Below, piece by piece: positions 1-64,000 of a stretch of 64,000 bases of DNA (the stretch's first letter is position 1; every line of letters starts with the position of its first letter). The DNA is from Brevibacillus sp. (lineage in GTDB: Bacteria > Bacillota > Bacilli > Brevibacillales > Brevibacillaceae): contig JACDOF010000005.1 of the NCBI GenBank assembly GCA_017656235.1, forward strand, positions 1-64,000, given 5' to 3'. The translations under genes and the position numbers were made by a program. The notes below the pieces were generated by a model. The model was not told the origin of the DNA. It did no database searches and was given only the letters and a program-made list of their open reading frames with translations.

Positions 1-1
1 C

Positions 2-79
2 TTCGCTGGTTGGCCACCGCAAGTGAGCGCGAAAAACGCCGCACTCGTGTTCACGCGCAGTCTGACGCCGCTCATCTGA
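2..79 (+). CDS. Possible 3' end of a gene entering from the left
   Basis: An open frame enters the window at base 2 and stops at TGA 77-79, giving about 25 residues ending LVFTRSLTPLI. The lack of any better explanation for the first 80 bases and the ribosome binding site that follows at about 187 make it plausible as the C-terminus of an upstream gene of the same cluster. Twenty-five residues are too few to identify a family. Bases 80-186 hold nothing else that I recognise. Confidence 0.25.
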   Translation, partial: FAGWPPQVSAKNAALVFTRSLTPLI

Positions 80-198
80 GAGAGCGGCAGTGTTCAGACA
101 AAGGGTGTCTGGATAGGGGGAGGCGGCCATTTTCCTTTCCTCACTCCGCGGCCACCCACCAAGTTGAAACAGGGAATCTAACCGGAAGGAGGGCGGAG

Positions 199-1719
199 AT
201 GAAAAAGGGGCTTCGCAGCAGTTGTCTGGCAGTTCTGCTGTTGGCTTGGATGACAGGTACCGGACTTGCAGGGACAGGTTTTGCTGAGCGCCAGGAAAAG
301 GTAGATGTCGTCCTGAAACCGGTAAAGATCCAGGAGAGGATAGGGGTGCCCACGACCGTCATAGCACTGCCGGACCATCCCAGCAATGTGCCGGAGTTAG
401 GAGACGGAGCGGAGAGCGGCGTGGCGCAGCCGGGGGTTCTGCCAGGCAGCGATGTACCGGAGTTAGGAGACGGAGCGGAGAGCGGCGTGGCGCAGCCGGG
501 GATTCTGCCAGGCAGCGATGTGCCGGGAAGCGGTAACACACCGGGAACGGGTGTCCCGGATGGGGGAAAGACAACGGGGTGGTTTGGGCAGGTTTGGGGA
601 GAGGTAACAGATTTTTTCGGGACGGTCGGGCGGGGGATTCTCGTCGGTGCGATTGGCGCCGCAGTGGTCATCGGTCTCGCAGCTGGCGTAGCAGCACTGG
701 TTGGGGCGACCATTGCCGTTCCTGTCATCGCGGCGGGGGTTGCGGCGGGTATGGCATTTGGCGTCGGGTACTCATTTCTTTCCGGTGACGGTTTTCATCT
801 GGGAAAGGGAATTGCATGGGGAGCGATTGGGGCAGGATTCGGCTTAGCCGCAGCGTCTGCCGGAGCGGGAGCGGTCATGCAAAGCGGTTTTCAGTTTATT
901 CGCAGCGGAATGAATCGGCTGTTCACATCTCCGGTTGGCGGATGGACCAGTTCGTTGGCAAGCAAGGGTACGCTATGGTCATTTGGAACGAACATGGCTT
1001 GGAATTCCGGGGTCTATTTCTATGATAACGGGATGTGGCCTGCAAGTCTCGAAGATTGGGGAAGAATTGCTCTCGGAAGTGCTGTTACTGCACTTGCTTT
1101 TGATAAAATCAGCCGTTTTCTTTCCGTTCAACCGATTAAGCAGGCAGCTAAAAATGTTCTCCATGCGATTGTCGGCACAGTGGACGCCATGGTGGCAAAC
1201 TACATTTTGCCGAAAAGAGAACATCAGGTTGGCGGTTACGCCGCCGGGATCATCGGAAGCTTAACCTACAGGGCTCACTGGTTGGGCCGGTTGACGGATA
1301 AAGCGAGAAGGAAGCGGAAGATAGGGACGACTCTGGATGAACTGCGGCTGACCGGGATAAGGCTGCTGACTGCTTTGCCCGGGAGAACATTCAAGGCCAA
1401 GGCCACAAACAGGCAGATTGATAACCTGCATCACGCATCCCCCGAGGACTTCCGCAAAGTGGTGCAGTATTTGCGGGGTCAAAAAGGAGTCATCACCCGT
1501 AACCAAATGATGCGGCTGAAAGAAAACCAACAAAAGTACAACCGTTATCTTTGGATCGAGAAAAGTGCCGATGCAGCAGGAAAGGTTCTCGATAAAACGC
1601 TGGACACGGCGATCAGCAAAGGGCTTGACAAGGCAGGTGTCCATCAACCGCTCAACGAGTTCCTGTTTGAACAAGGACAGGCCGAAGCAGACAAGCCGGT
1701 GAAGGGGAGGCAATCATGA
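199..1719 (+). CDS. Secreted/membrane protein with tandem 22-residue repeats and glycine-alanine-rich hydrophobic core
   Basis: 506 residues from ATG 199, preceded by GGAAGGAGGG at about 185-193; an in-frame extension to base 10 has no ribosome binding site. Residues 1-30 form a signal peptide (MKKGLRSS then a hydrophobic stretch and AG cleavage-like residues). A proline/glycine linker follows with two near-identical 22-residue repeats (VPELGDGAESGVAQPG type, 388-453 and 454-519). Residues ~130-230 are a Gly/Ala-rich hydrophobic region that could form two to four membrane helices, followed by a basic, charged C-terminal half. It overlaps the next gene by ATGA, so the two are translationally coupled. 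I do not recognise a family. The downstream TadG-like gene suggests a surface or pilus-type assembly role, which is inference. The glycine-rich core also resembles pre-toxin regions of polymorphic toxins, but no toxin domain is visible. Confidence 0.75.
   Translation: MKKGLRSSCLAVLLLAWMTGTGLAGTGFAERQEKVDVVLKPVKIQERIGVPTTVIALPDHPSNVPELGDGAESGVAQPGVLPGSDVPELGDGAESGVAQPGILPGSDVPGSGNTPGTGVPDGGKTTGWFGQVWGEVTDFFGTVGRGILVGAIGAAVVIGLAAGVAALVGATIAVPVIAAGVAAGMAFGVGYSFLSGDGFHLGKGIAWGAIGAGFGLAAASAGAGAVMQSGFQFIRSGMNRLFTSPVGGWTSSLASKGTLWSFGTNMAWNSGVYFYDNGMWPASLEDWGRIALGSAVTALAFDKISRFLSVQPIKQAAKNVLHAIVGTVDAMVANYILPKREHQVGGYAAGIIGSLTYRAHWLGRLTDKARRKRKIGTTLDELRLTGIRLLTALPGRTFKAKATNRQIDNLHHASPEDFRKVVQYLRGQKGVITRNQMMRLKENQQKYNRYLWIEKSADAAGKVLDKTLDTAISKGLDKAGVHQPLNEFLFEQGQAEADKPVKGRQS
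388..519 (+). repeat. Two tandem 66-bp coding repeats
   Basis: Bases 388-453 and 454-519 are identical except for two positions (gtg/gta at the first codon and ggggtt/ggggatt in the middle), encoding VPELGDGAESGVAQPG followed by V/I-LPGSD. A degraded third copy starts at 520 (VPGSG). The near identity at synonymous sites indicates recent duplication. The repeats lengthen a linker between signal peptide and core. Confidence 0.85.
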
Positions 1720-1994
1720 TCAGCAGAAAAACCTCGGAACGAATAATGAAATGGAGTGTTTTCCTGTTCACGATATTCATCTGTTTGATCGGGCCCTACC
1801 TGATCAATGAAGTGAAGCTGCCAGCCAAGGTGGTTAACATGATCTACTTCAGTGTGTACGGGGTGTTTATCATCGCCATGTTGCAGGCGGTCGTCTTTGA
1901 TTTTTTTCGGGACGACAAGAAGCAGGGATTGATCGTTGTCGGCTTGAATCTGCTGGCAATACTGGGCTATGTGCTGGTTGAGCACCTGCTCTAG
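1716..1994 (+). CDS. Small integral membrane protein, 92 residues
   Basis: Starts at ATG 1716 inside the stop codon of the preceding gene (ATGA), with GGGGAGG at 1704-1710. About three hydrophobic segments are visible (residues ~12-30, ~42-62 and ~75-90) separated by short charged turns, including a FFRDDKKQ loop. No signal peptide, no cysteines and no recognised family. Coupling to the secreted protein upstream and the TadG-like protein downstream suggests the three work together at the membrane; the function is unknown. Confidence 0.75.
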   Translation: MISRKTSERIMKWSVFLFTIFICLIGPYLINEVKLPAKVVNMIYFSVYGVFIIAMLQAVVFDFFRDDKKQGLIVVGLNLLAILGYVLVEHLL

Positions 1995-2023
1995 GCGGGC
2001 AGTCCGATGGGGAGGGTTTGGTC

Positions 2024-2806
2024 ATGGCACCAGGTATCCGGCAGGCAAAAAAAGCTGACGACCACTTCATCTATAAAGACAAAGGGAGCGGTGAGAATGG
2101 GAATATCACCATTTTTGCACTGTTTCTATTGATGGCAGCGATCAGCGGAACCCTCTACCTCGCCTACTATTACAGTGGTTTTGTTTCGATCCGGCAGGCC
2201 CAAAATGCAGCAGACAGTGCTGCATTGGCTGCCGGCCAGGAATTGCGGGACCAGTTCGTCACCAAAATGAAGCAAAAAACGATGGAGACGATGCACCATT
2301 TCAAGAGAAAGATACGAGATGAGGCAGAAGCATGTGAGGCGAGCAGAAACGAAAACAGTCCGCCTTGTCCAACAGAAACTGATCTGATCAAGCTGTACAT
2401 CAAAGATCCCGAACTGAAGCACCTCCTCATTGCAAACCGTTACCACAACCCCGAGCACTGGCTGCTCGTCGTGAATGAAGAGCACTTCCGCCAGGACTAT
2501 ACGAAAGAGCAAAACGGCGATGTGCTGTATGATGCATTCGTGCAAAGTCAACGAGCCATCCAAACAGCCGCGCGGAAGGCCGCAGCCAAAAACGGCGGAG
2601 AGCGGCAGATGACGATCAGGTTTCCCGTGGATGGCCTGCCCACGGTGGAAGTGATCAGCGTCAAAACGATGAGTCACTCCAGGCTGGACGACAGCGATCC
2701 TGCCCGTATCAGGGCGAGGGCAGCCGCCGGCGTAGATGCTCCGTTTGACGTAGATGTCTCCAACAAAATCTCCAAAACACTGAGAGTAAACTGGCCGCCG
2801 CCATAG
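2024..2806 (+). CDS. TadE/TadG-like membrane-anchored protein
   Basis: 260 residues. ATG 2024 is preferred because GGAGGG at 2011-2016 sits 7 bases upstream; TTG 2018 is only one base from it. After ~28 polar residues there is one hydrophobic helix (GNITIFALFLLMAAISGTLY) followed by the QAQNAADSAALAAG segment typical of the TadG/TadE-like N-terminal region of Flp/Tad pilus-associated pseudopilins. The rest is a hydrophilic, extracytoplasmic domain with two cysteines (CEASRNENSPPC) that could form a disulfide. TadG-like proteins are linked to Tad pilus loci, but no TadA, TadB/C or prepilin gene is in the window, so a pilus role is only possible. It is the last gene before a terminator. Confidence 0.7.
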   Translation: MAPGIRQAKKADDHFIYKDKGSGENGNITIFALFLLMAAISGTLYLAYYYSGFVSIRQAQNAADSAALAAGQELRDQFVTKMKQKTMETMHHFKRKIRDEAEACEASRNENSPPCPTETDLIKLYIKDPELKHLLIANRYHNPEHWLLVVNEEHFRQDYTKEQNGDVLYDAFVQSQRAIQTAARKAAAKNGGERQMTIRFPVDGLPTVEVISVKTMSHSRLDDSDPARIRARAAAGVDAPFDVDVSNKISKTLRVNWPPP

Positions 2807-2820
2807 GAGCAGGCCAGTTT
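2788..2820 (+). terminator. Rho-independent terminator of the TadG-like cluster
   Basis: AAACTGGCC (2788-2796) and GGCCAGTTT (2812-2820) form a perfect 9-bp stem with a 15-base loop, followed by TCTTATT. The 5' arm lies inside the last codons and the stop codon is in the loop. Confidence 0.8.
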
Positions 2821-2951
2821 TCTTATTCGTTTTCGTGTCAAAAACCGAGCCTCTGGCCTGGTGTCAAATCGAGTTCCGCTGCTGTTGACAGTCTCGTGGT
2901 GAAGCAGGGATTTCGCCGCCAGCAAGAGCCCCTTCTTGTGTCATTCCACTC

Positions 2952-3002
2952 TTGACGGTGAGATTTCCAAACGTTACAATATTTTTGTACTGACCAGTCA
3001 GT
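2952..3002 (+). promoter_or_regulatory. Promoter and palindromic operator of the TetR gene
   Basis: TTGACG (2952-2957), 17-base spacer, TACAAT (2975-2980) is a near-consensus sigma-A promoter. Beginning 8 bases after the -10, ACTGAC-CA-GTCAGT (2989-3002) is a perfect 6-2-6 inverted repeat covering the expected start of transcription. The position and its proximity to the TetR gene suggest autorepression, with the efflux genes co-regulated. Confidence 0.75.
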
Positions 3003-3038
3003 TCAAAAGTTAAGGCCTGGGGACAAGGAGGAAAAGCG

Positions 3039-3620
3039 ATGTCTCTTTCCAAAAAAGAACAAATTTCGCAGGGGGCACTGCGGGCGTTTGCGCAGTATGG
3101 GTACAGTGAGACGACGATGGACTCGATTGCCGATGTCGCACAAGTGGCCAAAGGTACCTTGTACTACCATTTCAAGACAAAAGAAGAGCTGTTTTACCAC
3201 GTTAACCGAAAAGGAGTGGAGCTGCTGATCGATAGCGTCACCAATGCCATGCAGGATGCCAGCCGGCCGGTTCATGAGCGGATGCTTGGCGTTCTCGATG
3301 AGCACCTGCGCTTTTTCTCGGAGCATCAGGAGTTTTGCCTGCTGTTGTTAAGTTACACCTCGGGAGATCTGCAGCGGGATCAAATGGTACGGACGCTGTT
3401 GGCCGATTATTTTGCGACAGTGGAAAAGTTCCTCGCTGAACTTAAGCGACAAGGTGTGATCAATCCTGCGCTTGAGGTGCAGACATTGGCTTCTGCCCTG
3501 TTTGGGATGGTTGGATTTACTGTCCTGCGCAAGATGTTCCGCGGAGAGCCGCTGTATACGGAAGAGACTCGCGCCACCTTGATCTCCCTTTGCAAGGGGG
3601 CCTTGGCGATTGAGGGATGA
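3039..3620 (+). CDS. TetR/AcrR family transcriptional regulator
   Basis: 193 residues with GGAGG at about 3028-3032. Residues ~5-55 form the TetR helix-turn-helix: the segment SETTMDSIADVAQVAKGTLYYHF is the characteristic recognition region (ttMdsIA..a.vakGTlYyhFktKeeL). The C-terminal ~130 residues are an all-helical ligand-binding/dimerisation domain with no family signature visible to me. A 6-2-6 palindrome at its own promoter is the likely operator. It is followed directly by a HlyD-like adaptor and an ABC-2 permease, the usual arrangement for a drug- or lipid-responsive efflux repressor. Confidence 0.9.
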   Translation: MSLSKKEQISQGALRAFAQYGYSETTMDSIADVAQVAKGTLYYHFKTKEELFYHVNRKGVELLIDSVTNAMQDASRPVHERMLGVLDEHLRFFSEHQEFCLLLLSYTSGDLQRDQMVRTLLADYFATVEKFLAELKRQGVINPALEVQTLASALFGMVGFTVLRKMFRGEPLYTEETRATLISLCKGALAIEG

Positions 3621-3673
3621 CGGAAGGTCGTCCCCCGGCAGCAGGAAGACAGAGAAGAAAGGAGAGACCATCG

Positions 3674-4864
3674 ATGAAGAAGAGCGTGTGGCTGGGTGTT
3701 TGTGGATTTGTATTGGCGATAAGTGTATTGACCGCGTATCTGTTGGTACCGGGAGTGAACGGTGCGGCTGGCGGAGAAACGGGCAAAGTGCTGGCCGGTG
3801 TGATTGAAGGAACAGAGGTTGACCTTGCTTTTAAAATAGGGGGCTCGATTGCGGAACTCCATGTGAAAGAGGGCGACACGGTAGAGGCTGGTCAACTGCT
3901 GGCCACGTTGTCCAATGAAGAGCTTATGGCCAAGCGGGAACAGGCGGTGGCAGCCTATGAATTGGCCAAAGTCAAGCTGGAGCAGGCGGAAAAGGGAGTT
4001 GCCGTTACCAGCAGCACCAGCGATGCACAGGTGGAACAGGCCAGAGCGGCTGTTGAGGCGGCGCGTGCCCAATATGAGGCGAACAAAAACGGTGCACGTT
4101 CCGAGGAAATCAGTCAGCTGAATGCCAAACTGGCGGCAGCCCAAACGGCTGAGCAGACGGCCAAGAGCAACTATACGCGGATGCAGCAGCTCTTCGCCGA
4201 AGGAGCTGTGCCGCAGGTAAAGGTGGAAGAAGCGCAGCTGCAATACGAGAAAGCAGCGGCTGAACTGGCCGCGATCAATGAGCAGCTGCACATGGCCAAA
4301 AGCGGCGCACGCAAGGAACAGCTGGACGCGCTCAAGGCACAACTTGATCAGGCTGTGGCCGCCTACAATCAGGCAGTGGCAGCACGCGGTCAGGTTGGTA
4401 TCAAACAGTCGGACGTGCAGTCTGCCAAAGTGGCGGTCCAGCAGGCCAAAGGGGCGTTGGCAGAAGTGGAGGCTCATCTGAACAATACCAAGTTAATTGC
4501 ACCGATCTCCGGCTTAGTCAAATCGGTCCATGTGCACAAAGGAGAGTTGGTCGCTCAGGGGTATACGGTTGTTACGCTGCAGGCCCAGGATGAGCTGTTT
4601 GCCAAGTTTTACGTCAGCGAGAATGAGCTGTCCGGGTTGGAGGTAGGACAAAGCGTCCGTCTGTTTGTGCCCGCCATGGATCGGGAAGTAGAGGGCAGGG
4701 TCAGCGTAATCGCTCCGGCTGCCGACTTTGCTGTGCAAAAAGCGACACAGGCTCTGGGCGATCGGGACATTCGTTCGTTTCAGGTACGAATTGATTTGGC
4801 GGGGGAATCGATTCGTCCCGGCCTTTCGGTTGAATGGCGGATCGAAGGGGCGGACGAAAAGTGA
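3674..4864 (+). CDS. HlyD/MFP-family efflux adaptor (YhiI/YbhG-like)
   Basis: 396 residues from ATG 3674, preceded by AAAGGAGAG; an upstream in-frame ATG at 3617 overlaps the regulator and lacks a good site. One N-terminal membrane anchor (residues ~5-25), then a biotinyl-lipoyl-like half-motif (GSIAELHVKEGDTVEAGQLLATL), a long alpha-helical coiled coil rich in Ala/Gln/Glu (residues ~75-225), the second lipoyl half (KLIAPISGLVKSVHVHKGELV), and a beta-barrel region. This is the classic membrane fusion protein order. In Gram-positives such proteins act as extracytoplasmic adaptors for ABC-2 exporters. It overlaps the permease gene by GTGA and follows the TetR gene by about 50 bases, so the three form one operon. 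Confidence 0.88.
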   Translation: MKKSVWLGVCGFVLAISVLTAYLLVPGVNGAAGGETGKVLAGVIEGTEVDLAFKIGGSIAELHVKEGDTVEAGQLLATLSNEELMAKREQAVAAYELAKVKLEQAEKGVAVTSSTSDAQVEQARAAVEAARAQYEANKNGARSEEISQLNAKLAAAQTAEQTAKSNYTRMQQLFAEGAVPQVKVEEAQLQYEKAAAELAAINEQLHMAKSGARKEQLDALKAQLDQAVAAYNQAVAARGQVGIKQSDVQSAKVAVQQAKGALAEVEAHLNNTKLIAPISGLVKSVHVHKGELVAQGYTVVTLQAQDELFAKFYVSENELSGLEVGQSVRLFVPAMDREVEGRVSVIAPAADFAVQKATQALGDRDIRSFQVRIDLAGESIRPGLSVEWRIEGADEK

Positions 4865-6039
4865 ACAAGATGGTTCGGTTGTTTGAGCGGGAGTGGCAGT
4901 TTATCTTTTCCAACAAGACAGTTCTGATGATTTTGTTGGTGGTCCCCGTCGCGTACTTTACGCTGTTTGGCTTTTTGTACAGTGAGAAAAGAGTGATGGA
5001 ACTGCCGACGGTGATTGTCGATGCCGACCAGACCGAGTTGAGCCGGGAACTAATCCGTGCGTTTGATGTCAATCAGACGTTTGCCGTCACCGATGTGGTG
5101 CCGACGGAAGAGGCGGCGCTGGATGCGATTGATCGGGGGGAAGCGGCGGTCAGCGTGGTGATACCGGAAGGAATGACCGATCGGGTCAAGACGGGGAAGT
5201 CGGCGGAAGTGCTGACTGTGATTGACGGCAGCAACATGCTTGTTTCCAATACAGCCGTACGTGCCGCCAATGCGGTGATTAAAAGCGTGTCTGCAGGTGT
5301 GACGCTGGCTAAACTGGAAGCGCAGGGAAGCTGGGGCGAAGAGGGAAAAATCCTCTTTACCGGGCTGGATTACCGCTACCGTGTGCTCTACAACCCGACG
5401 TTTAGCTATCTGTCCTTTATGGTCTACGGTCTAGGGGGAGCCGTCCTGCAGCAGTGCCTCTTTCTTGGTGTGGCGCTGGCCGTGGCCCGTGAGAAGGAGG
5501 CGGGAACATGGCAGAATACGCTGCAGCAGTACAGTTTTTGGCAGCTGCTGGCAGGAAAGGTAAGTCCCTATCTGATTCTGGGAACGTTTAATCTGGTACT
5601 GACCTTCTCCGTTGTGTTGAAGGGCTTTGGCGTTCCATACTATGGAGACATGATCCACCTGCTTCTGGTGGGTACGCTGTTTAACCTGACCGTGCTGGCA
5701 ATCGGTTTTGCCATCTCCTTTTTCTCCGCAAACCAGCTTCAAGCGACGGAGATTGCCATGCTGATCGCCGTACCTTCGTTCCTGTTGTCCGGCTATACCT
5801 GGCCGCTGTCGGCGATGCCGGAAGCCATTGCGGCCATCGGGAAATCGCTGCCGCTCACATACTTCCTGCACGCTGTGCGGGAGGTGCTGGAGAAGGGACA
5901 CGGGCTTGGCTACATCAGACATGATCTGCTTGTACTTGGCTTGATGACCGTAATGGGACTGTTTGCCGCTTATCTGTTGTATCTCTGGCAGGCAGGAAAG
6001 AAAGCCGACGACGCAGCGGAAGGGGCGCAGGCGGCATAG
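4861..6039 (+). CDS. ABC-2 type transporter permease (YhiI/YbhR-linked class)
   Basis: 392 residues. The start is GTG 4861 overlapping the adaptor's stop, with AAGGGGCGGA about 8 bases upstream; ATG 4870 is an alternative. One N-terminal membrane helix (residues ~22-42), a ~150-residue extracytoplasmic domain, then five or so C-terminal helices including the conserved segment NPTFSYLSFMVYGLGGAVLQQ and PSFLLSGYTWPLSAMP. This is the ABC2_membrane_3 topology of YbhS/YhhJ-type exporters. It should pair with a nucleotide-binding protein, yet none is present: the next gene is on the other strand. The ATPase may be encoded elsewhere. Confidence 0.85.
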   Translation: MNKMVRLFEREWQFIFSNKTVLMILLVVPVAYFTLFGFLYSEKRVMELPTVIVDADQTELSRELIRAFDVNQTFAVTDVVPTEEAALDAIDRGEAAVSVVIPEGMTDRVKTGKSAEVLTVIDGSNMLVSNTAVRAANAVIKSVSAGVTLAKLEAQGSWGEEGKILFTGLDYRYRVLYNPTFSYLSFMVYGLGGAVLQQCLFLGVALAVAREKEAGTWQNTLQQYSFWQLLAGKVSPYLILGTFNLVLTFSVVLKGFGVPYYGDMIHLLLVGTLFNLTVLAIGFAISFFSANQLQATEIAMLIAVPSFLLSGYTWPLSAMPEAIAAIGKSLPLTYFLHAVREVLEKGHGLGYIRHDLLVLGLMTVMGLFAAYLLYLWQAGKKADDAAEGAQAA

Positions 6040-6208
6040 GAGCGTGGTCTATAGCGGAAAAGGACATGCGTCACACTCGCTTCAGCAGTACCATCATAGC
6101 ATGATGGCGGGGATGATCGAAGAGAGAACCGGCATGCCGTCTCGCTGGGGCGCCAGAGCCCGCAGCCCCTTTCTGAGTACGATACACTGAAGAAGGGTGA
6201 GAGGGCGG
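6040..6208. other. Convergent intergenic region
   Basis: About 170 bases between the permease and the convergent sugar-isomerase gene. GGGTGAGA (6195-6202) and TCTCACCC (6223-6230) form an 8-bp stem spanning the end of the minus-strand gene, with TTCTTC following on that strand. It may be a weak terminator. Nothing else was seen. Confidence 0.35.
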
Positions 6209-7177
6209 TTATACCCACCACATCTCACCCAGCGGTTCCCGGATCAGGACCTGCTGCAAGTTCTGAACGGCCTTGGTAAATCCTTCGTCTACGGACATCA
6301 AGCCGTCTTCGTGTTCGATACTGACCACGTAATCGTACCCAACGAGACGAAGCGCACTGATGATGTCGGCCCATGTCTTGAGATCGTGGCCGTAGCCGAC
6401 CGTGCGGAACTGCCATGCCCGATCCGCCATCAGGGTGTACGACTGCATGTCGGTGACCCCGTGTTTGTTCACGTTAATCGGATCAATCGCGGTGTCCTTG
6501 GCATGGAAGTGATGAATGGCTCCGGCACTGCCCAGGATTTTAACAGCTTCAACCGGGTCGATGCCCTGCCACCACATGTGACTGGGGTCAAGATTGGCCC
6601 CCAACGCTTCGCCGGTTGCTTCCCTGAGCCGCAGCAGTGTGGCCGGAGTGTGTACGGAAAAACCGCCGTGGAGTTCCAGGCCAATCTTGACGTGATGTTC
6701 ACGGGCAAACTGTTCCATTTCCCGCCAGTAGGGGATCAGTTTGTGCTCCCATTGCCAGGCGAGAATTTCCTGGTAGTCGTGCGGCCAAGGGGCTACGGGC
6801 CAGTTGGGATACTTGGCCTCCTCATGGTCGCCGGGGCAGCCGGAGAAGGTGTTGACAACGGGGACCTCCAGTTTTTCCGCCAGCAGCACTGTCTGGATAA
6901 AGACGTCGTGATAGGCCTGGGCAATCTGCTTTTGCGGGTGGAGCGGGTTGCCGTGACAGCTCAAGGCACTGATCGTCAACCCTCTTTTGGCTACAGCTTC
7001 CTTAAAGGCACGCAGTTTGCCGCTGTCGGCCATCAGCTCCCGGGGATTGCAGTGGGCGTCTCCCGGATAGCCGCCTGTACCAATCTCCACCGCTTCCAAT
7101 CCTTTTTCTGCCACGTAATCCAGCATCTCTTCCCACGGCTTTTGTGCAAACAGTACGGTAAACACGCCTAACTTCAT
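6209..7177 (-). CDS. Sugar phosphate isomerase/epimerase (xylose-isomerase-like TIM barrel)
   Basis: 322 residues from ATG 7177, with GGGAGGTG 7-8 bases upstream. The start MKLGVFTVLFAQKPWEEMLDYVAEKGLEAVEIGTGG and motifs ISALSCHGNPLHP, IGLELHGGFSVHTP, LGANLDPSHMWWQGIDP, HFHAKD and SIEHED identify an AP-endonuclease-2-fold protein of the IolE/IolH-like isomerase group. The conserved Glu/Asp/His residues at strand ends (E in GLELHGG, D in NLDPSH, H in HFHAKD, E in SIEHED) would bind a divalent metal. Known members interconvert keto-sugars or inositol derivatives. It is divergent from the LacI gene, with its own promoter and operator, so it very likely belongs to the same carbohydrate regulon. 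The substrate is unknown. Confidence 0.88.
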   Translation of the reverse strand: MKLGVFTVLFAQKPWEEMLDYVAEKGLEAVEIGTGGYPGDAHCNPRELMADSGKLRAFKEAVAKRGLTISALSCHGNPLHPQKQIAQAYHDVFIQTVLLAEKLEVPVVNTFSGCPGDHEEAKYPNWPVAPWPHDYQEILAWQWEHKLIPYWREMEQFAREHHVKIGLELHGGFSVHTPATLLRLREATGEALGANLDPSHMWWQGIDPVEAVKILGSAGAIHHFHAKDTAIDPINVNKHGVTDMQSYTLMADRAWQFRTVGYGHDLKTWADIISALRLVGYDYVVSIEHEDGLMSVDEGFTKAVQNLQQVLIREPLGEMWWV

Positions 7178-7212
7178 GACCGCACCTCCCAAAAAAGTAG
7201 TTGCATTTTTGG

Positions 7213-7263
7213 ATGTAATCCATTACATTCGTAATTGTAGATCATTTTCGAAAATACAGTCAA
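7213..7263 (-). promoter_or_regulatory. Promoter and LacI-type operator of the isomerase gene
   Basis: On the minus strand TTGACT (plus 7258-7263), 18-base spacer and TACAAT (plus 7234-7239) form a good promoter. Just downstream lies the inverted repeat ATGTAAT-CC-ATTACAT (7213-7228), related to the TGTAATCGATTACA sites at 7359 and 8421. Binding there would block transcription start. Confidence 0.75.
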
Positions 7264-7322
7264 CAGGAGGTTTGGGCAAACAGGGTGTCCCGTTATTACC
7301 CGGCTTGTTCTCAGGTTTGCAC

Positions 7323-7370
7323 TTGACGCATCAGCCGGATCGTATTACGTTATTTACCGTAATCGATTAC
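7323..7370 (+). promoter_or_regulatory. Promoter region and operator of the lacI-family gene
   Basis: TTGACG (7323-7328) is a -35 candidate with a weak -10 near 7343-7351 (TATTACGTT). GTAATCGATTAC (7359-7370) is a perfect 12-bp palindrome with the central CG typical of LacI-family operators, located in the leader 27 bases before the gene. This suggests autorepression. Confidence 0.65.
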
Positions 7371-7396
7371 AACTCATAAAGGAAGTAGAACTGTCG

Positions 7397-8389
7397 ATGA
7401 TCACAATCCAACAAGTGGCGAAAGAAGCAGGGGTATCTGTGGCAACCGTGTCCCGGGTCTTGAACAAACACCCGTCCGTCTCACTGAAGACCCGTCTGAA
7501 AGTGGAGAGCGTCATCCAGCGGCTGCAGTACGAGCCCAACATGCTCGGCCGCAACCTGCGCATCTCGCAGAGCAGAATGCTGCTGATCCTCGTGCCCAGC
7601 ATCTCCAATCCGTTTTACTCCAAGATTGTGCAGGGGATCGAGGACGTTGCCCGCAAACACAACTACAACATTCTGCTCTGCACGACTGACACGGACATCG
7701 AGCGGGAAAAAATCTACTTCGATCTGGTCAAACACAAGCTGGCCGACGGGGTGATCTCGATGGACCCGGCTGTCGATTGGGACGATCTGATCGGGGAGGG
7801 CCGGAACTATCCGGTAATCCAGTGCTGTGAGTACAGTGAAAATTCGCAAATTCCCTACGTTTCCATTGACAACCGGATGGCTGCGTACAAAGCGGTGAAG
7901 CATCTCATTACCCTCGGTCACCGGAAGATCGCGATGATCAACTCCGACCCGCGGTTTTTGTATGCCCGGCTTCGGAAGGAGGGCTACCTGAAAGCCCTGG
8001 AGGAGTACGGAATTCCGTACCGCGAAGAGTGGAGCATCCACACCGATCTGGGATTCGAGAGCGGACAGCGGGCGATGCGCGCCTTTTTGGCTCAGGAGGA
8101 CAAACCAACTGCCGTGTTCTGCGTCTCTGATACGCTGGCAATTGGCGCGCTTAAAGGGATCAAGGAAGAGGGGCTGCGGGTGCCGCAGGACATCGCCGTG
8201 GTGGGATTTGACAACATCCAGTTTGCCAGCATGATGAACCCCACCCTGACCACGGTGGCCCAGCCCATGTATGAGATGGGCTGTGAAGCAGCGAGAATGC
8301 TGATTCACAAGCTGAATCATCCGGATGATCCCCTGCGCAGTGTCATTCTTGACCATGAATTAATCATCCGGGAATCGACGATGGGATAG
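7397..8389 (+). CDS. LacI family transcriptional regulator
   Basis: 330 residues. The N-terminal helix-turn-helix reads ITIQQVAKEAGVSVATVSRVLNKHPSVS, followed by the hinge (YEPNMLGRNLR), then a periplasmic-binding-like effector domain with ILVPSISNPFYSKIVQGIEDVA and VVGFDNIQFASMMNPTLTTV. The family represses carbohydrate genes and is released by a sugar or sugar phosphate. Three matching palindromes lie in front of this gene, the divergent isomerase and the downstream transporter operon, so it is the probable local regulator. It reads in the same direction as the transporter but is separated by about 100 bases holding an operator. Confidence 0.92.
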   Translation: MITIQQVAKEAGVSVATVSRVLNKHPSVSLKTRLKVESVIQRLQYEPNMLGRNLRISQSRMLLILVPSISNPFYSKIVQGIEDVARKHNYNILLCTTDTDIEREKIYFDLVKHKLADGVISMDPAVDWDDLIGEGRNYPVIQCCEYSENSQIPYVSIDNRMAAYKAVKHLITLGHRKIAMINSDPRFLYARLRKEGYLKALEEYGIPYREEWSIHTDLGFESGQRAMRAFLAQEDKPTAVFCVSDTLAIGALKGIKEEGLRVPQDIAVVGFDNIQFASMMNPTLTTVAQPMYEMGCEAARMLIHKLNHPDDPLRSVILDHELIIRESTMG

Positions 8390-8420
8390 GGCGCCCATGG
8401 GGTGCATATCCCGGCCTCTA

Positions 8421-8459
8421 TTTGTAATCGATTACAAATTGGGGCCGGATGCATATACA
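8421..8459 (+). promoter_or_regulatory. Operator and promoter of the sugar ABC operon
   Basis: TTTGTAATCGATTACAAA (8421-8438) is a perfect 18-bp palindrome with the CG centre. TTACAA (8432-8437) and TATACA (8454-8459) with a 16-base spacer are a plausible promoter, so the operator would cover the -35. It is the longest of the three related sites. Confidence 0.75.
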
Positions 8460-8491
8460 CATGTATACAAAAGAGATGAGGAGGAGGAAAA

Positions 8492-8506
8492 ATGAAAGCG
8501 CTTCAT
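8492..8506 (+). promoter_or_regulatory. Candidate CcpA cre site over the start codon
   Basis: ATGAAAGCGCTTCAT matches WTGNAANCGNWNNCW at all but one position. It coincides with the first codons of the binding-protein gene, so the match could be partly coding chance. If real it would impose catabolite repression on the sugar operon. Confidence 0.4.
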
Positions 8507-9484
8507 TGGTGGATCAGGGGGTTGGCTGTTCTTGCGTTGTTGTTCGCGCTTGCTGGGTGCGGCGGTCAAAGCCAAACCACAGGGGGCTCGTCACAGGGGG
8601 AGTCTGGTGATTCGGCTGGAGGAGGCGGGAAGCGGATCGGCATGTCGTTTCCGGCGGCTGATCACGGCTGGCTTGGGGCGATCATCAAGAATGCGGAAGA
8701 CGAAGCGAAGGCACAGGGCATTCAATACGTAATCACCACCGCTGCCGATCCCAACAAGCAGACCAATGACATTGAGGACTTGATTTCGCAAAAAGTGGAC
8801 GCCATCGTGATGCTGCCGATTGAATCGGCTGCCTTGACACCGGTGGCCAAAAAGGTAAAGGAAGCAGGCATTCCGCTGGTCATCGTCGACCGCGAGATTG
8901 AAAGCGATGACTTCACGGCACTGGTCAAGGGGGACAACATAGGAATTGGACTGGGAGCAGGAAGGTATCTCGCCGAACAATTGGGCGGCTCAGGAAAGAT
9001 TGTGGAAATCATCGGCGTACCCAGTTCTGTGACGACGATGCGCAGCGAGGGATTCCGCGAAGCGATCAAAGAGTACCCCGGCATGGAGATCATCGTCAGC
9101 CAGTCGGGAGACTTCCAGAAGGAGAAGTCGCTGCATGTGATGCAAAATATTCTGCAATCGCAGCAGCATATTGACGCCGTTTATACGCACGACGACGAAA
9201 TGGCCTTGGGCGTGCTGCAGGCGATCAGGGAAGCGAAACGGACGGACATCAAGGTGGTGACCGGTGCCGGCGGCCACAAAGAGGTCTACAAGCTGATCAA
9301 GGAAGGCGACCCGCTGATGAAGGCGACCTTCATCTATTCACCGCTGATGGTCAAGGATGCGGTCAAGGTTGCGGTTGACATCGTCAACGGCAGCGCCCCG
9401 AGCGAGAAGGTGAAGGTGCTGGAAGCGACTCAGGTGACAAAGGACAACATCGACACCTATTACGATGAAAACGCCAATTACTAA
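8492..9484 (+). CDS. Sugar ABC transporter substrate-binding lipoprotein (RbsB/XylF class)
   Basis: 330 residues, start ATG 8492 after GAGGAGGAGG. A lipoprotein signal peptide ends in the lipobox LAGC (Cys ~24), followed by a Gly/Ser linker. The mature protein has the type I periplasmic-binding fold: GKRIGMSFPAADHGWLGAIIKNAEDEAKAQG, DAIVMLPIESAALTPVAKK, GIPLVIVDREI, VYTHDDEMALGVLQAI. These features place it with ribose/xylose/polyol binding proteins. It is the first gene of an operon with ATPase, permease and dehydrogenase genes. A strong hairpin follows its stop codon and may raise its mRNA level relative to the membrane genes. Ligand unknown. Confidence 0.9.
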   Translation: MKALHWWIRGLAVLALLFALAGCGGQSQTTGGSSQGESGDSAGGGGKRIGMSFPAADHGWLGAIIKNAEDEAKAQGIQYVITTAADPNKQTNDIEDLISQKVDAIVMLPIESAALTPVAKKVKEAGIPLVIVDREIESDDFTALVKGDNIGIGLGAGRYLAEQLGGSGKIVEIIGVPSSVTTMRSEGFREAIKEYPGMEIIVSQSGDFQKEKSLHVMQNILQSQQHIDAVYTHDDEMALGVLQAIREAKRTDIKVVTGAGGHKEVYKLIKEGDPLMKATFIYSPLMVKDAVKVAVDIVNGSAPSEKVKVLEATQVTKDNIDTYYDENANY

Positions 9485-9529
9485 TCTGCCAGACACCATG
9501 CGGCACTGTTTGCGCCGCGGGGGCATACG

Positions 9530-9560
9530 GGCGGTAAACGGTCATGCCTCGTTTACCGCC
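9530..9560 (+). other. Intercistronic hairpin after the binding-protein gene
   Basis: GGCGGTAAACG (9530-9540) and CGTTTACCGCC (9550-9560) form a perfect 11-bp stem with a 9-base loop. No T-run follows, so a role as mRNA 3'-end stabiliser or processing barrier for the binding-protein transcript is more likely than termination. Confidence 0.6.
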
Positions 9561-9595
9561 ATACCGGCAGCATTTGCAAGAGAGGGGGGGCAGGC

Positions 9596-11104
9596 ATGGA
9601 ATACGTGCTCCGGATGAAAGGGATCACCAAATCCTTCAACAATGTGGAAGTGCTGAAAGGAGTGGATTTTCAGCTCAAACCGGGAGAAGTACATGCCCTG
9701 CTCGGGGAAAATGGCGCGGGAAAATCGACGCTGATGAACATTCTCGGGGGTGTTCTGGTTCCTGATGAGGGCCAGATTGAGCTCTTCGGCAAACGTGTCA
9801 GGCTGTCTGGACCCCATGTATCCAAGTCGCTGGGCATCAGTTTTATTCACCAGGAGTTAAATGTGGTCAGTGATTTGCGAGTGTATGAAAACATGTTTCT
9901 GGGTGCGGAACTGACAGACCGATTTGGCTTTCTGCGTGTGGACGAGATGTGCCGGAGGGCTTATGACGTGCTGTCCAAGCTTGGAATATCGCTCGATCCC
10001 AAAGCGTATGTAAGAGAGCTGGACGCTTCATTCAGGCAGATCGTGGAAATTGCCAGAGCGCTGCTGGAAGAGGCCAGGATCATCATCATGGATGAGCCGA
10101 CCACTTCGTTGACGGATCATGAAATTGACAACCTGATGGCCCTGATCCGTACGCTCAAGTCCTCCGGCGTCAGCATCATTTACATATCCCATAAACTGAA
10201 AGAAGTGTTCTCGATCTGTGACCGCTATACGGTTTTGCGGGACGGCCGCCTGGCCGGCACGGGCGAGATTGCCGACACGGACGAGGAACAAATTACGCGG
10301 ATGATGGTAGGCAAGTCGGTGGCCGACATCAACTACTACAGGCCCAGACCGCTTGGTGCGCCTCTCCTGAGCGTAACGCAGTTGAGCTGCGCTCCCTTTT
10401 TCCGCAACGTTTCCTTTACCCTGCACGAAGGGGAAATCCTCGGTTTCACAGGCCTGGCAGGGGATGGACGCACCGAGTTGTTCGAGTGCATCTTCGGATA
10501 CCGGCGTGCCGCCGGCGGTGAGATCTCAGTGTACGGCAGGCCGGTTCGGATCGCCCACCCGCAGGACGCGCTCAAGGCGGGGATCGGATTCGTGCCGAAA
10601 AACCGGAAAGAGAATGCGATCATCAAAGACATGAGCGTGCTGCAAAACATGAGTCTGACTGCCTTGAAGCAATACCGGCGGCACCTGCTGATCGATGACC
10701 GCCGTGAGCGGGCGATGTATTGGTCGTACAAGGAGCGGCTTGCCATCAAAGCGGCTGATCCGCATACTCCGATCGTCAGCCTGAGCGGCGGTAACCAGCA
10801 AAAGGTGGTATTGGCCAAGTGGCTGGAAGTGAACGCCAACATCCTGATTTTTGACAACCCGACCCAGGGCATCGATGTTGGCGCCAAAAGCGAGATTTAC
10901 CACCTGATCATGCAGTTGGCGGCCCAGGGCAAAGCGATCGTCATTCTTTCTTCAGAAGTGCCGGAGATTCTCAAACTGTGCGATCGGGTGTTCGTCATGC
11001 ATCAGGGAGAAATCACCGGCTGCCTGGAGCGGTCGCAAGCTGACGAGGAGCAGATCATGCTGTACGCAATTGGTGTGAAAAGAGAGGGGCAGGTGCCATG
11101 TTAA
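9596..11104 (+). CDS. Sugar ABC transporter ATP-binding protein with two ABC domains (RbsA/MglA class)
   Basis: 502 residues. Domain 1 (residues ~5-240): Walker A GENGAGKST, Q-loop region SFIHQELNVV, Walker B IIIMDEPTTSLTDHE. Domain 2 (~255-490): the degenerate Walker A GLAGDGRTE typical of the second half, signature LSGGNQQKVVLAKWL and NPTQGIDVGAKSEIY. Duplicated ABC domains with this degenerate second Walker A are diagnostic of the carbohydrate uptake transporter-2 (CUT2) family. The 3' end overlaps the permease gene by seven bases, indicating coupling. Confidence 0.95.
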   Translation: MEYVLRMKGITKSFNNVEVLKGVDFQLKPGEVHALLGENGAGKSTLMNILGGVLVPDEGQIELFGKRVRLSGPHVSKSLGISFIHQELNVVSDLRVYENMFLGAELTDRFGFLRVDEMCRRAYDVLSKLGISLDPKAYVRELDASFRQIVEIARALLEEARIIIMDEPTTSLTDHEIDNLMALIRTLKSSGVSIIYISHKLKEVFSICDRYTVLRDGRLAGTGEIADTDEEQITRMMVGKSVADINYYRPRPLGAPLLSVTQLSCAPFFRNVSFTLHEGEILGFTGLAGDGRTELFECIFGYRRAAGGEISVYGRPVRIAHPQDALKAGIGFVPKNRKENAIIKDMSVLQNMSLTALKQYRRHLLIDDRRERAMYWSYKERLAIKAADPHTPIVSLSGGNQQKVVLAKWLEVNANILIFDNPTQGIDVGAKSEIYHLIMQLAAQGKAIVILSSEVPEILKLCDRVFVMHQGEITGCLERSQADEEQIMLYAIGVKREGQVPC

Positions 11105-12063
11105 ACCAGACAGAACGAAACGTGAGGCAGCAGGTAGGGGCGAGGGCTTCCTGGCTTTGGTCCGAATACAGCGTCATCGTCGCCTTTCTGGTCATTGTGA
11201 TCGTGGCGGCCCTGGCAGACGGAAATTTTCTCAGCTACACCAACCTGACCAACATTTTGCGGCAGGTGTCCATCATCGGGATCATCTCCCTTGGCATGAC
11301 AGTGGTCATGCTCTCCGGCGGGATCGATCTGTCGGTGGGGGCCGTGCTGGCGTTTGTCGGCGGAATTGCGCTCCTTGCGCTCAACAGCTCCCAAAGCGTG
11401 ACCCTGGCACTTCTGGCGGCCCTGGCGTGCGGGGCCTTGATCGGGTTTTTAAACGGTGTAATGGTGAGCAAGGGCAAGATCGCCTCGTTTATTGCCACAC
11501 TGGGGGTAATGGCCGCGGCCCGATCGCTGATTCTCTACATCGCCAATGGCGGCAGCATCTCCGGTGAAGTGGAGGCTTACACGTTGATCGCCAATGGAGA
11601 GATCGGCGGTATCTCCTATCCGATTATCCTGTTTCTGGCCGTTACGCTGTTGGTGTACGTCCTGATGCACAAGACGCCGTTTGGCCGATATGTCTATGCC
11701 ATTGGCAGCAACGAAAAAGCGGCTCTTTTGTCGGCGATTCGGGTTGACCGGGTGAAGATCGGGGTCTACACGCTGTGCAGTTCGTTTGTCGCGTTGGCCG
11801 CGGTGATCGAATCGTCCCGCCTCAACTCGATCTCGTCGGCAAGCTCTGGCTTGGCCTACGAGCTGGATGCGATTGCGGCCGTCATCATCGGCGGAACCCG
11901 CATGACCGGCGGACGGGGAAAAGTGCTGGGTACCTTTTTTGGCGTGCTGATCCTCGGCGTGCTGAACAACATGATGAATCTGTTGAATGTGTCGCCTTAT
12001 CTGCAAGGGCTTGTCAAGGGCTTGATCATCATCATCGCCGTCTTGCTGCAAAAGAAAGAATAA
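11098..12063 (+). CDS. Sugar ABC transporter permease (RbsC class)
   Basis: 321 residues with about 8-10 hydrophobic segments. Hallmarks of the CUT2 permeases are LTNILRQVSIIGIISLGMT, VMLSGGIDLSVGAVLAF, IATLGVMAAARSL, YAIGSNEKAALLSAIRVDRVK and AAVIIGGTRMTGGRGKVLGT. CUT2 importers use one such gene to make a homodimer with a single double-domain ATPase, which is what this operon provides. ATG 11098 lies inside the ATPase gene with GGGGCAGGTG before it. Confidence 0.93.
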   Translation: MLNQTERNVRQQVGARASWLWSEYSVIVAFLVIVIVAALADGNFLSYTNLTNILRQVSIIGIISLGMTVVMLSGGIDLSVGAVLAFVGGIALLALNSSQSVTLALLAALACGALIGFLNGVMVSKGKIASFIATLGVMAAARSLILYIANGGSISGEVEAYTLIANGEIGGISYPIILFLAVTLLVYVLMHKTPFGRYVYAIGSNEKAALLSAIRVDRVKIGVYTLCSSFVALAAVIESSRLNSISSASSGLAYELDAIAAVIIGGTRMTGGRGKVLGTFFGVLILGVLNNMMNLLNVSPYLQGLVKGLIIIIAVLLQKKE

Positions 12064-12148
12064 CCACAACCTGCCCCGGCAGAAGAGGAATGGTACTTCG
12101 GGCGACAGCCTGCCTGTTTGCCCATCACAAGAGACGGAGGGGAAGAAA

Positions 12149-13198
12149 TTGACGATTCGGGTAGCCATTATCGGCTGCGGCTCGATTGCCGCTCATCGCC
12201 ATGCACCGGAGTATGCCAACAACCCGCACGTGACGATTGCCGCCTATTATGACCGCAACCGGGAGCGGGCGGAAACGTTGGCCCTGCGGTACGGAGGGAA
12301 GGTCGTCGACGATTATCGTGAGATCATGGAAGATGAGACGATAGACGCCATCAGCGACTGCTCTTCCAATGAGACACACCACGTCATCAGCACAACGGCC
12401 TTGCGGCACGGCAAACATGTTCTCTGCGAGAAGCCGCTCGCCGTCACCTGCGAACAGGCTGCGGAAATCATTCGCGCCAGCAAGGAGTCAGGCAAGATTC
12501 TGATGGTGGGGCACAACCAGCGGCTGACCGCCGCTCATCAAAAAGCGCGTGAAATCCTGGCCAGTGGCGAGCTGGGCAGTGTGCTTTCGTACAAAACCAA
12601 CTTTGGCCACAAAGGCCCTGAATACTGGAGTGCTACCAAAGGGAAGGCGACCTGGTTTTTTGACAAACAGCGCTCTGTCTTGGGGGTGGCTGGCGACCTC
12701 GGCATCCATAAAGTCGATCTGATGCGCTATCTGCTCCAAGATGAGTTTGCCGAAGTGACGGCGGTGGAGGGCGTGTTGGACAAAACTGATGAACAGGGGC
12801 AGCCGATTCCCGTTTGTGACAACATGCTCTGCCTGTTCAAGATGCGAAGCGGCATCCTGGGTACGGCTGCCTTTAGCTGGACCTGGTACGGAGAGGAAGA
12901 CAACAGCACGATTCTCTACTGTGAACGGGGTGAGCTAAGAATCTACCCCGATCCCGCTTATCAACTGGAGGTTGTGAAAGGGAACCGGGAGAGGATCCGG
13001 TACCAATTGGAAGCGATCCAGACCAACGACAACCAGACCAACAGCGGTGTGATCGACGCTTTTGTGGACAGCATCCTGCACGGCAAGGAACCGCCGGTAA
13101 GCGGCGAGGACGGAATGATTGCGCTTCAGGTGGTGCTGGCCGCCCTGGAGTCGGCCAGGACGGGAGCAAAGGTGACAATACCCGCGATTGTGTGGTGA
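12149..13198 (+). CDS. Gfo/Idh/MocA family NAD(P)-dependent oxidoreductase
   Basis: 349 residues, TTG start at 12149 with GGAGGGG 7-8 bases upstream. The Rossmann motif VAIIGCGSIAAHRHAPEY, the conserved CEKPLAVT segment (Lys of the EKP motif) and the dimer-forming C-terminal domain with DLGIHKVDLMRYLL (GxHxxDxxr) are all present. Members oxidise sugars, inositols or their derivatives at the expense of NAD(P)+. Being last in the CUT2 operon and co-regulated with an isomerase-like protein, it probably catalyses the first or second step in breakdown of the imported sugar or polyol. The combination resembles inositol or keto-sugar catabolism but no kinase or aldolase is here. Confidence 0.92.
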   Translation: MTIRVAIIGCGSIAAHRHAPEYANNPHVTIAAYYDRNRERAETLALRYGGKVVDDYREIMEDETIDAISDCSSNETHHVISTTALRHGKHVLCEKPLAVTCEQAAEIIRASKESGKILMVGHNQRLTAAHQKAREILASGELGSVLSYKTNFGHKGPEYWSATKGKATWFFDKQRSVLGVAGDLGIHKVDLMRYLLQDEFAEVTAVEGVLDKTDEQGQPIPVCDNMLCLFKMRSGILGTAAFSWTWYGEEDNSTILYCERGELRIYPDPAYQLEVVKGNRERIRYQLEAIQTNDNQTNSGVIDAFVDSILHGKEPPVSGEDGMIALQVVLAALESARTGAKVTIPAIVW

Positions 13199-13201
13199 CA
13201 A

Positions 13202-13234
13202 GAGGCGGCTGTGAATCGGGCCGCCTCGCTGTTT
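13202..13234 (+). terminator. Terminator of the sugar operon
   Basis: GAGGCGGC (13202-13209) and GCCGCCTC (13220-13227) form a perfect 8-bp stem, loop 10 bases, followed by GCTGTTTT. It begins 4 bases after the dehydrogenase stop. Confidence 0.8.
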
Positions 13235-13247
13235 TGGCGCACATTTC

Positions 13248-13328
13248 TTGACCTGGACAGGCATATCCTGATAATCTGTATTTGTTGAACGATCTGGATT
13301 TACAGAACGATAAATACTTACAGAATTG
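13248..13328 (+). promoter_or_regulatory. Promoter and leader of the ArsR-MFS pair
   Basis: TTGACC (13248-13253), 16-base spacer and TGATAAT (extended -10 at 13269-13275) form a good promoter. The leader contains related repeats (CTGTATTT at 13277, ATTTACAGA at 13297 and CTTACAGA at 13317), a likely binding region for the encoded regulator. Confidence 0.55.
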
Positions 13329-13338
13329 GGGTGTTGAC

Positions 13339-13869
13339 ATGCCGCCAGAACGGGTCAAACAGGGTCAGCCAGAAGGCATCCCGATCACTCTCGAACAGCA
13401 GAAGCTGTTGGCAAGCGCGATTCGCATTCAAATCCTGCATGCGTTGGCAGAAGTGCCGCGGACAGCCAAACAGGTGGCGGACTTGCTGCGGCAGACACCG
13501 GGCAATATCCACTACCACATGCAGCGCTTGCTGGACGGCGGACTGATCAGGCTGGTCGAGACGCGGGAAGTGTCCGGCATCGTGGAGAAATACTACCAGT
13601 CGGTGGGAACCGTATTTCGTCAATTGGAGTCTTCCGGAATATCCAATGCATCTGAACCGTCGATCAAATCCCAGCTGCTGCTTACGGAGGAACAGGTAGA
13701 GCAGTTAAAAGAGGAAATGGTCCAGCTGCTGCTCAAGTGGGAGCAGGTCATTCCGGATGGGCCGCCTGAGCAGCTCAAGGAAGTGGCCGTGGGGGTGTAC
13801 ATTGGTGAGGTGCCGCCCAGTGGAGAGGAAGGTTGCGCAGACAGCCGAGGGGGTGGCAGCGATGAGTGA
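13339..13869 (+). CDS. ArsR-type winged-helix regulator
   Basis: 176 residues from ATG 13339 with a modest GGGGTG site. An upstream in-frame TTG at 13282 falls at the predicted transcription start and is unlikely. The winged helix spans residues ~15-85: LASAIRIQILHALAEVPRTAKQVADLLRQTPGNIHYHMQRLLDGGLIRLVETREVSGIVEKYYQ. There are no cysteine clusters of metal-sensing ArsR proteins, and the IHYHM segment is typical of HTH_20-type members. The C-terminal region is Glu-rich. It overlaps the MFS gene by 8 bases, so it probably regulates that exporter. A paralogous regulator with the same architecture is at 60006. Confidence 0.85.
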   Translation: MPPERVKQGQPEGIPITLEQQKLLASAIRIQILHALAEVPRTAKQVADLLRQTPGNIHYHMQRLLDGGLIRLVETREVSGIVEKYYQSVGTVFRQLESSGISNASEPSIKSQLLLTEEQVEQLKEEMVQLLLKWEQVIPDGPPEQLKEVAVGVYIGEVPPSGEEGCADSRGGGSDE

Positions 13870-15148
13870 AGCGGCCGCCATTCTGCACTCAAGCTTGTGG
13901 CGTACACGCTACCGGTTTTTGTTTTTGTCCCGCACGCTGAAAGATCTGGCGGAAAACTTTGCTTCCATCGCGATTGTCTGGCTGTTGATCGAAAGCGGAG
14001 GTGATGCGGCCAGCACCTCACTTTTATTCCTGTGCGTCCTCGTGCCGCAGATGGTGCTCAGTTCGATGGTCACGCCGTTGTTGTCGCGCGGGGGGCTGCA
14101 TCGCTGGATGTTTGCTTCCGACTGCACGCGGGGCCTGCTGGTGCTGCTCATCCCGGTCAGCTACGCCTTCGGCTATTTGCCGCTGTGGCTGTTTTTCCTG
14201 GTCGCGCTGTTGGAATCGGCGCTCGGGGCGTTCTACAATCCGGCATCAGTGGCCCTCCTGCCGCGTGTGACAGAGCAAGCCCATCTGCAAAAGGCCAATG
14301 CTCTTTTGCAGTCGTCCAGTCAGGTGGTGTCGCTGATCGGCCTTGCCGGGGCCGGTTCGCTGGTAACACTGCTTGGTGCCGGCACCACCCTGGTGATTAC
14401 GGCAGTCGTGTTTGCCCTGTCGGCGTTTGTCATTTTATTGGCCAGACCGGAGCGGGAGGTTCCTTCCGGGCAGGTGAAGGATGGCGGGGGCAAACAGACG
14501 ACTTACGTGACGCGGATTGCCGATGGGTTTCGAATGGTGCGGCAACATAAACTGCTCTATGCTTTAGCCATCTTTGCCGCCTTCTTAAACCTGGGCGGTG
14601 CGCCGTTTTTGGCGCTTGGGGCAATCTATGTCGCAGAGGATTTGAGCGGGGATGCTGCCCTCTTTACCCTGTTAAGGGCTGCTGTCGCCACGGGTGCATT
14701 ATTGATGGGGATACTCTTGGCCAGGGTGAAGGTCGAGCGGCAGGGTTTGCTGTTTGTCTGGGCGGGAATGATCAGCGGCGCAGCGTTTTTATTGATCGGG
14801 TGGTCACCGTGGCTGTGGCTGGTTGTCGGTGCCTGTTTTCTGTTCGGCCTGACGCAAACGGCGATCAATGTCCCGGAAATGATGATTGTGCAGACGACAG
14901 TGCCGGAGCATCAGCAGGCTCAGGTGTACGGCGTGCTGATGACCATCAGCTTCGCGCTGCTGCCGGCTGCGATTATCGCCTCCGGCCTGTTGGGAGCCGC
15001 CTATGGGGCAAGTACGGTCATTGCCTGCGGCGGCATGATCATACTGTTTTCGGGGGTATGGGTCGCGCTGTTCACCCCGCTGGCAAAGCTGAAGCCGGGG
15101 GCAGAACCGTTCAACAGAGCGTCAGAGCAAGACGCGACGCTTCAGTAG
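13862..15148 (+). CDS. Major facilitator superfamily exporter
   Basis: 428 residues starting at ATG 13862 within the preceding gene (ATGAGTGA overlap), after a GAGGGGGTGG site. Twelve hydrophobic segments are apparent, with a central charged loop. The N-terminal RTRYRFLFLSRTLKDLAENFASIAIVWLLIE and NALLQSSSQVVSLIGLAGAG resemble MFS_3/enterobactin-exporter-like permeases (EntS/macrolide efflux group). Translational coupling to an ArsR-type regulator suggests substrate-induced efflux. The substrate cannot be told from the sequence. Confidence 0.88.
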   Translation: MSEAAAILHSSLWRTRYRFLFLSRTLKDLAENFASIAIVWLLIESGGDAASTSLLFLCVLVPQMVLSSMVTPLLSRGGLHRWMFASDCTRGLLVLLIPVSYAFGYLPLWLFFLVALLESALGAFYNPASVALLPRVTEQAHLQKANALLQSSSQVVSLIGLAGAGSLVTLLGAGTTLVITAVVFALSAFVILLARPEREVPSGQVKDGGGKQTTYVTRIADGFRMVRQHKLLYALAIFAAFLNLGGAPFLALGAIYVAEDLSGDAALFTLLRAAVATGALLMGILLARVKVERQGLLFVWAGMISGAAFLLIGWSPWLWLVVGACFLFGLTQTAINVPEMMIVQTTVPEHQQAQVYGVLMTISFALLPAAIIASGLLGAAYGASTVIACGGMIILFSGVWVALFTPLAKLKPGAEPFNRASEQDATLQ

Positions 15149-15587
15149 GGATTTCCGTGATGCCTGCTCATTAGCGCTCGTTTTTGGCGGAGCGGCCGAG
15201 GAACTTGCGGACACGCTGGGTAAAGATGGATCGCTCCCTGGGTTTGGCCAATCGATGTGCTTCGCTCGACACAAAGCGGTTCATGGGGAAAGGGTTTGGT
15301 TTGACCACGACAAATCACCTCGGTATCCATAAGATTCTGTTCTGTCAGGCGTGTCTGGGCATGTAACACAATGGGACGGGAAACAATTAGTTTATAACTA
15401 TTACTATATTGAATTAATTACAATTTAACATGTACGGTGACAAACTGCAAGTCGCTTTTGACGGAAAAGAATGACTGCATGGCTGGCTGAGCTGCCAAAC
15501 GGACTGCAGAGGTGAGCGGGGCTGACCCCGGACGGAAACCGGGCCCGCTTACTGCTGTCCCTTGGGAGGCAGCCATCGCAACGTTAT
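15149..15587. other. Long intergenic region without a convincing gene
   Basis: About 440 bases between the MFS gene and the anmK promoter. A 60-codon frame at 15184 lacks a ribosome binding site and is not called. Bases 15380-15430 are very AT-rich. GTGAGCGGG (15512-15520) and CCCGCTTAC (15544-15552) enclose a smaller CCGG/CCGG stem, giving a structured GC-rich element of unknown role. Confidence 0.5.
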
Positions 15588-15640
15588 GTAATAAAATTAC
15601 CGAATATTCGGTTGACTTGGGTAACAATATTACATAGAAT
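15588..15640 (+). promoter_or_regulatory. Promoter of the anmK-dpp operon with paired inverted repeats
   Basis: TTGACT (15612-15617), 17-base spacer and TAGAAT (15635-15640) make a strong promoter. Two similar 13-mers, GTAATAAAATTAC (15588-15600) and GTAACAATATTAC (15621-15633), flank the -35 with centres 33 bases apart (three helical turns). Between them CCGAATATTCGG (15600-15611) is a perfect 12-bp palindrome abutting the -35. This is a dense regulatory region for an unidentified repressor. Confidence 0.7.
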
Positions 15641-15689
15641 GAGAGTAACGTCATGGTTAAAAGGATTGGTACAAGGATGGTGGGCTGCG

Positions 15690-15702
15690 TGTAAGCGCTT
15701 CA
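15690..15702 (+). promoter_or_regulatory. Weak cre-like site downstream of the anmK promoter
   Basis: TGTAAGCGCTTCA, about 50 bases after the -10, resembles a CcpA site with the AAGCGCTT core but with mismatches in the flanks. A roadblock-type catabolite repression is possible. Confidence 0.3.
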
Positions 15703-15770
15703 GGCCAAAAAAAGAGTCTGCCCTGCTGCGGAAGCGCAAAACGGTGGATGGCCAAGCCTGTGAGGGGGGA

Positions 15771-17003
15771 ATGCTGTTGAGCGCCGCAAGTCGCGTCGAT
15801 TGGCGATCGTATAAAGAGAAAAGGGATCATCTGGTGATCGGCTTGATGTCAGGGACTTCGCTTGACGGGGTAGATGCCGCACTTGTCTCGATCCGCACGG
15901 AAGTGACCGGAGAGATTGACAGCGTGGAGCTGAAAGGGTTTCACTATCTCCCGTATTCAGACGAACTGCGTGAACTGCTGATGAAGCTTTGCAGCGTGGA
16001 AACGGCCCGCCTGGACGAGCTGGTCATCGCACATTACGGATTGGCGGAGTGGTACGCCGCAGCGGTTCGTCAGCTGCTGCAGGCGACCGGTTGTACCGCG
16101 GCAGAGGTAGATGCGGTCTGCGCTCATGGACAGACTGTCTGGCATGTGGCGGGAGTGGTGCCTTTTCCCGGACCGCAGGGCCCAACGAATGTGCGGGCTT
16201 CCTTGCAGATCGGGGAACTGTCCACGCTGGCCGAAAGGATCGGCATACCGGTCGTCGGCAACTTCCGGGCGCGCGATTTGGCCGCTGGGGGAGAGGGGGC
16301 GCCCCTGGTCCCGTACGCCGATATCGTCCTGTTTCGGCATGCGGACAAAGGGCGGCTTCTCCAGAACATCGGCGGGATTGCCAATGTGACGGTGCTTCCC
16401 GCGGCAGCCACCGTCGATCAGGTGTACGCCTTTGACACCGGACCGGGCAACATGTTGATTGACGAGTTGGTCAAGCGGGAGACAAACGGACGGGCGCGGT
16501 ACGATGAAGGCGGAAAGATTGCCGCCAGCGGACGTGTCTCAAGGGAGCTGCTGGAGCTGTTTATGCAGGATGAGTACTACCGAAGGCGGCCGCCGAAAAG
16601 TACGGGGCGCGAGGTGTACGGTCTGGCCTTTGCTGATCGGTTTGTCAGGGAAGGGCGGAAGCTGCAGCTTGGCTTCGCCGATCTGATCGCCACGGCAACG
16701 GCGCTCACTGCGCAGACGATTACCCAGGCGTACCGGCAGCACATCTTCCCGGAGGTTCAGATCGGGGAAGTTATTGTTTCCGGCGGAGGCGCCCACAACC
16801 AGACCCTGTTGGCGATGATCAAGGATGATTTGCCGCCCGGGGTCAGGTTGACGACAACTGCCGAGTTCGGTGTGCCGGACGACGCCAAAGAAGCGGTGGC
16901 CTTTGCCATTCTCGGTCACGAGACGCTGATGGACAGACCCAGCAATGTCCCGTCTGTTACGGGTGCCGCCCGGCCGGTCATACTGGGCAATCTGTGTTGG
17001 TAG
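15771..17003 (+). CDS. anmK: Anhydro-N-acetylmuramic acid kinase
   Basis: 410 residues from ATG 15771; TTG 15777 is better spaced from GAGGGGGG and is an alternative. The frame opens at 15612, but that overlaps the promoter. Diagnostic motifs are VIGLMSGTSLDGVDAAL (ATP-binding P-loop-like), VCAHGQTVWH, LQIGELSTLAERIGIPVVGNFRARDLAAGGEGAPLVPYAD, FDTGPGNMLID and VSGGGAHNQTLL. AnmK cleaves the 1,6-anhydro ring and phosphorylates MurNAc, giving MurNAc-6-phosphate for cell-wall recycling. It leads an operon with a peptide-type ABC importer and a beta-lactamase-like hydrolase, which fits muropeptide scavenging. Confidence 0.93.
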   Translation: MLLSAASRVDWRSYKEKRDHLVIGLMSGTSLDGVDAALVSIRTEVTGEIDSVELKGFHYLPYSDELRELLMKLCSVETARLDELVIAHYGLAEWYAAAVRQLLQATGCTAAEVDAVCAHGQTVWHVAGVVPFPGPQGPTNVRASLQIGELSTLAERIGIPVVGNFRARDLAAGGEGAPLVPYADIVLFRHADKGRLLQNIGGIANVTVLPAAATVDQVYAFDTGPGNMLIDELVKRETNGRARYDEGGKIAASGRVSRELLELFMQDEYYRRRPPKSTGREVYGLAFADRFVREGRKLQLGFADLIATATALTAQTITQAYRQHIFPEVQIGEVIVSGGGAHNQTLLAMIKDDLPPGVRLTTTAEFGVPDDAKEAVAFAILGHETLMDRPSNVPSVTGAARPVILGNLCW

Positions 17004-17039
17004 TGTATATACTTGCATGTATGAGGGGGATGACAGCAG

Positions 17040-18608
17040 ATGAAAAAGAGATTTTTGGCCATTTTGCTGACGGTTGGCATGGTGTTGACTGCGTGCTCGG
17101 GAGGCGGCAGTGAGACCGCACAGACGCCGTCTGGAGGTGGGCAGGAAGGACAGGAACAGCAGCAGGAACAAGCGGCAGGCCCGACGGAGTTGATCGTTGG
17201 GGCTGAACAGGACCCGGTCGGGTTTGACCCGCACAAAGTCCCGGCAGCTTCCAGCGTGCGTATCTACTCGCTGATCTATGACAGCCTGACCAAGTTGGAC
17301 AAGGATCTTAACGTGATTCCCGGACTCGCCGAAAGCTGGAAGGTGTCCGAAGACGGAAAAACCATCCAGTTCAATCTGCGCAAAGGCGTCAAGTTTCACA
17401 ACGGCCGTGAAATGACCGCCGAAGATGTGAAATACAGCTTTGAGCGCATCCTCAACCCCGACACCGGTTCCATTGCCAAGTCGTACTTCTCCAGTGTCGA
17501 CACGATTGAGGTGCCGGACCCGTATACGGTTGTCTTCAAGCTGAAAAACCCCGACTCAGCCTTTCTCGCCAATTCTTCCAGCGCATACGCTTCGATCGTG
17601 CCGAAGGAAGTAAGCGACTTGAACAAGGAAGCGGTCGGTACGGGGCCGTTTATGATGGAGACGTTTGAATCAGGACAATACGTGCGGCTGAAGAAAAATC
17701 CCGACTACTTTATCGAGGGACAGCCGGGCGTTGATGCGATCAAGTTCCAGATCATGAAAGACGAGGCGGAGCGTCTGGCAGCCCTGCGTGCCGGCAAAGT
17801 GGACATCGCTTCGGTGTCGGCCGATTTTGCCAAGCTGCTGGGTGAGACGAAAGGCGTAACGGTAAAGAGCTACCAATCGATGGAGTACAGCTACCTCGGA
17901 ATCAATGTGAACAAAAAGCCGTTTGACGACCCGCGCGTCCGGCAGGCGATCAGCTACGCTGTCGACCGCAACGCGATCATTCAGGTGGTCTGGAAGGGTG
18001 AAGCGTCGCTGACCGGTCCTGTTGCACCGGCCCAAACTGCCTGGGCGCTGGATGTAAGCAGTTATCCGAGCTACCAGACGAACATCGAGAAGGCGAAACA
18101 GCTGCTCGCGGAAGCGGGATATCCCAACGGGTTTGAAACGGTGATCGAGACGGCGTCCACCTATCCGGACATGGTGGAGACAGCCCAGATGCTGCAGCAG
18201 CAGCTGCAGGCAATCGGCATCAAAGCGAAGATCAATCAGTTGGAGTGGGGCAACTACATCGAAACCTGGAAGTCCAAAGACATGACCTTGCTGGTTGGCC
18301 GCAACACCTCTGGTATCGATCCGGACCGTTCGCTGCGCTTCTTCTTCCATACCAACGGGTCGGCCAATGTCTGGAACTACTCGAACCCGCAATACGACCA
18401 GCTGGTTGAGAAGGCATTGGAAGCAACTGATCAACAAGAGCGCAAAAAACTGTACGATGAGGCACAAAAGATGTTGGTAGAAGATGCGCCGAACTTGTTC
18501 CTTGCTTCCCCCAAAAATTTCTATGCGGTTAACGAGAAAGTGGAAGGATTTGAACCAACCGCCGCTGGTGAAGTGTACGCACTGGTGCAGACATCCAAGA
18601 AGAACTGA
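17040..18608 (+). CDS. Dpp/Opp-type ABC transporter substrate-binding lipoprotein
   Basis: 522 residues. Signal peptide with lipobox LTAC (Cys ~19), then a Gln/Gly-rich linker and a family 5 solute-binding domain: GFDPHKVPAASSVRIYSLIYDSLTKLD, GLAESWKVSEDGKTIQFNLRKGVKFHNGREMTAEDVKYSFERIL, DDPRVRQAISYAVDRNAII. The family binds di- and oligopeptides, murein peptides, nickel or glutathione. The neighbours (anmK, serine hydrolase) favour a murein-derived peptide or muropeptide. It follows anmK by 36 bases. A hairpin after its stop could attenuate expression of the membrane genes. Confidence 0.92.
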   Translation: MKKRFLAILLTVGMVLTACSGGGSETAQTPSGGGQEGQEQQQEQAAGPTELIVGAEQDPVGFDPHKVPAASSVRIYSLIYDSLTKLDKDLNVIPGLAESWKVSEDGKTIQFNLRKGVKFHNGREMTAEDVKYSFERILNPDTGSIAKSYFSSVDTIEVPDPYTVVFKLKNPDSAFLANSSSAYASIVPKEVSDLNKEAVGTGPFMMETFESGQYVRLKKNPDYFIEGQPGVDAIKFQIMKDEAERLAALRAGKVDIASVSADFAKLLGETKGVTVKSYQSMEYSYLGINVNKKPFDDPRVRQAISYAVDRNAIIQVVWKGEASLTGPVAPAQTAWALDVSSYPSYQTNIEKAKQLLAEAGYPNGFETVIETASTYPDMVETAQMLQQQLQAIGIKAKINQLEWGNYIETWKSKDMTLLVGRNTSGIDPDRSLRFFFHTNGSANVWNYSNPQYDQLVEKALEATDQQERKKLYDEAQKMLVEDAPNLFLASPKNFYAVNEKVEGFEPTAAGEVYALVQTSKKN

Positions 18609-18628
18609 CGGCGATATCGGAAGGTGGT

Positions 18629-18658
18629 CGGGGAGCATACTGCCTCCCCGGCTCTTTC
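18629..18658 (+). terminator. Attenuator-like hairpin between binding protein and permease genes
   Basis: CGGGGAG (18629-18635) and CTCCCCG (18644-18650) form a 7-bp stem with loop of 8, followed by GCTCTTTCT. Partial termination here would give more binding protein than permease. Confidence 0.6.
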
Positions 18659-18677
18659 TATTTGTGGAGGGGTAAGA

Positions 18678-19619
18678 GTGGGACAGTATATATTGAAACG
18701 ATTGGTCAGCCTTATTCCGATCATAGTGGGAATCTCGATTCTGGTCTTTACGATTCTGCATTTGGTGCCGGGAGACCCGGCCTCGATCATGCTCGGCACC
18801 AACGCGACGCCGGAGGCGATTCAAGCGCTTCGTGAAAGCATGGGACTGGACAAACCTTTAATTACCCAGTACCTGAACTGGGCGGGAGGGCTGTTGGTTG
18901 GCGACTTCGGTCAGTCCGTGCATACCGGCGAGCCCATCCTGCCAGAGATTTTGAAGCGATTTACGATTACGCTGCAGCTCACCTTGCTGGCCACCTTGAT
19001 CGGCTGGGGGATTGCGATACCCATCGGGATTCTTTCGGCGGTCAAGGTTCATTCGCCTTTGGACGTAATCGTCAGAATCATCGCCATGTTGGGAATCTCT
19101 GTACCCAACTTCGCGATCGGCACCCTGCTGCTGTTGGGGCTGTCGCTGTACTTTGGCTGGTTTCCACCGATTGATGTGGTTCATTTCTGGGACGATCCGG
19201 TAGAGGCACTGAAAGTGTACATCCTGCCGGCGGTGACAATGGGCATTGTGCTTGCCGCCGGAATCATGCGGATGACGCGTTCTGCCTTCCTGGAGACGTT
19301 GGACAAAGACTTCATCCGTACGGCCCGGGCCAAGGGAAACAACGAGTGGAAAGTGGTAATCGGCCATGCGCTGCGCAACTCGGCGATTCCCGTGATCACG
19401 CTGGCTGGCCTGCAAATCGGCTATCTCCTGGGTGGGTCAGTGATTGTCGAACACCTCTTTTCCATCCCCGGGCTGGGACAGTACATTCTCGATGGAATCT
19501 ATCAGCGTGATTATCCGGTGGTGCAGGGAGGGGTGCTGTTCGTCGCACTCGTCTTCGTTCTGATCAACCTGCTGGTTGACATCATCTACACCTGGGTAGA
19601 CCCGCGGATCAAATATTAA
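18678..19619 (+). CDS. Dpp/Opp-type ABC transporter permease, first subunit (DppB class)
   Basis: 313 residues from GTG 18678 with GTGGAGGGG upstream. The beginning GQYILKRLVSLIPIIVGISILVFTILHLVPGDPASIMLG is the standard DppB start. Six membrane helices follow, with the EAA-loop region FIRTARAKGNNEWKVVIGHALRNSAIPVIT and the end WVDPRIKY. It forms a heterodimer with the next gene's product. Confidence 0.93.
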   Translation: MGQYILKRLVSLIPIIVGISILVFTILHLVPGDPASIMLGTNATPEAIQALRESMGLDKPLITQYLNWAGGLLVGDFGQSVHTGEPILPEILKRFTITLQLTLLATLIGWGIAIPIGILSAVKVHSPLDVIVRIIAMLGISVPNFAIGTLLLLGLSLYFGWFPPIDVVHFWDDPVEALKVYILPAVTMGIVLAAGIMRMTRSAFLETLDKDFIRTARAKGNNEWKVVIGHALRNSAIPVITLAGLQIGYLLGGSVIVEHLFSIPGLGQYILDGIYQRDYPVVQGGVLFVALVFVLINLLVDIIYTWVDPRIKY

Positions 19620-19633
19620 TTGGGGGGGTTTAC

Positions 19634-20467
19634 GTGAATACGTTCAGACAACGCTTTGTGCAAAACAAGACCGCGGTAGTGTGTCTGATCGTCCTGGCTG
19701 TTATCTGCCTGGCTGCGATACTCGCTCCCGTCATTGCGCCATACGATCCGACGCAGATGTTTCAGGAGCACCGCCTGGAGGGGAGTTCCGGACAGTTTCT
19801 GCTCGGGACGGACCAGTTTGGCCGTGATTTGTTCAGCCGGATCATTTATGGGGCGCAGGTCTCGCTGCTCGTCGGCGTCTCTTCCGTGGCCATCAGCGTG
19901 GCCTTTGGCTCCCTGTTTGGTCTTTTGGCCGGGTATTTTGGCAGGTGGATCGACAGTTTGATTATGCGCGTGATGGACGTCTTGTTTGCCTTCCCGGAAA
20001 TCCTTTTGGCCCTGGCGATTGTTGCCGCACTTGGCCCCGGGATGGTAAACACCATTCTTGCCATTGGCATTGTGAACATACCGATTTTTACCCGTATCGT
20101 TCGCGGCGCGGTCCTGTCGATCAAAAATCTGGAGTACGTGGAAAGTGCCCGGGTGATCGGCGCAAGCACCAAACGGATTCTCTTTTTGGAGATATTCCCC
20201 AATGCAAGCGCTCCGCTGCTTGTTCAGGCTTCGCTGGCAATATCCGGGGCGATTCTCACCGAATCCGGTCTCAGTTTCCTGGGGTTGGGCATCCAGCCGC
20301 CCGATCCGTCGTGGGGCGGCATGATTTCTGAGGCGCGTCGCTACATGGAGCTGGCTCCGGGGATGATCGTTTGGCCGTGCGCGGCGATGACGGTCACGAT
20401 ACTTGCGTTCAACCTGTTTGGCGATGCGCTGCGCGACTTGTTGGATCCTCGCCATCGCAGCAAGTAA
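19634..20467 (+). CDS. Dpp/Opp-type ABC transporter permease, second subunit (DppC class)
   Basis: 277 residues from GTG 19634 after a TGGGGGGG site. Typical DppC features are the N-terminal helix with LAAILAPVIAPYDPTQMF, GTDQFGRDLFSRIIYGAQVSLLVG, the EAA loop YVESARVIGASTKRILFLEIFPN and the end GDALRDLLDPRHRSK. The gene lies 14 bases after the DppB-class gene and 15 bases before the hydrolase. Confidence 0.93.
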   Translation: MNTFRQRFVQNKTAVVCLIVLAVICLAAILAPVIAPYDPTQMFQEHRLEGSSGQFLLGTDQFGRDLFSRIIYGAQVSLLVGVSSVAISVAFGSLFGLLAGYFGRWIDSLIMRVMDVLFAFPEILLALAIVAALGPGMVNTILAIGIVNIPIFTRIVRGAVLSIKNLEYVESARVIGASTKRILFLEIFPNASAPLLVQASLAISGAILTESGLSFLGLGIQPPDPSWGGMISEARRYMELAPGMIVWPCAAMTVTILAFNLFGDALRDLLDPRHRSK

Positions 20468-20482
20468 CGGGGGAGGCTTGTG

Positions 20483-21712
20483 ATGCAAAAGCTGTTGGAA
20501 GAAACCATGGCGCTCAGCCTGGATCAGGGCATACACGAGGGGATTTTTCCCGGCGGGATCAGCCGTCTCGCTGCCGAGGGTCAATCGACGACGGTGGCCA
20601 GAGGCAGGACAGAAGCAGGAGGAAGCGAGGTAGACGAATCGACGGTGTACGACCTGGCCTCGCTGACCAAGGTGGTTGCCACGCTGCCGCTGGTTCTGCT
20701 TAGCGTCCAGCGGGGGCGGCTGTCGCTGAGCGATCCGGTGGCAGGCTATCTGCCGGAGCTTGTGCGCGGAACTGACTCGGCGGGAAAGCAAAAAATCACC
20801 GTCTTTCACCTGCTGACGCACACCTCCGGCCTGCCCGCCTGGCGCCCTTACTTTATCGCTCATCAGGGGCGTGATGCGTACCTGAAGGCGATTGCCCAGG
20901 AGGCGCTGACCGCCGCTCCCGGACAGCAGGTGGTCTACAGCGATCTTGGGTTCATGCTGCTTGGGTTTCTTGTCGAGCGGATTTGGGACGAATCATTGGA
21001 CCGCTTGGCGCAGAGACTTGTGTTCGAACCGTTGGGCATGCAGGATACCGCATTTAATCCATTGGAAAGCTGGAAGGATCGCAAGGTGACAATTGCTCCC
21101 ACAGAAGATGGAAATCGCTATGAATGCGGAATGGTATACCAGTTTTTGCAAAGGGAACAGGGAAGTGACAACCAGCTCTGCGCTCTGGTGCGAAGCAGCG
21201 TTGATTCGTTCGGCTGGCGGCAGGGTGTGATCCGCGGCACGGTGCACGACTGCAACGCCTATTACGGATTGGCTGGCGTCAGCGGACATGCCGGACTGTT
21301 TTCCACGGTTGGCGATCTGGAGCGCTACATGCACATCTGGACGAGAGCAGATGGAGGCGGTTTGCTCGATCCGCTCCTGCGCGACTTCGCTGTCCGCTGT
21401 CTGACCGGCTCTCTCTCCCCCCGGAGGGCTCTGGGTTGGGAGTATGCGGCGGCGGGGGGCAGCCCGGAACAGGTGGCCGCCGGATGCAGCGGAGGAGATC
21501 TGGTGTCGCCGTTTGCGTTTGGTCACACCGGGTTTACCGGTACGTCCATTTGGCATGATCCGGTGCGGAAGGCGACCCTGATTACCCTGACCAACCGAGT
21601 CCATCCAGCGGTAGGCGAGCACATGGCTCAATGGCGCAAGAGACACCACAATCAATCGTTTGCCGGATTGGCGTATGCCCGCCATCCGGCAAAAGAGGAG
21701 GGGAGCAGATGA
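20483..21712 (+). CDS. Serine hydrolase of the beta-lactamase/DD-peptidase family
   Basis: 409 residues from ATG 20483; the adjacent GTG 20480 is too close to the GGGGAGG site. The fold is shown by the SxxK motif SLTK (residues 60-63) with the nucleophilic serine, a YSD motif (VVYSDLGFMLLGFLVE) replacing the YxN element, and GHTGFTGTS corresponding to the KTG-like box. No signal peptide is present, so the protein is probably cytoplasmic. Related proteins include class C beta-lactamase-like esterases, DD-carboxypeptidases and the YbbE-type protein of the Bacillus muropeptide recycling cluster. Its insertion between the permease and ATPase genes of the importer suggests that it trims or hydrolyses the imported peptide or muropeptide. 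Overlaps the next gene by ATGA. Confidence 0.88.
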   Translation: MQKLLEETMALSLDQGIHEGIFPGGISRLAAEGQSTTVARGRTEAGGSEVDESTVYDLASLTKVVATLPLVLLSVQRGRLSLSDPVAGYLPELVRGTDSAGKQKITVFHLLTHTSGLPAWRPYFIAHQGRDAYLKAIAQEALTAAPGQQVVYSDLGFMLLGFLVERIWDESLDRLAQRLVFEPLGMQDTAFNPLESWKDRKVTIAPTEDGNRYECGMVYQFLQREQGSDNQLCALVRSSVDSFGWRQGVIRGTVHDCNAYYGLAGVSGHAGLFSTVGDLERYMHIWTRADGGGLLDPLLRDFAVRCLTGSLSPRRALGWEYAAAGGSPEQVAAGCSGGDLVSPFAFGHTGFTGTSIWHDPVRKATLITLTNRVHPAVGEHMAQWRKRHHNQSFAGLAYARHPAKEEGSR

Positions 21713-22686
21713 AGACGCCTTTGTTGGAGATTCAAGACTTGACCACATCTTTTAGTCAATCCCGGAAACAGGTGAAGGTCATCGATAACATCAGCATTTC
21801 GCTGCACGCAGGAGAGACCCTGGGGGTGGTTGGCGAATCCGGCTGCGGAAAAAGCGTGACCAGCCTGTCAGTCATGCGACTGTTGGGAAAAAACGCGCAG
21901 ATCCGCGGGAAGATCCGCTTTGATGACGTGGATCTGCTGGCGCTCAGCGAACGGGAGATGCAGCAGGTGCGCGGCAACAAACTGGCGATGATTTTTCAGG
22001 AGCCGATGACTTCGCTCAATCCGCTGCACACGGTGGGCAAGCAGATAGCAGAGCCGCTGATCAAGCACCTGAAGCTGTCGCGGCGGGAGGCCAGGCAGCG
22101 GGCGATTCAACTGCTCAGGGAAGTGGGGATTCCCCGTCCGGACGAGATTTACTCGGAATTCCCCCACCAGCTATCGGGCGGAATGCGCCAGCGTGTGATG
22201 ATTGCGATCGCGATGGCCTGCAACCCCAAGCTGATCATCGCCGACGAACCGACGACCGCGCTTGATGTGACGATCCAGGCCCAGATTCTCGACCTGATGA
22301 AACGGTTGAAGCAGCAGCACGGAACCGCGATCATGCTGATTACGCACGATTTGGGCGTGGTGGCCGAAATGTGCGAGCGGGTCATTGTGATGTACGCGGG
22401 ACAGATCGTGGAGGAAGCGGATGTACGCACGCTTTTTCGCAGCCCCAGACATCCCTACACGATCGGCCTGATCAACTCGATGCCGGAGGTCACGACTGAC
22501 CGCGAGCGGCTGGAGTCGATCCCGGGCAGCGTGCCTTCGCTTCAGGATATGCCCAAGGGGTGCCGTTTTGCGCCCCGCTGTTCGCAAGCGATGGAGATCT
22601 GCCGGAAGCAGGCGCCCGACCTGCTGACGCTGTCCGAGACACACAAGTGCCGCTGTTGGCTGTACGCGGAGGAGGGGGGAGCATGA
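21709..22686 (+). CDS. Dpp/Opp-type ABC transporter ATP-binding protein (DppD class)
   Basis: 325 residues from ATG 21709 overlapping the hydrolase stop, with GAGGAGGGG upstream. Walker [11 protein letters not shown]-loop [17 protein letters not shown], signature [16 protein letters not shown], Walker [14 protein letters not shown] and the C-terminal oligopeptide-transporter extension [25 protein letters not shown], whose cysteines can hold a 4Fe-4S cluster. Overlaps the next gene by ATGA. Confidence 0.94.
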
Positions 22687-23672
22687 TGCAACCACAGACA
22701 GAGAAAACACCACTGCTGGAAGTGAAAGCGCTGAAGAAGTACTATCCGGTCAAACGGGGATTGTGGGGCAGGGCCGGAGTCGTTCGTGCCGTGGACGGGG
22801 TCGATTTGACCGTTTACCCGGGCGAGACGGTCAGCATCGTAGGTGAGTCTGGGTGCGGCAAATCGACAACTGGCCGCTGCATCCTTCGTTTAATCGAACC
22901 GACCGAAGGGCAGATTTGGTTCGAAGGCACGGACATTTCCAGGCTTTCACAGGACAGGCTGCGCCAGATGCGGCGCCACATGCAGTTTGTTTTTCAGGAC
23001 CCCTTTGCCTCGCTCAACCCCCGCAAGACAATCCGGCAGATCTTGAGCGATCCATTGATTGTCCATGGTATTGGCAGTGCCAGGGAACGGAAGCAGCGGG
23101 TGGAAGAGATGATGGAAGTGGTCGGCCTGAGCAAATCCCACCTCGACCGCTATCCGCACGAATTCTCCGGTGGGCAGCGGCAGCGGATTGGCATTGCCCG
23201 AGCGTTGATTCTCCGCCCCAAGCTGATCATTGCCGACGAGCCGGTTTCGGCACTGGACGTCTCCATTCAGGCGCAGATCCTCAACCTGATGCAGGATTTG
23301 CAGCGGGAGTTTCAGCTTACCTATCTGTTTATCTCGCACGACCTCAGTGTGGTCCGCCACATTTCCGATCGGGTGGCGGTGATGTACCTGGGCAAAGTGG
23401 TGGAGATTGCTGATAAAAAGAGCTTGTACGAAAAGCCGGCCCATCCGTACACGCGGGCGCTGCTGTCGGCTGTGCCCATCCCCGACCCGGATGCCGTTCG
23501 CGAGCGAATCATTCTGGAAGGCGACCTGCCCAGTCCGGCCAATCCGCCGACAGGCTGTACCTTTCACCCGCGCTGTCCGTCCTGCATGGAAGTATGCAAA
23601 ACCACACCGCCACCAGTCAAAGAAGTGGGAGAAGGCCATCTGATTGCCTGCCATCTGGATGTGACCGGATGA
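22683..23672 (+). CDS. Dpp/Opp-type ABC transporter ATP-binding protein (DppF class)
   Basis: 329 residues from ATG 22683 (ATG 22686 is equally possible) after GGAGGGGGG. N-terminal LLEVKALKKYYPVKRGLWGRAG is the DppF hallmark. Walker [11 protein letters not shown]-loop FQDPFASLNPRKTIRQ, signature FSGGQRQRIGIARAL, Walker B LIIADEPVSALDVS and the C-terminal cysteine region GCTFHPRCPSCMEVCKTTPP are present. With the DppD-class subunit it powers the importer. It is the last gene of the operon. Confidence 0.94.
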   Translation: MMQPQTEKTPLLEVKALKKYYPVKRGLWGRAGVVRAVDGVDLTVYPGETVSIVGESGCGKSTTGRCILRLIEPTEGQIWFEGTDISRLSQDRLRQMRRHMQFVFQDPFASLNPRKTIRQILSDPLIVHGIGSARERKQRVEEMMEVVGLSKSHLDRYPHEFSGGQRQRIGIARALILRPKLIIADEPVSALDVSIQAQILNLMQDLQREFQLTYLFISHDLSVVRHISDRVAVMYLGKVVEIADKKSLYEKPAHPYTRALLSAVPIPDPDAVRERIILEGDLPSPANPPTGCTFHPRCPSCMEVCKTTPPPVKEVGEGHLIACHLDVTG

Positions 23673-23810
23673 CAAGTCGATCTCTGGAAAAATCGTTGTA
23701 CTCCTCAAAAGAATGTGTGTGTTAGAATATGTGAGTATTGTTTGTCCATCAGCAGGGGCTTCCTGCCGTGCAGCTGAGCGGCAGCAGGGAGCTGCATGGG
23801 GAGAGAAAGG

Positions 23811-25034
23811 ATGCGCGAAAGAGAAGAGACGCGGCAGGTAAAGGTGATTGCCCTGATCACGGCGGTCTGTCTGTTGGGGGACTCGATGCTGTACGTGGTC
23901 ATGCCCACTCACTGGCAGTCGTTTGGCTTGTCCTCGCTGTGGGAGGTGGGCATCCTGTTGTCGGTGAACCGCCTGGTGCGGCTGCCGCTCAATCCGATCA
24001 TTGGCTGGTTGTACCGAAGGCTCAGCATTCGCCAGGGAATCTTGATCGCAGTCCTGCTCGCGGTACTGACCACGGCCTCGTACGGGTTGGTCGATGGGTT
24101 TTGGCTGCTCCTGGTTATGCGCTCTCTGTGGGGGTTGGCCTGGTCTTTTTTGCGGATCGGCGCGTACTATACGATTGTGGGGTTGTCCGATGAGCAGAGT
24201 CGGGGACAGCATATGGGAACGTACAATGGCTTGTACCGGCTGGGCAGCTTGGGCGGCATGCTGGTTGGCGCCCTTTTGGCCGATTTCTGGGGGGCCGATT
24301 GGGTGGCCGTATGCTTTGGCCTCATCACTTTGCTCGCGCTGCCTGCCGTCTTCCGGCATGTGTCGGCCGGAAGCGGAGCAGATCTGGAGGGAGGAAGCGG
24401 GGGAGAAGCAAAGCGGGAAGACACCGCTTTGACCATGCAGTCGATCTGGAGAAGCAGGACGGTTCTCTGGACACTCTGTACCGGCCTGCTTTTGGCCATG
24501 CTTTACCAGGGGATCTTCACCTCAACCATGAGCTATCTGATGAGCCTCCGCCTTCCGCAAGGGTTCGAGATCGCCGGCATCGTGCTGGGCGCTGCCACCC
24601 TGGCCGGGCTGCTGCAAGCGCTGCGCTGGGGATGGGAGCCGTTTCTCGCGCCCTGGTTCGGCAAAAAGTCGGACGGACCGGGCGGGCGTCGGCCCTTGTT
24701 CGTTGGGACGCTGGTGACAGCGGGACTGTTGTTTGCCGCCGTCCCCTTTGAGATGCCGTTTGTTGTCTGGCTGTTTGTCCTGTTGGCGATTCAGATGACC
24801 TCAACCGTCCTGACGACGGTGATGGATGCGCTTGCTTCTGATGCGGCTGCTCGAGCCTCCAAGCTGACGGTCATGACTGCGTACACCGTGGCGATTGACC
24901 TGGGAGCCGCGCTTGGGCCTGTTTCCGGCTACCTGGTTGAAGAGTTGTGGGGAACGGCGGCGCTGTACATCACTTCCGGGGTGCTGCTGCTGTTGCTGGC
25001 TGTGCGCTGGCGGAAACCCTTCGCGATGAGCTGA
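23811..25034 (+). CDS. Major facilitator superfamily transporter
   Basis: 407 residues from ATG 23811, chosen because GGGGAGAGAAAGG sits before it; in-frame ATG 23796 is an alternative. Twelve membrane segments in two halves with a hydrophilic central linker (ADLEGGSGGEAKREDT). N-terminal VKVIALITAVCLLGDSMLYVVMPTHWQSFGLSSLWEVGILLSVNRLVRLPLNPIIGW resembles MFS_1 sugar or drug carriers with the RxxxxxPxxG element. It is separated from the dpp operon by about 140 bases and converges with the metal ATPase gene, 17 bases away. Substrate unknown. Confidence 0.85.
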   Translation: MREREETRQVKVIALITAVCLLGDSMLYVVMPTHWQSFGLSSLWEVGILLSVNRLVRLPLNPIIGWLYRRLSIRQGILIAVLLAVLTTASYGLVDGFWLLLVMRSLWGLAWSFLRIGAYYTIVGLSDEQSRGQHMGTYNGLYRLGSLGGMLVGALLADFWGADWVAVCFGLITLLALPAVFRHVSAGSGADLEGGSGGEAKREDTALTMQSIWRSRTVLWTLCTGLLLAMLYQGIFTSTMSYLMSLRLPQGFEIAGIVLGAATLAGLLQALRWGWEPFLAPWFGKKSDGPGGRRPLFVGTLVTAGLLFAAVPFEMPFVVWLFVLLAIQMTSTVLTTVMDALASDAAARASKLTVMTAYTVAIDLGAALGPVSGYLVEELWGTAALYITSGVLLLLLAVRWRKPFAMS

Positions 25035-25050
25035 AGGCGGGCCTGCGGCT

Positions 25051-26985
25051 TTACTGCCGCAGCAGCCGCAGGCCATTGAGGATGACCAGAATCGTGCTTC
25101 CTTCATGTCCCACCACGCCAAGCGGCAGGGAAACCTCGCCAGCGAAGTTGGAGACGACCAAAAGCAGAATCACACACAACGAAAAGGCGATGTTCTGCTT
25201 GACGATCCGGCTGGTTTTACGGGCCAGCGCGATCGCCGCCGGAATGCGCCTCAAATCGTCATTCATCAGGACGAGGTCAGCCACATCCAGCGACACTTCA
25301 CTGCCGGTGCCGCCCATGGCGATACCAACTGACGCTTTCGCAAGTGCCGGTGCGTCATTGACGCCGTCTCCCACCATCGCGACGTGACCATAGCGCTGCT
25401 GCAGCTGCTCGATCAGCGTCGATTTTTGTTCCGGCAGCAGTTCGGCATACACTTCATCTACGCCGGCAGCTTGAGCGACCGCAGCGGCGGCGCATTGCGT
25501 GTCACCGGTCAGCATCACCACTTTCAACCCGGCCTGCTGCAGGCTGTAAACCACATGAGCAGCGTCCGGACGCAGCGCATCGCGGACCGCGATCACGCCA
25601 GCCAGTCCCCGGCTGTTTTGCAGGTAGACCAGTGTATGGCCCTGTCTCTCCCACTCCGCAATCTTTTCTGCCCCTTCTTCCGGCAGGGCGGGAAAATCAA
25701 GCCATTCTTCTTTTCCCAACTTCCAGTTCTCACCGTTTACCTGCGCTGTTATCCCCCAGCCGGCCAATGCCTGAAAGCGGCGCGGCTGTTCCAGTACAAG
25801 CCCCCATTCTTTTGCTTTCCCTACTATCGCCTGGGCGATCGGATGCTCCGACATCTGCTCGATTGACGCCGCTACTCGCACCAGTTCCTGTTCGTCGTAT
25901 CCCTTAAAGGGCAGCAGGTGGGTGACGACCGGCTGCCCGCAGGTCAGGGTGCCGGTTTTGTCAAAAGCCACCACCTTCACGTGAGCCAGATTTTCCAGAT
26001 GAGCCCCGCCCTTGAACAGAAGTCCTTTGCGCGCACTGGACGAGATGGCTGACAATACCGCGGGCATGATGGAAGCCACTAGGGCACAGGGAGAGGCTAC
26101 TACCAGAAAAACCATCGCCCGGTACAGCGCCTGCTGCCAGCTCCATCCCAGCAGAAACGGGGAAAGAAGCAGCAAGAGCAGGGTAAAGGCCAGGATCACT
26201 TTGGCATAGCTTCCCTCGAACCGCTCCAGAAAACGATGCGCGGGGGGAGCCTCACTCTGCGCTTCCTTGACCAGCTTGACGATTTTAGCCAGCAGAGAGG
26301 CATCATTGGAGCGGGTCATCTCCACCAACAGGGCGCCCTGTCCGTTAATCGTGCCGGCATACACCTCGTCATGGGGGTTCTTCTCCACCGGCAGCGACTC
26401 GCCGGTGATGGACGCCTGGTTTACGGCAGAGTGTCCTTCCCGGACGATGCCGTCCACCGGAATGCTGGCTCCCGGTTTGACCAGAACGACCGCGCCGGGG
26501 GTGAGCGAGTCGACGGGAACGCGCTTTTCTGAGCCGTTTTCCCAAAGCAGCGCGGTGGCAGGTTTGAGATGGAGCAGCGAGGCGACGTCGCGGGAGCTTT
26601 TCGCCATTGTGTAACGCTCCATGGCACCACTCAACGCGAAAATAAAGATCAGGATGCCCCCTTCCAACCAGTGACCGATACTGGCCGCCCCGATGGCGGC
26701 GAGCAGCATCAGCAGGTTAACGTCGATTTTGCGCTCCTGCCAAAGTGCCGCCAGCCCTTCTTTGGCTTTGCTAAAGCCGCCTGTGAGGTAAGCGAGCACA
26801 AACAAGCCGACAGAGATGGCCGGAAACTGGTCCAGCACCCAGGCAGCCAGCGTGAAGGTGCCGCTGGCCAGTGCCCCCATCCCCTCCAGGTGCTGCCGGA
26901 CACGGGCGAACAGGCTGATTATCGCTTTCCGCTTCTCGTCGGCCCCGCTTTGGCCAGCCGGACAACTTGTATTCCACACGAACAT
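25051..26985 (-). CDS. pfeT: P1B-4-type metal-transporting P-type ATPase (PfeT/ZosA-like)
   Basis: 644 residues from ATG 26985, with AAAGGATGGG upstream. In-frame codons extend to 27090, but that part overlaps the regulatory region. No N-terminal metal-binding CxxC domain is present. Membrane helices, actuator loop (ASITGESLPVEK), TM metal site SPCALV (SPC instead of CPC), phosphorylation site DKTGTLT, SEHPIAQAI (HP motif) and hinge GDGVNDAPALAKA are all visible. SPC in place of CPC and lack of a soluble metal-binding domain mark the P1B-4 group. Known members (PfeT, CtpD, CoaT) export Fe(II) or Co(II). In Bacillus subtilis PfeT is PerR-controlled; two Fur-family-like boxes upstream here fit iron efflux. 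Cobalt or zinc export cannot be excluded. Confidence 0.88.
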   Translation of the reverse strand: MFVWNTSCPAGQSGADEKRKAIISLFARVRQHLEGMGALASGTFTLAAWVLDQFPAISVGLFVLAYLTGGFSKAKEGLAALWQERKIDVNLLMLLAAIGAASIGHWLEGGILIFIFALSGAMERYTMAKSSRDVASLLHLKPATALLWENGSEKRVPVDSLTPGAVVLVKPGASIPVDGIVREGHSAVNQASITGESLPVEKNPHDEVYAGTINGQGALLVEMTRSNDASLLAKIVKLVKEAQSEAPPAHRFLERFEGSYAKVILAFTLLLLLLSPFLLGWSWQQALYRAMVFLVVASPCALVASIMPAVLSAISSSARKGLLFKGGAHLENLAHVKVVAFDKTGTLTCGQPVVTHLLPFKGYDEQELVRVAASIEQMSEHPIAQAIVGKAKEWGLVLEQPRRFQALAGWGITAQVNGENWKLGKEEWLDFPALPEEGAEKIAEWERQGHTLVYLQNSRGLAGVIAVRDALRPDAAHVVYSLQQAGLKVVMLTGDTQCAAAAVAQAAGVDEVYAELLPEQKSTLIEQLQQRYGHVAMVGDGVNDAPALAKASVGIAMGGTGSEVSLDVADLVLMNDDLRRIPAAIALARKTSRIVKQNIAFSLCVILLLVVSNFAGEVSLPLGVVGHEGSTILVILNGLRLLRQ

Positions 26986-27001
26986 CACAACCCATCCTTT
27001 C

Positions 27002-27016
27002 TGAAAGTGAATATCA
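27002..27016. promoter_or_regulatory. Fur-family-like box in the ATPase leader
   Basis: TGAAAGTGAATATCA agrees with the 7-1-7 consensus TGATAATNATTATCA at all but three positions. It lies 17 bases upstream of the ATPase start codon. Confidence 0.45.
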
Positions 27017-27074
27017 TTTGTTTTCCTCTTAAAAGCAGCCGATGCTGCTGTTCGGATGAACAGCAGCATCGGGT

Positions 27075-27089
27075 TGATAATGAGTTTCA
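27075..27089. promoter_or_regulatory. Second Fur-family-like box
   Basis: TGATAATGAGTTTCA agrees with the 7-1-7 Fur/PerR/Zur-type consensus at all but about three positions. It lies in the long leader of the minus-strand ATPase gene. Confidence 0.45.
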
Positions 27090-27091
27090 TT

Positions 27092-27142
27092 TTTCGTTTG
27101 TCTAAAAATGTTTCGTCTAGTCAAACTTTACTTTGTATTATA
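27092..27142 (-). promoter_or_regulatory. ATPase promoter with tandem metal-regulator-like direct repeat
   Basis: TATAAT on the minus strand (plus 27137-27142) is a -10 candidate with a poor -35. Just downstream on the transcript lie two similar elements, plus-strand TTTCGTCTAGTCAAA (27111-27125) and TTTCGTTTGTCTAAA (27092-27106), offset by 19 bases. Repeated elements at +5 to +45 look like operator sites for a regulator that I cannot name. Confidence 0.45.
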
Positions 27143-27186
27143 GCAGGGAAACTTTGGCGGGGGAAGCCGGTTTTTTCTGTAGGCGG

Positions 27187-27228
27187 TTGCCGATTACTCA
27201 GCTCCGGCATACAATAATGATAATTATT
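27187..27228 (+). promoter_or_regulatory. Promoter with Fur-like box for a small membrane peptide
   Basis: TTGCCG (27187-27192), 17-base spacer and TACAAT (27210-27215) form a promoter. AATAATGATAATTATT (27213-27228) begins in the -10 and covers the transcription start; its arms AATAAT/ATTATT are perfect and it contains the GATAAT hexamer of Fur boxes. Confidence 0.6.
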
Positions 27229-27249
27229 CTTGCTGAACGAGGTGCTGCC

Positions 27250-27348
27250 ATGCCGGTCGAGACCCTGGAAGTTGTGCTGTTGGCCGCCATGCTGCTGGTC
27301 GCGCCGTTTTTATTGTCCATGGCCAGCGGACGGCGATTCTGGAGATGA
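27250..27348 (+). CDS. Predicted 32-residue membrane peptide
   Basis: ATG 27250 follows GAGGTG (27239-27244) with a 5-base gap. The product begins MPVETLEVVLLAAMLLVA, contains one continuous hydrophobic helix (residues ~6-23) and ends with a positively charged tail (SGRRFWR), as in single-pass small membrane proteins oriented with the C-terminus inside. The reading frame is bracketed by a near-consensus promoter with a Fur-like box and a strong terminator, which is the main support for it being a gene. It is divergent from the metal ATPase, so it could be a small regulator or partner of metal transport. No family recognised. Confidence 0.55.
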   Translation: MPVETLEVVLLAAMLLVAPFLLSMASGRRFWR

Positions 27349-27362
27349 GTGTAATTTCTTCA

Positions 27363-27416
27363 AACCTCTTTACACGGAGTTAAGACCAACGTCACTTTGT
27401 GTAAAGAGGTTGTTTT
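27363..27416 (+). terminator. Strong terminator after the small membrane peptide
   Basis: AACCTCTTTACAC (27363-27375) and GTGTAAAGAGGTT (27399-27411) form a perfect 13-bp stem with a 23-base loop, followed by GTTTTG. It lies 15 bases after the small gene's stop. Confidence 0.75.
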
Positions 27417-27488
27417 GTATGGTACGTAAATAGTATGACAAAGCCTTTCCCGACCAGAAAACAGGGCGTGCCCCGTCACGCTCATCTG

Positions 27489-29174
27489 CTACCAACTGCG
27501 GATCGGAACGGAGCCGGGAGCGTTCTTGGCCAGCATTTCAACGACAGGATAGGCGTACGCAATCAAGATAAGAACGAGTGTTAAGGAGATCCACAGCGAC
27601 CACCGCTCAAGGATCAGGGGGGGCTTTTGCGCTTTTTCATTGACAACGCCAATGGGGTATTCGATCGCTCGTTCCGTCTTTGGAGCAAAGAGCCAAAGAT
27701 AGACAACTATCGCTAGAAACAATACGATGGAGATGTACAAAAGAATACTTCCCGTTCCCATAAGCACCCTGTACGGCTCCCAGGTTTGCACAATCGGATG
27801 GTCGTTGTAAGTCGTAAAAGCGGTCCGTCTGGGCTCTCCGAGCAATCCCACGATGTGCATACTACCACCCATTAACAAGATTCCTGCCGACCAAACTGCT
27901 GCCTGGACGATGCCCAGGATGTTGGCGAGCCGGGTAAGCGCCCGTCGTGCAAGCAGCGGAACTAACCAGTACGAAATGGCAAAGAATGTCAACAACACGG
28001 AAGCCGCCAGGGTTAAATGAAAATGTCCTGTAACCCATAACGTATTGTGAACCACTTGATTCATTTGGTAGCTCGCGTTGATGATACCGCCCGCTCCTGC
28101 AGGGATAAACAGCAGCATACCCAATGCCGGAGCGACGAAACGAACGTCTTTCCAGGGGAGTTTTCGGATCCAGCCAAATCTTTTTTTGCTTCCCAAAGAA
28201 CGCCCGGACAGCTCAAATGCAGCAAATAAGGAGAATATGGTCATCAAAGAAGGAATCACGACGATCATCGTCAATACGACCTGTAAGAACTTCCAAAAAG
28301 GCGATATTCCAGGTTCCATCAACTGATGGTGAAAACCGACCGGGATCGAGTACAAAATAAACAAGATGAAGGTAAGTCGCGGCAGCGCGTCGCTGAAGAT
28401 TTTCCCTTTGATGATGTGCGGAATGTTAACATACCAGATATAAGCCGGCAGCAGCCAAAAGTAGACCAGCGGATGACCGAAATACCAGAATAACGTACGA
28501 CTTAATTCAACATTGATCTTATCCACCCACCCAAACGCCCACGGGACGAGGAGTACGACCACTTCCACGACTACACCCAGGGTGGCGATGATCCATAAAA
28601 TCATCGTGGACACCGACATGAATGCAAACAGCGGAGAAACTTCTTGCCGGTTTTCTTTTCGCCATCTCCAGTAATTATGAAACACTGTCCAAGCGCTGAA
28701 CCAACTTCCAATGATCAGCAAAGCAAGAGCTACGTAGAACCAGGGGGAAGCAGCCAAAGGGGCATAAAATGTATAGAGCACCGATGCATTGTTGTTTAGA
28801 ATGGAGATCAGGGCCAGGACGGAACCAAGCGCCATGAGCCAATATCCTGCCCAGCCCACTTTTCGCGAAACTGGCTGAAGTGTACCGTTTAGCGTTTTGG
28901 CCATTCCGGAATACAAAAAGCCAACAATAAAAAATGTAGTGAACACAAGAGCCAGGTAGACACCATGGATTGTAAGCAATTGGTAGTAACCGATTGCGCC
29001 AGGCAGGTCGATAAAACCTGTCCGCTGCAGTCCCTGTAAAACGCCCGCCAGGGTGCCCACAAACAAAGCGAAAAAAGAAAACGCAAGATGTGCGGAAATC
29101 AAGGTTTTATCTTTTGGATGAAAGTGAAAATCATCCGTGTGAATGTAGGCATTACCGTATCCCACGTCTTTCAC
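27489..29174 (-). CDS. cbaA: ba3-type cytochrome c oxidase subunit I
   Basis: 561 residues, GTG start at 29174 with AGGAGGG 8 bases upstream. About 13 membrane helices. Heme-copper ligands are visible: His70 (LTIHGVYLAL, low-spin heme), His234 and Tyr238 (FGHPLVYFWLLPAY, CuB and cross-linked Tyr), His282-His283 (GFHHQL, CuB), and the HNTLWVTGHFHLT segment with His384/His386 (heme ligands). HPLVYFW instead of HPEVY is typical of B-type (ba3) oxidases, which reduce oxygen at low tension. Such enzymes need a CuA subunit II, usually encoded immediately upstream. Here only a short C-terminal remnant of it is left, so this subunit is an orphan in the window. Lower GC than flanking regions. Confidence 0.92.
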   Translation of the reverse strand: MKDVGYGNAYIHTDDFHFHPKDKTLISAHLAFSFFALFVGTLAGVLQGLQRTGFIDLPGAIGYYQLLTIHGVYLALVFTTFFIVGFLYSGMAKTLNGTLQPVSRKVGWAGYWLMALGSVLALISILNNNASVLYTFYAPLAASPWFYVALALLIIGSWFSAWTVFHNYWRWRKENRQEVSPLFAFMSVSTMILWIIATLGVVVEVVVLLVPWAFGWVDKINVELSRTLFWYFGHPLVYFWLLPAYIWYVNIPHIIKGKIFSDALPRLTFILFILYSIPVGFHHQLMEPGISPFWKFLQVVLTMIVVIPSLMTIFSLFAAFELSGRSLGSKKRFGWIRKLPWKDVRFVAPALGMLLFIPAGAGGIINASYQMNQVVHNTLWVTGHFHLTLAASVLLTFFAISYWLVPLLARRALTRLANILGIVQAAVWSAGILLMGGSMHIVGLLGEPRRTAFTTYNDHPIVQTWEPYRVLMGTGSILLYISIVLFLAIVVYLWLFAPKTERAIEYPIGVVNEKAQKPPLILERWSLWISLTLVLILIAYAYPVVEMLAKNAPGSVPIRSW

Positions 29175-29200
29175 TGGAGATCCCTCCTAGGGTTTTTGGA

Positions 29201-29311
29201 TTACGTAACGGTAATCGTGCCAGCCATTACGTGATGGCCGACCTCGCAGTATTCGTGACAGATAGAACTTGCGTCCACCTGAAGATCCATGGCTCTCTGC
29301 TGTGATGGATG
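29201..29311 (-). pseudogene. cbaB: CuA-site remnant of oxidase subunit II
   Basis: On the minus strand a 36-codon open stretch ends at TAA 29201-29203, just 27 bases before the subunit I start. Its last 29 codons (from an internal ATG at 29290) contain ICHEYCEVGHHVMAGTITVT, the copper-binding signature Cys-x3-Cys-x3-His-x2-Met of the CuA domain exactly as placed at the C-terminus of ba3 subunit II. A TGA at 29312-29314 closes the frame upstream, and the following sequence is the promoter of a plus-strand hemerythrin. The membrane anchor and the first CuA histidine are absent, so this is the 3' scar of a lost gene and not a functional subunit. Too short for ordinary gene finding. Confidence 0.75.
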
Positions 29312-29343
29312 TCACAGCCGGGCGCAGCTGTGTATCGTAACAT
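29301..29343 (+). promoter_or_regulatory. Crp/Fnr-type site and promoter of the hemerythrin gene
   Basis: TGTGA-TGGATG-TCACA (29301-29316) is a perfect match to TGTGA-N6-TCACA. TAACAT (29338-29343) is a plausible -10, placing the start near 29350 and the site centre at about -41.5, the class II activation position. The same arrangement occurs before hmp. Confidence 0.7.
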
Positions 29344-29392
29344 GTAGGTGAAAAGGCACTCGGCGACGCGCCGGGTAAAAGGAGGACAACCC

Positions 29393-29950
29393 ATGAAAGG
29401 ATCTGGCGACACGAAATCGTTGAACCTGTCGGACTGGAAAGAGACGTCGGAAGCCGAGTATGGACGCCTGTTCACGATCATCGCCCCGGAACTTCATCCA
29501 TTTGTTGAGGATCATGCTGCGTTGGGCAAACTAATGGACAAGGTCAGGACCGGGTATTCCCGTGAAGTGTACGAGAATGCGCTGAAACGGATCGAGGAAG
29601 AATTGGAACATCATTTCCGCGAAGAAGAAAGGCTTATTCTCCGCTTTTTGTCCAACCACATCCCCGCCGATGATGCTGGGCCTGTTTTCAAGTTGAAGCA
29701 GGAACATGACATCATCCGCAGCCGATACCTGGAGGCCGCCCAACTGTTTGCCGAGCACAACGAGCACTCCCGTGAGCGGCTCGTGCAGAAGATGAACATG
29801 CTCGCTTATCTGCTTAAAAAACACATCGAAAAGGAGGACCACTACCTGTTTCCCATGGCCGGCGCGATTCTGACTCAGGAGGAAAAACGGAGCATTGCGC
29901 GGGAACTGTCTGGCGGTCATCCATCAGATGAACTGGAGCCGAAGGAGTGA
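29393..29950 (+). CDS. Hemerythrin HHE domain protein
   Basis: 185 residues from ATG 29393 with GGAGG at 29381-29385. The di-iron ligand pattern of an HHE four-helix bundle is present: HPFVEDHAALGKLMDKV, EELEHHFREEERLIL, KLKQEHDIIRSRYLE and LLKKHIEKEDHYLFPMA (His, HxxxE, His, HxxxE). Such proteins (ScdA/YtfE/RIC-related or oxygen/NO-binding hemerythrins) act in nitrosative stress and iron-sulfur repair or as oxygen carriers. It lacks the cysteine-bearing N-terminal ScdA domain. It overlaps a second, damaged hemerythrin by GTGA, and shares a Crp/Fnr-type site design with hmp. Confidence 0.88.
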   Translation: MKGSGDTKSLNLSDWKETSEAEYGRLFTIIAPELHPFVEDHAALGKLMDKVRTGYSREVYENALKRIEEELEHHFREEERLILRFLSNHIPADDAGPVFKLKQEHDIIRSRYLEAAQLFAEHNEHSRERLVQKMNMLAYLLKKHIEKEDHYLFPMAGAILTQEEKRSIARELSGGHPSDELEPKE

Positions 29951-30351
29951 TTCGTAATGAGCCAAGTACCCCATCATTGCGGGATGCCTTTGCCCGGGAG
30001 CTTGACCCTCACTCCGAACGTGAAGAGGGAACCCTCTTTCCTCTCATGGCAAAATATATCGGCAGAGAGGTGGGGCCGATTGCCGTGATGGAATATGAAC
30101 ACGAACTGGCGAAGGATAACCTGAAGAAGTTTGGGGAAGCGGTGGAACAATTGAAGGAGCCGGTGGATACCGAGCGAGCAAAGGAGATCGCTTCTTATGC
30201 GCTTCAAGCCCATGTCGTCTTAACGGATCATTTTATGAAAGAGGAGAACGTATTGTTTCCGATGGCGGAAAACATGTTGAGCGCGGAAGAGAAGGAAGAA
30301 CTCAGTCATGCGCTTGGGCGTGTCCAAAGTCGTGGTCTCTCGCGGTTTTAA
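29947..30351 (+). pseudogene. Second hemerythrin, apparently internally deleted and frameshifted
   Basis: The open frame from GTG 29947 encodes 134 residues with a clear hemerythrin body: LDPHSEREEGTLFPLMAKYIG, GPIAVMEYEHELAKDNL and VLTDHFMKEENVLFPMAENML. The first helix with its His ligand is missing. A different frame starts at ATG 29957, ideally spaced from GAAGGAG, and reads MSQVPHHCGMPL, which looks like a genuine N-terminus of this hemerythrin group (recollection, not a search). The two frames meet at about 29980-29990. The simplest reading is an out-of-frame deletion of roughly 50-60 codons fusing start and body. The shortened protein may still be made from GTG 29947 by coupling, but would lack one iron ligand helix. 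It converges with the Crp/Fnr gene with a 4-base overlap. Confidence 0.6.
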
Positions 30352-31031
30352 CGTTCTCTCCATCGTTTCAGCCCGTACATGTCCAAAATTATGATTTCAG
30401 AACGGTGAGTTTCAACAATACGTTCCTTTTTCAGTTGATTTAAGAGCCGATTCACCGTTTCTCTGGATGTTCCGATCGTATTGGCCAATTCCTGATTGGT
30501 CATCGGCAATTCGATGTGAATTCGGGAACCCTCTTCTTTTCCGTGTTTGTCCGCCAATTGTAACAATAAGGAAAGAATCCTAAAGTTCGCGTTGTGACCG
30601 GTAAACTGCTGAAGTTTTTGTTGGAGTTCTCGAATTTTGGCACCCATGACATCGATGACTTTGATGGCAATTGACGGCATAGCCAAGATGAGCTGCTCAA
30701 AAGCGTGGACGGGGATCGCTAAAAGATGAGTGTCCACGAGGGCTTCCGTTGTTGCCGGATAAGGCGTTTGGTTAAAGAAACCGGTATGCGGAAACATATC
30801 TCCGGTTTGCAGCAGCGACACAATTTGTTCATGCCCCTCCTCGTCGGTTTTGTAGGCTTTGACTAGTCCGTCCTGAATGAAAAATACCGCTTCCTTTTCG
30901 CTTCCTTCCATAAAGATGGTCGTCTTTTTCCGGAAAACACGATAAATGGCGATTTCTTCGACACGAGCCAGTTCCTGCTGGTTCAAGTCGCGGAATAAAG
31001 GAACCTGCTGCAACATTTTCCGTTTCTCCAT
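30348..31031 (-). CDS. Crp/Fnr family transcriptional regulator
   Basis: 227 residues. Residues ~10-125 are a cyclic-nucleotide-binding-like beta barrel (KTTIFMEGSEKEAVFFIQDGLVKAY), followed by the long dimer helix and a C-terminal winged helix with ELANTIGTSRETVNRLLNQLKKERIVE. The recognition helix core SRETV-x-R equals that of Crp, which reads TGTGA half-sites. Perfect TGTGA-N6-TCACA sites stand before the hemerythrin and hmp genes. No cysteines are present, so this is not an iron-sulfur Fnr; nitric oxide sensing through heme (Dnr-like) or another signal is possible. The gene sits between its two probable targets. Confidence 0.9.
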   Translation of the reverse strand: MEKRKMLQQVPLFRDLNQQELARVEEIAIYRVFRKKTTIFMEGSEKEAVFFIQDGLVKAYKTDEEGHEQIVSLLQTGDMFPHTGFFNQTPYPATTEALVDTHLLAIPVHAFEQLILAMPSIAIKVIDVMGAKIRELQQKLQQFTGHNANFRILSLLLQLADKHGKEEGSRIHIELPMTNQELANTIGTSRETVNRLLNQLKKERIVETHRSEIIILDMYGLKRWRER

Positions 31032-31183
31032 ATAAATGGTCCTTTCCTCGAGTTTTTACTAAATTATAACGATTAAGAGCGATCTCTTGCAGTGAATCGT
31101 TCATCAGGAGAAGTTCAAACCATGAAACGGCTGCCGGCGGCATGTTGGACGTCGACGAGCGTCACAGAATCGTCACGGTCATG
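31032..31183. other. Divergent region between Crp/Fnr gene and hmp
   Basis: TATAAT on the minus strand (plus 31063-31068) is a -10 candidate for the regulator gene. GTCACAGAATCGTCAC (31171-31186) contains an additional half-site-like GTCAC repeat just upstream of the perfect Crp/Fnr box. Confidence 0.4.
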
Positions 31184-31230
31184 TGTGATCGCCATCACAA
31201 ATGAAGCGTGAAAATTTCCATTAAGATAAT
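31184..31230 (+). promoter_or_regulatory. Crp/Fnr-type site and promoter of hmp
   Basis: TGTGA-TCGCCA-TCACA (31184-31199) is a perfect palindromic Crp/Fnr site. TAAGAT/GATAAT (31222-31230) is the -10 region, so the site centre (31191.5) is about 41-45 bases upstream of the start. Confidence 0.7.
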
Positions 31231-31308
31231 CGTGTCACCTTTCATCGATGCTGTAAACAATATGCACGCAGAAAGGGACGATCTTCTACACAGAGGGAGG
31301 AATGTGTT

Positions 31309-32553
31309 GTGCTCGAAGCGAAAACGATCGAGATCATCAAATCGACGGTACCTGTGCTGCAAAGGCACGGAAAAGCGATAACGACGCGTTTTTATCAAAT
31401 GATGTTATCCAACCACCCGGAATTGCTGAACATTTTTAATCATAGCAATCAGAAGCAAGGCAAACAGCAAACGGCGCTTGCCAACGCTGTCTATGCCGCG
31501 GCAGCGCATATCGACAACCTCGAAGCGATCCTACCCGTCATCTATAAGATTGCCCATAAACATCGCAGCATAGGTGTCCAACCGGAACACTACCCGATCG
31601 TTGGAAAACATTTGCTCCTTGCGATGAAGGATGTCCTTGGCGACGCCGCGACGGACGAGGTGATCGAGGCTTGGGGCAAAGCATACGGGGCCATCGCAGA
31701 CGCGTTTATCAAAGTGGAGAAGGAACTCTACGAACAAGCGGAGAAACAGTCAGGCGGTTGGTTCGGCTTTCGCAGATTCGTCGTCGCGAGAAAGGTAAAA
31801 GAAAGCGACGTCATCACCTCCTTTTACCTAAAACCGGAAGATGGAAAAGCGATTGCATCCTACCTCCCTGGGCAGTACATCAGCGTCAAGGTGGATATCC
31901 CGGGGGAAACGTACACCCACATCCGCCAGTACAGCTTGTCCGACTCACCGGACAAAGATTACTACCGCATCAGCGTGAAACGGGAAGACGGGAACGAAAC
32001 GAAGCTTCCGGGAATTGTTTCTAATTATTTGCATAATAGGGTAGAAGAAGGGGATATCCTGCCAGTCAGCGCGCCCGCCGGGGATTTCATCCTTGACCTG
32101 CAAAGAACGCTCCCCGTTGTCCTGATCAGCGGCGGTGTCGGACTGACACCGCTGATGAGCATGTTGAATACGCTCGTAGAACGGCAGCCGGAACGCGAGG
32201 TTACGTTTATCCATGCCGCGATGAACGGCAACGTTCACGCGATGCGGGAACACGTTTCCCGCTTAACCGCCAACCATTCGCAAGTCCGTTCTTTCGTCTG
32301 TTACGCGAAACCAACGCCGGAAGACCGCATCGCGAAAAACTTCGACAAAGAAGGGTTTATCGATTTACAGTGGCTGCAATCGATCCTTCCAGACAAGAAT
32401 GCGGATTTCTATTTCTGTGGACCGGTCTCTTTCATGAAATCGATCTATCGCGCACTCAAAGAATGGGGAGTTCCGGAAGAGTTCATCCATTACGAGTTCT
32501 TTGGACCGAGCGGCACGCTGGAAGAACAGGAGGATGTTGCGTTCACCCGTTGA
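31309..32553 (+). CDS. hmp: Flavohemoglobin (nitric oxide dioxygenase)
   Basis: 414 residues, GTG start at 31309 with GGGAGG 8 bases upstream. Globin domain (1-~145) with Tyr29, proximal His85 (AHKHRSIGV) and Tyr95 (PEHYPIVG), the catalytic set known from Hmp. The FAD-binding reductase domain (~155-260) has RQYSLSD, and the NAD-binding domain (~265-405) has ISGGVGLTPLMSML and DFYFCGPVSFM. It converts NO plus O2 to nitrate using NADH. Position next to a Crp/Fnr regulator and hemerythrins makes this an NO-defence patch. Confidence 0.96.
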   Translation: MLEAKTIEIIKSTVPVLQRHGKAITTRFYQMMLSNHPELLNIFNHSNQKQGKQQTALANAVYAAAAHIDNLEAILPVIYKIAHKHRSIGVQPEHYPIVGKHLLLAMKDVLGDAATDEVIEAWGKAYGAIADAFIKVEKELYEQAEKQSGGWFGFRRFVVARKVKESDVITSFYLKPEDGKAIASYLPGQYISVKVDIPGETYTHIRQYSLSDSPDKDYYRISVKREDGNETKLPGIVSNYLHNRVEEGDILPVSAPAGDFILDLQRTLPVVLISGGVGLTPLMSMLNTLVERQPEREVTFIHAAMNGNVHAMREHVSRLTANHSQVRSFVCYAKPTPEDRIAKNFDKEGFIDLQWLQSILPDKNADFYFCGPVSFMKSIYRALKEWGVPEEFIHYEFFGPSGTLEEQEDVAFTR

Positions 32554-32610
32554 TTTGCGCAAGCCATTGAGAATCGGCAGCAGGGGAGACGTTTTACAGG
32601 GAGGAGGTGT

Positions 32611-33168
32611 ATGGGTTTTAACGGACAAGTGATTCTGCCAGCGGCAAAAGATACGCGCGATTTTGAGAAAATCCTGGACAGTTCCTGCGAGTACGGGGTG
32701 TTTCTGGACACGCACATCGGCCAGTTAAAACATCTTTATCAGCTGGCCAAGAAGAGGAACAAAAAAATGTTCCTGCACGCCGACCTGATTCAAGGACTCA
32801 AAAACGATGAGTACGCCACCGAATACCTCTGCCAGGAGGTACAACCGTACGGCATTATTTCCACCAAAACAAGTGTCATTACCAAAGCGAAGCAAAAAGG
32901 CGTCGTAGCCATTCAGCGCGTGTTCCTGCTCGATTCCAATGCATTGAAAAAAAGTTACGCCCTGCTGGAAAAAACCAAACCCGACTTTATTGAAGTGCTG
33001 CCGGGCCTGATGCCGCGCATTATTGCCGAGGTTTGTCAGCAGACCAGAATCCCGGTTTTGGCGGGGGGATTGATTCGCACCGTATCCGATGTGGAGAAGG
33101 CCTTGGCTGCGGGGGCGGCGGCGATTACGACCTCCAATCGGGAGCTGTGGAAGCATTACCTGCCGTAA
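32611..33168 (+). CDS. glpP: Glycerol uptake operon antiterminator, copy 1
   Basis: 185 residues. The TIM-barrel-like GlpP fold is recognised by FNGQVILPAAKDTRDFEKIL, VFLDTHIGQLKHLYQLAKKRNKKMFLHADLIQGLKNDEYATEYL, GIISTKTSVITKAKQKGVVAIQRVFLLDSNALKK, IEVLPGLMPRIIAEV and IPVLAGGLIRTVSDVEKALAAGAAAITTSNRELW. GlpP binds glycerol-3-phosphate and then acts on leader mRNAs of glp genes to prevent termination. It follows hmp by 57 bases with no clear promoter, and precedes glpF with a GlpP-type leader. A paralogue is at 43731. Confidence 0.93.
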   Translation: MGFNGQVILPAAKDTRDFEKILDSSCEYGVFLDTHIGQLKHLYQLAKKRNKKMFLHADLIQGLKNDEYATEYLCQEVQPYGIISTKTSVITKAKQKGVVAIQRVFLLDSNALKKSYALLEKTKPDFIEVLPGLMPRIIAEVCQQTRIPVLAGGLIRTVSDVEKALAAGAAAITTSNRELWKHYLP

Positions 33169-33274
33169 GCGGGATCTTCCCATACGTCATGTGCTTTCTC
33201 CCTCACCTTTGGTTTCTGGCACCTTGGCCTGCGCTTCGTTTTTAAAAAATTCAGATTTTATTTTAAAATCCGTC

Positions 33275-33303
33275 TTGACACCGTTTACATCCTTTAGTAC
33301 CAT
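33275..33303 (+). promoter_or_regulatory. glpF promoter overlapped by a CcpA cre site
   Basis: TTGACA (33275-33280), 17-base spacer, TACCAT (33298-33303). TGACACCGTTTACA (33276-33289) matches TGWNANCGNTNWCA at every defined position and overlaps the -35, as expected for catabolite repression of glycerol uptake. Confidence 0.8.
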
Positions 33304-33327
33304 AATAATCAAGTTAATACACGTGAT

Positions 33328-33393
33328 GGAGAAACGGAGACCCACGCGGAAGATCCTCGGCCCAAGAGGATGCTTTGGTGTGGGTCTCTTTTC
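33328..33393 (+). promoter_or_regulatory. GlpP-type antitermination leader of glpFK
   Basis: GGAGA (33328-33332)-AAC-GGAGA (33336-33340) is a direct repeat. Its second copy merges into the terminator 5' arm GAGACCCAC (33337-33345), which pairs with GTGGGTCTC (33380-33388) followed by TTTTCTT. An inner hairpin ATCCTC/GAGGAT (33353-33358, 33366-33371) sits in the loop. By position and the adjacent glpP this is the GlpP-controlled terminator. Confidence 0.8.
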
Positions 33394-33421
33394 TTATCCA
33401 CAAAACACGGGAGGGAGATGT

Positions 33422-35763
<2,342 letters not shown>

Positions 35764-35805
35764 TCGCGGAATATGGTACACTGGATGCAAGTTCATACGA
35801 TGTCT

Positions 35806-35872
35806 GGAGATCTGGAGAGACCACGCTGCACTATAGCGCCACTATAGTGTCTGTTGTGGTCTCTCTTTTTTT
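35806..35872 (+). promoter_or_regulatory. GlpP-type antitermination leader of glpD1
   Basis: GGAGA (35806-35810)-TCT-GGAGA (35814-35818) is followed by the terminator GAGAGACCAC (35815-35824) / GTGGTCTCTC (35856-35865) and seven T. The loop holds a second perfect hairpin CACTATAG/CTATAGTG (35829-35836, 35842-35849). Same layout as the glpF leader. Confidence 0.8.
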
Positions 35873-35920
35873 ACGTTTCCTTGTACCTGGCCCTACTTCA
35901 CCTTATTTGGAGGGATTGGT

Positions 35921-37615
35921 GTGGCGAACTCTTTTTCCAGCATGCAGCGCAAAATGATCCTGCGGGAAATGGAACGGACGACCTACGATCTGCTGGTCAT
36001 CGGAGGAGGGATTACGGGAGCGGGGATAGCGCTGGATGCGACAACCCGCGGCATGAAGACGGCGCTTGTGGAGATGCAGGATTTTGCGGCCGGCACCTCC
36101 AGCCGCTCGACGAAACTGGTTCACGGCGGACTCCGCTATCTGAAACAGCTGGAGGTGAAAATGGTGGCGGAGGTCGGCCGGGAGCGGGCGATTGTCTATG
36201 AGAATGGTCCGCACGTGACAACGCCGGAATGGATGCTATTGCCGATTTACAAAGGAGGAACGTTTGGCAGGCTCAGTACCTCGATCGGGCTGAAAGTGTA
36301 CGATTTTCTGGCCGCTGTTAAAGGAAGCGAGCGGCGCAAAATGCTGTCCAAACAAGAAACGCTGGCCAAAGAGCCGCTGTTGAAACAAGCGGGATTGATC
36401 GGGGGCGGCTATTACGTGGAGTATCGGACCGACGACGCCCGCCTGACCATCGAGGTGCTGAAAGCGGCAGCAGCCCACGGAGCGGCTGCTGCCAACTATG
36501 CCAAGGTAGAGGGGTTTCTTTACGAGCGGGGGAGGCTGATCGGGGCAGCGGTGGTTGACCAGCTGGACGGGGAGACATACCGCATCCACGCCAGGACGAT
36601 CGTCAACGCTGCCGGACCGTGGGTGGATACCTTGCGGGAATTGGATCAATCAAAGCGAGGCAAGATGCTTCAGCTGTCCAAAGGCATCCATCTGGTGATT
36701 GATCAAGAGCGGTTTCCGCTGAAGCAGGCGATCTACTTCGACACGCCGGACGGCCGGATGGTGTTTGCCATCCCCCGCGACGGGAAAACCTACGTGGGCA
36801 CGACCGACACCTTCTACCACGGCGACATGGCCCGCCCGCGCATGACCGTGGCCGACAGGGACTACCTGATCGATGCGATCCATTTCATGTTTCCGACTGT
36901 GAAGATCACGGCGGCCGACATTGAATCAAGCTGGAGCGGTCTTCGTCCGTTGATCTACGAAGCCGGAAAGAGCGCCTCCGAGATATCGCGAAAAGATGAA
37001 ATCTGGCAGGCCGAATCGGGTTTGATTACAATCGCCGGCGGAAAGCTGACCGGGTACAGAAAGATGGCGGAGACGGTTGTCGATCTGGCTGCACTGCGGC
37101 TGAAACAAGCGGGCCAGGGCCCGTTTGATCCGTGCAAAACCAGGCACCTGCCGATCTCCGGCGGCAATGTGGGCGGCGGCAATCAATTCCCTTCTTTTGT
37201 AGAGAAAACGACCAGAATAGGGGAGGCCGCGGGGCTGACCAGAGCGCAGGCAGAGCGGATTGCACGCCGCTACGGTTCCAATGCGGAGCGCTTGTTTGCG
37301 ATCCTTTCATCTGTCGGCCAAGAAGCGGCGGTCCATGACCTGCCGTTGGATCTTTATGCCATGCTGGAGTATGGATTGAGAGAAGAGATGGTCGTAAAAC
37401 CGATCGATTTCTTGATCAGGCGAACGGGCGCCTTGTTCTTTGACATCCACGCTGTCCGCAGGTGGAAAGAGCCGGTGGTGGACTACATGGCCGGCAGGCT
37501 CCAGTGGACACCGGCACAAACCGAAGCGTACAGAAAAGAGCTGGAGATGCACCTCCATGACGCGGTCATCCCGGCAGAGGAGGAAGATGACGGGGAATGC
37601 CCTGGAACACAGTGA
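35921..37615 (+). CDS. glpD: Aerobic glycerol-3-phosphate dehydrogenase, copy 1
   Basis: 564 residues, GTG start at 35921 with GGAGGGA upstream. FAD-binding Rossmann start [54 protein letters not shown], then [65 protein letters not shown] and [19 protein letters not shown]. Membrane-associated enzyme that oxidises glycerol-3-phosphate to dihydroxyacetone phosphate and passes electrons to quinone. A second copy is at 44485. Confidence 0.96.
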
Positions 37616-37826
37616 AAAGCAGGGCACCTGTGAAGAGGGCCAGATGATGGAGGACGTCCCCTGTGAAGGAGGGGCAGCACCTACACAAGGGGCGTTTGAC
37701 GTTCCAGTCTCCTCATGATACGTTAAAACAAGCAGAAGGGAACAGGCGTAAGTCAGGTCTCCGCCTGTCCGGCTGCGTCGCTGCGGTGTCGTACAGATTA
37801 ACATGGAAAGAAAGGAAGGGGCGCTG
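37616..37826. other. Intergenic region after glpD1
   Basis: About 210 bases with a repeated CCTGTGAAG-AGG-like stretch (37627 and 37669) but no clear terminator, promoter or gene. Confidence 0.4.
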
Positions 37827-38600
37827 ATGCAGCCTTCACTGTTTCTTTGTCACGGGGCACCAACTCTTGCTGTTGAAGAGGGGGCGTATACCGATTTTCT
37901 CCGAGATCTGGGCAAAAGCCTGGGCAGGCCGGAGGCAATCGTTCTGTTCTCGGCCCACTGGGAAAGCCGTGTCCTCTCTCTTACCAGCACCGATCAAACG
38001 TATGAAACGATTTACGATTTCTATGGTTTTCCAAAACAGTTGTACACCATGACGTATCCGGCCAGGGGATCGAAGGAGATCGCCGTACATTTGGAGCGGC
38101 TGTTTTCTGAACAGGGGATTCCTGTCAGGCTGGATGAACAAAGAGGGCTGGACCACGGTGCGTGGGTACTGCTGCACCATTTGTTCCCGAAAGCCGACAT
38201 TCCCGTTGTGGCGGCATCGGTCAACCCCGACCTGCCGCCTGAGGAACACTATCGCATCGGTCAAGCGCTGCGATCGCTGGGGAGAGAAAACATCCTGGTG
38301 ATTGGCAGCGGCGGGATTACCCACAACCTGCGCGAGGTGGACTGGACAGCCGCGGAGCAGGCGGAGTGGGCGGCTGCGTTTGACGACTGGGTTGTCCGGC
38401 ACGTTCAGAACTGGGACCTCGAATCGCTGTTTTCCTACCTGTCGCAGGCACCTTTTGCCCAACGGGCCGTGCCGCGAAGTGAACACTTTGACCCGCTGTT
38501 CATCGCGATGGGGGCTGCTGATGAAAGAAGGGAAGCGCAGCTTCTGCACCGCAGTTATGCATTCGGCACGCTCAGCATGATCGGCTTTCGGTTTGGCTGA
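37827..38600 (+). CDS. DODA-type extradiol ring-cleavage dioxygenase (YgiD-like)
   Basis: 257 residues from ATG 37827, GGAAGGGG upstream; in-frame ATG 37803 lacks a site. Start QPSLFLCHGAPTLAVEEGAYTDFLRDLGKSLGRPEAIVLFSAHWES contains metal ligand His in CHGAP and SAHWE. LDHGAWVLLHHLFPKADIPVV and VIGSGGITHNLREVDW supply the others. Characterised relatives are plant DOPA 4,5-dioxygenase-like enzymes and E. coli YgiD. It stands alone between glpD1 and the importer operon; no catechol pathway genes surround it. Confidence 0.88.
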   Translation: MQPSLFLCHGAPTLAVEEGAYTDFLRDLGKSLGRPEAIVLFSAHWESRVLSLTSTDQTYETIYDFYGFPKQLYTMTYPARGSKEIAVHLERLFSEQGIPVRLDEQRGLDHGAWVLLHHLFPKADIPVVAASVNPDLPPEEHYRIGQALRSLGRENILVIGSGGITHNLREVDWTAAEQAEWAAAFDDWVVRHVQNWDLESLFSYLSQAPFAQRAVPRSEHFDPLFIAMGAADERREAQLLHRSYAFGTLSMIGFRFG

Positions 38601-38709
38601 GCAGCGTGCTGACAAGGAGGTTTTTGTGCGAAGGTACTTGCCTTTAAACAAGTGCCCTGCCGAAATGGCTCAAATGTCTGAAAGTTGCAAGTGTATGCAA
38701 AAAATCCAA

Positions 38710-38739
38710 TTGACAGCAAAAATCATCCTGCGTTATACT
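38710..38739 (+). promoter_or_regulatory. Promoter of the AfuABC-like importer operon
   Basis: TTGACA (38710-38715) and TATACT (38734-38739) with an 18-base spacer. Confidence 0.75.
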
Positions 38740-38783
38740 CTATAAAAAGTTGACCAAACTCCATACGTTATGTACGGTTAGGC

Positions 38784-38859
38784 GGAGAAAATGGAGACGA
38801 CCCTTACCCGTAAACACCTTACCTTCAGGGGAGGCGTGTTTATCGTGGAAGGGTTTTTT
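38784..38859 (+). promoter_or_regulatory. GlpP-like antitermination leader of the importer operon
   Basis: GGAGA (38784-38788)-AAAT-GGAGA (38793-38797) resembles the glpF and glpD leader repeats, with N4 instead of N3. A long imperfect hairpin follows: ACCCTT (38800-38805) pairs with AAGGGT (38849-38854), with further paired blocks inside (TAAACAC/GTGTTTA), ending in six T (38854-38859). The importer genes begin 67 bases later. This is the main evidence for linking the importer to the glycerol regulon. Confidence 0.65.
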
Positions 38860-38925
38860 CATTTTTGCTCCGCGAGGTCAGCTGTCATAAACTATCAAAA
38901 AACATCGCAGGGAGGAGAAAGAAAG

Positions 38926-39996
38926 ATGAAATGGAAAAAGTGGGTCACTGCTGCACTTAGCACTGCCTTGCTGTCAACGGTCGTCTTGTCTGGCTGCTCG
39001 TCTTCCGAGGGGACCGGGGGAGAGAACGGACAAGCAGGAGGAGAAGCGAAGTCGGAAGGGTATGGCGCAATCGCTTTCTACTCTCCGGAGACACCGGACA
39101 TGACCAAAGAAATCGGTCAAAAATTTGAAAAGGCTTTCAGTGGTTCGACCGTCAATGTTCAGTACGGTGGAACGAACGTCATCGTCAACCGCCTGATTGC
39201 AGAAAAGGACAACCCGATGGGGGACGTGTGGTACGGAGGTGGCGGCTTCCTGCCATTTGAATCTGCCAAGTCAAAAGGAATCATCACCTCTTATACACCG
39301 GAGATCGCCAAAGACTGGCCGGTCGTGCAAAACGGCATCCAGATCCGCGACAAGGACTGGAAGTGGATCGGGGCGGAAGTATTTGTCCTCGGCTTCATTT
39401 ACAACACCGACCTGGTGAAACCGGAGGAGCTGCCGAAGAATTGGGATGACCTGCTCGATCCAAAATGGAAAGGAAAAATCCAGATGTCCAATCCGGCTGC
39501 ATCAGGTACGGCTACTCTGACCGTACTGAGCCAGTTGATGAGTCGGGGAGAAGAGCAGGGATGGGAGTATTTCGAGAAACTGGTCGACCAGGTAAGTGCA
39601 CTGCCTGATTCCGGTTCCGCTCCGTCCAAAGCAGTGGCCAAAGGGGAGGCGCACATCGGCATCGCCTTTGACTTCATGGCTTACGAGATGAAGGCAAAAG
39701 GCGAAAAGGTGGACTTCATCGTTCCGGAAAAAACGCCTGTTATCGTCAACCCGGTATCGCTCGTCGCCAATGGTCCCAATCCGGAAGGCGGCAAGGCGCT
39801 GATCGACTACCTGCTTTCCAAGGAAGGACAGCAAACGCTGGCCGACTGGTACCACATCCCGCTCTCCAATGAGGTGGAGTCGAAGACACCGCTTACCCTT
39901 GAAAAAGTGATGCCGCATGCACAGGAACTTGATGTAGAGTGGGTCGTCCAAAACTACGACCGCGTCCGCAACGAATGGCGTCAAAAGTTTCAGTAA
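38926..39996 (+). CDS. ABC transporter substrate-binding lipoprotein, AfuA/Fbp-like family 1
   Basis: 356 residues from ATG 38926 with GGAGGAG upstream. Lipobox LSGC (Cys ~24) and a Gly/Glu linker precede a class F periplasmic-binding fold: IAFYSPETPDMTKEIGQKFEKAF, VQYGGTNVIVNRLIAEKDNPMGDVWYGGGG, VFVLGFIYNTDLVKPEELPKNWDDLLDPKWKGKIQMSNPAASGTA. Relatives bind ferric ion, 2-aminoethylphosphonate or, for AfuA, hexose phosphates. The tyrosine pair used by iron-binding FbpA near the C-terminus is not evident. Genetic context (GlpP-like leader, HAD phosphatase, glpP2, glpD2) argues for a phosphorylated organic ligand such as glycerol-3-phosphate, a glycerophosphodiester or a sugar phosphate. This is inference. 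Confidence 0.85.
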   Translation: MKWKKWVTAALSTALLSTVVLSGCSSSEGTGGENGQAGGEAKSEGYGAIAFYSPETPDMTKEIGQKFEKAFSGSTVNVQYGGTNVIVNRLIAEKDNPMGDVWYGGGGFLPFESAKSKGIITSYTPEIAKDWPVVQNGIQIRDKDWKWIGAEVFVLGFIYNTDLVKPEELPKNWDDLLDPKWKGKIQMSNPAASGTATLTVLSQLMSRGEEQGWEYFEKLVDQVSALPDSGSAPSKAVAKGEAHIGIAFDFMAYEMKAKGEKVDFIVPEKTPVIVNPVSLVANGPNPEGGKALIDYLLSKEGQQTLADWYHIPLSNEVESKTPLTLEKVMPHAQELDVEWVVQNYDRVRNEWRQKFQ

Positions 39997-40009
39997 AGGA
40001 GGTTCTTCC

Positions 40010-41131
40010 GTGGGTTCAGTCAGGATCGAACACCTTAGCAAAGAATTTAACGGCGTGAAAGCACTGGAAGATGTTAACCTGGAGATCCGGGAGGGCGAAT
40101 TTTTCGCCCTTCTCGGCCCTTCGGGGTGTGGGAAGACGACGACGATGCGCTGTGTGGCCGGTTTCGAGAGCCCAACGTCAGGCAGGATTTACATCGGAGA
40201 TCGCGATGTCAGTCATGTTCCGGCCAACCAGCGCAACTGCGGAATGGTTTTTCAGAGTTACGCATTGTTTCCCCATCTGACCGTCTTTGAAAACGTGGCA
40301 TACAGTCTAAACGTCCGCCGCTTTTACCAGGGGGGCTTGGGAACAAAACTGGCTGTACTGGCCAATCTGCTGAACCGCAAGCTCGGCCGTGTTCCCAAAG
40401 AGGTGGAAGCCAAAGTGCGTGATGCCCTTGACCTCGTTGAACTGGGCCACCTTGCCGATCGCCTACCCGGGCAGCTCTCGGGCGGACAGCAGCAGCGTGT
40501 CGCCCTGGCGCGCGCACTGGTGATGGAACCGGCTGTTCTGTTGATGGATGAACCGCTGTCCAATCTGGACAAGAAATTGCGCAACAGCATGCGCGTCACC
40601 ATTCGCGAGATTCAGCAAAAAGTGGGAATTACCACCATCTTCGTCACACACGATCAGGAAGAAGCAATGAGCATGGCCGACCGCGTCGCCGTCATGCACG
40701 GGGGCAAGCTGGTTCAGGTCGACACGCCAACCGCCCTCTACAGCAGGCCGGTATCTTCGTTTGTTGCCGATTTTGTTGGCTCATCCAATATCTTCGACGC
40801 TGCCGTCAAGGAAAGCGGTACAGGAACGGTGTTATTGCTGCAAGGAAACCAGGTGCTGCGATCAGCCTATACCACCAAGAAAAAAGACGTGCAGATCATG
40901 ATCCGGCCGGAAAGCATCCGTTTGTTGACAGAGCGGCAGGAGGCTGAAGGGGATAACATTCTGGAAGGCATCGTACATCTGGCCACTTATTTGGGGCCGA
41001 CGATCCGGTATGACATTCAAGTGGGTGAGTTGATGGTGGAAGTGGACACGACCTTTGACAGCCGTCCGCTTCTGACGGCAGGTACAAGGGTGAGACTGGA
41101 GATTGATCCGGAACGCGTGGTGATTCTATGA
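40010..41131 (+). CDS. ABC transporter ATP-binding protein, AfuC/PotA-like
   Basis: 373 residues, GTG start at 40010 after AAAGGAGG. Walker A GPSGCGKTT, Q-loop MVFQSYALFPHLTVFENVAY, signature LSGGQQQRVALARAL, Walker B VLLMDEPLSNLDKKLR, H-loop FVTHDQEEAMSMAD, then a C-terminal TOBE-type domain (IMIRPESIRLL). Between the Q-loop and signature there is an unusual ~20-residue insertion (RRFYQGGLGTKLAVLANLL region, residues ~103-125). It ends with ATGA overlap into the permease gene. Confidence 0.92.
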   Translation: MGSVRIEHLSKEFNGVKALEDVNLEIREGEFFALLGPSGCGKTTTMRCVAGFESPTSGRIYIGDRDVSHVPANQRNCGMVFQSYALFPHLTVFENVAYSLNVRRFYQGGLGTKLAVLANLLNRKLGRVPKEVEAKVRDALDLVELGHLADRLPGQLSGGQQQRVALARALVMEPAVLLMDEPLSNLDKKLRNSMRVTIREIQQKVGITTIFVTHDQEEAMSMADRVAVMHGGKLVQVDTPTALYSRPVSSFVADFVGSSNIFDAAVKESGTGTVLLLQGNQVLRSAYTTKKKDVQIMIRPESIRLLTERQEAEGDNILEGIVHLATYLGPTIRYDIQVGELMVEVDTTFDSRPLLTAGTRVRLEIDPERVVIL

Positions 41132-42894
41132 GCCGGACACCGCTGCAAGCTTCGCCGTCACAAGCGCCGGCGCCGAAAGCGACCGGGAAAGGCCGCTTGT
41201 CGTTTCAACTGAACGGTTTTACTGTCTTAAAATGGCTTATTTTCTTGTTCTTTTTCACTTTTTTGCTCATACCGCTGTTTTCCATCCTGCTGGTCAGCCT
41301 GACCGGACAGCCGATGAACATCTTTGGCAGCCTGGTCAGTCAAAAGATTCTCAGTTCCACACTGGAGAAGCTGTCCCAGGTTTCGCTTGACGCCTACGCG
41401 TCGCTGTTCAAAGCAGACAGCAACTACTTCACGGCCCTTGTCAACAGCTTGCAGCTGGCGACGGGAGTGGCGGTACTGGTGACGCTGCTCGTCCTGCCCA
41501 TCGCGTATGCGTTTGCGCGGACGACCATGCCGTTTAAGACATTGTTTGCCGCGCTCTGTACCGTTCCGCTGGTCGTACCCACGTTTATTTCGTCGTATGC
41601 GTTTACCTTGATGTTCGGGAAAACCGGTTGGGTCAACCACATTTACCGGGCATTTGGCGGGGAAGGTGTCCTGTTTGATGTTCAGTCGATGCTCGGGATC
41701 GTTCTGGTGCAGGTGTTTTTCTTCTTCCCATATGCCTTGTGGCCGATGGTGGCCGCTTTCAAGATCAGCGACGTGACGCTGGAGGAAGCATCGCAAAATC
41801 TGGGAGCCAGAAGCTGGTACACGTTTCTGCGGGTGACGCTTCCGCTGTCGATGCCGGGGATCGTCTCCAGCATGCTGCTGATCTTCACGGTCAGCTTCTC
41901 CGACTTCGGGACGCCGATCATTCTGGCTCCGAAAGATCTGAACCTGATTGTCGTGGAAGCGTATCGGGAGATTGCCGGTTTCTTCAACTGGGCCGGTTCG
42001 GCAGTCCTCACCGTGGTCATGCTGCTGGTGGCCGGTTTCTTCTTTTGGCTGCAGCGCCTGGTGATACGCGGCAAGGAGTACGGAACGATCTCCGGCAAGC
42101 CGACCAAGCAGAAGCTGAACGATCACAAAGGGGTTGTCACCGTTTTAACCGTATACGCTTTCCTTGTCCTGTTGGTGCCGCTTTTGGCGATTGGATCGGT
42201 CTTCCTTTCTTCGCTGGCGACCACCTGGGGACACCATGCGCTGCCTGACGGCTACACGCTGGAGCACTACAAGACCATCTTCAGCACTTCCTCGAAAAAC
42301 ATCGTGAACAGTTTGATTCTCGCTGCCGGGGCGCTTGTCCTGAGTGTCGTCATCGCCACCTTTGTTTCGTATTTCGTGGTTCGCCGCGGTTCAGGAGGAC
42401 TCGACTTCGTCTCCTCCATTCCCTTGATCGTGCCGGGGATAGCTCTGGGGATTGCGCTGATCCAGACCTTCAATACGGCACCGCTGCATTTGACCGGTAC
42501 GGCGCTGCTCTTGATCATCGCCTACACAATCCGCCGGATGCCGTACATGATCCGCTCGACGATGAGCTCCATGATGGCAATCCGCAAAGACATTGAGGAA
42601 GCGGCGATCAGCCTGGGCGCATCCACGTTGTTTGCAGCCATTACCGTCATTGGACCGCTTCTCCTCCCGGGAATTGCCGCCGGAGCGATCTTGGTTTTCG
42701 TGACCGTGATCAAGGAGACCAGTATCTCCATTCTGATGGCGCCGACCGATTGGGCTCCAATGAGCCTGGCCGTGTTCCAAAACCTGCTCCGTGGTGAATA
42801 TTATACAGCGTCGGCGATGGCGATCCTGATCATCACCATCGTCATCCTGCTCCAATATCTCGCCAAAAAGCTAACCAAAGATCAACTGTACTAG
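41128..42894 (+). CDS. Fused two-domain ABC transporter permease (FbpB/AfuB/ThiP-like)
   Basis: 588 residues with about 12 membrane helices in two homologous halves. Each half has an EAA loop: DVTLEEASQNLGARSWYTFLRVTLPLSMPGIVSS (first) and DIEEAAISLGASTLFAAITVIGPLLLPGIAAG (second). A single fused permease with one ATPase and one class F binding protein is the FbpABC/AfuABC architecture. Start ATG 41128 overlaps the ATPase stop. The basic, proline-rich first 30 residues are cytoplasmic. Confidence 0.92.
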   Translation: MSRTPLQASPSQAPAPKATGKGRLSFQLNGFTVLKWLIFLFFFTFLLIPLFSILLVSLTGQPMNIFGSLVSQKILSSTLEKLSQVSLDAYASLFKADSNYFTALVNSLQLATGVAVLVTLLVLPIAYAFARTTMPFKTLFAALCTVPLVVPTFISSYAFTLMFGKTGWVNHIYRAFGGEGVLFDVQSMLGIVLVQVFFFFPYALWPMVAAFKISDVTLEEASQNLGARSWYTFLRVTLPLSMPGIVSSMLLIFTVSFSDFGTPIILAPKDLNLIVVEAYREIAGFFNWAGSAVLTVVMLLVAGFFFWLQRLVIRGKEYGTISGKPTKQKLNDHKGVVTVLTVYAFLVLLVPLLAIGSVFLSSLATTWGHHALPDGYTLEHYKTIFSTSSKNIVNSLILAAGALVLSVVIATFVSYFVVRRGSGGLDFVSSIPLIVPGIALGIALIQTFNTAPLHLTGTALLLIIAYTIRRMPYMIRSTMSSMMAIRKDIEEAAISLGASTLFAAITVIGPLLLPGIAAGAILVFVTVIKETSISILMAPTDWAPMSLAVFQNLLRGEYYTASAMAILIITIVILLQYLAKKLTKDQLY

Positions 42895-42915
42895 CATGGG
42901 AGTGGAGATTGTACG

Positions 42916-43686
42916 ATGAGAGGGTTTATCTTTGATCTGGACGGCACTGTCTACCTCGGGGAGCAGCTGATTCCCGGGGCGGCAGAGGCGATCCGGACGC
43001 TCAGAGAGCGAGGCGACAAAGTGGTCTTTCTTTCCAACAAACCGATTGCTACCCGTGAGTCATACGCACATAAACTGACCAAGATGGGGATTCCCACCAG
43101 TGTGGATGACGTACTGAATTCCTCGTTGATTGCAGCCAGGTATTTGCAGCAGAAGATCAAACCGGGGGAGCGCGTAATGGTCATCGGCGAACAGCCGATT
43201 CGCGAGGAACTGCGCCGACACGGCATCGCCATGAGCAGCGATCCGCGCGAGGTCGCCTATGTCGTATTGTCCTGGGATCGGCAGTTTACCTATGATAAGC
43301 TGAACGATCTTTATCAAGCGGTGAGCAACGGCGCTGTCGTTATCGCTTCTAACCCGGACCGCACCTGTCCGCTGGAAGACGGACAGGTTCCCGATACGGG
43401 GGCACTGATCGGGGCACTGGAGGGAGCCACCGGCAGACCGGTTGAACTGGTTGTCGGCAAGCCTTCTCCGATTGCAGCGGAAATGGCCGTCCGCCACCTG
43501 GGATTGGACTACACTGATTGCTGCGTGGTAGGGGACAGGTTGGAGACTGACATTAAGATGGGGAACGATACCGGCATGCAATCCGTACTGGTCCTGACCG
43601 GTATCAGCACGCGAGAGATGGCCAGAACCAGTCTCTATCAGCCGAGCTTCATCATCGACAGCATCAAAGAGGTCGTTCACCTTTAA
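42916..43686 (+). CDS. HAD-superfamily phosphatase (NagD/AraL-like, class IIA)
   Basis: 256 residues. HAD motif I FIFDLDGTVYLGEQLIPGA (Asp nucleophile and DGT), motif II VFLSNKP, motif III Lys in VVGKPSP, motif IV VGDRLETDIKMGNDTGM. The C2a cap sequence between motifs is that of the NagD/AraL/p-nitrophenylphosphatase and glycerol-phosphate phosphatase group. It follows the permease by 21 bases and precedes glpP2. A plausible role is dephosphorylating the imported compound or excess glycerol-3-phosphate. The substrate is not determinable from sequence. Confidence 0.88.
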   Translation: MRGFIFDLDGTVYLGEQLIPGAAEAIRTLRERGDKVVFLSNKPIATRESYAHKLTKMGIPTSVDDVLNSSLIAARYLQQKIKPGERVMVIGEQPIREELRRHGIAMSSDPREVAYVVLSWDRQFTYDKLNDLYQAVSNGAVVIASNPDRTCPLEDGQVPDTGALIGALEGATGRPVELVVGKPSPIAAEMAVRHLGLDYTDCCVVGDRLETDIKMGNDTGMQSVLVLTGISTREMARTSLYQPSFIIDSIKEVVHL

Positions 43687-43690
43687 TCAC

Positions 43691-43700
43691 GTGATATAAT
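43691..43700 (+). promoter_or_regulatory. Extended -10 promoter of glpP2
   Basis: TGATATAAT at 43692-43700 is a consensus extended -10; no good -35 is present. It lies 5 bases after the HAD gene and gives glpP2 its own transcript. Confidence 0.55.
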
Positions 43701-43730
43701 AGGGTGACGAACTTCCATGGAGGTATGTCG

Positions 43731-44288
43731 ATGTACCCTATCGTAGATTTGGTGGAACACCAGACAATAGCCGCTGTCCAATCGGAAGAGGATTTGGACG
43801 ATGCGCTTGAAAGCAAAGTCAACGTCATCTTTCTGTTGACCGGTTCCATTTTTAACATCAAAGAGCTGGTGGACAGAATAAAAGCGGTAGGAAAACAGGC
43901 GTTTCTGCACATGGAGTTTATCGAAGGAATCGCAGCAGACAAGAGCGGTGTGGCCTACGTTGCCCAAAACATTGCGCCGACCGGGATCATCTCCACGCGC
44001 AGCAATCTGATTCGCGTGGCCAAAGATATGGACCTGATGGCGATTCAGCGCATCTTCTTGATTGATCGCAACGCGGTGATCAAGGGAATCAAGGTAGTGG
44101 AACAAAGCCTGCCCGATGCGGTGGAAATCATGCCTGGCGTGATGCCCCGCGTGATCCGCGAGATCACCAACATGACACCACTGCCCATCATCGCGGGCGG
44201 TCTCGTCGGCAATCAGGAAGAAATAGACGAAGCGCTAAAAGCCGGAGCATTGGCCGTATCTGTTGGAACAAAAGAGCTGTGGTTTTAA
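43731..44288 (+). CDS. glpP: Glycerol uptake operon antiterminator, copy 2
   Basis: 185 residues. ATG 43731 is chosen because GGAGG (43719-43723) lies 7 bases before it; ATG 43725 is too close. The GlpP fold shows in VIFLLTGSIFNIKELVDRIKAVGKQAFLHMEFIEGIAADKSGVAYVAQ, GIISTRSNLIRVAKDMDLMAIQRIFLIDRNAVIKGIKVVEQ, EIMPGVMPRVIREI and PIIAGGLVGNQEEIDEALKAGALAVSVGTKELW. It diverges clearly from copy 1. Lying directly before the glpD2 leader, it probably serves this transporter-glpD2 module, possibly with a different effector or target preference. Confidence 0.92.
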   Translation: MYPIVDLVEHQTIAAVQSEEDLDDALESKVNVIFLLTGSIFNIKELVDRIKAVGKQAFLHMEFIEGIAADKSGVAYVAQNIAPTGIISTRSNLIRVAKDMDLMAIQRIFLIDRNAVIKGIKVVEQSLPDAVEIMPGVMPRVIREITNMTPLPIIAGGLVGNQEEIDEALKAGALAVSVGTKELWF

Positions 44289-44312
44289 CAACTGAATATT
44301 ACGAAAAGGGAT

Positions 44313-44390
44313 AGAGACGAGGAGAAACCCCCTTTGGAAAGTGGCTTGTGGAAGAACAAGCTGTCTTTTCTGCGGGGGTTTCTCGTTTTT
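44313..44390 (+). promoter_or_regulatory. GlpP-type antitermination leader of glpD2
   Basis: AGAGA (44313-44317)-CGA-GGAGA (44321-44325) followed by terminator GAGAAACCCCC (44322-44332) / GGGGGTTTCTC (44374-44384) and GTTTTTCTT. The arrangement equals that of glpF and glpD1, with the second GGAGA merging into the 5' arm. Confidence 0.78.
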
Positions 44391-44484
44391 CTTGCGGAAA
44401 TGTCAGAGGACTTGCCGGAGCAAGACCAGTATCCCATTCGCCGGTGCTTCGGCAGTCAGATCAAGCAAAGTGGGGAGGACTACG

Positions 44485-46209
44485 GTGAGACGACATTTTT
44501 CCATGCACAGTCGTACCGATGCCCTGAAAGAGATGGCAGCGGATGAGTTGGATCTGATTGTTATCGGTGGCGGCATCACTGGTGCCGGCATTGCACTTGA
44601 CGCCAGCGTGCGCGGCATGCGCGTTGGTCTTGTGGAAAAGAACGACTTCGGATCGGGAACGAGCAGCCGTTCCACCAAACTGATTCACGGTGGGCTGCGC
44701 TACCTAAAACAAGGGGAAGTAAAACTGGTGCAGGAGGTTGGAAGGGAACGAGCCATTCTGTACCAGAACGCCCCTCATATCGTCGTTGCCGCACCTATGC
44801 TTCTCCCGATTTACAAGGGAGGGACCTATGGATACCTGGCGTCATCAATTGGATTGTATGTGTACGATTGGTTGGCCGGGGTGGAGCGGAAAGAACGGCG
44901 CAGGATGTTGAACCGGGAGGAGACGCTGCGTCAGGAACCGCTGCTTAAGGCAGACGGCTTAAAAGGCTCCGGTTTGTATTACGAATACCGGACAGACGAT
45001 GCCCGGCTTACGCTTGACTTGATGAAAACGGCAGCGCAGCATGGTGCCAATGTAGTAAACTACGCCGAGGTCAAACAGTTTCTCTACCGTTCAGGCAGGG
45101 TGTGCGGTGTGCTCGTCGAGGAGTGCGTTACCGGCAGAACCTGTCACCTGTACGCCAAACAGGTGGTGAATGCTGCCGGGCCGTGGGTGGATGAAGTGCG
45201 CAAGCTGGATGGCTCGCTTACGGGGAAGCGGTTGTTCCTGACAAAAGGGGTGCACCTCGTGGTTAATCACGAGCGCTTGCCCGTCAAGCAGTCCGCCTAT
45301 TTTGACACGCCGGACGGGCGGATGGTCTTCGTCATTCCGCGCGGCCGCATTACCTACATCGGCACGACCGATACGGCTTACGATTTGTCTATTGACACGC
45401 CGCGCACCACCAAGGAAGATCGCGACTACCTGCTGCGAGCGGTCAATGCGATGTTTCCTTCCGTGGCGTTGACCAAAGAGGATGTCCTCTCCCACTGGGC
45501 GGGGCTGCGCCCGCTTATCTATGAAGAGGGAAAAGGACCTTCCGAATTGTCACGCAAAGATGAAATCTTCATTTCTGATTCCGGTTTGATTACCATCGCT
45601 GGCGGTAAGCTGACCGGTTTCCGCAAAATGGCCGAAAAAGTGGTCGATTTGGTCGCCGACAATTTAATGAAAGAAACTGGTAAACACTATCCGCCTTGTT
45701 CGACCGAAAAAATCGTGATCAGCGGCGGCGAACGGATGGGTTATGCCGCATATGAGGACTGGAAAAAAGAAATGTTCAAGACTGGAACGGCCAAAGGGAT
45801 CGATCCGCGAACGGTGACAGAGTGGATCGAGACTTACGGTACCAACACACTCAAAATCTACGAACGGTTTGATGCGCTGTCCACCAAAGATGGCCATTCC
45901 TCTATGGCAGAGCGTGAATTGACCGCTCAGCTGCTCTATTCGCTGGAAGAGGAAATGACGGTATCCGCTGTCGACTTTTTGCGGCTGCGTACCGGCTGGA
46001 CCTACTTTAACCTGAAGAAAGCGGAAGAGAACAAGGAAAAGGTCATTACGCTGATGGCGCAGTTGGCCGGATGGGATCAGGCGGAGGTGGAAAGACAGCG
46101 GCAAGAGGTAGAGCGGCTGCTGGAGTTGATCCACTGCCTGCCGGAAAACGATCAGGTCCAACGCGGTCAGGTACAGGTGGAAAATGCCGAACAACCCCGA
46201 AAAAACTGA
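44485..46209 (+). CDS. glpD: Aerobic glycerol-3-phosphate dehydrogenase, copy 2
   Basis: 574 residues from GTG 44485 with TGGGGAGGA upstream; the frame is open to 44341, but that part is leader. Motifs as in copy 1: [153 protein letters not shown]. The C-terminal ~40 residues extend beyond copy 1. Two glpD genes, each with its own GlpP leader, within 10 kb are unusual. Confidence 0.95.
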   Translation: MRRHFSMHSRTDALKEMAADELDLIVIGGGITGAGIALDASVRGMRVGLVEKNDFGSGTSSRSTKLIHGGLRYLKQGEVKLVQEVGRERAILYQNAPHIVVAAPMLLPIYKGGTYGYLASSIGLYVYDWLAGVERKERRRMLNREETLRQEPLLKADGLKGSGLYYEYRTDDARLTLDLMKTAAQHGANVVNYAEVKQFLYRSGRVCGVLVEECVTGRTCHLYAKQVVNAAGPWVDEVRKLDGSLTGKRLFLTKGVHLVVNHERLPVKQSAYFDTPDGRMVFVIPRGRITYIGTTDTAYDLSIDTPRTTKEDRDYLLRAVNAMFPSVALTKEDVLSHWAGLRPLIYEEGKGPSELSRKDEIFISDSGLITIAGGKLTGFRKMAEKVVDLVADNLMKETGKHYPPCSTEKIVISGGERMGYAAYEDWKKEMFKTGTAKGIDPRTVTEWIETYGTNTLKIYERFDALSTKDGHSSMAERELTAQLLYSLEEEMTVSAVDFLRLRTGWTYFNLKKAEENKEKVITLMAQLAGWDQAEVERQRQEVERLLELIHCLPENDQVQRGQVQVENAEQPRKN

Positions 46210-46237
46210 CAGGAATAGCCTTGACAACCAGATTGAG

Positions 46238-46276
46238 CAACCAGAAGAAGCACCGGCAGGGTGCTTTTTCTGGTTG
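46238..46276 (+). terminator. Terminator-like hairpin after glpD2
   Basis: CAACCAGAAGAAGCACC (46238-46254) pairs with GGTGCTTTTTCTGGTTG (46260-46276) over 17 positions with one G-T. The T-run lies inside the 3' arm, so termination strength is uncertain. Confidence 0.65.
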
Positions 46277-46341
46277 ATGGCTTCAGGTTCCGAAAAAACA
46301 GCGGGGGGCCGATGCCCCGTCCCGCGAAAGGATGTGCAGTG

Positions 46342-46921
46342 ATGAGACTACCGGTGGGAAGACGGCTGTACGCCGGATTTTTGACGATACTGGCGCTGAT
46401 GACCGCAGTCTGCTGGATTGGATTGGGCAAGATGGCCGAGATCAACGAGAAGGGGGATCAGATCAATGCAAAATGGCTGCCCAAGGTCGATCTGGTACAT
46501 CAACTGAAGTATTTGACCGAACATGCGCTGGCCCTGGAGATGAAGTACATCCTGGCAGAACGATACGGCCCAAGCGGTTGCTGCCATCCAGTCGATTACG
46601 CATGAGGTGCAGCGGACCTCGGCAGGCGTGACGGCAGCCGGAGAAGCATTTGGCCGCATCGTGACCGCGATGGAGGAGATGAATGGGCAGGTGGAGCAGA
46701 TGTCCCATGCCGCCTCGGCACTGCGCCGCGATTCCCGTCAGGTGACCGAGACGGTTGAGGCGTTTGCGCAGATAGCCGCTGATACCTCCGGTCAGACCCA
46801 AAATGTGGCGGCTGCGACAGAGCAGCAGGCGGCAGCCATGCAGCAAATCGCCCGCTCGACCGAACTTCTCCACCAGCTCGCTCAAGGACTGCAAAAGGCT
46901 GTGGAGCGATTCAGGTACTAG
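46342..46921 (+). pseudogene. Methyl-accepting chemotaxis protein, internally deleted
   Basis: From ATG 46342 the frame gives an MCP N-terminus: RLPVGRRLYAGFLTILALMTAVCWIGLGKMAEINEKGDQINAKWLPKVD (first membrane helix and start of a 4-helix sensor) until about 46560, where it shifts. A different frame from about 46562 reads DTAQAVAAIQSITHEVQ and then QNVAAATEQQAAAMQQIARSTELLHQLAQGLQKAVERF, the last helix of an MCP signalling domain. The second membrane helix, HAMP and the hairpin tip are missing. A typical MCP has 500-650 residues; only about 190 codons remain in two frames. It is a deletion-derived pseudogene. Confidence 0.8.
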
Positions 46922-46940
46922 GATGTGCTGACGGCATCTT

Positions 46941-46975
46941 CTGGCTGTAGGGAAAGAATCGCTTTCTACAGCCAG
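46941..46975. terminator. Hairpin between convergent transcripts
   Basis: CTGGCTGTA (46941-46949) pairs with TACAGCCAG (46967-46975), and GAAAG/CTTTC inside continues the stem. It separates the MCP remnant from the convergent kinase gene. No strong T-run on either side. Confidence 0.5.
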
Positions 46976-46993
46976 GGGGTCGTTCGGATTTCT

Positions 46994-48406
46994 TTAACAA
47001 TTTTGAGGAATGAGCAGGGTGAAGGTGGTCCCATCGCTCGTGCTTTGCGCCAGCAGCAAGTCTCCGCCGAGCGCCCTGGCGATCAGTTTGCTAAAAGGCA
47101 GGCCCAATCCCAGCCCTCTGACATGCTGCTTCTTTTCCTTGCCGCGATAGAATCGCTCAAAGATCAGGGGCTGCTCCTCGACCGGAATGCCGGGGCCGTT
47201 ATCCTTGACATCGATGCGCACTTTCTCCTCCTGTACGGTAAGGAAGACGTCAATCTGCACGGATTTTCCCGCCGCCTGCAGGGCGTTGTTGAACAGGTTG
47301 TAGAGGATTTGCTGAAGCCGACCGGCATCGGTGATGGCCGAAATGGGTTCATCCGGGACGTGTGTGCGCAAGGTTACGGGATGCTCTTCTTGCGCGAGCT
47401 TCCATTGAAAGGCAATCTCCTGAATCAAGCGGTTCATGTTTTGCGCTTCTTTGCGGACCTTGATCTCGCCCACGGCGAAGGAGTTAAAGTCCAGCAGATC
47501 TTCGACCATCTTTTGCAAGCGGCTTGTCTCTTTGCTGCAGATGTCCAAAAACTCCCTGGCTTCTTCGCCGGTGACAACTTCGTCTTTGACGGCCTGGATC
47601 AGCCCGCTGATTGATGTGACCGGCGTTTTGAGCTCGTGGGTCACGCCTGCCAGCAGTTCTGTCCGCATCTGTTCCAACAAACGCAAACGATCGACCATCT
47701 CCCTAAACGAGTCGATCAGTTCCCCTATCTCTTTCTCTCGTGCATGATGTTCCAGCTGGATGTCGTAGTTGCCCGCAACGATTTGCTTGGCGGCATCGGC
47801 CACGTTTTTGATCGGTTGGGCGAGTTTGCGCGTGAGCAGGTAGATTACCGCCCAGCCCAACAAACCCAGGCTGATCAGCATGATCAGCGGAAAGCGCAGC
47901 TGATCCCGGTTTGGAGGCTTATCGATTTCGGGGGAGAACAGCATCACCGTTCCATAGGATGACTCATTCCGTTCGATGGTTCGTCCGACGAAATAAATGG
48001 AATCGCCGTTTCTCAGCTTGACCTTTCCCACACGTTCTCCATCATCCGGCAAAACGCGGGACTGCAGCAGTTCCGGCGGCAGTACTCTTGGTTTGTAGAT
48101 GACCCTTCCCTGTTGATCCATAAGCAGCAGAAATACTTTGCCATTCTCGTGCAATAAACGCTGGCGCTGCTCGATCACCCTGGATAAAAACGGCCCGATT
48201 TGCCACTTTCCGTCTGCTTCCGCAACCCGGTCAGCCACTTCTTCCGCGATCAAGGTCATCATGGCCAGACGCCTCTCTGTCATCGTGTACTGAAACCAAT
48301 AATATGAAAAAATGCCGATGGTCAGAAGGCCGGCACACAAGATCAAGAGATAACGTGCCGTCCAGTATCGCAGCAGAGAAACTCGTTTATGTTTGTTCCT
48401 GGACAT
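46994..48406 (-). CDS. Sensor histidine kinase
   Basis: 470 residues. N-terminal membrane helix (~17-40), extracytoplasmic sensor (~41-170), second helix (~172-192), HAMP (~193-245), phosphoacceptor AGVTHELKTPVTSIS with His257, and the HATPase domain with N box LQQILYNLFNNALQAAG, VKDNGPGIP and GLGLGLPFSK. It starts within the last 20 bases of the response regulator gene, so the pair is coupled. Stimulus unknown; the secreted repeat protein upstream on the same strand is a possible target or partner. Confidence 0.93.
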   Translation of the reverse strand: MSRNKHKRVSLLRYWTARYLLILCAGLLTIGIFSYYWFQYTMTERRLAMMTLIAEEVADRVAEADGKWQIGPFLSRVIEQRQRLLHENGKVFLLLMDQQGRVIYKPRVLPPELLQSRVLPDDGERVGKVKLRNGDSIYFVGRTIERNESSYGTVMLFSPEIDKPPNRDQLRFPLIMLISLGLLGWAVIYLLTRKLAQPIKNVADAAKQIVAGNYDIQLEHHAREKEIGELIDSFREMVDRLRLLEQMRTELLAGVTHELKTPVTSISGLIQAVKDEVVTGEEAREFLDICSKETSRLQKMVEDLLDFNSFAVGEIKVRKEAQNMNRLIQEIAFQWKLAQEEHPVTLRTHVPDEPISAITDAGRLQQILYNLFNNALQAAGKSVQIDVFLTVQEEKVRIDVKDNGPGIPVEEQPLIFERFYRGKEKKQHVRGLGLGLPFSKLIARALGGDLLLAQSTSDGTTFTLLIPQNC

Positions 48407-49076
48407 AAAGCTGATACCCCAATCCTCTTAATGTGCGGATCTCCCCTTCTGAAGCGGGCCAGTTCTCCAGTGTTTTTCGGATTCGCTTGATCGCCAAATC
48501 GACCGCCCGGTCACTTCCTTCGTAGTCAACGCCCCAGACATGTTCGATCAACTGCTCTCTGGAAAAGGCCTGATTGGGATGTTGTGCCAAAAACAAAAAC
48601 AAGGAGAGGTCGCGGGGAGTAAAATCGAGCTCAACGCCGTGCAGCGTGACCGTTCGGGCTCTCAGGTTCACCTTCAGGCTGCCAAAATACTTGACCGCTT
48701 CGTCTACGATCAGCTGCGGCGACCTCCTCAAAACGGCGTTCACCCGTGCCACGACTTCTTCGGCGACGAACGGTTTGGTGATATAATCGTCCGCTCCCTG
48801 GTTCAGCCCGGCCAATTTCTGTTCAAGCTGCCCCAGAGCGGTCAGCATGATTACCGGGCAGGAACTGCGTTTTCGGATCTGCTCCAGCACGCTCCACCCA
48901 TCTTGGCCGGGAAGCATGACGTCAAGCAGGACGAGAGAAGGACTGCAGGACACAAACACTTCAATTGCTTGGTCTCCGGTAAACGCCTGTTCCACCCGGT
49001 AGCCGGCCTTTTCCAGATATGCTTTCAACACGCGGGAAATGGCCGGTTCGTCTTCTGCAATCAGGATCGTTTTCAT
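48387..49076 (-). CDS. OmpR-family response regulator
   Basis: 229 residues from ATG 49076; ATG 49079 is adjacent but only 3 bases from AGGAGT. Receiver domain with acidic pair ED (8-9), Asp52 phosphorylation site (LLDVMLPGQDGW), Thr in MLTALG and Lys in ITKPF. C-terminal winged helix: VELDFTPRDLSLFLFLAQHPNQAFSREQLIEHVWGVDYEGSDRAVDLAIKRIRKTLE and LRGLGYQL. DNA-binding activator or repressor partnered with the adjacent kinase. Confidence 0.95.
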   Translation of the reverse strand: MKTILIAEDEPAISRVLKAYLEKAGYRVEQAFTGDQAIEVFVSCSPSLVLLDVMLPGQDGWSVLEQIRKRSSCPVIMLTALGQLEQKLAGLNQGADDYITKPFVAEEVVARVNAVLRRSPQLIVDEAVKYFGSLKVNLRARTVTLHGVELDFTPRDLSLFLFLAQHPNQAFSREQLIEHVWGVDYEGSDRAVDLAIKRIRKTLENWPASEGEIRTLRGLGYQLYVQEQT

Positions 49077-49249
49077 CATTGTACTCCTATACCATGGACG
49101 TTTTTGCTGCAGGGTTTTGGCTTCGACGAAGGATAATCCGTAATCTGATTGTAACACGAAAGAGTTTGAATCTTGGCCTGGAAATGATGATGGTCCAGGC
49201 ACACGGTGCAGCGCCACCGCGTACCTGGACGTATGTGTCTTGCTGTCGA
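49077..49249. other. Intergenic region with a hairpin
   Basis: GTCCAGG (49193-49199) and CCTGGAC (49224-49230) with inner GGTG/CACC pairing form a hairpin 20 bases after the stop of the minus-strand repeat protein. It may end that transcript, though the T-run is weak. The rest should contain the promoter of the response regulator gene; no strong match was seen. Confidence 0.4.
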
Positions 49250-50230
49250 TTATTCCTGCTCTGCTTTTGCTTCCATTTTTTCCACCATGTTTTGCAGTTT
49301 CACAAGCAGCTCCTCCAACAATTCTTGCACCTTGGCTTCATCATCTGCTTCGACGGCCGCTTTCAATTGAACGAGAATACCGTCATGGGGTTCTTTGTCC
49401 GGGAGCGTGATTCCCAGCTCAGCCAGTTTCTCTTTCGCTTCTTGCGCGGACAGGGTGCCGTCCTTCACTTGCTGGCGGATTTGTTCCAGCTGCTGCTTGG
49501 TCTCTTCGTCCAGGTTGAGACGTTTTGCGAAGGCGAATCCTTTGCCGAAGTGCTCGATCCCGAGCTCAGCCAGTTTCTCTTTCGCTTCTTCCGCGGACAG
49601 GGTGCCGTCCTTCACTTGCTGGCGGATTTGTTCCAGCTGCTGCTTGGTCTCTTCGTCCAGGTTGAGACGTTTTGCGAAGGCGAATCCTTTGCCGAAGTGC
49701 TCGATCCCGAGCTCAGCCAGTTTCTCTTTCGCTTCTTCCGCGGACAGGGTGCCGTCCTTCACTTGCTGGCGGATTTGTTCCAACTGCTGCTTGGTCTCTT
49801 CGTCCAGGTTGAGACGTTTTGCGAAGGCGAATCCTTTGCCGAAGTGCTCGATCCCGAGCTCAGCCAGTTTCTCTTTCGCTTCTTCCGCGGACAGGGTGCC
49901 GTCCTTCACTTGCTGGCGGATTTGTTCCAACTGCTGCTTGGTCTCTTCGTCCAGTTGAGGGTGATGTTGTTCCCAAAGTGTTTCCATGTCGTCAAAGACG
50001 GACTGGAAGTCGTCCACCAGATCGGGGCTGTATTTCTCGACGATGTTCAACAGTTCGGTCTGTCTGGCTTCCCGCGCTTCCGGAGTTAACCGTTTGAAAA
50101 GGTGGTGAACGCCTTTGTATTCATGTTCCATGGGAGTATTGGTATCGGTTGTATTGGCTGCAAAAGAGGCGGACGGGGCCAAGAGCGTCAGGGCCAATGC
50201 CCCGGCCAGGAAAACATTTGATTTTTGCAT
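49250..50230 (-). CDS. Secreted protein with near-identical 49-residue repeats
   Basis: 326 residues from ATG 50230 with AAAGGAG 10 bases upstream; TTG 50239 abuts that site. Signal peptide MQKSNVFLAGALALTLLAPSASFAA. The body contains four units beginning LDEETKQQLEQIRQQVKDG and continuing TLSAEEAKEKLAELGIEHFGKGFAFAKR; three are complete and the last diverges after LGI. Each unit is a predicted alpha-helical hairpin rich in Glu, Lys and Gln. The LSAEEAKEKLAELGI segment recalls DUF2680-type helical repeats of Bacillota secreted proteins, but that assignment is tentative. The C-terminus is acidic and helical (KAAVEADDEAKVQELLEELLVK). The near identity of repeat DNA implies recent unequal crossing over or slippage. 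Function unknown. Confidence 0.85.
   Translation of the reverse strand: MQKSNVFLAGALALTLLAPSASFAANTTDTNTPMEHEYKGVHHLFKRLTPEAREARQTELLNIVEKYSPDLVDDFQSVFDDMETLWEQHHPQLDEETKQQLEQIRQQVKDGTLSAEEAKEKLAELGIEHFGKGFAFAKRLNLDEETKQQLEQIRQQVKDGTLSAEEAKEKLAELGIEHFGKGFAFAKRLNLDEETKQQLEQIRQQVKDGTLSAEEAKEKLAELGIEHFGKGFAFAKRLNLDEETKQQLEQIRQQVKDGTLSAQEAKEKLAELGITLPDKEPHDGILVQLKAAVEADDEAKVQELLEELLVKLQNMVEKMEAKAEQE
49410..49965 (-). repeat. Tandem 147-bp coding repeats (three full plus one partial)
   Basis: The phrase CTTGGTCTCTTCGTCCAG recurs at about 49497, 49644, 49791 and 49938, a fixed 147-base period. Copies differ at very few positions (for example CAGCTG versus CAACTG). This also creates long spurious open frames on the opposite strand. 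Confidence 0.9.
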
Positions 50231-50372
50231 GACGATCAAACTCCTTTACCATATTAGTTGTGAGGGCCAGCCGCTCACAGTTCACAGCATACTGAAGCAA
50301 TGTGTCAGGAAAATGTCCATTTTATAGAAATGTTGTGTGATGCGCTCCCACATTTTTTACAGAGTTCGGGAG

Positions 50373-50401
50373 TTGAATACAATAGGGGGGTATTGTATAA
50401 T
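50373..50401 (+). promoter_or_regulatory. copZ promoter with embedded CsoR-like operator
   Basis: TTGAAT (50373-50378), 17-base spacer, TATAAT (50396-50401). The spacer holds ATACAAT-AGGGGGGT-ATTGTAT (50377-50398), an inverted repeat with a central G-tract like known CsoR operators. A bound CsoR would block RNA polymerase. Confidence 0.8.
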
Positions 50402-50469
50402 AAGGGGTGCCAGTATCGGCAAAGCTGGGTTCAGGTGAGTGAAGAGATGCAGGAAAGGGGTCGGAATTG

Positions 50470-50676
50470 ATGACAACAGTGACGTTGCAGGTAAAGGGCA
50501 TGTCTTGCCAGCACTGCGTCAATGCGATTGAAGGGGCGCTGGGCAAACTGACCGGCGTTAGCGGTGCCAAAGTTGACCTGGATAGCAATCAGGTGACGGT
50601 TTCCTATGATGAAACACAGGTAAGAATCGAGAAGGTAAAGGAAACCATTGAAGAACAAGGGTACGATGTTGTGTAA
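50470..50676 (+). CDS. copZ: Copper chaperone CopZ
   Basis: 68 residues from ATG 50470 (an adjacent TTG is possible). Ferredoxin-like HMA domain with the Cu(I) site MSCQHC (Cys13, Cys16) in LQVKGMSCQHCVNAIEGAL and the C-terminal EEQGYDVV. It delivers Cu(I) to an exporting ATPase; none is adjacent, so CopA must be elsewhere. csoR follows. Confidence 0.95.
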   Translation: MTTVTLQVKGMSCQHCVNAIEGALGKLTGVSGAKVDLDSNQVTVSYDETQVRIEKVKETIEEQGYDVV

Positions 50677-50684
50677 AGAACAGA

Positions 50685-50725
50685 CCGCCTTACACAATCA
50701 CTGCACGGAACAGGCGGATTGTTTT
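50685..50725 (+). terminator. Partial terminator between copZ and csoR
   Basis: CCGCCT (50685-50690) and AGGCGG (50712-50717) form a short stem followed by ATTGTTTTT. A moderate terminator that could lower csoR expression relative to copZ. Confidence 0.5.
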
Positions 50726-50769
50726 TCCGAATGTGTTCGTGTGGGTAAAGCAAACAGGAGGTTGCCGGG

Positions 50770-51096
50770 ATGAACGCTGATCAGACACAAGCCGGAGAGG
50801 CCTGCGCACACACGCAGGAGAGGAAAAGTCATCACTCTGACAAAGTAAAGGCCCAACTGAGCGCTCGTCTAAACCGGATTGAGGGACAAATCCGGGGAAT
50901 CAAAGGGATGATTGAAAAGGACGTTTACTGTGATGATGTGCTCAATCAGATTGCTGCCGTACAGTCGGCGCTGAATGGTGTCGGCAAAATGCTCCTGGAA
51001 GCACACATGAAGTCCTGTGTCGTGGAGCGGATTCAGGAAGGAGATCAGGAAGTAATTGACGAGCTCTTGAAGACAGTGGCCAAGTTGATGAAGTAG
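50770..51096 (+). CDS. csoR: CsoR family copper-sensing repressor
   Basis: 108 residues from ATG 50770, GGAGG upstream. All-helical metal-sensing repressor with LSARLNRIEGQIRGIKGMIEKDVYCDDVLNQIAAVQSAL and EAHMKSCV. Cu(I) ligands Cys54, His79 and Cys83 of the C-H-C set are present. Cu(I) binding releases DNA. The N-terminal ~22 residues carry extra His/Cys residues. The operator-like element in the copZ promoter is its likely target. Confidence 0.94.
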   Translation: MNADQTQAGEACAHTQERKSHHSDKVKAQLSARLNRIEGQIRGIKGMIEKDVYCDDVLNQIAAVQSALNGVGKMLLEAHMKSCVVERIQEGDQEVIDELLKTVAKLMK

Positions 51097-51124
51097 GTGA
51101 GCAGTCGATAGTGAATGTCGTTTA

Positions 51125-51186
51125 GCTCCGTGGTTCCGATGGGACTGCTGACAAAGGCAGGACCGGCGCCAGGGAGCTTTTTTTTC
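51125..51186 (+). terminator. Terminator after csoR
   Basis: AGCTCC (51125-51130) and GGAGCT (51174-51179) enclose a 43-base structured loop and are followed by eight T. It ends the copZ-csoR transcript. Confidence 0.65.
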
Positions 51187-51226
51187 AATCCGTTCTCCGG
51201 GAAACAGTTTGCAGACAAACAGTTTT

Positions 51227-51261
51227 CCAGGGAAGGGTGCCAATTGGCCCCTTCGGGATAC
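51227..51261. repeat. Short copy of a palindromic intergenic element
   Basis: GAAGGGTGCCAATTGGCCCCTTC (51232-51254 region) is a 23-base near-perfect palindrome with one mismatch, flanked by CCAGG and GGGATAC. The same flanks and arms occur at 61702-61917, where about 179 bases separate the two halves. Confidence 0.7.
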
Positions 51262-51290
51262 TATTGTCTGCACGAGACCAGATGATAAGT

Positions 51291-51345
51291 CCAATTCACG
51301 AATTGGCTATTGACTATCTTTTTTTATTCAATTATTCTGAATAAT
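51291..51345 (+). promoter_or_regulatory. TRAP operon promoter with two perfect inverted repeats
   Basis: TTGACT (51310-51315), 17-base spacer, TATTCT (51333-51338). CCAATTC-AC-GAATTGG (51291-51306) lies just upstream of the -35, and ATTATTC-T-GAATAAT (51331-51345) covers the -10. These are two different palindromes, so possibly two regulators. Confidence 0.65.
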
Positions 51346-51386
51346 AGAAAAGATGACGTTTGCACAAGCGTGGGGGGATACATATT

Positions 51387-52424
51387 ATGAAGAAACTTCT
51401 AAGCGCGGCGCTTGTCTCTGTTCTGGCTGCACTCTCTCTGGCCGGTTGTGGTGGACAAGCTGGCGAGAATGCTCCTGCTGCCGGTGGACAGTCTTCCGCA
51501 GCTCCAGATGAGGAATTGAAGTTTAAAGTGAGCATTACCGTATCGGAATCAGATACATGGGGTGTGGCGGCCAAGAAGTGGGCTGAGGATTTGGAGAAAA
51601 AATCGAACGGCCGCATCAAGCTGAAAATCTATCCGAACGAATCACTCTCCAATGGCAATCAGCCGAAGGGGATTGAAGCCGTACAGAACGGTTCCACGGA
51701 AATCTCGCTTCACTCAACAATCATCTACAGTGTGCTGGATCCGAAGTTCTCGGTACCGTCGCTGCCATGGCTGATCCCGGACTATGAACAGGCAGACAAG
51801 GCAATGAACGGCGTTGGCGGCGAAAAGCTGAAGGAACTGGTACGCAGCAAAGGCATTGAGCCGCTGGCATTTGGCGAAAGCGGGTACCGGCAGATTACCA
51901 ACAGCAAAAAGGCAATCGTGACGCCGGAAGACCTGAATGGCCTGAAGATCAGGACTCCCTCCATGGAAATGATGGTGGATACCTTTAAAGCGTTTGGCGC
52001 TGATCCGACGGTTATGAACTTCGCAGAAGTGTTTACTTCGCTGCAGCAGGGCGTCATTGACGGTCAGGAAAACCCGCTGCCGATCATCCTGAACAGCAAA
52101 CTGTATGAAGTGCAAAATCAACTGACGATCTGGAACTACATGTACGATCCGATTATCTTCGGCATGAACAAGAAGCTGTACGACAGTCTTGATCCCGAAA
52201 CGCAGAAGCTGATCAGGGAAACCGCAGAAGAAGCAGCCCAATACCAGAAAGAGTTGAACCGAAAACAGGATGCGGAAGTCCTCACCAAGCTGAAAGAACA
52301 CGGGATGCAGGTAACGGAGCTTACACCGGAGCAGATCAAGGCGTTCCAGGAAAAAGTGAAGCCGGTCATTGAAAAGTATGAAGGCATTGTCGGCAAAGAA
52401 TTGTTGGATGCCTTCCGCAACTAA
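51387..52424 (+). CDS. dctP: TRAP transporter substrate-binding lipoprotein
   Basis: 345 residues from ATG 51387, TGGGGGGA upstream. Lipobox LAGC (Cys ~22) then the DctP fold: FKVSITVSESDTWGVAAKKWAEDLEKKSNGRIKLKIYPNESLSNGNQPKGIEAVQNGSTEIS, and GLKIRTPSMEMMVDTFKAFGADPTVMNFAEVFTSLQQGVIDGQENPL. The conserved Arg (KIRTP) that salt-bridges the ligand carboxylate is present, so an organic acid ligand is likely. A terminator-like hairpin follows before dctQ. Confidence 0.94.
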   Translation: MKKLLSAALVSVLAALSLAGCGGQAGENAPAAGGQSSAAPDEELKFKVSITVSESDTWGVAAKKWAEDLEKKSNGRIKLKIYPNESLSNGNQPKGIEAVQNGSTEISLHSTIIYSVLDPKFSVPSLPWLIPDYEQADKAMNGVGGEKLKELVRSKGIEPLAFGESGYRQITNSKKAIVTPEDLNGLKIRTPSMEMMVDTFKAFGADPTVMNFAEVFTSLQQGVIDGQENPLPIILNSKLYEVQNQLTIWNYMYDPIIFGMNKKLYDSLDPETQKLIRETAEEAAQYQKELNRKQDAEVLTKLKEHGMQVTELTPEQIKAFQEKVKPVIEKYEGIVGKELLDAFRN

Positions 52425-52428
52425 AAAT

Positions 52429-52457
52429 GAAAAAGGGGCTGTCATGCCCCTTTTTTT
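52429..52457 (+). terminator. Attenuator between dctP and dctQ
   Basis: AAAAAGGGGC (52430-52439) and GCCCC (52446-52450) followed by seven T form a compact terminator 5 bases after the stop codon. Read-through would set the binding protein to membrane subunit ratio. Confidence 0.8.
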
Positions 52458-52481
52458 CACTTTGTCCAGGGGGTATGGAAG

Positions 52482-52988
52482 ATGAAACTGTGGGTGCGCA
52501 TGGAGGAGTGGCTGCTCGTCGTTTTGATGAGTGTTATCTGCCTCTTGACCATGGGAAACGTGCTGTCGCGTTACGTGCTGGGCACATCTTTTTCGTTTAC
52601 CGAGGAATTGACAACCAATCTGTTTGCGTTCGTCATTTTTATCGGGGCTGCCTTGCTTGCACGGGAGAGAGGGCATGTCGGGTTTGCGCTGTTGACTGAT
52701 CTGCTGCCGGCAGGAATGCGTCGCGTGGCACTGCTGTTGGTCGGCTGTCTGACCACGGTCTTTTTTGCCGTCCTGCTCTGGTACGGAATGGAGATGGTGC
52801 TGCAGCAGTATGAGTACGGGCAGAAGACGCCAGCGATGGGCCTGCCGGCCTGGTGGATGGGGCTGTCTGTTCCCCTCGGCTCGTTTCTCTGCCTGCTTCG
52901 TTTTTGGGAAGGGTATATCCGTGAATGGAACGGTTTGACCGGGAAAGATGAACCGGCTGACCAGGCACAACAGGAGGGGGAAGCATGA
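52482..52988 (+). CDS. dctQ: TRAP transporter small permease
   Basis: 168 residues with four membrane helices. VRMEEWLLVVLMSVICLLTMGNVLSRYVLGTSFSFTEELTTNLFAFVIFIGAALLARERGHVGF is the DctQ signature. The hydrophilic C-terminal tail is cytoplasmic. ATG overlap (ATGA) with dctM. Confidence 0.93.
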   Translation: MKLWVRMEEWLLVVLMSVICLLTMGNVLSRYVLGTSFSFTEELTTNLFAFVIFIGAALLARERGHVGFALLTDLLPAGMRRVALLLVGCLTTVFFAVLLWYGMEMVLQQYEYGQKTPAMGLPAWWMGLSVPLGSFLCLLRFWEGYIREWNGLTGKDEPADQAQQEGEA

Positions 52989-54271
52989 GCGAGACGGCAC
53001 TCTGGTTATTCGGCTCTTTTTTTCTGTTTTTGTTTTTAAACATGCCCATCGCAGTGGCGCTGGGATTGGCAACAGCGGTTACATTGTTGTTGTTTGATTT
53101 GCCGATTCAGTCGCTGCCGGGAACGATGTACTCGGCGATGACCGGCTTTACACTGCTGGCCATTCCGTTCTTTTTCCTTGCCGGGCTGATCATGGAGCGT
53201 GCCGGCATCTCCCGGCGGCTGATAACGCTCGCCGAGAAGCTGTCCGGACACTACACCGGCGGGTTGGCCATTGTTGCCGTCATCTCGGCCTGCTTCTTTG
53301 CCGCCATATCCGGTTCAGGCCCGGCGACGATGGCCGCGGTCGGATCGATTCTGATTCCGGCGATGGCCAAAGCGGGGTACCGCAAAGGCATGGCCGCTGG
53401 ACTGCTTGCCACAGCAGGTGGTATCGGCATCATCATCCCTCCCAGCATTGCCTACATCGTATACGGTGTGGTTGCGGAGGTCTCGATTGCCGAGCTGTTT
53501 ATGGCCGGTATCGTACCCGGATTGTTGGTCGGTGTGATGTTGGCCCTCACCAGCGTTTTCATCGCCAAAAAAGAAAAGATTCCCACGATGCCGAAAGCGA
53601 GCGGAAGGGAACTGGGCAGAGCGTTTCTCGACGCCGCCTGGGGACTGCTTGCGCCAGCCATCATTCTTGGCGGGATCTACAGCGGTGTGTTTACCCCTAC
53701 CGAGTCGGCGGTAGTGGCCGTCTTTTACGGACTCTTTGTTGGCCTGTTTGTCTATAAGGAAATCAAACTTCACCAACTGCCGAAGATTTTGCTGGAGTCG
53801 GCCAAGACCACAGCGATGGTGATGCTGATTATTGCTTCCGCTTCCGCTTTCGCCTGGTTGATTACAGTGGAAGGAATCGCTGAAGAACTGGCTGAAGTGA
53901 TGTTGAGCATCGCGCCGGACAAGATTACCATGCTGATGATGATTAACCTGATCCTGCTGTTGGCCGGGATGTTTGTCGATGCCATATCCGCCTATTACAT
54001 CTTTCTGCCGATCTTTCTGCCCATCATTTCGGCGCTGCAGATTGATCCGGTTCACTTTGGCGTCATGATGACGATTAACCTGGCCATCGGGTTGGTAACA
54101 CCGCCAGTGGGTATCGACCTGTATGTCGCCTGCGGGCTGGCCAAGATCTCGCTAAGAGAGATCTCCAAAGGGGTACTGCCGTTTATCATTGCGGCGATTG
54201 TCGCGCTCATGATTATCACCTACGTTCCGGAGATTTCGCTCTGGCTGCCAAACCTGATGAAGCAGCAATAA
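52985..54271 (+). CDS. dctM: TRAP transporter large permease
   Basis: 428 residues, about 12-13 membrane segments. Characteristic sequences are NMPIAVALGLATAVTLLLFDL, SAMTGFTLLAIPFFFLAGLIMERAGISRRL, ISGSGPATMAAVGSILIPAMAKAGYRKGMAAGLLATAGGIGIIIPPSIAYIVYG and GLVTPPVGIDLYVACGLAKI. It couples sodium or proton flow to uptake of the ligand held by DctP. Followed by a MocR-type regulator 12 bases later. Confidence 0.95.
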   Translation: MSETALWLFGSFFLFLFLNMPIAVALGLATAVTLLLFDLPIQSLPGTMYSAMTGFTLLAIPFFFLAGLIMERAGISRRLITLAEKLSGHYTGGLAIVAVISACFFAAISGSGPATMAAVGSILIPAMAKAGYRKGMAAGLLATAGGIGIIIPPSIAYIVYGVVAEVSIAELFMAGIVPGLLVGVMLALTSVFIAKKEKIPTMPKASGRELGRAFLDAAWGLLAPAIILGGIYSGVFTPTESAVVAVFYGLFVGLFVYKEIKLHQLPKILLESAKTTAMVMLIIASASAFAWLITVEGIAEELAEVMLSIAPDKITMLMMINLILLLAGMFVDAISAYYIFLPIFLPIISALQIDPVHFGVMMTINLAIGLVTPPVGIDLYVACGLAKISLREISKGVLPFIIAAIVALMIITYVPEISLWLPNLMKQQ

Positions 54272-54283
54272 GGAGGGGTTCGC

Positions 54284-55756
54284 TTGTCTCACATCTGGAG
54301 TCAGCTCAAATTGGATCCGCAGAGCAGGCTGCCGCTCTACAAGCAAATATCACAACAGACGGAGCAAATGGTTCACGATGGGAGGCTCAAGCCAGGGGTG
54401 CGCCTCCCTTCTGAGCGTAAAATGGCCGAAATGCTGCAGGTGAGCCGGATGACGATTACCCTCGCCTATGAAGACATGAAAGCCAAGGGAATCGTTCGCA
54501 GCCAGCAAGGAAGCGGTACCTTTGTCATGCGGGGGCCGCGCATGGAGCGGAGTGAACAGGCGGTGACCTGGCACACCCAGTTTGCCTACGAGACCGGGAA
54601 CATCAATCACGCGATGGAGGAGATTATGCGCTTCGGGCGGGATCCCAAGCTGATCCCGCTGGCCGGTGTCGGAACGGCTCCCGAAGTGCATCCCGGCATC
54701 GAACTGAGTCAGTGCTTCGCCGAACATCTCCGGCGCAACCCGATCTTGCTGCAGCTTCCGACGCCGACACAGGGGTATGAACCGCTGCGGTATGATTTGC
54801 GGAAATGGCTGGAAGCGGACGGCATCCACGCAGCCCCCGAAGAATTGATGGTCGTCTCGGGAGCCATGCAGGGCCTGGATCTGATCAGCCGCTTGTTTCT
54901 CGGACCTGGAGATTACGTCATCATGGAAGATCCTGGCCTGCCGGCCGCTTCCGACGCTTTCGCCGCTTCCGGCGCGAAGATCTTGCGCATTACGCTGGAT
55001 CAACAAGGAATCCGGACGGAGAGCCTGGAAAACCTGCTGATGCAGTTTCCGGTCAAGTTTATTTACGTCAATCCCACTTTCCACAATCCGACGGGTATCA
55101 CCATGTCTCCTGAACGTCGGGCCCATCTGCTGGAGCTGGCCAAAAAATACGGCGTTCCCATTGTCGAGGATGATCCCACCGGCCTGCTCAACTACGGTAA
55201 GAAGCCAATTACTCCCTTGAAGGCGATGGACCAGGACGATCTGGTCATCTATCTGCGCACCTTTTCCAAATACGTATTTCCGGCGCTGCGGGTGGCGGTA
55301 CTGGCTGCACCGGAACCCATTGTCACCAATCTGTTGAAGATCAAGCAACGTATTGATCTGCACAGCAACAATCTGAGTCAGATTGCGGTGCACGCTTTTC
55401 TTTTGGAAGGGCGGCTGGAACGCCACCTGGACCGTCTGCGCAAAGCATATGCTGACCGCATCAAGTTGGCAAGAGAAGTCATCCAGGAGCTTCCTGACAT
55501 TCACTGCGATTTTCCGGAGGGAGGAGTGTTTCTCTGGTGCAAACTGCCGCCGCAGATTTGTGCCGAACGGCTTTTGCAGATTGCCATCCAGAAGGGGGTC
55601 GCGTTTGTTCCGGGCAACTGGTTAAGTGGTGTCGGCCTGGGGGACAATTGCTTCCGGCTTGCCTTCACCCATCCCTCCCTCGACATGCTGAAAGAAGGCC
55701 TGAAGCGAATTGGAGAGGCGATCCAGGAGTACAAGTCCAAATCCTTTCCATTGTGA
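54284..55756 (+). CDS. MocR/PdxR-type regulator (GntR helix-turn-helix fused to aminotransferase)
   Basis: 490 residues, TTG start at 54284 with AAGGAGGGG upstream. GntR winged helix (residues ~10-80: LPLYKQISQQTEQMVHDGRLKPGVRLPSERKMAEMLQVSRMTITLAYEDMKAKGIVRSQQGSGTFV) joined by a linker to a fold-type I aminotransferase domain with YINPTFHNPTG-like VNPTFHNPTGITMSPERR, a DD in VEDDPTGL and the PLP lysine in RTFSKYVFPALRVAV. MocR proteins bind PLP or PLP adducts and control amino-acid, vitamin or organic-acid genes. Immediately downstream of dctM, it is probably the regulator of this TRAP operon. Confidence 0.9.
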   Translation: MSHIWSQLKLDPQSRLPLYKQISQQTEQMVHDGRLKPGVRLPSERKMAEMLQVSRMTITLAYEDMKAKGIVRSQQGSGTFVMRGPRMERSEQAVTWHTQFAYETGNINHAMEEIMRFGRDPKLIPLAGVGTAPEVHPGIELSQCFAEHLRRNPILLQLPTPTQGYEPLRYDLRKWLEADGIHAAPEELMVVSGAMQGLDLISRLFLGPGDYVIMEDPGLPAASDAFAASGAKILRITLDQQGIRTESLENLLMQFPVKFIYVNPTFHNPTGITMSPERRAHLLELAKKYGVPIVEDDPTGLLNYGKKPITPLKAMDQDDLVIYLRTFSKYVFPALRVAVLAAPEPIVTNLLKIKQRIDLHSNNLSQIAVHAFLLEGRLERHLDRLRKAYADRIKLAREVIQELPDIHCDFPEGGVFLWCKLPPQICAERLLQIAIQKGVAFVPGNWLSGVGLGDNCFRLAFTHPSLDMLKEGLKRIGEAIQEYKSKSFPL

Positions 55757-55804
55757 AGCCGTTTCTTGGCAGTCGTGCAGGCAGAGTAACCCACCCGTGT
55801 CGGG

Positions 55805-56764
55805 CTAGACTGTCTTTCGCAGATGTCTCCACCTGCTTCGGACAGGTTCCCAGGTGACGGCGACAAGCGCACCGACCGTGGTGTTGGTAATCATGTTGGC
55901 AACGGCCGGTACGGCTGCAATCGGGCTGATGTGTTCCATCGCCAACAGGGCAGCCAGAGCCGTGTTGCAGATCCCGAACTCATAGCTGACGGCCCGGCGC
56001 TCAGCTTCCTCCGCGCGCAAAACCGCTGCATATCCGTATCCGCCCATCATCGGAAGGGTGACCTGCAGCAGCACGCACAAGAACAAAAGGGGCAAAAGGG
56101 ACAAGTATGTCGACAGCATCTCCTGGGCGCTGGAGACGACGGCCAGATTGATAATCAAAACAGCGCTGGTGGAGAGAAGCGGAATCACTTTTCGCACCTG
56201 GGTCAAGTGCCTCTCCCATTTCCATTGGATCAGCAGGCCGAGACCAATCGGGATCAGCACCACGTAAACCATTTGCAAAAACACGGGCAAGAACTGAACG
56301 GGGACGATACTGCCGACCGTCTTTTCCATGATAATCGGGGTCAGCAGCGGGCCGATCAGCGTGTCAATGGCAGACATGGTAATGCTGAGTGCCAGCGCAC
56401 CGCCCGCCATATAGGTGTACAGGTTCGCAGTCGTTCCGCTTGGCACAGCGCCGGCCAACACCACGCCGGCCAGCAGGGCGGGATTGTCAGGAAAGAACAG
56501 CATCGCCAAGAGCACGGAGATGCCAAGTGTCACCGTCCATTTGCCGGCTACGCCCAACAGCGCCATTCTGGGCTGGACAACCACCCGTCGCAGACTTTCC
56601 CGTGAGAGGGTTAATCCCATGGTAAACAGGATAAAGGCAAGTGCGGGAGCGGTCCAGTTTTGCAGCAGGACAAACTGGTGAGGAAAGTGGTATGCCAGAA
56701 TGGTGGCGCATAGGATCCACAATGGCAGCAGCTTCGTGGCAACCGCGGTAATCGTCGCGAGCAT
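55805..56764 (-). CDS. Bile acid:sodium symporter family (BASS) transporter
   Basis: 319 residues from ATG 56764, GGGGAGG 8 bases upstream. About ten membrane helices with the BASS hallmarks ALAFILFTMGLTLSRESLRRVVVQPRMALLGV, AGVVLAGAVPSGTTANLYTYMAGGALALSITMSAIDTLIGPLLTP and RRAVSYEFGICNTALAALLAMEHISP. Bacterial BASS proteins move organic anions such as pantoate, pyruvate or bile salts with sodium. It lies downstream of the SDR gene on the same strand (67 bases apart), so the two may be an operon. Confidence 0.9.
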   Translation of the reverse strand: MLATITAVATKLLPLWILCATILAYHFPHQFVLLQNWTAPALAFILFTMGLTLSRESLRRVVVQPRMALLGVAGKWTVTLGISVLLAMLFFPDNPALLAGVVLAGAVPSGTTANLYTYMAGGALALSITMSAIDTLIGPLLTPIIMEKTVGSIVPVQFLPVFLQMVYVVLIPIGLGLLIQWKWERHLTQVRKVIPLLSTSAVLIINLAVVSSAQEMLSTYLSLLPLLFLCVLLQVTLPMMGGYGYAAVLRAEEAERRAVSYEFGICNTALAALLAMEHISPIAAVPAVANMITNTTVGALVAVTWEPVRSRWRHLRKTV

Positions 56765-56831
56765 ACGCCGCACCTCCCCAAACGTTGCCGATTATTCGGC
56801 CCGGTCATCTATCCTTCATGAAAAAAAGCCC

Positions 56832-57599
56832 CTACTTGACGGTCCAGCCTCCGCATACGTTTAGTGCCTGTCCAGTGATGTAGCTGGCAGCATCCGAGGC
56901 CAAATAGGCTACGGCACGGGCCACATCGGCAGGAGATCCGAGACGGCCAAGCGGAATGTCACCGGTAAACTGCTGCAAGGCTTCCTCAGGCCGGTTCCCT
57001 GACATCGCGCTCATCTCATCGGCCATGCGAGCCAGCAGTTCTGTTTCGGTCGCTCCCGGGCAGACGGCATTGACGCGAATCCGGCGAGGAGCAAGCACCA
57101 CTGATGCCGTTTTGGTTACGCTGATGACGCCTGCCTTGGAAGCGGCATAGGCTGCCGCCAGAGGACGGGGGCTGTTGGCGGCGACAGACGCGATATTGAC
57201 AATGGCTCCGCCGTCGCAGATATGAGGGGCAGCCGCCTGTATCATGAAAAAGACAGCTTTGAGATTGATGTTCATGACCATATCCCAATCGGCGGGGGTG
57301 ACCTGATCCATCGGTTTAAGCGGATTGATACCGGCGTTGTTGACGAGCAGATGCAGCTTGCCGGCGGATTGGACGATCTTGTCGATCGTGGGCCGGATGC
57401 ATTCCGTTTGCATCAGATCGATCTCTTGTGTATGGACGTCAAAGCCGCGCTGTGCAAGGGTATCAGCGGCCTTTTGCAGTCGGTCTGCCTGGCGGTCGAG
57501 CAGGACCAGCCGGTAACCGGCAGCCCCCAACTCTTCGGCGATGGCAAACCCTACTCCCTGAGCCGCACCGGTGACGACAGCGGTTTTTTGTTCGTTCAT
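56832..57599 (-). CDS. Short-chain dehydrogenase/reductase
   Basis: 255 residues from ATG 57599 with AGGAGGAT upstream. Cofactor motif TGAAQGVGFAIA (TGxxxGxG), NNAG (LVNNAGINPL), catalytic Ser in IVNIASVAAN, Tyr-x3-Lys in AAYAASKAG, and the PG motif VCPGATETEL. The usual size of a classical SDR, with Asp after beta-2 (LLDRQADRL) suggesting NAD(H) preference. Likely acts on an alcohol, hydroxy-acid or sugar-acid linked to the BASS transporter next to it. Substrate unknown. Confidence 0.92.
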   Translation of the reverse strand: MNEQKTAVVTGAAQGVGFAIAEELGAAGYRLVLLDRQADRLQKAADTLAQRGFDVHTQEIDLMQTECIRPTIDKIVQSAGKLHLLVNNAGINPLKPMDQVTPADWDMVMNINLKAVFFMIQAAAPHICDGGAIVNIASVAANSPRPLAAAYAASKAGVISVTKTASVVLAPRRIRVNAVCPGATETELLARMADEMSAMSGNRPEEALQQFTGDIPLGRLGSPADVARAVAYLASDAASYITGQALNVCGGWTVK

Positions 57600-57708
57600 G
57601 TGGCATCCTCCTGTTACAATACGTTTTGTCAGTAGTATGAGACGATTGTGACGATTCGTCCAGAACCACTTCTCCAAATGGCATCATGCCTTTTACGGGC
57701 AGAGAACA

Positions 57709-57749
57709 ACACAACAGGCCGGAGCAGTTGCCGCTCCAGCCTGTTGTGT
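57709..57749 (-). terminator. Terminator downstream of the chemoreceptor gene
   Basis: ACACAACAGGC (57709-57719) and GCCTGTTGTGT (57739-57749) pair perfectly over 11 bases, with GGAGC/GCTCC extending the stem. It lies about 35 bases after the chemoreceptor's stop on the minus strand, with TTGTTCT following there and GTTTTC on the plus strand. Confidence 0.7.
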
Positions 57750-57784
57750 TTTCTCGTGATCTCGCTGCGCCGCCTTTTGAATGA

Positions 57785-59695
57785 TTACAGTTCAAAGCGT
57801 TTCAAGACTTCTTCCAGCTCGTTTGCCATCTGATTCAAGGCGTTGACGGAAGAGGAGATCTCCTCAATAAAGGCCAACTGCTGCTGGGTCGTTGCGGCGA
57901 CGCTTTGGGTATTGTCGGAGGATTCTTTGGCAATGCGGGCCAGTTCGTCCACCGTAGCCGCCACCTGATCGGAGCTGGCCGAAATCTCTTCGGTAACGGC
58001 GGATACTTCGGCAATCTGGTCGGCAACGTGCTGGGTGGCCGCCAGGATCTTCTGGAACGCCTGCCCTGCTTCGTTGACGATCTCGATACCGAGCTGAACC
58101 TCTTTTGAGCCTTTGTTCATGGCTTCGACGACGCGGTTGGTACCGGTCTGTATCTCTTCGATAATCTTGGTGATCTGCTGGGCGGACCCGGCAGTTTGTT
58201 CAGCCAGTTTTCTCACTTCGTTGGCCACAACGGCAAAGCCTTTGCCGTGTTCACCGGCACGCGCCGCCTCAATGGTCGCGTTCAGCGCCAGCAGATTGGT
58301 CTGCGCAGCGATGTCGGTGATGGTATTGACGATTTTGCCGATGTTGCGCGAGTGTTCAGCCAGAGCTTTGAGCGCGTCAGCCGATTCGCTGGCAGAGCTT
58401 TCGATGGTGTTCATCTGGCTGATTGCCTTTTGGATCGAAACATTTCCTTGCTCTGCTTCTTTCGCCGTCTCCTGCGAAGACTCGGCGACGGCTTGGGACG
58501 TCTCGGTAATGCGCTGGATGCCCAGAACCATTTCGTTGATGCCCAGTTTGCTTTCTTCCACGCTTTGTACCTGTACCTCGGCACCGCTGGCCACTTCTTC
58601 GATCATCGTGGCGATTTGATTGACTGCCTGTTTGGTTTGCTCGGCACTGGCCAGCAGTTCGCCGGACGAGGTGCTTACTTTGCCGCTGGCCTGCTGTACC
58701 TGCCGGATTAAAGCGCGGATGTTTTCGGACATTTGGTTGAACGCCATGCCGAGAATGCCCAGTTCATCGCTCCGGTTAAGCTGGATGTGCTGCTGCAGCC
58801 TGCCTTGGGCAATCTCCTGAGCGGCATGAACGACCAGGCCGAGCGGTTTGGTGATGGAGCGGGCCATGATCTGTCCGACCAGGAGCGACAGCAGAATGGC
58901 GCCGATAACCAAACCAATCTGGATGGAAAAGTTGTTTTGCAGCAATGCCTTGGTTTCTGTGTAACTATTGAGCGCAAGCTGGTTGTTCAGGGCAACGGTC
59001 TCCTGCAGATATTCGGTCAGAACGTCGATCTTGACGGCCAGTTTCGTGTTGAAGGTGCTGACTGCCAGCCCCATCCCGTCACTGGTGCCAATCGCTTCGT
59101 CCCCTTTCCTGATCCACTCCAGAATCCCGTCCAGGTCGTTGGAGTAACCGTTCCAGATCACCAGGAAGGTCTCCAGATCGCCGGCATCGATTTGATAGCG
59201 CTCCTGGTTCTCTTTCAGCTTGTTGATCTCCTCGCTTACGACTGCTTTCATTTCCTCGATCTTCTGGGCTTGTGCTTCGGCCTGCGCGTGTTTGGAGAGA
59301 AGGGCGGCGGCAGTCAACGAATTCAGCTTTTCAAAGTCGGCGGACAACGTGAGCAGATCGGAGACCGACTGCAGGCGGTCTTCGTACAGGGTCTGGGTAG
59401 CGTCTGCTGATTGCTTCTGGGAGTAGAGGCCGACACTTCCTACGGCCAGCAGGAACACCAGAATCAGACCAAAAGCCGTATACAGTTTGTAGATCAGCTT
59501 TCCGCTTGACTTGCCTTGCTTCTGGTTATGCTCCTGCTGTTGGTTCTCAGTCTGCTTCCGCTTGAGTTTCATCTTGGAGAAAAACGAGCCCAGTTTGGAG
59601 CGGTTCGGCGTTATTGCTGGTTTTTCCGTTATTTTCAGCGAGGGCAGCTTTGGCATTTTCAAACGGGAAAACACCTGTTGAAACTTTTTGATCAT
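57785..59695 (-). CDS. Methyl-accepting chemotaxis protein
   Basis: 636 residues from ATG 59695, which follows AGGAGTAGGAG; the in-frame ATG 59716 has no site. An unusual basic, Gln/Lys-rich cytoplasmic N-terminal extension of ~65 residues precedes helix 1 ([25 protein letters not shown]). A helical sensor with no recognisable Cache domain (4HB-like) follows, then helix 2 (~275-300), HAMP and a signalling domain with the conserved tip [44 protein letters not shown]. It differs clearly from the degraded MCP at 46.3 kb. Confidence 0.94.
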
Positions 59696-59716
59696 TTCTC
59701 CTACTCCTTTCTGCAT

Positions 59717-59934
59717 TGCGTAGAACGTGTTGTGAATGCCAGGCGTGACGGCTCCATTTTACATAAGGAAGCGCTCCCTGTAGGCGACGATGTTCCCGCA
59801 CTCTTCGCTGGCAGGAGCCTTACAAAGTATAACGGTCTTCTGGCAGGATCGATGGAATTCTAAAATTCTTTTCCCGTTTTTTTGTGGGAATAAACGCCAA
59901 TCAGACATTTCAAAAAAATGTTCTTACTCATGGA
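59717..59934. other. Intergenic region upstream of the chemoreceptor
   Basis: About 220 bases, AT-rich toward 59860-59930, with no convincing gene. It must hold the chemoreceptor promoter; I did not find a clear sigma-D type match. Confidence 0.4.
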
Positions 59935-59976
59935 TTGACAGCTGCTCGTCTTACGTAATAATATATTTTTACGTAA
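59935..59976 (+). promoter_or_regulatory. Promoter and paired TTACGTAA sites of the ArsR gene
   Basis: TTGACA (59935-59940) with -10 candidate TAATAT (59959-59964). Two identical 8-bp palindromes TTACGTAA (59951-59958 and 59969-59976) flank the -10 with 18 bases between centres, forming a larger dyad. Likely operator for the encoded regulator. Confidence 0.65.
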
Positions 59977-60005
59977 CAAAATAAATGTATGAATGAGGTG
60001 GCCTT

Positions 60006-60602
60006 GTGTCGGAACACATTGCGGAAACCCACTTTGTCGAATCGCCGGATCAAGCAGTGACACTGCTTCATCCGCTGCGCGCAGAGATGCTTTCCCGCCT
60101 GGCGGAACCAGCTTCCGCGAGCGAGCTGGCTCGAGCTCTCAACGAGACTCCGCAGCGAATCAACTACCACCTAAAGGCGCTGGAAAAGGTGGGGTTGGCC
60201 AGGCGTGTGGGAACCCGGCAGGTGCGAAATCTGGTGGAGGTGCTGTATCAGGCGATCGCCCGGACGTTCATTCTGTCCGAGTCGCTCGGTCTGGCCCCCG
60301 AGATGATGCAGCGACTGAAAGACCAAAGTGCACTGTCTCACTTGGTCAGCACCGCGGAGCGGATTAAGCGGGATGCGCTGTTGTTGTTGGAGCGCGCCGA
60401 ACAGCAGGAAGAGGTACCGAGCGCGACGCTGCACACCAAGGTTCACCTGCCCGATCACGAAACGCGTCAGGCGTTTGTCGAGGAGTACGTCCAGTTGGTG
60501 AAACGGTTGGCGGAAAAGTACCAGGCACGAGACGCGGCGGCGGACTGCTACAGCATGGTCCTGGCTGTCTATCCTGAACCGAAACAAGGAGCGGATGAAT
60601 GA
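60006..60602 (+). CDS. ArsR-type winged-helix regulator
   Basis: 198 residues, GTG start at 60006 with GAGGTG upstream. Winged helix in residues ~15-85: VTLLHPLRAEMLSRLAEPASASELARALNETPQRINYHLKALEKVGLARRVGTRQVRNLVEVLYQAIARTF. The INYHLKALE recognition region is characteristic of HTH_20-type ArsR relatives, as in the gene at 13339. C-terminal ~110 residues are helical and charged. No metal-binding cysteine motif. It overlaps a small gene (ATGA) that precedes clpP. Confidence 0.88.
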   Translation: MSEHIAETHFVESPDQAVTLLHPLRAEMLSRLAEPASASELARALNETPQRINYHLKALEKVGLARRVGTRQVRNLVEVLYQAIARTFILSESLGLAPEMMQRLKDQSALSHLVSTAERIKRDALLLLERAEQQEEVPSATLHTKVHLPDHETRQAFVEEYVQLVKRLAEKYQARDAAADCYSMVLAVYPEPKQGADE

Positions 60603-60907
60603 TGAAGAAGACCCTGCATGGTGAACAGCGGGATCAACGATCTATTGTGGTATGGGAGACGGGATTTGATCGGCGTTTGGCATCTGAAACGAAGAAGGAA
60701 TCCCAAGGCGGCCATGTCGTCCCCTTTCGGAGCCGGCCGCAAAAGGGAGGCGGACAGGTACAGACGGCGTTGGAGCCGACCGTGACGGAGTGGACGGTAG
60801 CGGCAGAAGAGGGACAACCGAAAGTCACGGTAACGATGATCTCATCCGGGTTTGGCCGGATGGCTGCTGCACCGACTGCTGCCAGTCCGCGCAGTTGTGC
60901 GGCTTGA
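60599..60907 (+). CDS. Uncharacterised small protein, 102 residues
   Basis: ATG 60599 overlaps the stop of the ArsR-type gene (ATGA), which supports translation. The product is hydrophilic and basic (KKTLHGEQRDQRSIVVWETGFDRRL, HVVPFRSRPQKGGG), with no signal peptide or membrane helix, and no family is recognised. The last 20 residues are Ala/Ser-rich and may be read into non-conserved sequence. It could be a protein under ArsR control or a spurious frame. Confidence 0.45.
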   Translation: MMKKTLHGEQRDQRSIVVWETGFDRRLASETKKESQGGHVVPFRSRPQKGGGQVQTALEPTVTEWTVAAEEGQPKVTVTMISSGFGRMAAAPTAASPRSCAA

Positions 60908-61010
60908 CAGCGCAGTCAGTCGAATCCCCCTGTTTTGCTTGCAACTGGCAGTGGCGGTATCTCAAAGCGATAGCGCTCTCAAGACTAGTGCGTGAGGAGG
61001 TTGAGGAATC

Positions 61011-61598
61011 GTGAATCTGGTCCCAATCGTGGTGGAGCAGACCAATCGGGGAGAGAGATCCTACGACATCTACTCCCGCTTGCTGAAGGATCGCATCATC
61101 TTTGTCGGATCGGCGATTGACGACAACGTGGCCAATGCCGTTGTCGCCCAACTGCTCTTCCTTGCCGCGGAAGACCCGGAAAAAGACATTCATCTCTACA
61201 TCAATTCTCCCGGCGGTTCGACGACGGCCGGGATGGCCATCTACGATACCATGCAGTATATCAAGCCGGACGTATCCACGATCTGTGTCGGGATGGCCGC
61301 CTCGATGGGAGCGATCCTGCTGGCCGCCGGAGCCAAAGGAAAACGCTGCGCTTTGCCCAATTCGGAAGTAATGATTCACCAACCCTGGGGCGGGGCGCAG
61401 GGACAGGCGTCCGATCTCAAAATCCAGGCGGAGCGGATTTTGAAGACAAGGGCGATGCTGGCCGGGATCATTGCGGAACGAAGCGGTCAGCCGCTGGAGA
61501 AAGTAGAGCGAGATATGGATCGTGACTTCTTCCTGTCGGCGGAAGAAGCAAAGGCGTACGGTTTGATTGACAAGGTGATCGAGCAGGCGGCTCGATAA
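61011..61598 (+). CDS. clpP: ATP-dependent Clp protease proteolytic subunit
   Basis: 195 residues, GTG start at 61011 with GAGGAGG upstream. Catalytic triad Ser98 ([11 protein letters not shown]), His123 ([10 protein letters not shown]) and Asp172 ([12 protein letters not shown]), plus [21 protein letters not shown] standard-length ClpP, the barrel peptidase that works with ClpX/ClpC. No clpX or trigger factor is adjacent. Its position behind an ArsR-type regulator and a small protein is not the usual housekeeping context, so it may be a second, regulated copy. Confidence 0.95.
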
Positions 61599-61619
61599 GG
61601 AAATAAATCATACGGAAAA

Positions 61620-61663
61620 GCGTCAGACCAGCGGTGCACAGCGAAGTCTGACGCATTTCTTTT
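61620..61663 (+). terminator. clpP terminator
   Basis: GCGTCAGAC (61620-61628) and GTCTGACGC (61646-61654) form a perfect 9-bp stem followed by ATTTCTTTT. Confidence 0.85.
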
Positions 61664-61701
61664 CTGCGGCGGACTTTTTGCAAGGAAGCCTCAATGGCAA
61701 T

Positions 61702-61917
61702 CCAGGGAAGGGTGCCAATTGTCCGTGACGAGCGCCTTTGCCTGGTTGGCCGAGCTTAGGAAACGTGGACGCGGGGAAAAGCGAGGGCAACGCGGCGCTG
61801 CTCTGAGCTGCTGAGCCGGTTTGCCCTCGCCCCCGCGGATCGTTTCGCAGCGGGCAGTCCTGCTTCTTTGCTGGCCAGGCAACAGCGCGAGCAGGACTTT
61901 TGGCCCCTTCGGGACAC
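61702..61917. repeat. Long copy of the palindromic intergenic element (MITE-like or structured RNA)
   Basis: Ends GAAGGGTGCCAATT (61707-61720) and TTTTGGCCCCTTC (61898-61910) are inverted repeats with the same outer flanks (CCAGG, GGGACAC) as the short copy at 51227. Between them are two strong hairpins: GCGGGG-aaaa-GCGAGGGCAA (61771-61790) pairing with TTGCCCTCGC-CCCCGC (61821-61836), and AGTCCTGC (61856-61863) pairing with GCAGGACT (61891-61898). No open frame of interest. It may be a miniature mobile element or a non-coding RNA. Confidence 0.65.
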
Positions 61918-62040
61918 TTTGTTTTCACGCTGAACAATGCTTCTTTTTTATGAATCCCTTCAGACCAAAAATGTAACAAGATAAGCTACAATAATAATGA
62001 AAAGAAATAATTGGAAAGAAATAATCGGAGGGGGAACGAC

Positions 62041-63138
62041 ATGAACCGTTATTACACCCGCTTTTGCGAGCAGTTTTCGCTGCAGGTGCCCATCATCCAG
62101 GCCGGCATGGCTGGAGGAATCACCTCGCCGGAACTGGTGGCGGCTGTCTCGGAAGCGGGCGGTCTCGGCACGCTGGCCGGCGCATACGTAAAACCGGATG
62201 AACTAAGGCAGGCGATTCGCCGGGTAAAAGAATTGACCAAGCGGCCGTTTAGCGTAAATCTGCTCTTGTACGAAGAACCGCAGACAGAAGCGGCTGCTCC
62301 GCAGCTGGTTTCCTGGCTCAATCAGCTTCGTGCCGAATTGGGGCTTGCGCCTTGGAACGGGGAAATCCCTCCTGCGGGGGAAGATGTAGATGCCTGTTTT
62401 GCCGTGATCCTGGAAGAGCGGGTGCCGGTGTTCAGCGTTGCCTTTTCCTTGCCCGGCAAGTACGGGTCGGCGGCAAAGGCTGCCGGCATGAAGCTGATCG
62501 GAATGGCCACGACACTGGACGAGGCAAAGGCGCTCCATGCAGCCGGAGTGGATGCGATCGTTGCCCAAGGAGGAGAAGCAGGCGGCCATCGTGGAACATT
62601 TGTTGTGGAGGGAAAACCGGAGGGGGAGTGTATCGGCACAATGGCGCTGGTGCCGCTTTTGGCTGACGCGCTTCCTGACGTGCCGATTATCGCAGCCGGC
62701 GGCATCATGGATGGGCGCGGTTTGGTGGCCGCCTTGTCGCTCGGGGCGGACGGCATTCAAGCAGGAACCCGCTTTTTAACTTGTCGGGAGAGTACGGCTC
62801 ACGCTGCCTATAAAGAGCGGCTGCTTACGGCGAAGGAAACAGAGCCGCGCATCACGCGGGCCTTCTCCGGCCGTCCGGCACGGGGAATCGAAAACCGGTT
62901 GATGCAGAGCTTTGCGGAAAGCGGCATCTCAGCGCTGCCGTATCCGCTGCAAAACAGCTTGACGCGCGAGATACGCGCGGCTGCCGCCCGGCGCGGCGAC
63001 AGCGAGTACATGTCGCTCTGGGCCGGACAAGGTGTCGCCTTGGCAAGGCGAAGCGACCAGTCGGCGGCTGAGATCATACAGGAATATATCAACCAGGCGG
63101 AACAGGTTATCGCGCGGTGGTGCGGTGGTGGCAGTTGA
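62041..63138 (+). CDS. Nitronate monooxygenase / NPD-like flavoprotein
   Basis: 365 residues from ATG 62041 with GGAGGGGG upstream. FMN-binding TIM barrel: VPIIQAGMAGGITSPELVAAVSEAGGLGTLAGAYVKPDELRQAIRRVKELTKRPFSVNLL, VDAIVAQGGEAGGHRGTF (catalytic and FMN-contact region), VPIIAAGGIMDGRGLVAALSLGADGIQAGTRFL. Oxidises alkyl nitronates such as propionate-3-nitronate. It is followed by a LysR-type regulator gene in the same direction, 50-60 bases away. Confidence 0.92.
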   Translation: MNRYYTRFCEQFSLQVPIIQAGMAGGITSPELVAAVSEAGGLGTLAGAYVKPDELRQAIRRVKELTKRPFSVNLLLYEEPQTEAAAPQLVSWLNQLRAELGLAPWNGEIPPAGEDVDACFAVILEERVPVFSVAFSLPGKYGSAAKAAGMKLIGMATTLDEAKALHAAGVDAIVAQGGEAGGHRGTFVVEGKPEGECIGTMALVPLLADALPDVPIIAAGGIMDGRGLVAALSLGADGIQAGTRFLTCRESTAHAAYKERLLTAKETEPRITRAFSGRPARGIENRLMQSFAESGISALPYPLQNSLTREIRAAAARRGDSEYMSLWAGQGVALARRSDQSAAEIIQEYINQAEQVIARWCGGGS

Positions 63139-63190
63139 CCATGCAGGTTTTTCAACATAACCGGCTGTTCCGACGGCTGCAGGAAGGGAG

Positions 63191-64000
63191 GTGTTTCCAA
63201 TCGACTTAAAAGTTCTGCAGACCTTTGTCGTTGCCGCTCAATACGAGAACTTCCACCAGACGGCGGAAATCCTCTACATCGCCCAACCGACCGTGACCCA
63301 GCACATCCGCCAACTGGAGCGGGAACTGGGCACGGAATTGTTCGCGAGATCGGGCAAGCGAGTCAGACTGACGCCAGCGGGGAAACGCTTTCTGCTGCAT
63401 GCCCGAACCATTCTGGAGCAGTGGAACAACGGGGTGGAGGATCTGGTTGCCTGGCGTCAGGGGTACATCGAGACGCTGCGGCTGGCGGTCTCGCCCATCA
63501 TCGCCCATACCCTGCTGCCCCATCTGATTCGCCGCTATACCAAGGCGTATCCGGAAGTAGATATCACCATCCAGATTGCCGATTCCAAAGAGATTGGTCC
63601 GCTGGTGCAGAGCGGACAGGTGGATGTCGGGCTGTCGCGGAGTGTGCCAGGCGAGCCGCAGTTGGCTACGCACTTGATCCAATACGACCCCATCGTCTTT
63701 GTCGTCCCGCCGAACGGGGGTGACATGGAAGCACCCCTCCCTGACTGGGAGCAGGAACTGACGTCGCGGCATCTGATCACCTACAACCACCCCGGGTATT
63801 GGGATGAACTGCTCTATTCCCTCCGCCAGCGGGGACTGACGTTTCGTACGATGGTCGTGTCGCGGGTAGACATTACCAAACGGTTTGTCGAGGAGGGGCT
63901 GGGCTGTTCTTTTTTGCCACGATCCGCAATCAGCCGGGAGTTGTTTGAGAATCGATTCCTTGCACTGGAGACGACCGGTTTGCCACTGCCGCATGTGGCT
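63191..64000 (+). CDS. LysR-type transcriptional regulator, truncated by the window end
   Basis: The frame runs off the right edge after about 267-270 residues. The N-terminal helix-turn-helix reads DLKVLQTFVVAAQYENFHQTAEILYIAQPTVTQHIRQLERELGTELFARSGKRVRLTPAGKRFL, typical of LysR. The effector domain follows with TLRLAVSPIIAHTLLPHLIRRYTKAYPEVDITIQIADSKEIGPLVQSGQVDVGLSRS. GTG 63191 is the only standard start, but it overlaps the GGGAGGTG site; ATC 63200 is ideally spaced and would begin exactly at the usual M-DLK position, so a rare ATC start is possible. Confidence 0.88.
   Translation, partial: MFPIDLKVLQTFVVAAQYENFHQTAEILYIAQPTVTQHIRQLERELGTELFARSGKRVRLTPAGKRFLLHARTILEQWNNGVEDLVAWRQGYIETLRLAVSPIIAHTLLPHLIRRYTKAYPEVDITIQIADSKEIGPLVQSGQVDVGLSRSVPGEPQLATHLIQYDPIVFVVPPNGGDMEAPLPDWEQELTSRHLITYNHPGYWDELLYSLRQRGLTFRTMVVSRVDITKRFVEEGLGCSFLPRSAISRELFENRFLALETTGLPLPHVA

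Follow-up and report, generated by a model that had tools for sequence, protein, structure and literature searches.

The short minus-strand peptide at 29201-29314 of the window (the whole stretch of DNA analysed, 64,000 nucleotides) was confirmed by sequence comparison as the end of a ba3-type (B-family) oxidase subunit II gene, a deletion scar lying just upstream of a subunit I gene. Most likely, these are parts of an oxidase/NO-response island that was relocated and is decaying, with the frame of subunit I surviving. The features at the scar are given below, where hem1 denotes the nearer of two hemerythrin genes.

27489..29174, minus: subunit I of a ba3-type oxidase, orphaned, with an open frame of 561 aa from a GTG start (PF00115, 285.6 bits)
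29201..29263, minus: remnant of ba3 subunit II, the last 20 codons with CuA loop plus stop (HMM, translation)
29264..29290, minus: nine in-frame codons with ATG start preceding the remnant, without subunit II homology (column counts)
29301..29316, plus: perfect Crp/Fnr-type box TGTGATGGATGTCACA, assigned to hem1 (hem1 relatives)
29393..29950, plus: hem1, hemerythrin-domain protein, full length against its relatives, to which it is 49-60% identical (PF01814, alignment)

Translation of 29201-29314 on the minus strand gave HPSQQRAMDLQVDASSICHEYCEVGHHVMAGTITVT, bounded by a stop codon at either end, a frame of 36 residues from stop to stop (median of the relatives' subunit II frames, 166). Only its C-terminal 20 codons, ICHEYCEVGHHVMAGTITVT (29263-29204, followed by the stop codon at 29203-29201), align with subunit II. 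The preliminary description had counted 29 codons as left of the gene, and a 29-codon frame does open at the first ATG (29290-29288), but only 20 of these codons are subunit II, because homology starts at the Ile preceding the first Cys. Two of the eight residues before the homologous part, both D, are found in relatives (54/109 and 13/109), and the other six in 0/109. When a profile HMM built from the C-terminal portion of subunit II in 109 relatives was run against the stop-to-stop six-frame peptides of the 64-kb window (at least 15 residues, n = 1967), the remnant peptide ranked first with an E value of 1.8e-8 and 30.8 bits, the runner-up standing at E 0.99, which upheld the original reading of this peptide as the CuA-loop end of a ba3 subunit II. 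The loop CxExCxxxHxxM is present, and residues C, E, Y, C, G, H and M of the relatives' loop each occur in 109/109; the signature first described as precise retains the ligands C, E, C, H and M, but the invariant glycine after the second Cys (109/109) has been replaced by Glu. Pfam made no COX2 call on the 29-residue peptide, its sole match being a chance-like one to an unrelated family (E 0.068). The remnant lacks the membrane helix and the remainder of the CuA domain with its upstream His, and a 26-base spacer containing GGAGG separates its stop codon from the GTG of subunit I.

Comparison with intact relatives covered 110 ba3 loci, comprising the best 80 of 197 from named genomes, 29 from the host's relatives (drawn from 30 matches only, among 59 genomes) and the genome's own second ba3; at least four contigs occur twice among the 110 loci, and the genome's own caa3 subunit I (L003) was excluded from the ba3 column and CuA-loop counts. 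At 109 of these loci, one of them with a frameshift, a CuA-loop frame directly precedes subunit I, and at the remaining locus (L008) the contig begins inside subunit I, leaving no upstream DNA. In the window, homology to subunit II ends at the junction where 109/110 relatives have the full gene in place, bearing out the earlier statement that the rest of the gene is gone. The frameshifted one of the 109 is L038 (4400-4990), from the complete genome of Cohnella cholangitidis, in which the ba3 subunit II is frameshifted mid-gene, either truly or by sequencing error.

Set beside the CbaAB enzymes of Thermus and the Bacillales, the remnant occupies the usual place of the subunit II gene, but only 20 codons of it are left, and neither a subunit II gene nor an operon promoter survives. 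A related loss is described in PMC3475470, in which the ba3-type pair BABA_18502-18497 of Bacillus bataviensis has a subunit II without about 30 C-terminal residues, including the CuA ligands, so partial subunit II loss in this group has, on that account, already been published. Both loci are ba3-type pairs that have lost subunit II sequence needed for CuA; however, B. bataviensis lost the C-terminus and kept the rest, whereas the window shows the reverse (PMC3475470). The same text places the B. bataviensis subunit I in a NOR-like group, and the window's subunit I carries the cross-linking Tyr that its authors regard as the mark of an oxidase (PMC3475470). Searches of open-licence papers, mostly at abstract level, turned up neither a description of this locus nor one of any orphan ba3 subunit I.

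The 561 codons of subunit I hold no stop and no frameshift. Its best solved relatives are the Thermus ba3 chains (E 7e-110), which it matches along almost its entire length (residues 19-549); it has the same His and Tyr residues as the B-family CbaAB enzyme of Thermus thermophilus (H70, H234, Y238, H282, H283, H384 and H386, aligned with the Thermus chain), and its Arg pair also aligns with the Thermus enzyme. These residues serve as His ligands of the hemes and of CuB and as the cross-linking Tyr (in part after PMC3475470). Departures at nearly invariant columns numbered 5/148, the fifth highest of 111 sequences (the range tops out at 8/149 in intact relatives), and those at fully invariant columns 2/107. 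In a tree of 34 of the 111 sequences, the root-to-tip length was 0.646, within the range of 0.267-0.702 for the 34 rows. By these sequence measures, subunit I is slightly loose and not decayed. The orphan clusters with the second-type ba3 subunits I in a group of 18 rows supported at 99/97; its position within that group has poor support (67/32), and a congener's copy (L090) belongs to another, well-supported subgroup, a placement that fits with horizontal transfer. The subunit I nearest by identity among those compared (about 74%) is L024:2036-4123, from a MAG labelled Deltaproteobacteria; since this subunit I groups with Bacillota, the bin is probably mislabelled or mixed.

A profile search of the own genome returned two COX2 and three COX1 matches above the cut-off, and one COX1 match below it. 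C1:603744 and C1:604436 form a subunit pair of the caa3 type, whose subunit II has a cytochrome-c-like tail; C1:744828 (subunit II) and C1:745135 form a complete ba3 pair; and the third COX1 match above the cut-off is the orphan, which has no subunit II gene beside it. Both COX2 matches adjoin other subunits I, so no further CuA subunit was found, and the description of the window's subunit I as orphaned holds. The orphan shares 60% identity with the other ba3 subunit I, and the two fall in different tree clades. The sub-cut-off COX1 match at C7:21031, in a 138-residue frame, was rejected as a complete subunit I.

The space next to the remnant had been attributed to the Crp/Fnr-regulated promoter of the hemerythrin, and the comparisons agree. 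Perfect TGTGA-N6-TCACA sites occur twice in the 64-kb window. A box with at most one mismatch lies within the 260 bases ahead of the match in 9/9 hem1 relatives (49-60% identity), two further matches (29-30%, hem2-like) having been excluded from this count, so the box at 29301-29316 goes with hem1. Its centre, 29308.5, is 41.5 bases ahead of a hem1-fitting start, and TAACAT was read by eye at 29338-29343. The box was rejected as a subunit I promoter, as no good -10 hexamer lies at the equal distance toward subunit I. The interval between hem1 and subunit I contained no consensus promoter in a weak scan, which found 2 sites in 27300-31320 against 3.8 in shuffled sequence. The ba3 genes of Brevibacillus sp. 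SYP-B805 (L118) are preceded at some distance by a box of their own (7287), and 29150-31320 of the window has no match to that ba3 upstream region.

The scar is one of several losses in a block of about 27.34-32.6 kb, whose other features and two flanks are as follows.

25051..27090, minus: P-type ATPase gene, left flank (PF00122), on the same neighbour side in G001 and G002
27349..27447, plus: left-end remnant of an IS3-like insertion sequence, the block's left edge (91% to the L152 element)
29940..30351, plus: hem2, second hemerythrin gene, internally deleted (DNA comparison)
30320..30334, plus: tentative 15-base scrap of a cupin-like gene, which follows hem2 in relatives (15/15 to L118 and L144; E 0.14)
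30348..31031, minus: Crp/Fnr-family regulator gene (PF00027, PF13545; 86% to L118)
31184..31199, plus: the other perfect Crp/Fnr-type box, ahead of the flavohemoprotein gene (motif scan)
31309..32553, plus: flavohemoprotein (Hmp-like) gene (globin, FAD- and NAD-binding domains)
32611..33168, plus: glpP-like antiterminator gene, right flank (PF04309)

The 3' end of hem1 runs into the leader of hem2. In hem2, the start and leader (29940-29980) are fused to a 3' part (29982-30314) that is 90% identical to L118; 179 bases present in L145 are missing and one extra base stands at the joint, so the frame is altered, and an open frame continues in hem2 from a GTG overlapping the hem1 stop. The cupin-like and following genes are gone from the interval between hem2 and the Crp/Fnr gene, where the 15 bases at 30320..30334 may, by their identity to relatives, be a cupin-like leftover. 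In a local set of loci, into which L125 was also pooled, hem1 had no matches apart from the window's own copies and the L118 hem2 (28%). The insertion sequence remnant, 99 bases long, is the sole part of that element found in the window besides a 22-base match inside the same stretch; the element has two genes, HTH_Tnp_1 and rve/HTH_21 in Pfam, an architecture of the IS3 type. In other genomes of the family, copies of the element frequently lack internal sequence and have their two ends fused (L153, L156).

The most similar arrangement is the island of Brevibacillus sp. SYP-B805 (L118/L015; G007), where a stretch of about 10 kb holds hem2, a Crp/Fnr gene and the genes of ba3 subunits II and I. 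L118 contains hem2, a cupin-like gene, two NnrS-like genes, the Crp/Fnr gene, subunits II and I and a prismane-family (hcp-like) gene; the two NnrS-like genes are putative and had no Pfam match. Unlike in the window, the subunit II, hem2, cupin-like and NnrS-like genes there are intact and stand in another order and orientation, and hem1 is absent, with only the 28% match to hem2. The L118 NnrS-like gene had no match in the own genome, in a search run without a positive control. Separately, a Bacillus MAG (L016:2917-6650) has a flavohemoprotein gene, 66% to the window's, directly preceding a ba3 II-I pair, suggesting a recurring link between ba3 oxidases and NO detoxification.

The flanks differ in congeners. 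In G001, a single-contig genome from this genus, about 1.5 kb separates the ATPase match from the glpP match, and the 13 kb around them showed no match to subunit I, the hemerythrins, the Crp gene or the flavohemoprotein; nor were these block genes matched in the stretch of G002 that carries the ATPase and glpK. The block-gene search covered 13 loci, L148 among them. Because the G001 and G002 stretches lack its genes, 27.34-32.6 kb is a block missing here in two congeners, and a single local deletion between constant neighbours was rejected on the same flanks. The local loss of subunit II first proposed is thus real, but it is one among several in a block that lies elsewhere or is absent in congeners. 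By megablast, 27300-32600 had no match to plasmids, and 24000-36000 had no Rfam match at gathering score.

From these arrangements, we infer that the block (subunit I, two hemerythrins, the Crp/Fnr regulator and the flavohemoprotein) would have been assembled in or moved to its place between the P-type ATPase and the glp genes, perhaps with the help of an insertion sequence, and that several deletions would then have removed pieces of it. One junction would have placed the hem1 promoter beside the last 20 codons of subunit II, with loss of the rest of subunit II and of the operon's own upstream region. Subunit I retains an open frame and its active-site residues; it adjoins no partner gene and no recognised promoter, and its neighbours are damaged, which counts against its being of use. 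We favour a loss that is young relative to species divergence. We hold with good confidence that the scar is the subunit II remnant of a second ba3 oxidase in a moved, multiply deleted block, in which subunit I is likely a relic; judged from sequence, subunit I is most likely a relic that is poorly or not expressed. The open frame, the ligands, the 5/148 departures and the ordinary root-to-tip length all speak against a relic, so that loss of function is put forward conditionally.

The main rival to this relic reading has subunit I functional and using the subunit II of the other ba3 oxidase (C1:744828) as a hybrid enzyme. An intact ba3 subunit II is indeed present in the genome, and the orphan offers an open frame, all ligands, the Thermus-aligned Arg pair and a good ribosome-binding-like GGAGG ahead of it; however, identity between the two subunits I is only about 60% and their clades differ, the weak scan found no promoter ahead of the orphan, and 109/110 loci retain their own subunit II upstream, so that sharing would be without precedent in the set. 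We regard such a hybrid as unlikely, and give slightly less credence still to the related idea that subunit I outlived the loss of its own CuA through the paralogous subunit II, with two catalytic subunits served by one electron-entry subunit.

An assembly error, with a full subunit II really present and the junction artificial, could be suspected from the several junctions within about 1.2 kb. Yet the site lies 29 kb inside a 157-kb contig, the genome has ratings of 100% for completeness and 0.1% for contamination, no detached piece turned up elsewhere in it when it was searched for COX2, and the remnant is altered at an invariant residue; we consider an error improbable. Least credible is a reading of the 29-codon frame as a genuine small gene, coding for instance for a copper-binding peptide: it has an ATG, an open frame, the loop ligands and the right distance to subunit I, but a comparable short form was found in 0/109 judgeable loci, the frame lacks the membrane helix and the remaining CuA domain, Glu stands in place of the invariant Gly, and the first nine codons have no subunit II relatives, leaving this explanation a very slim chance.

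The observation of a subunit II scar is thus true, and the event is of an ordinary kind, a scar left by deletion within an island that has been moved and eroded. It provides a clean example of respiratory operon decay, in which a 60-base scrap identifies the lost gene, and serves as a warning for annotation that an intact subunit I gene is no proof of a working second ba3 oxidase. If subunit I were functional, the locus would be a natural test of heme-copper oxidases sharing or dispensing with the CuA subunit.
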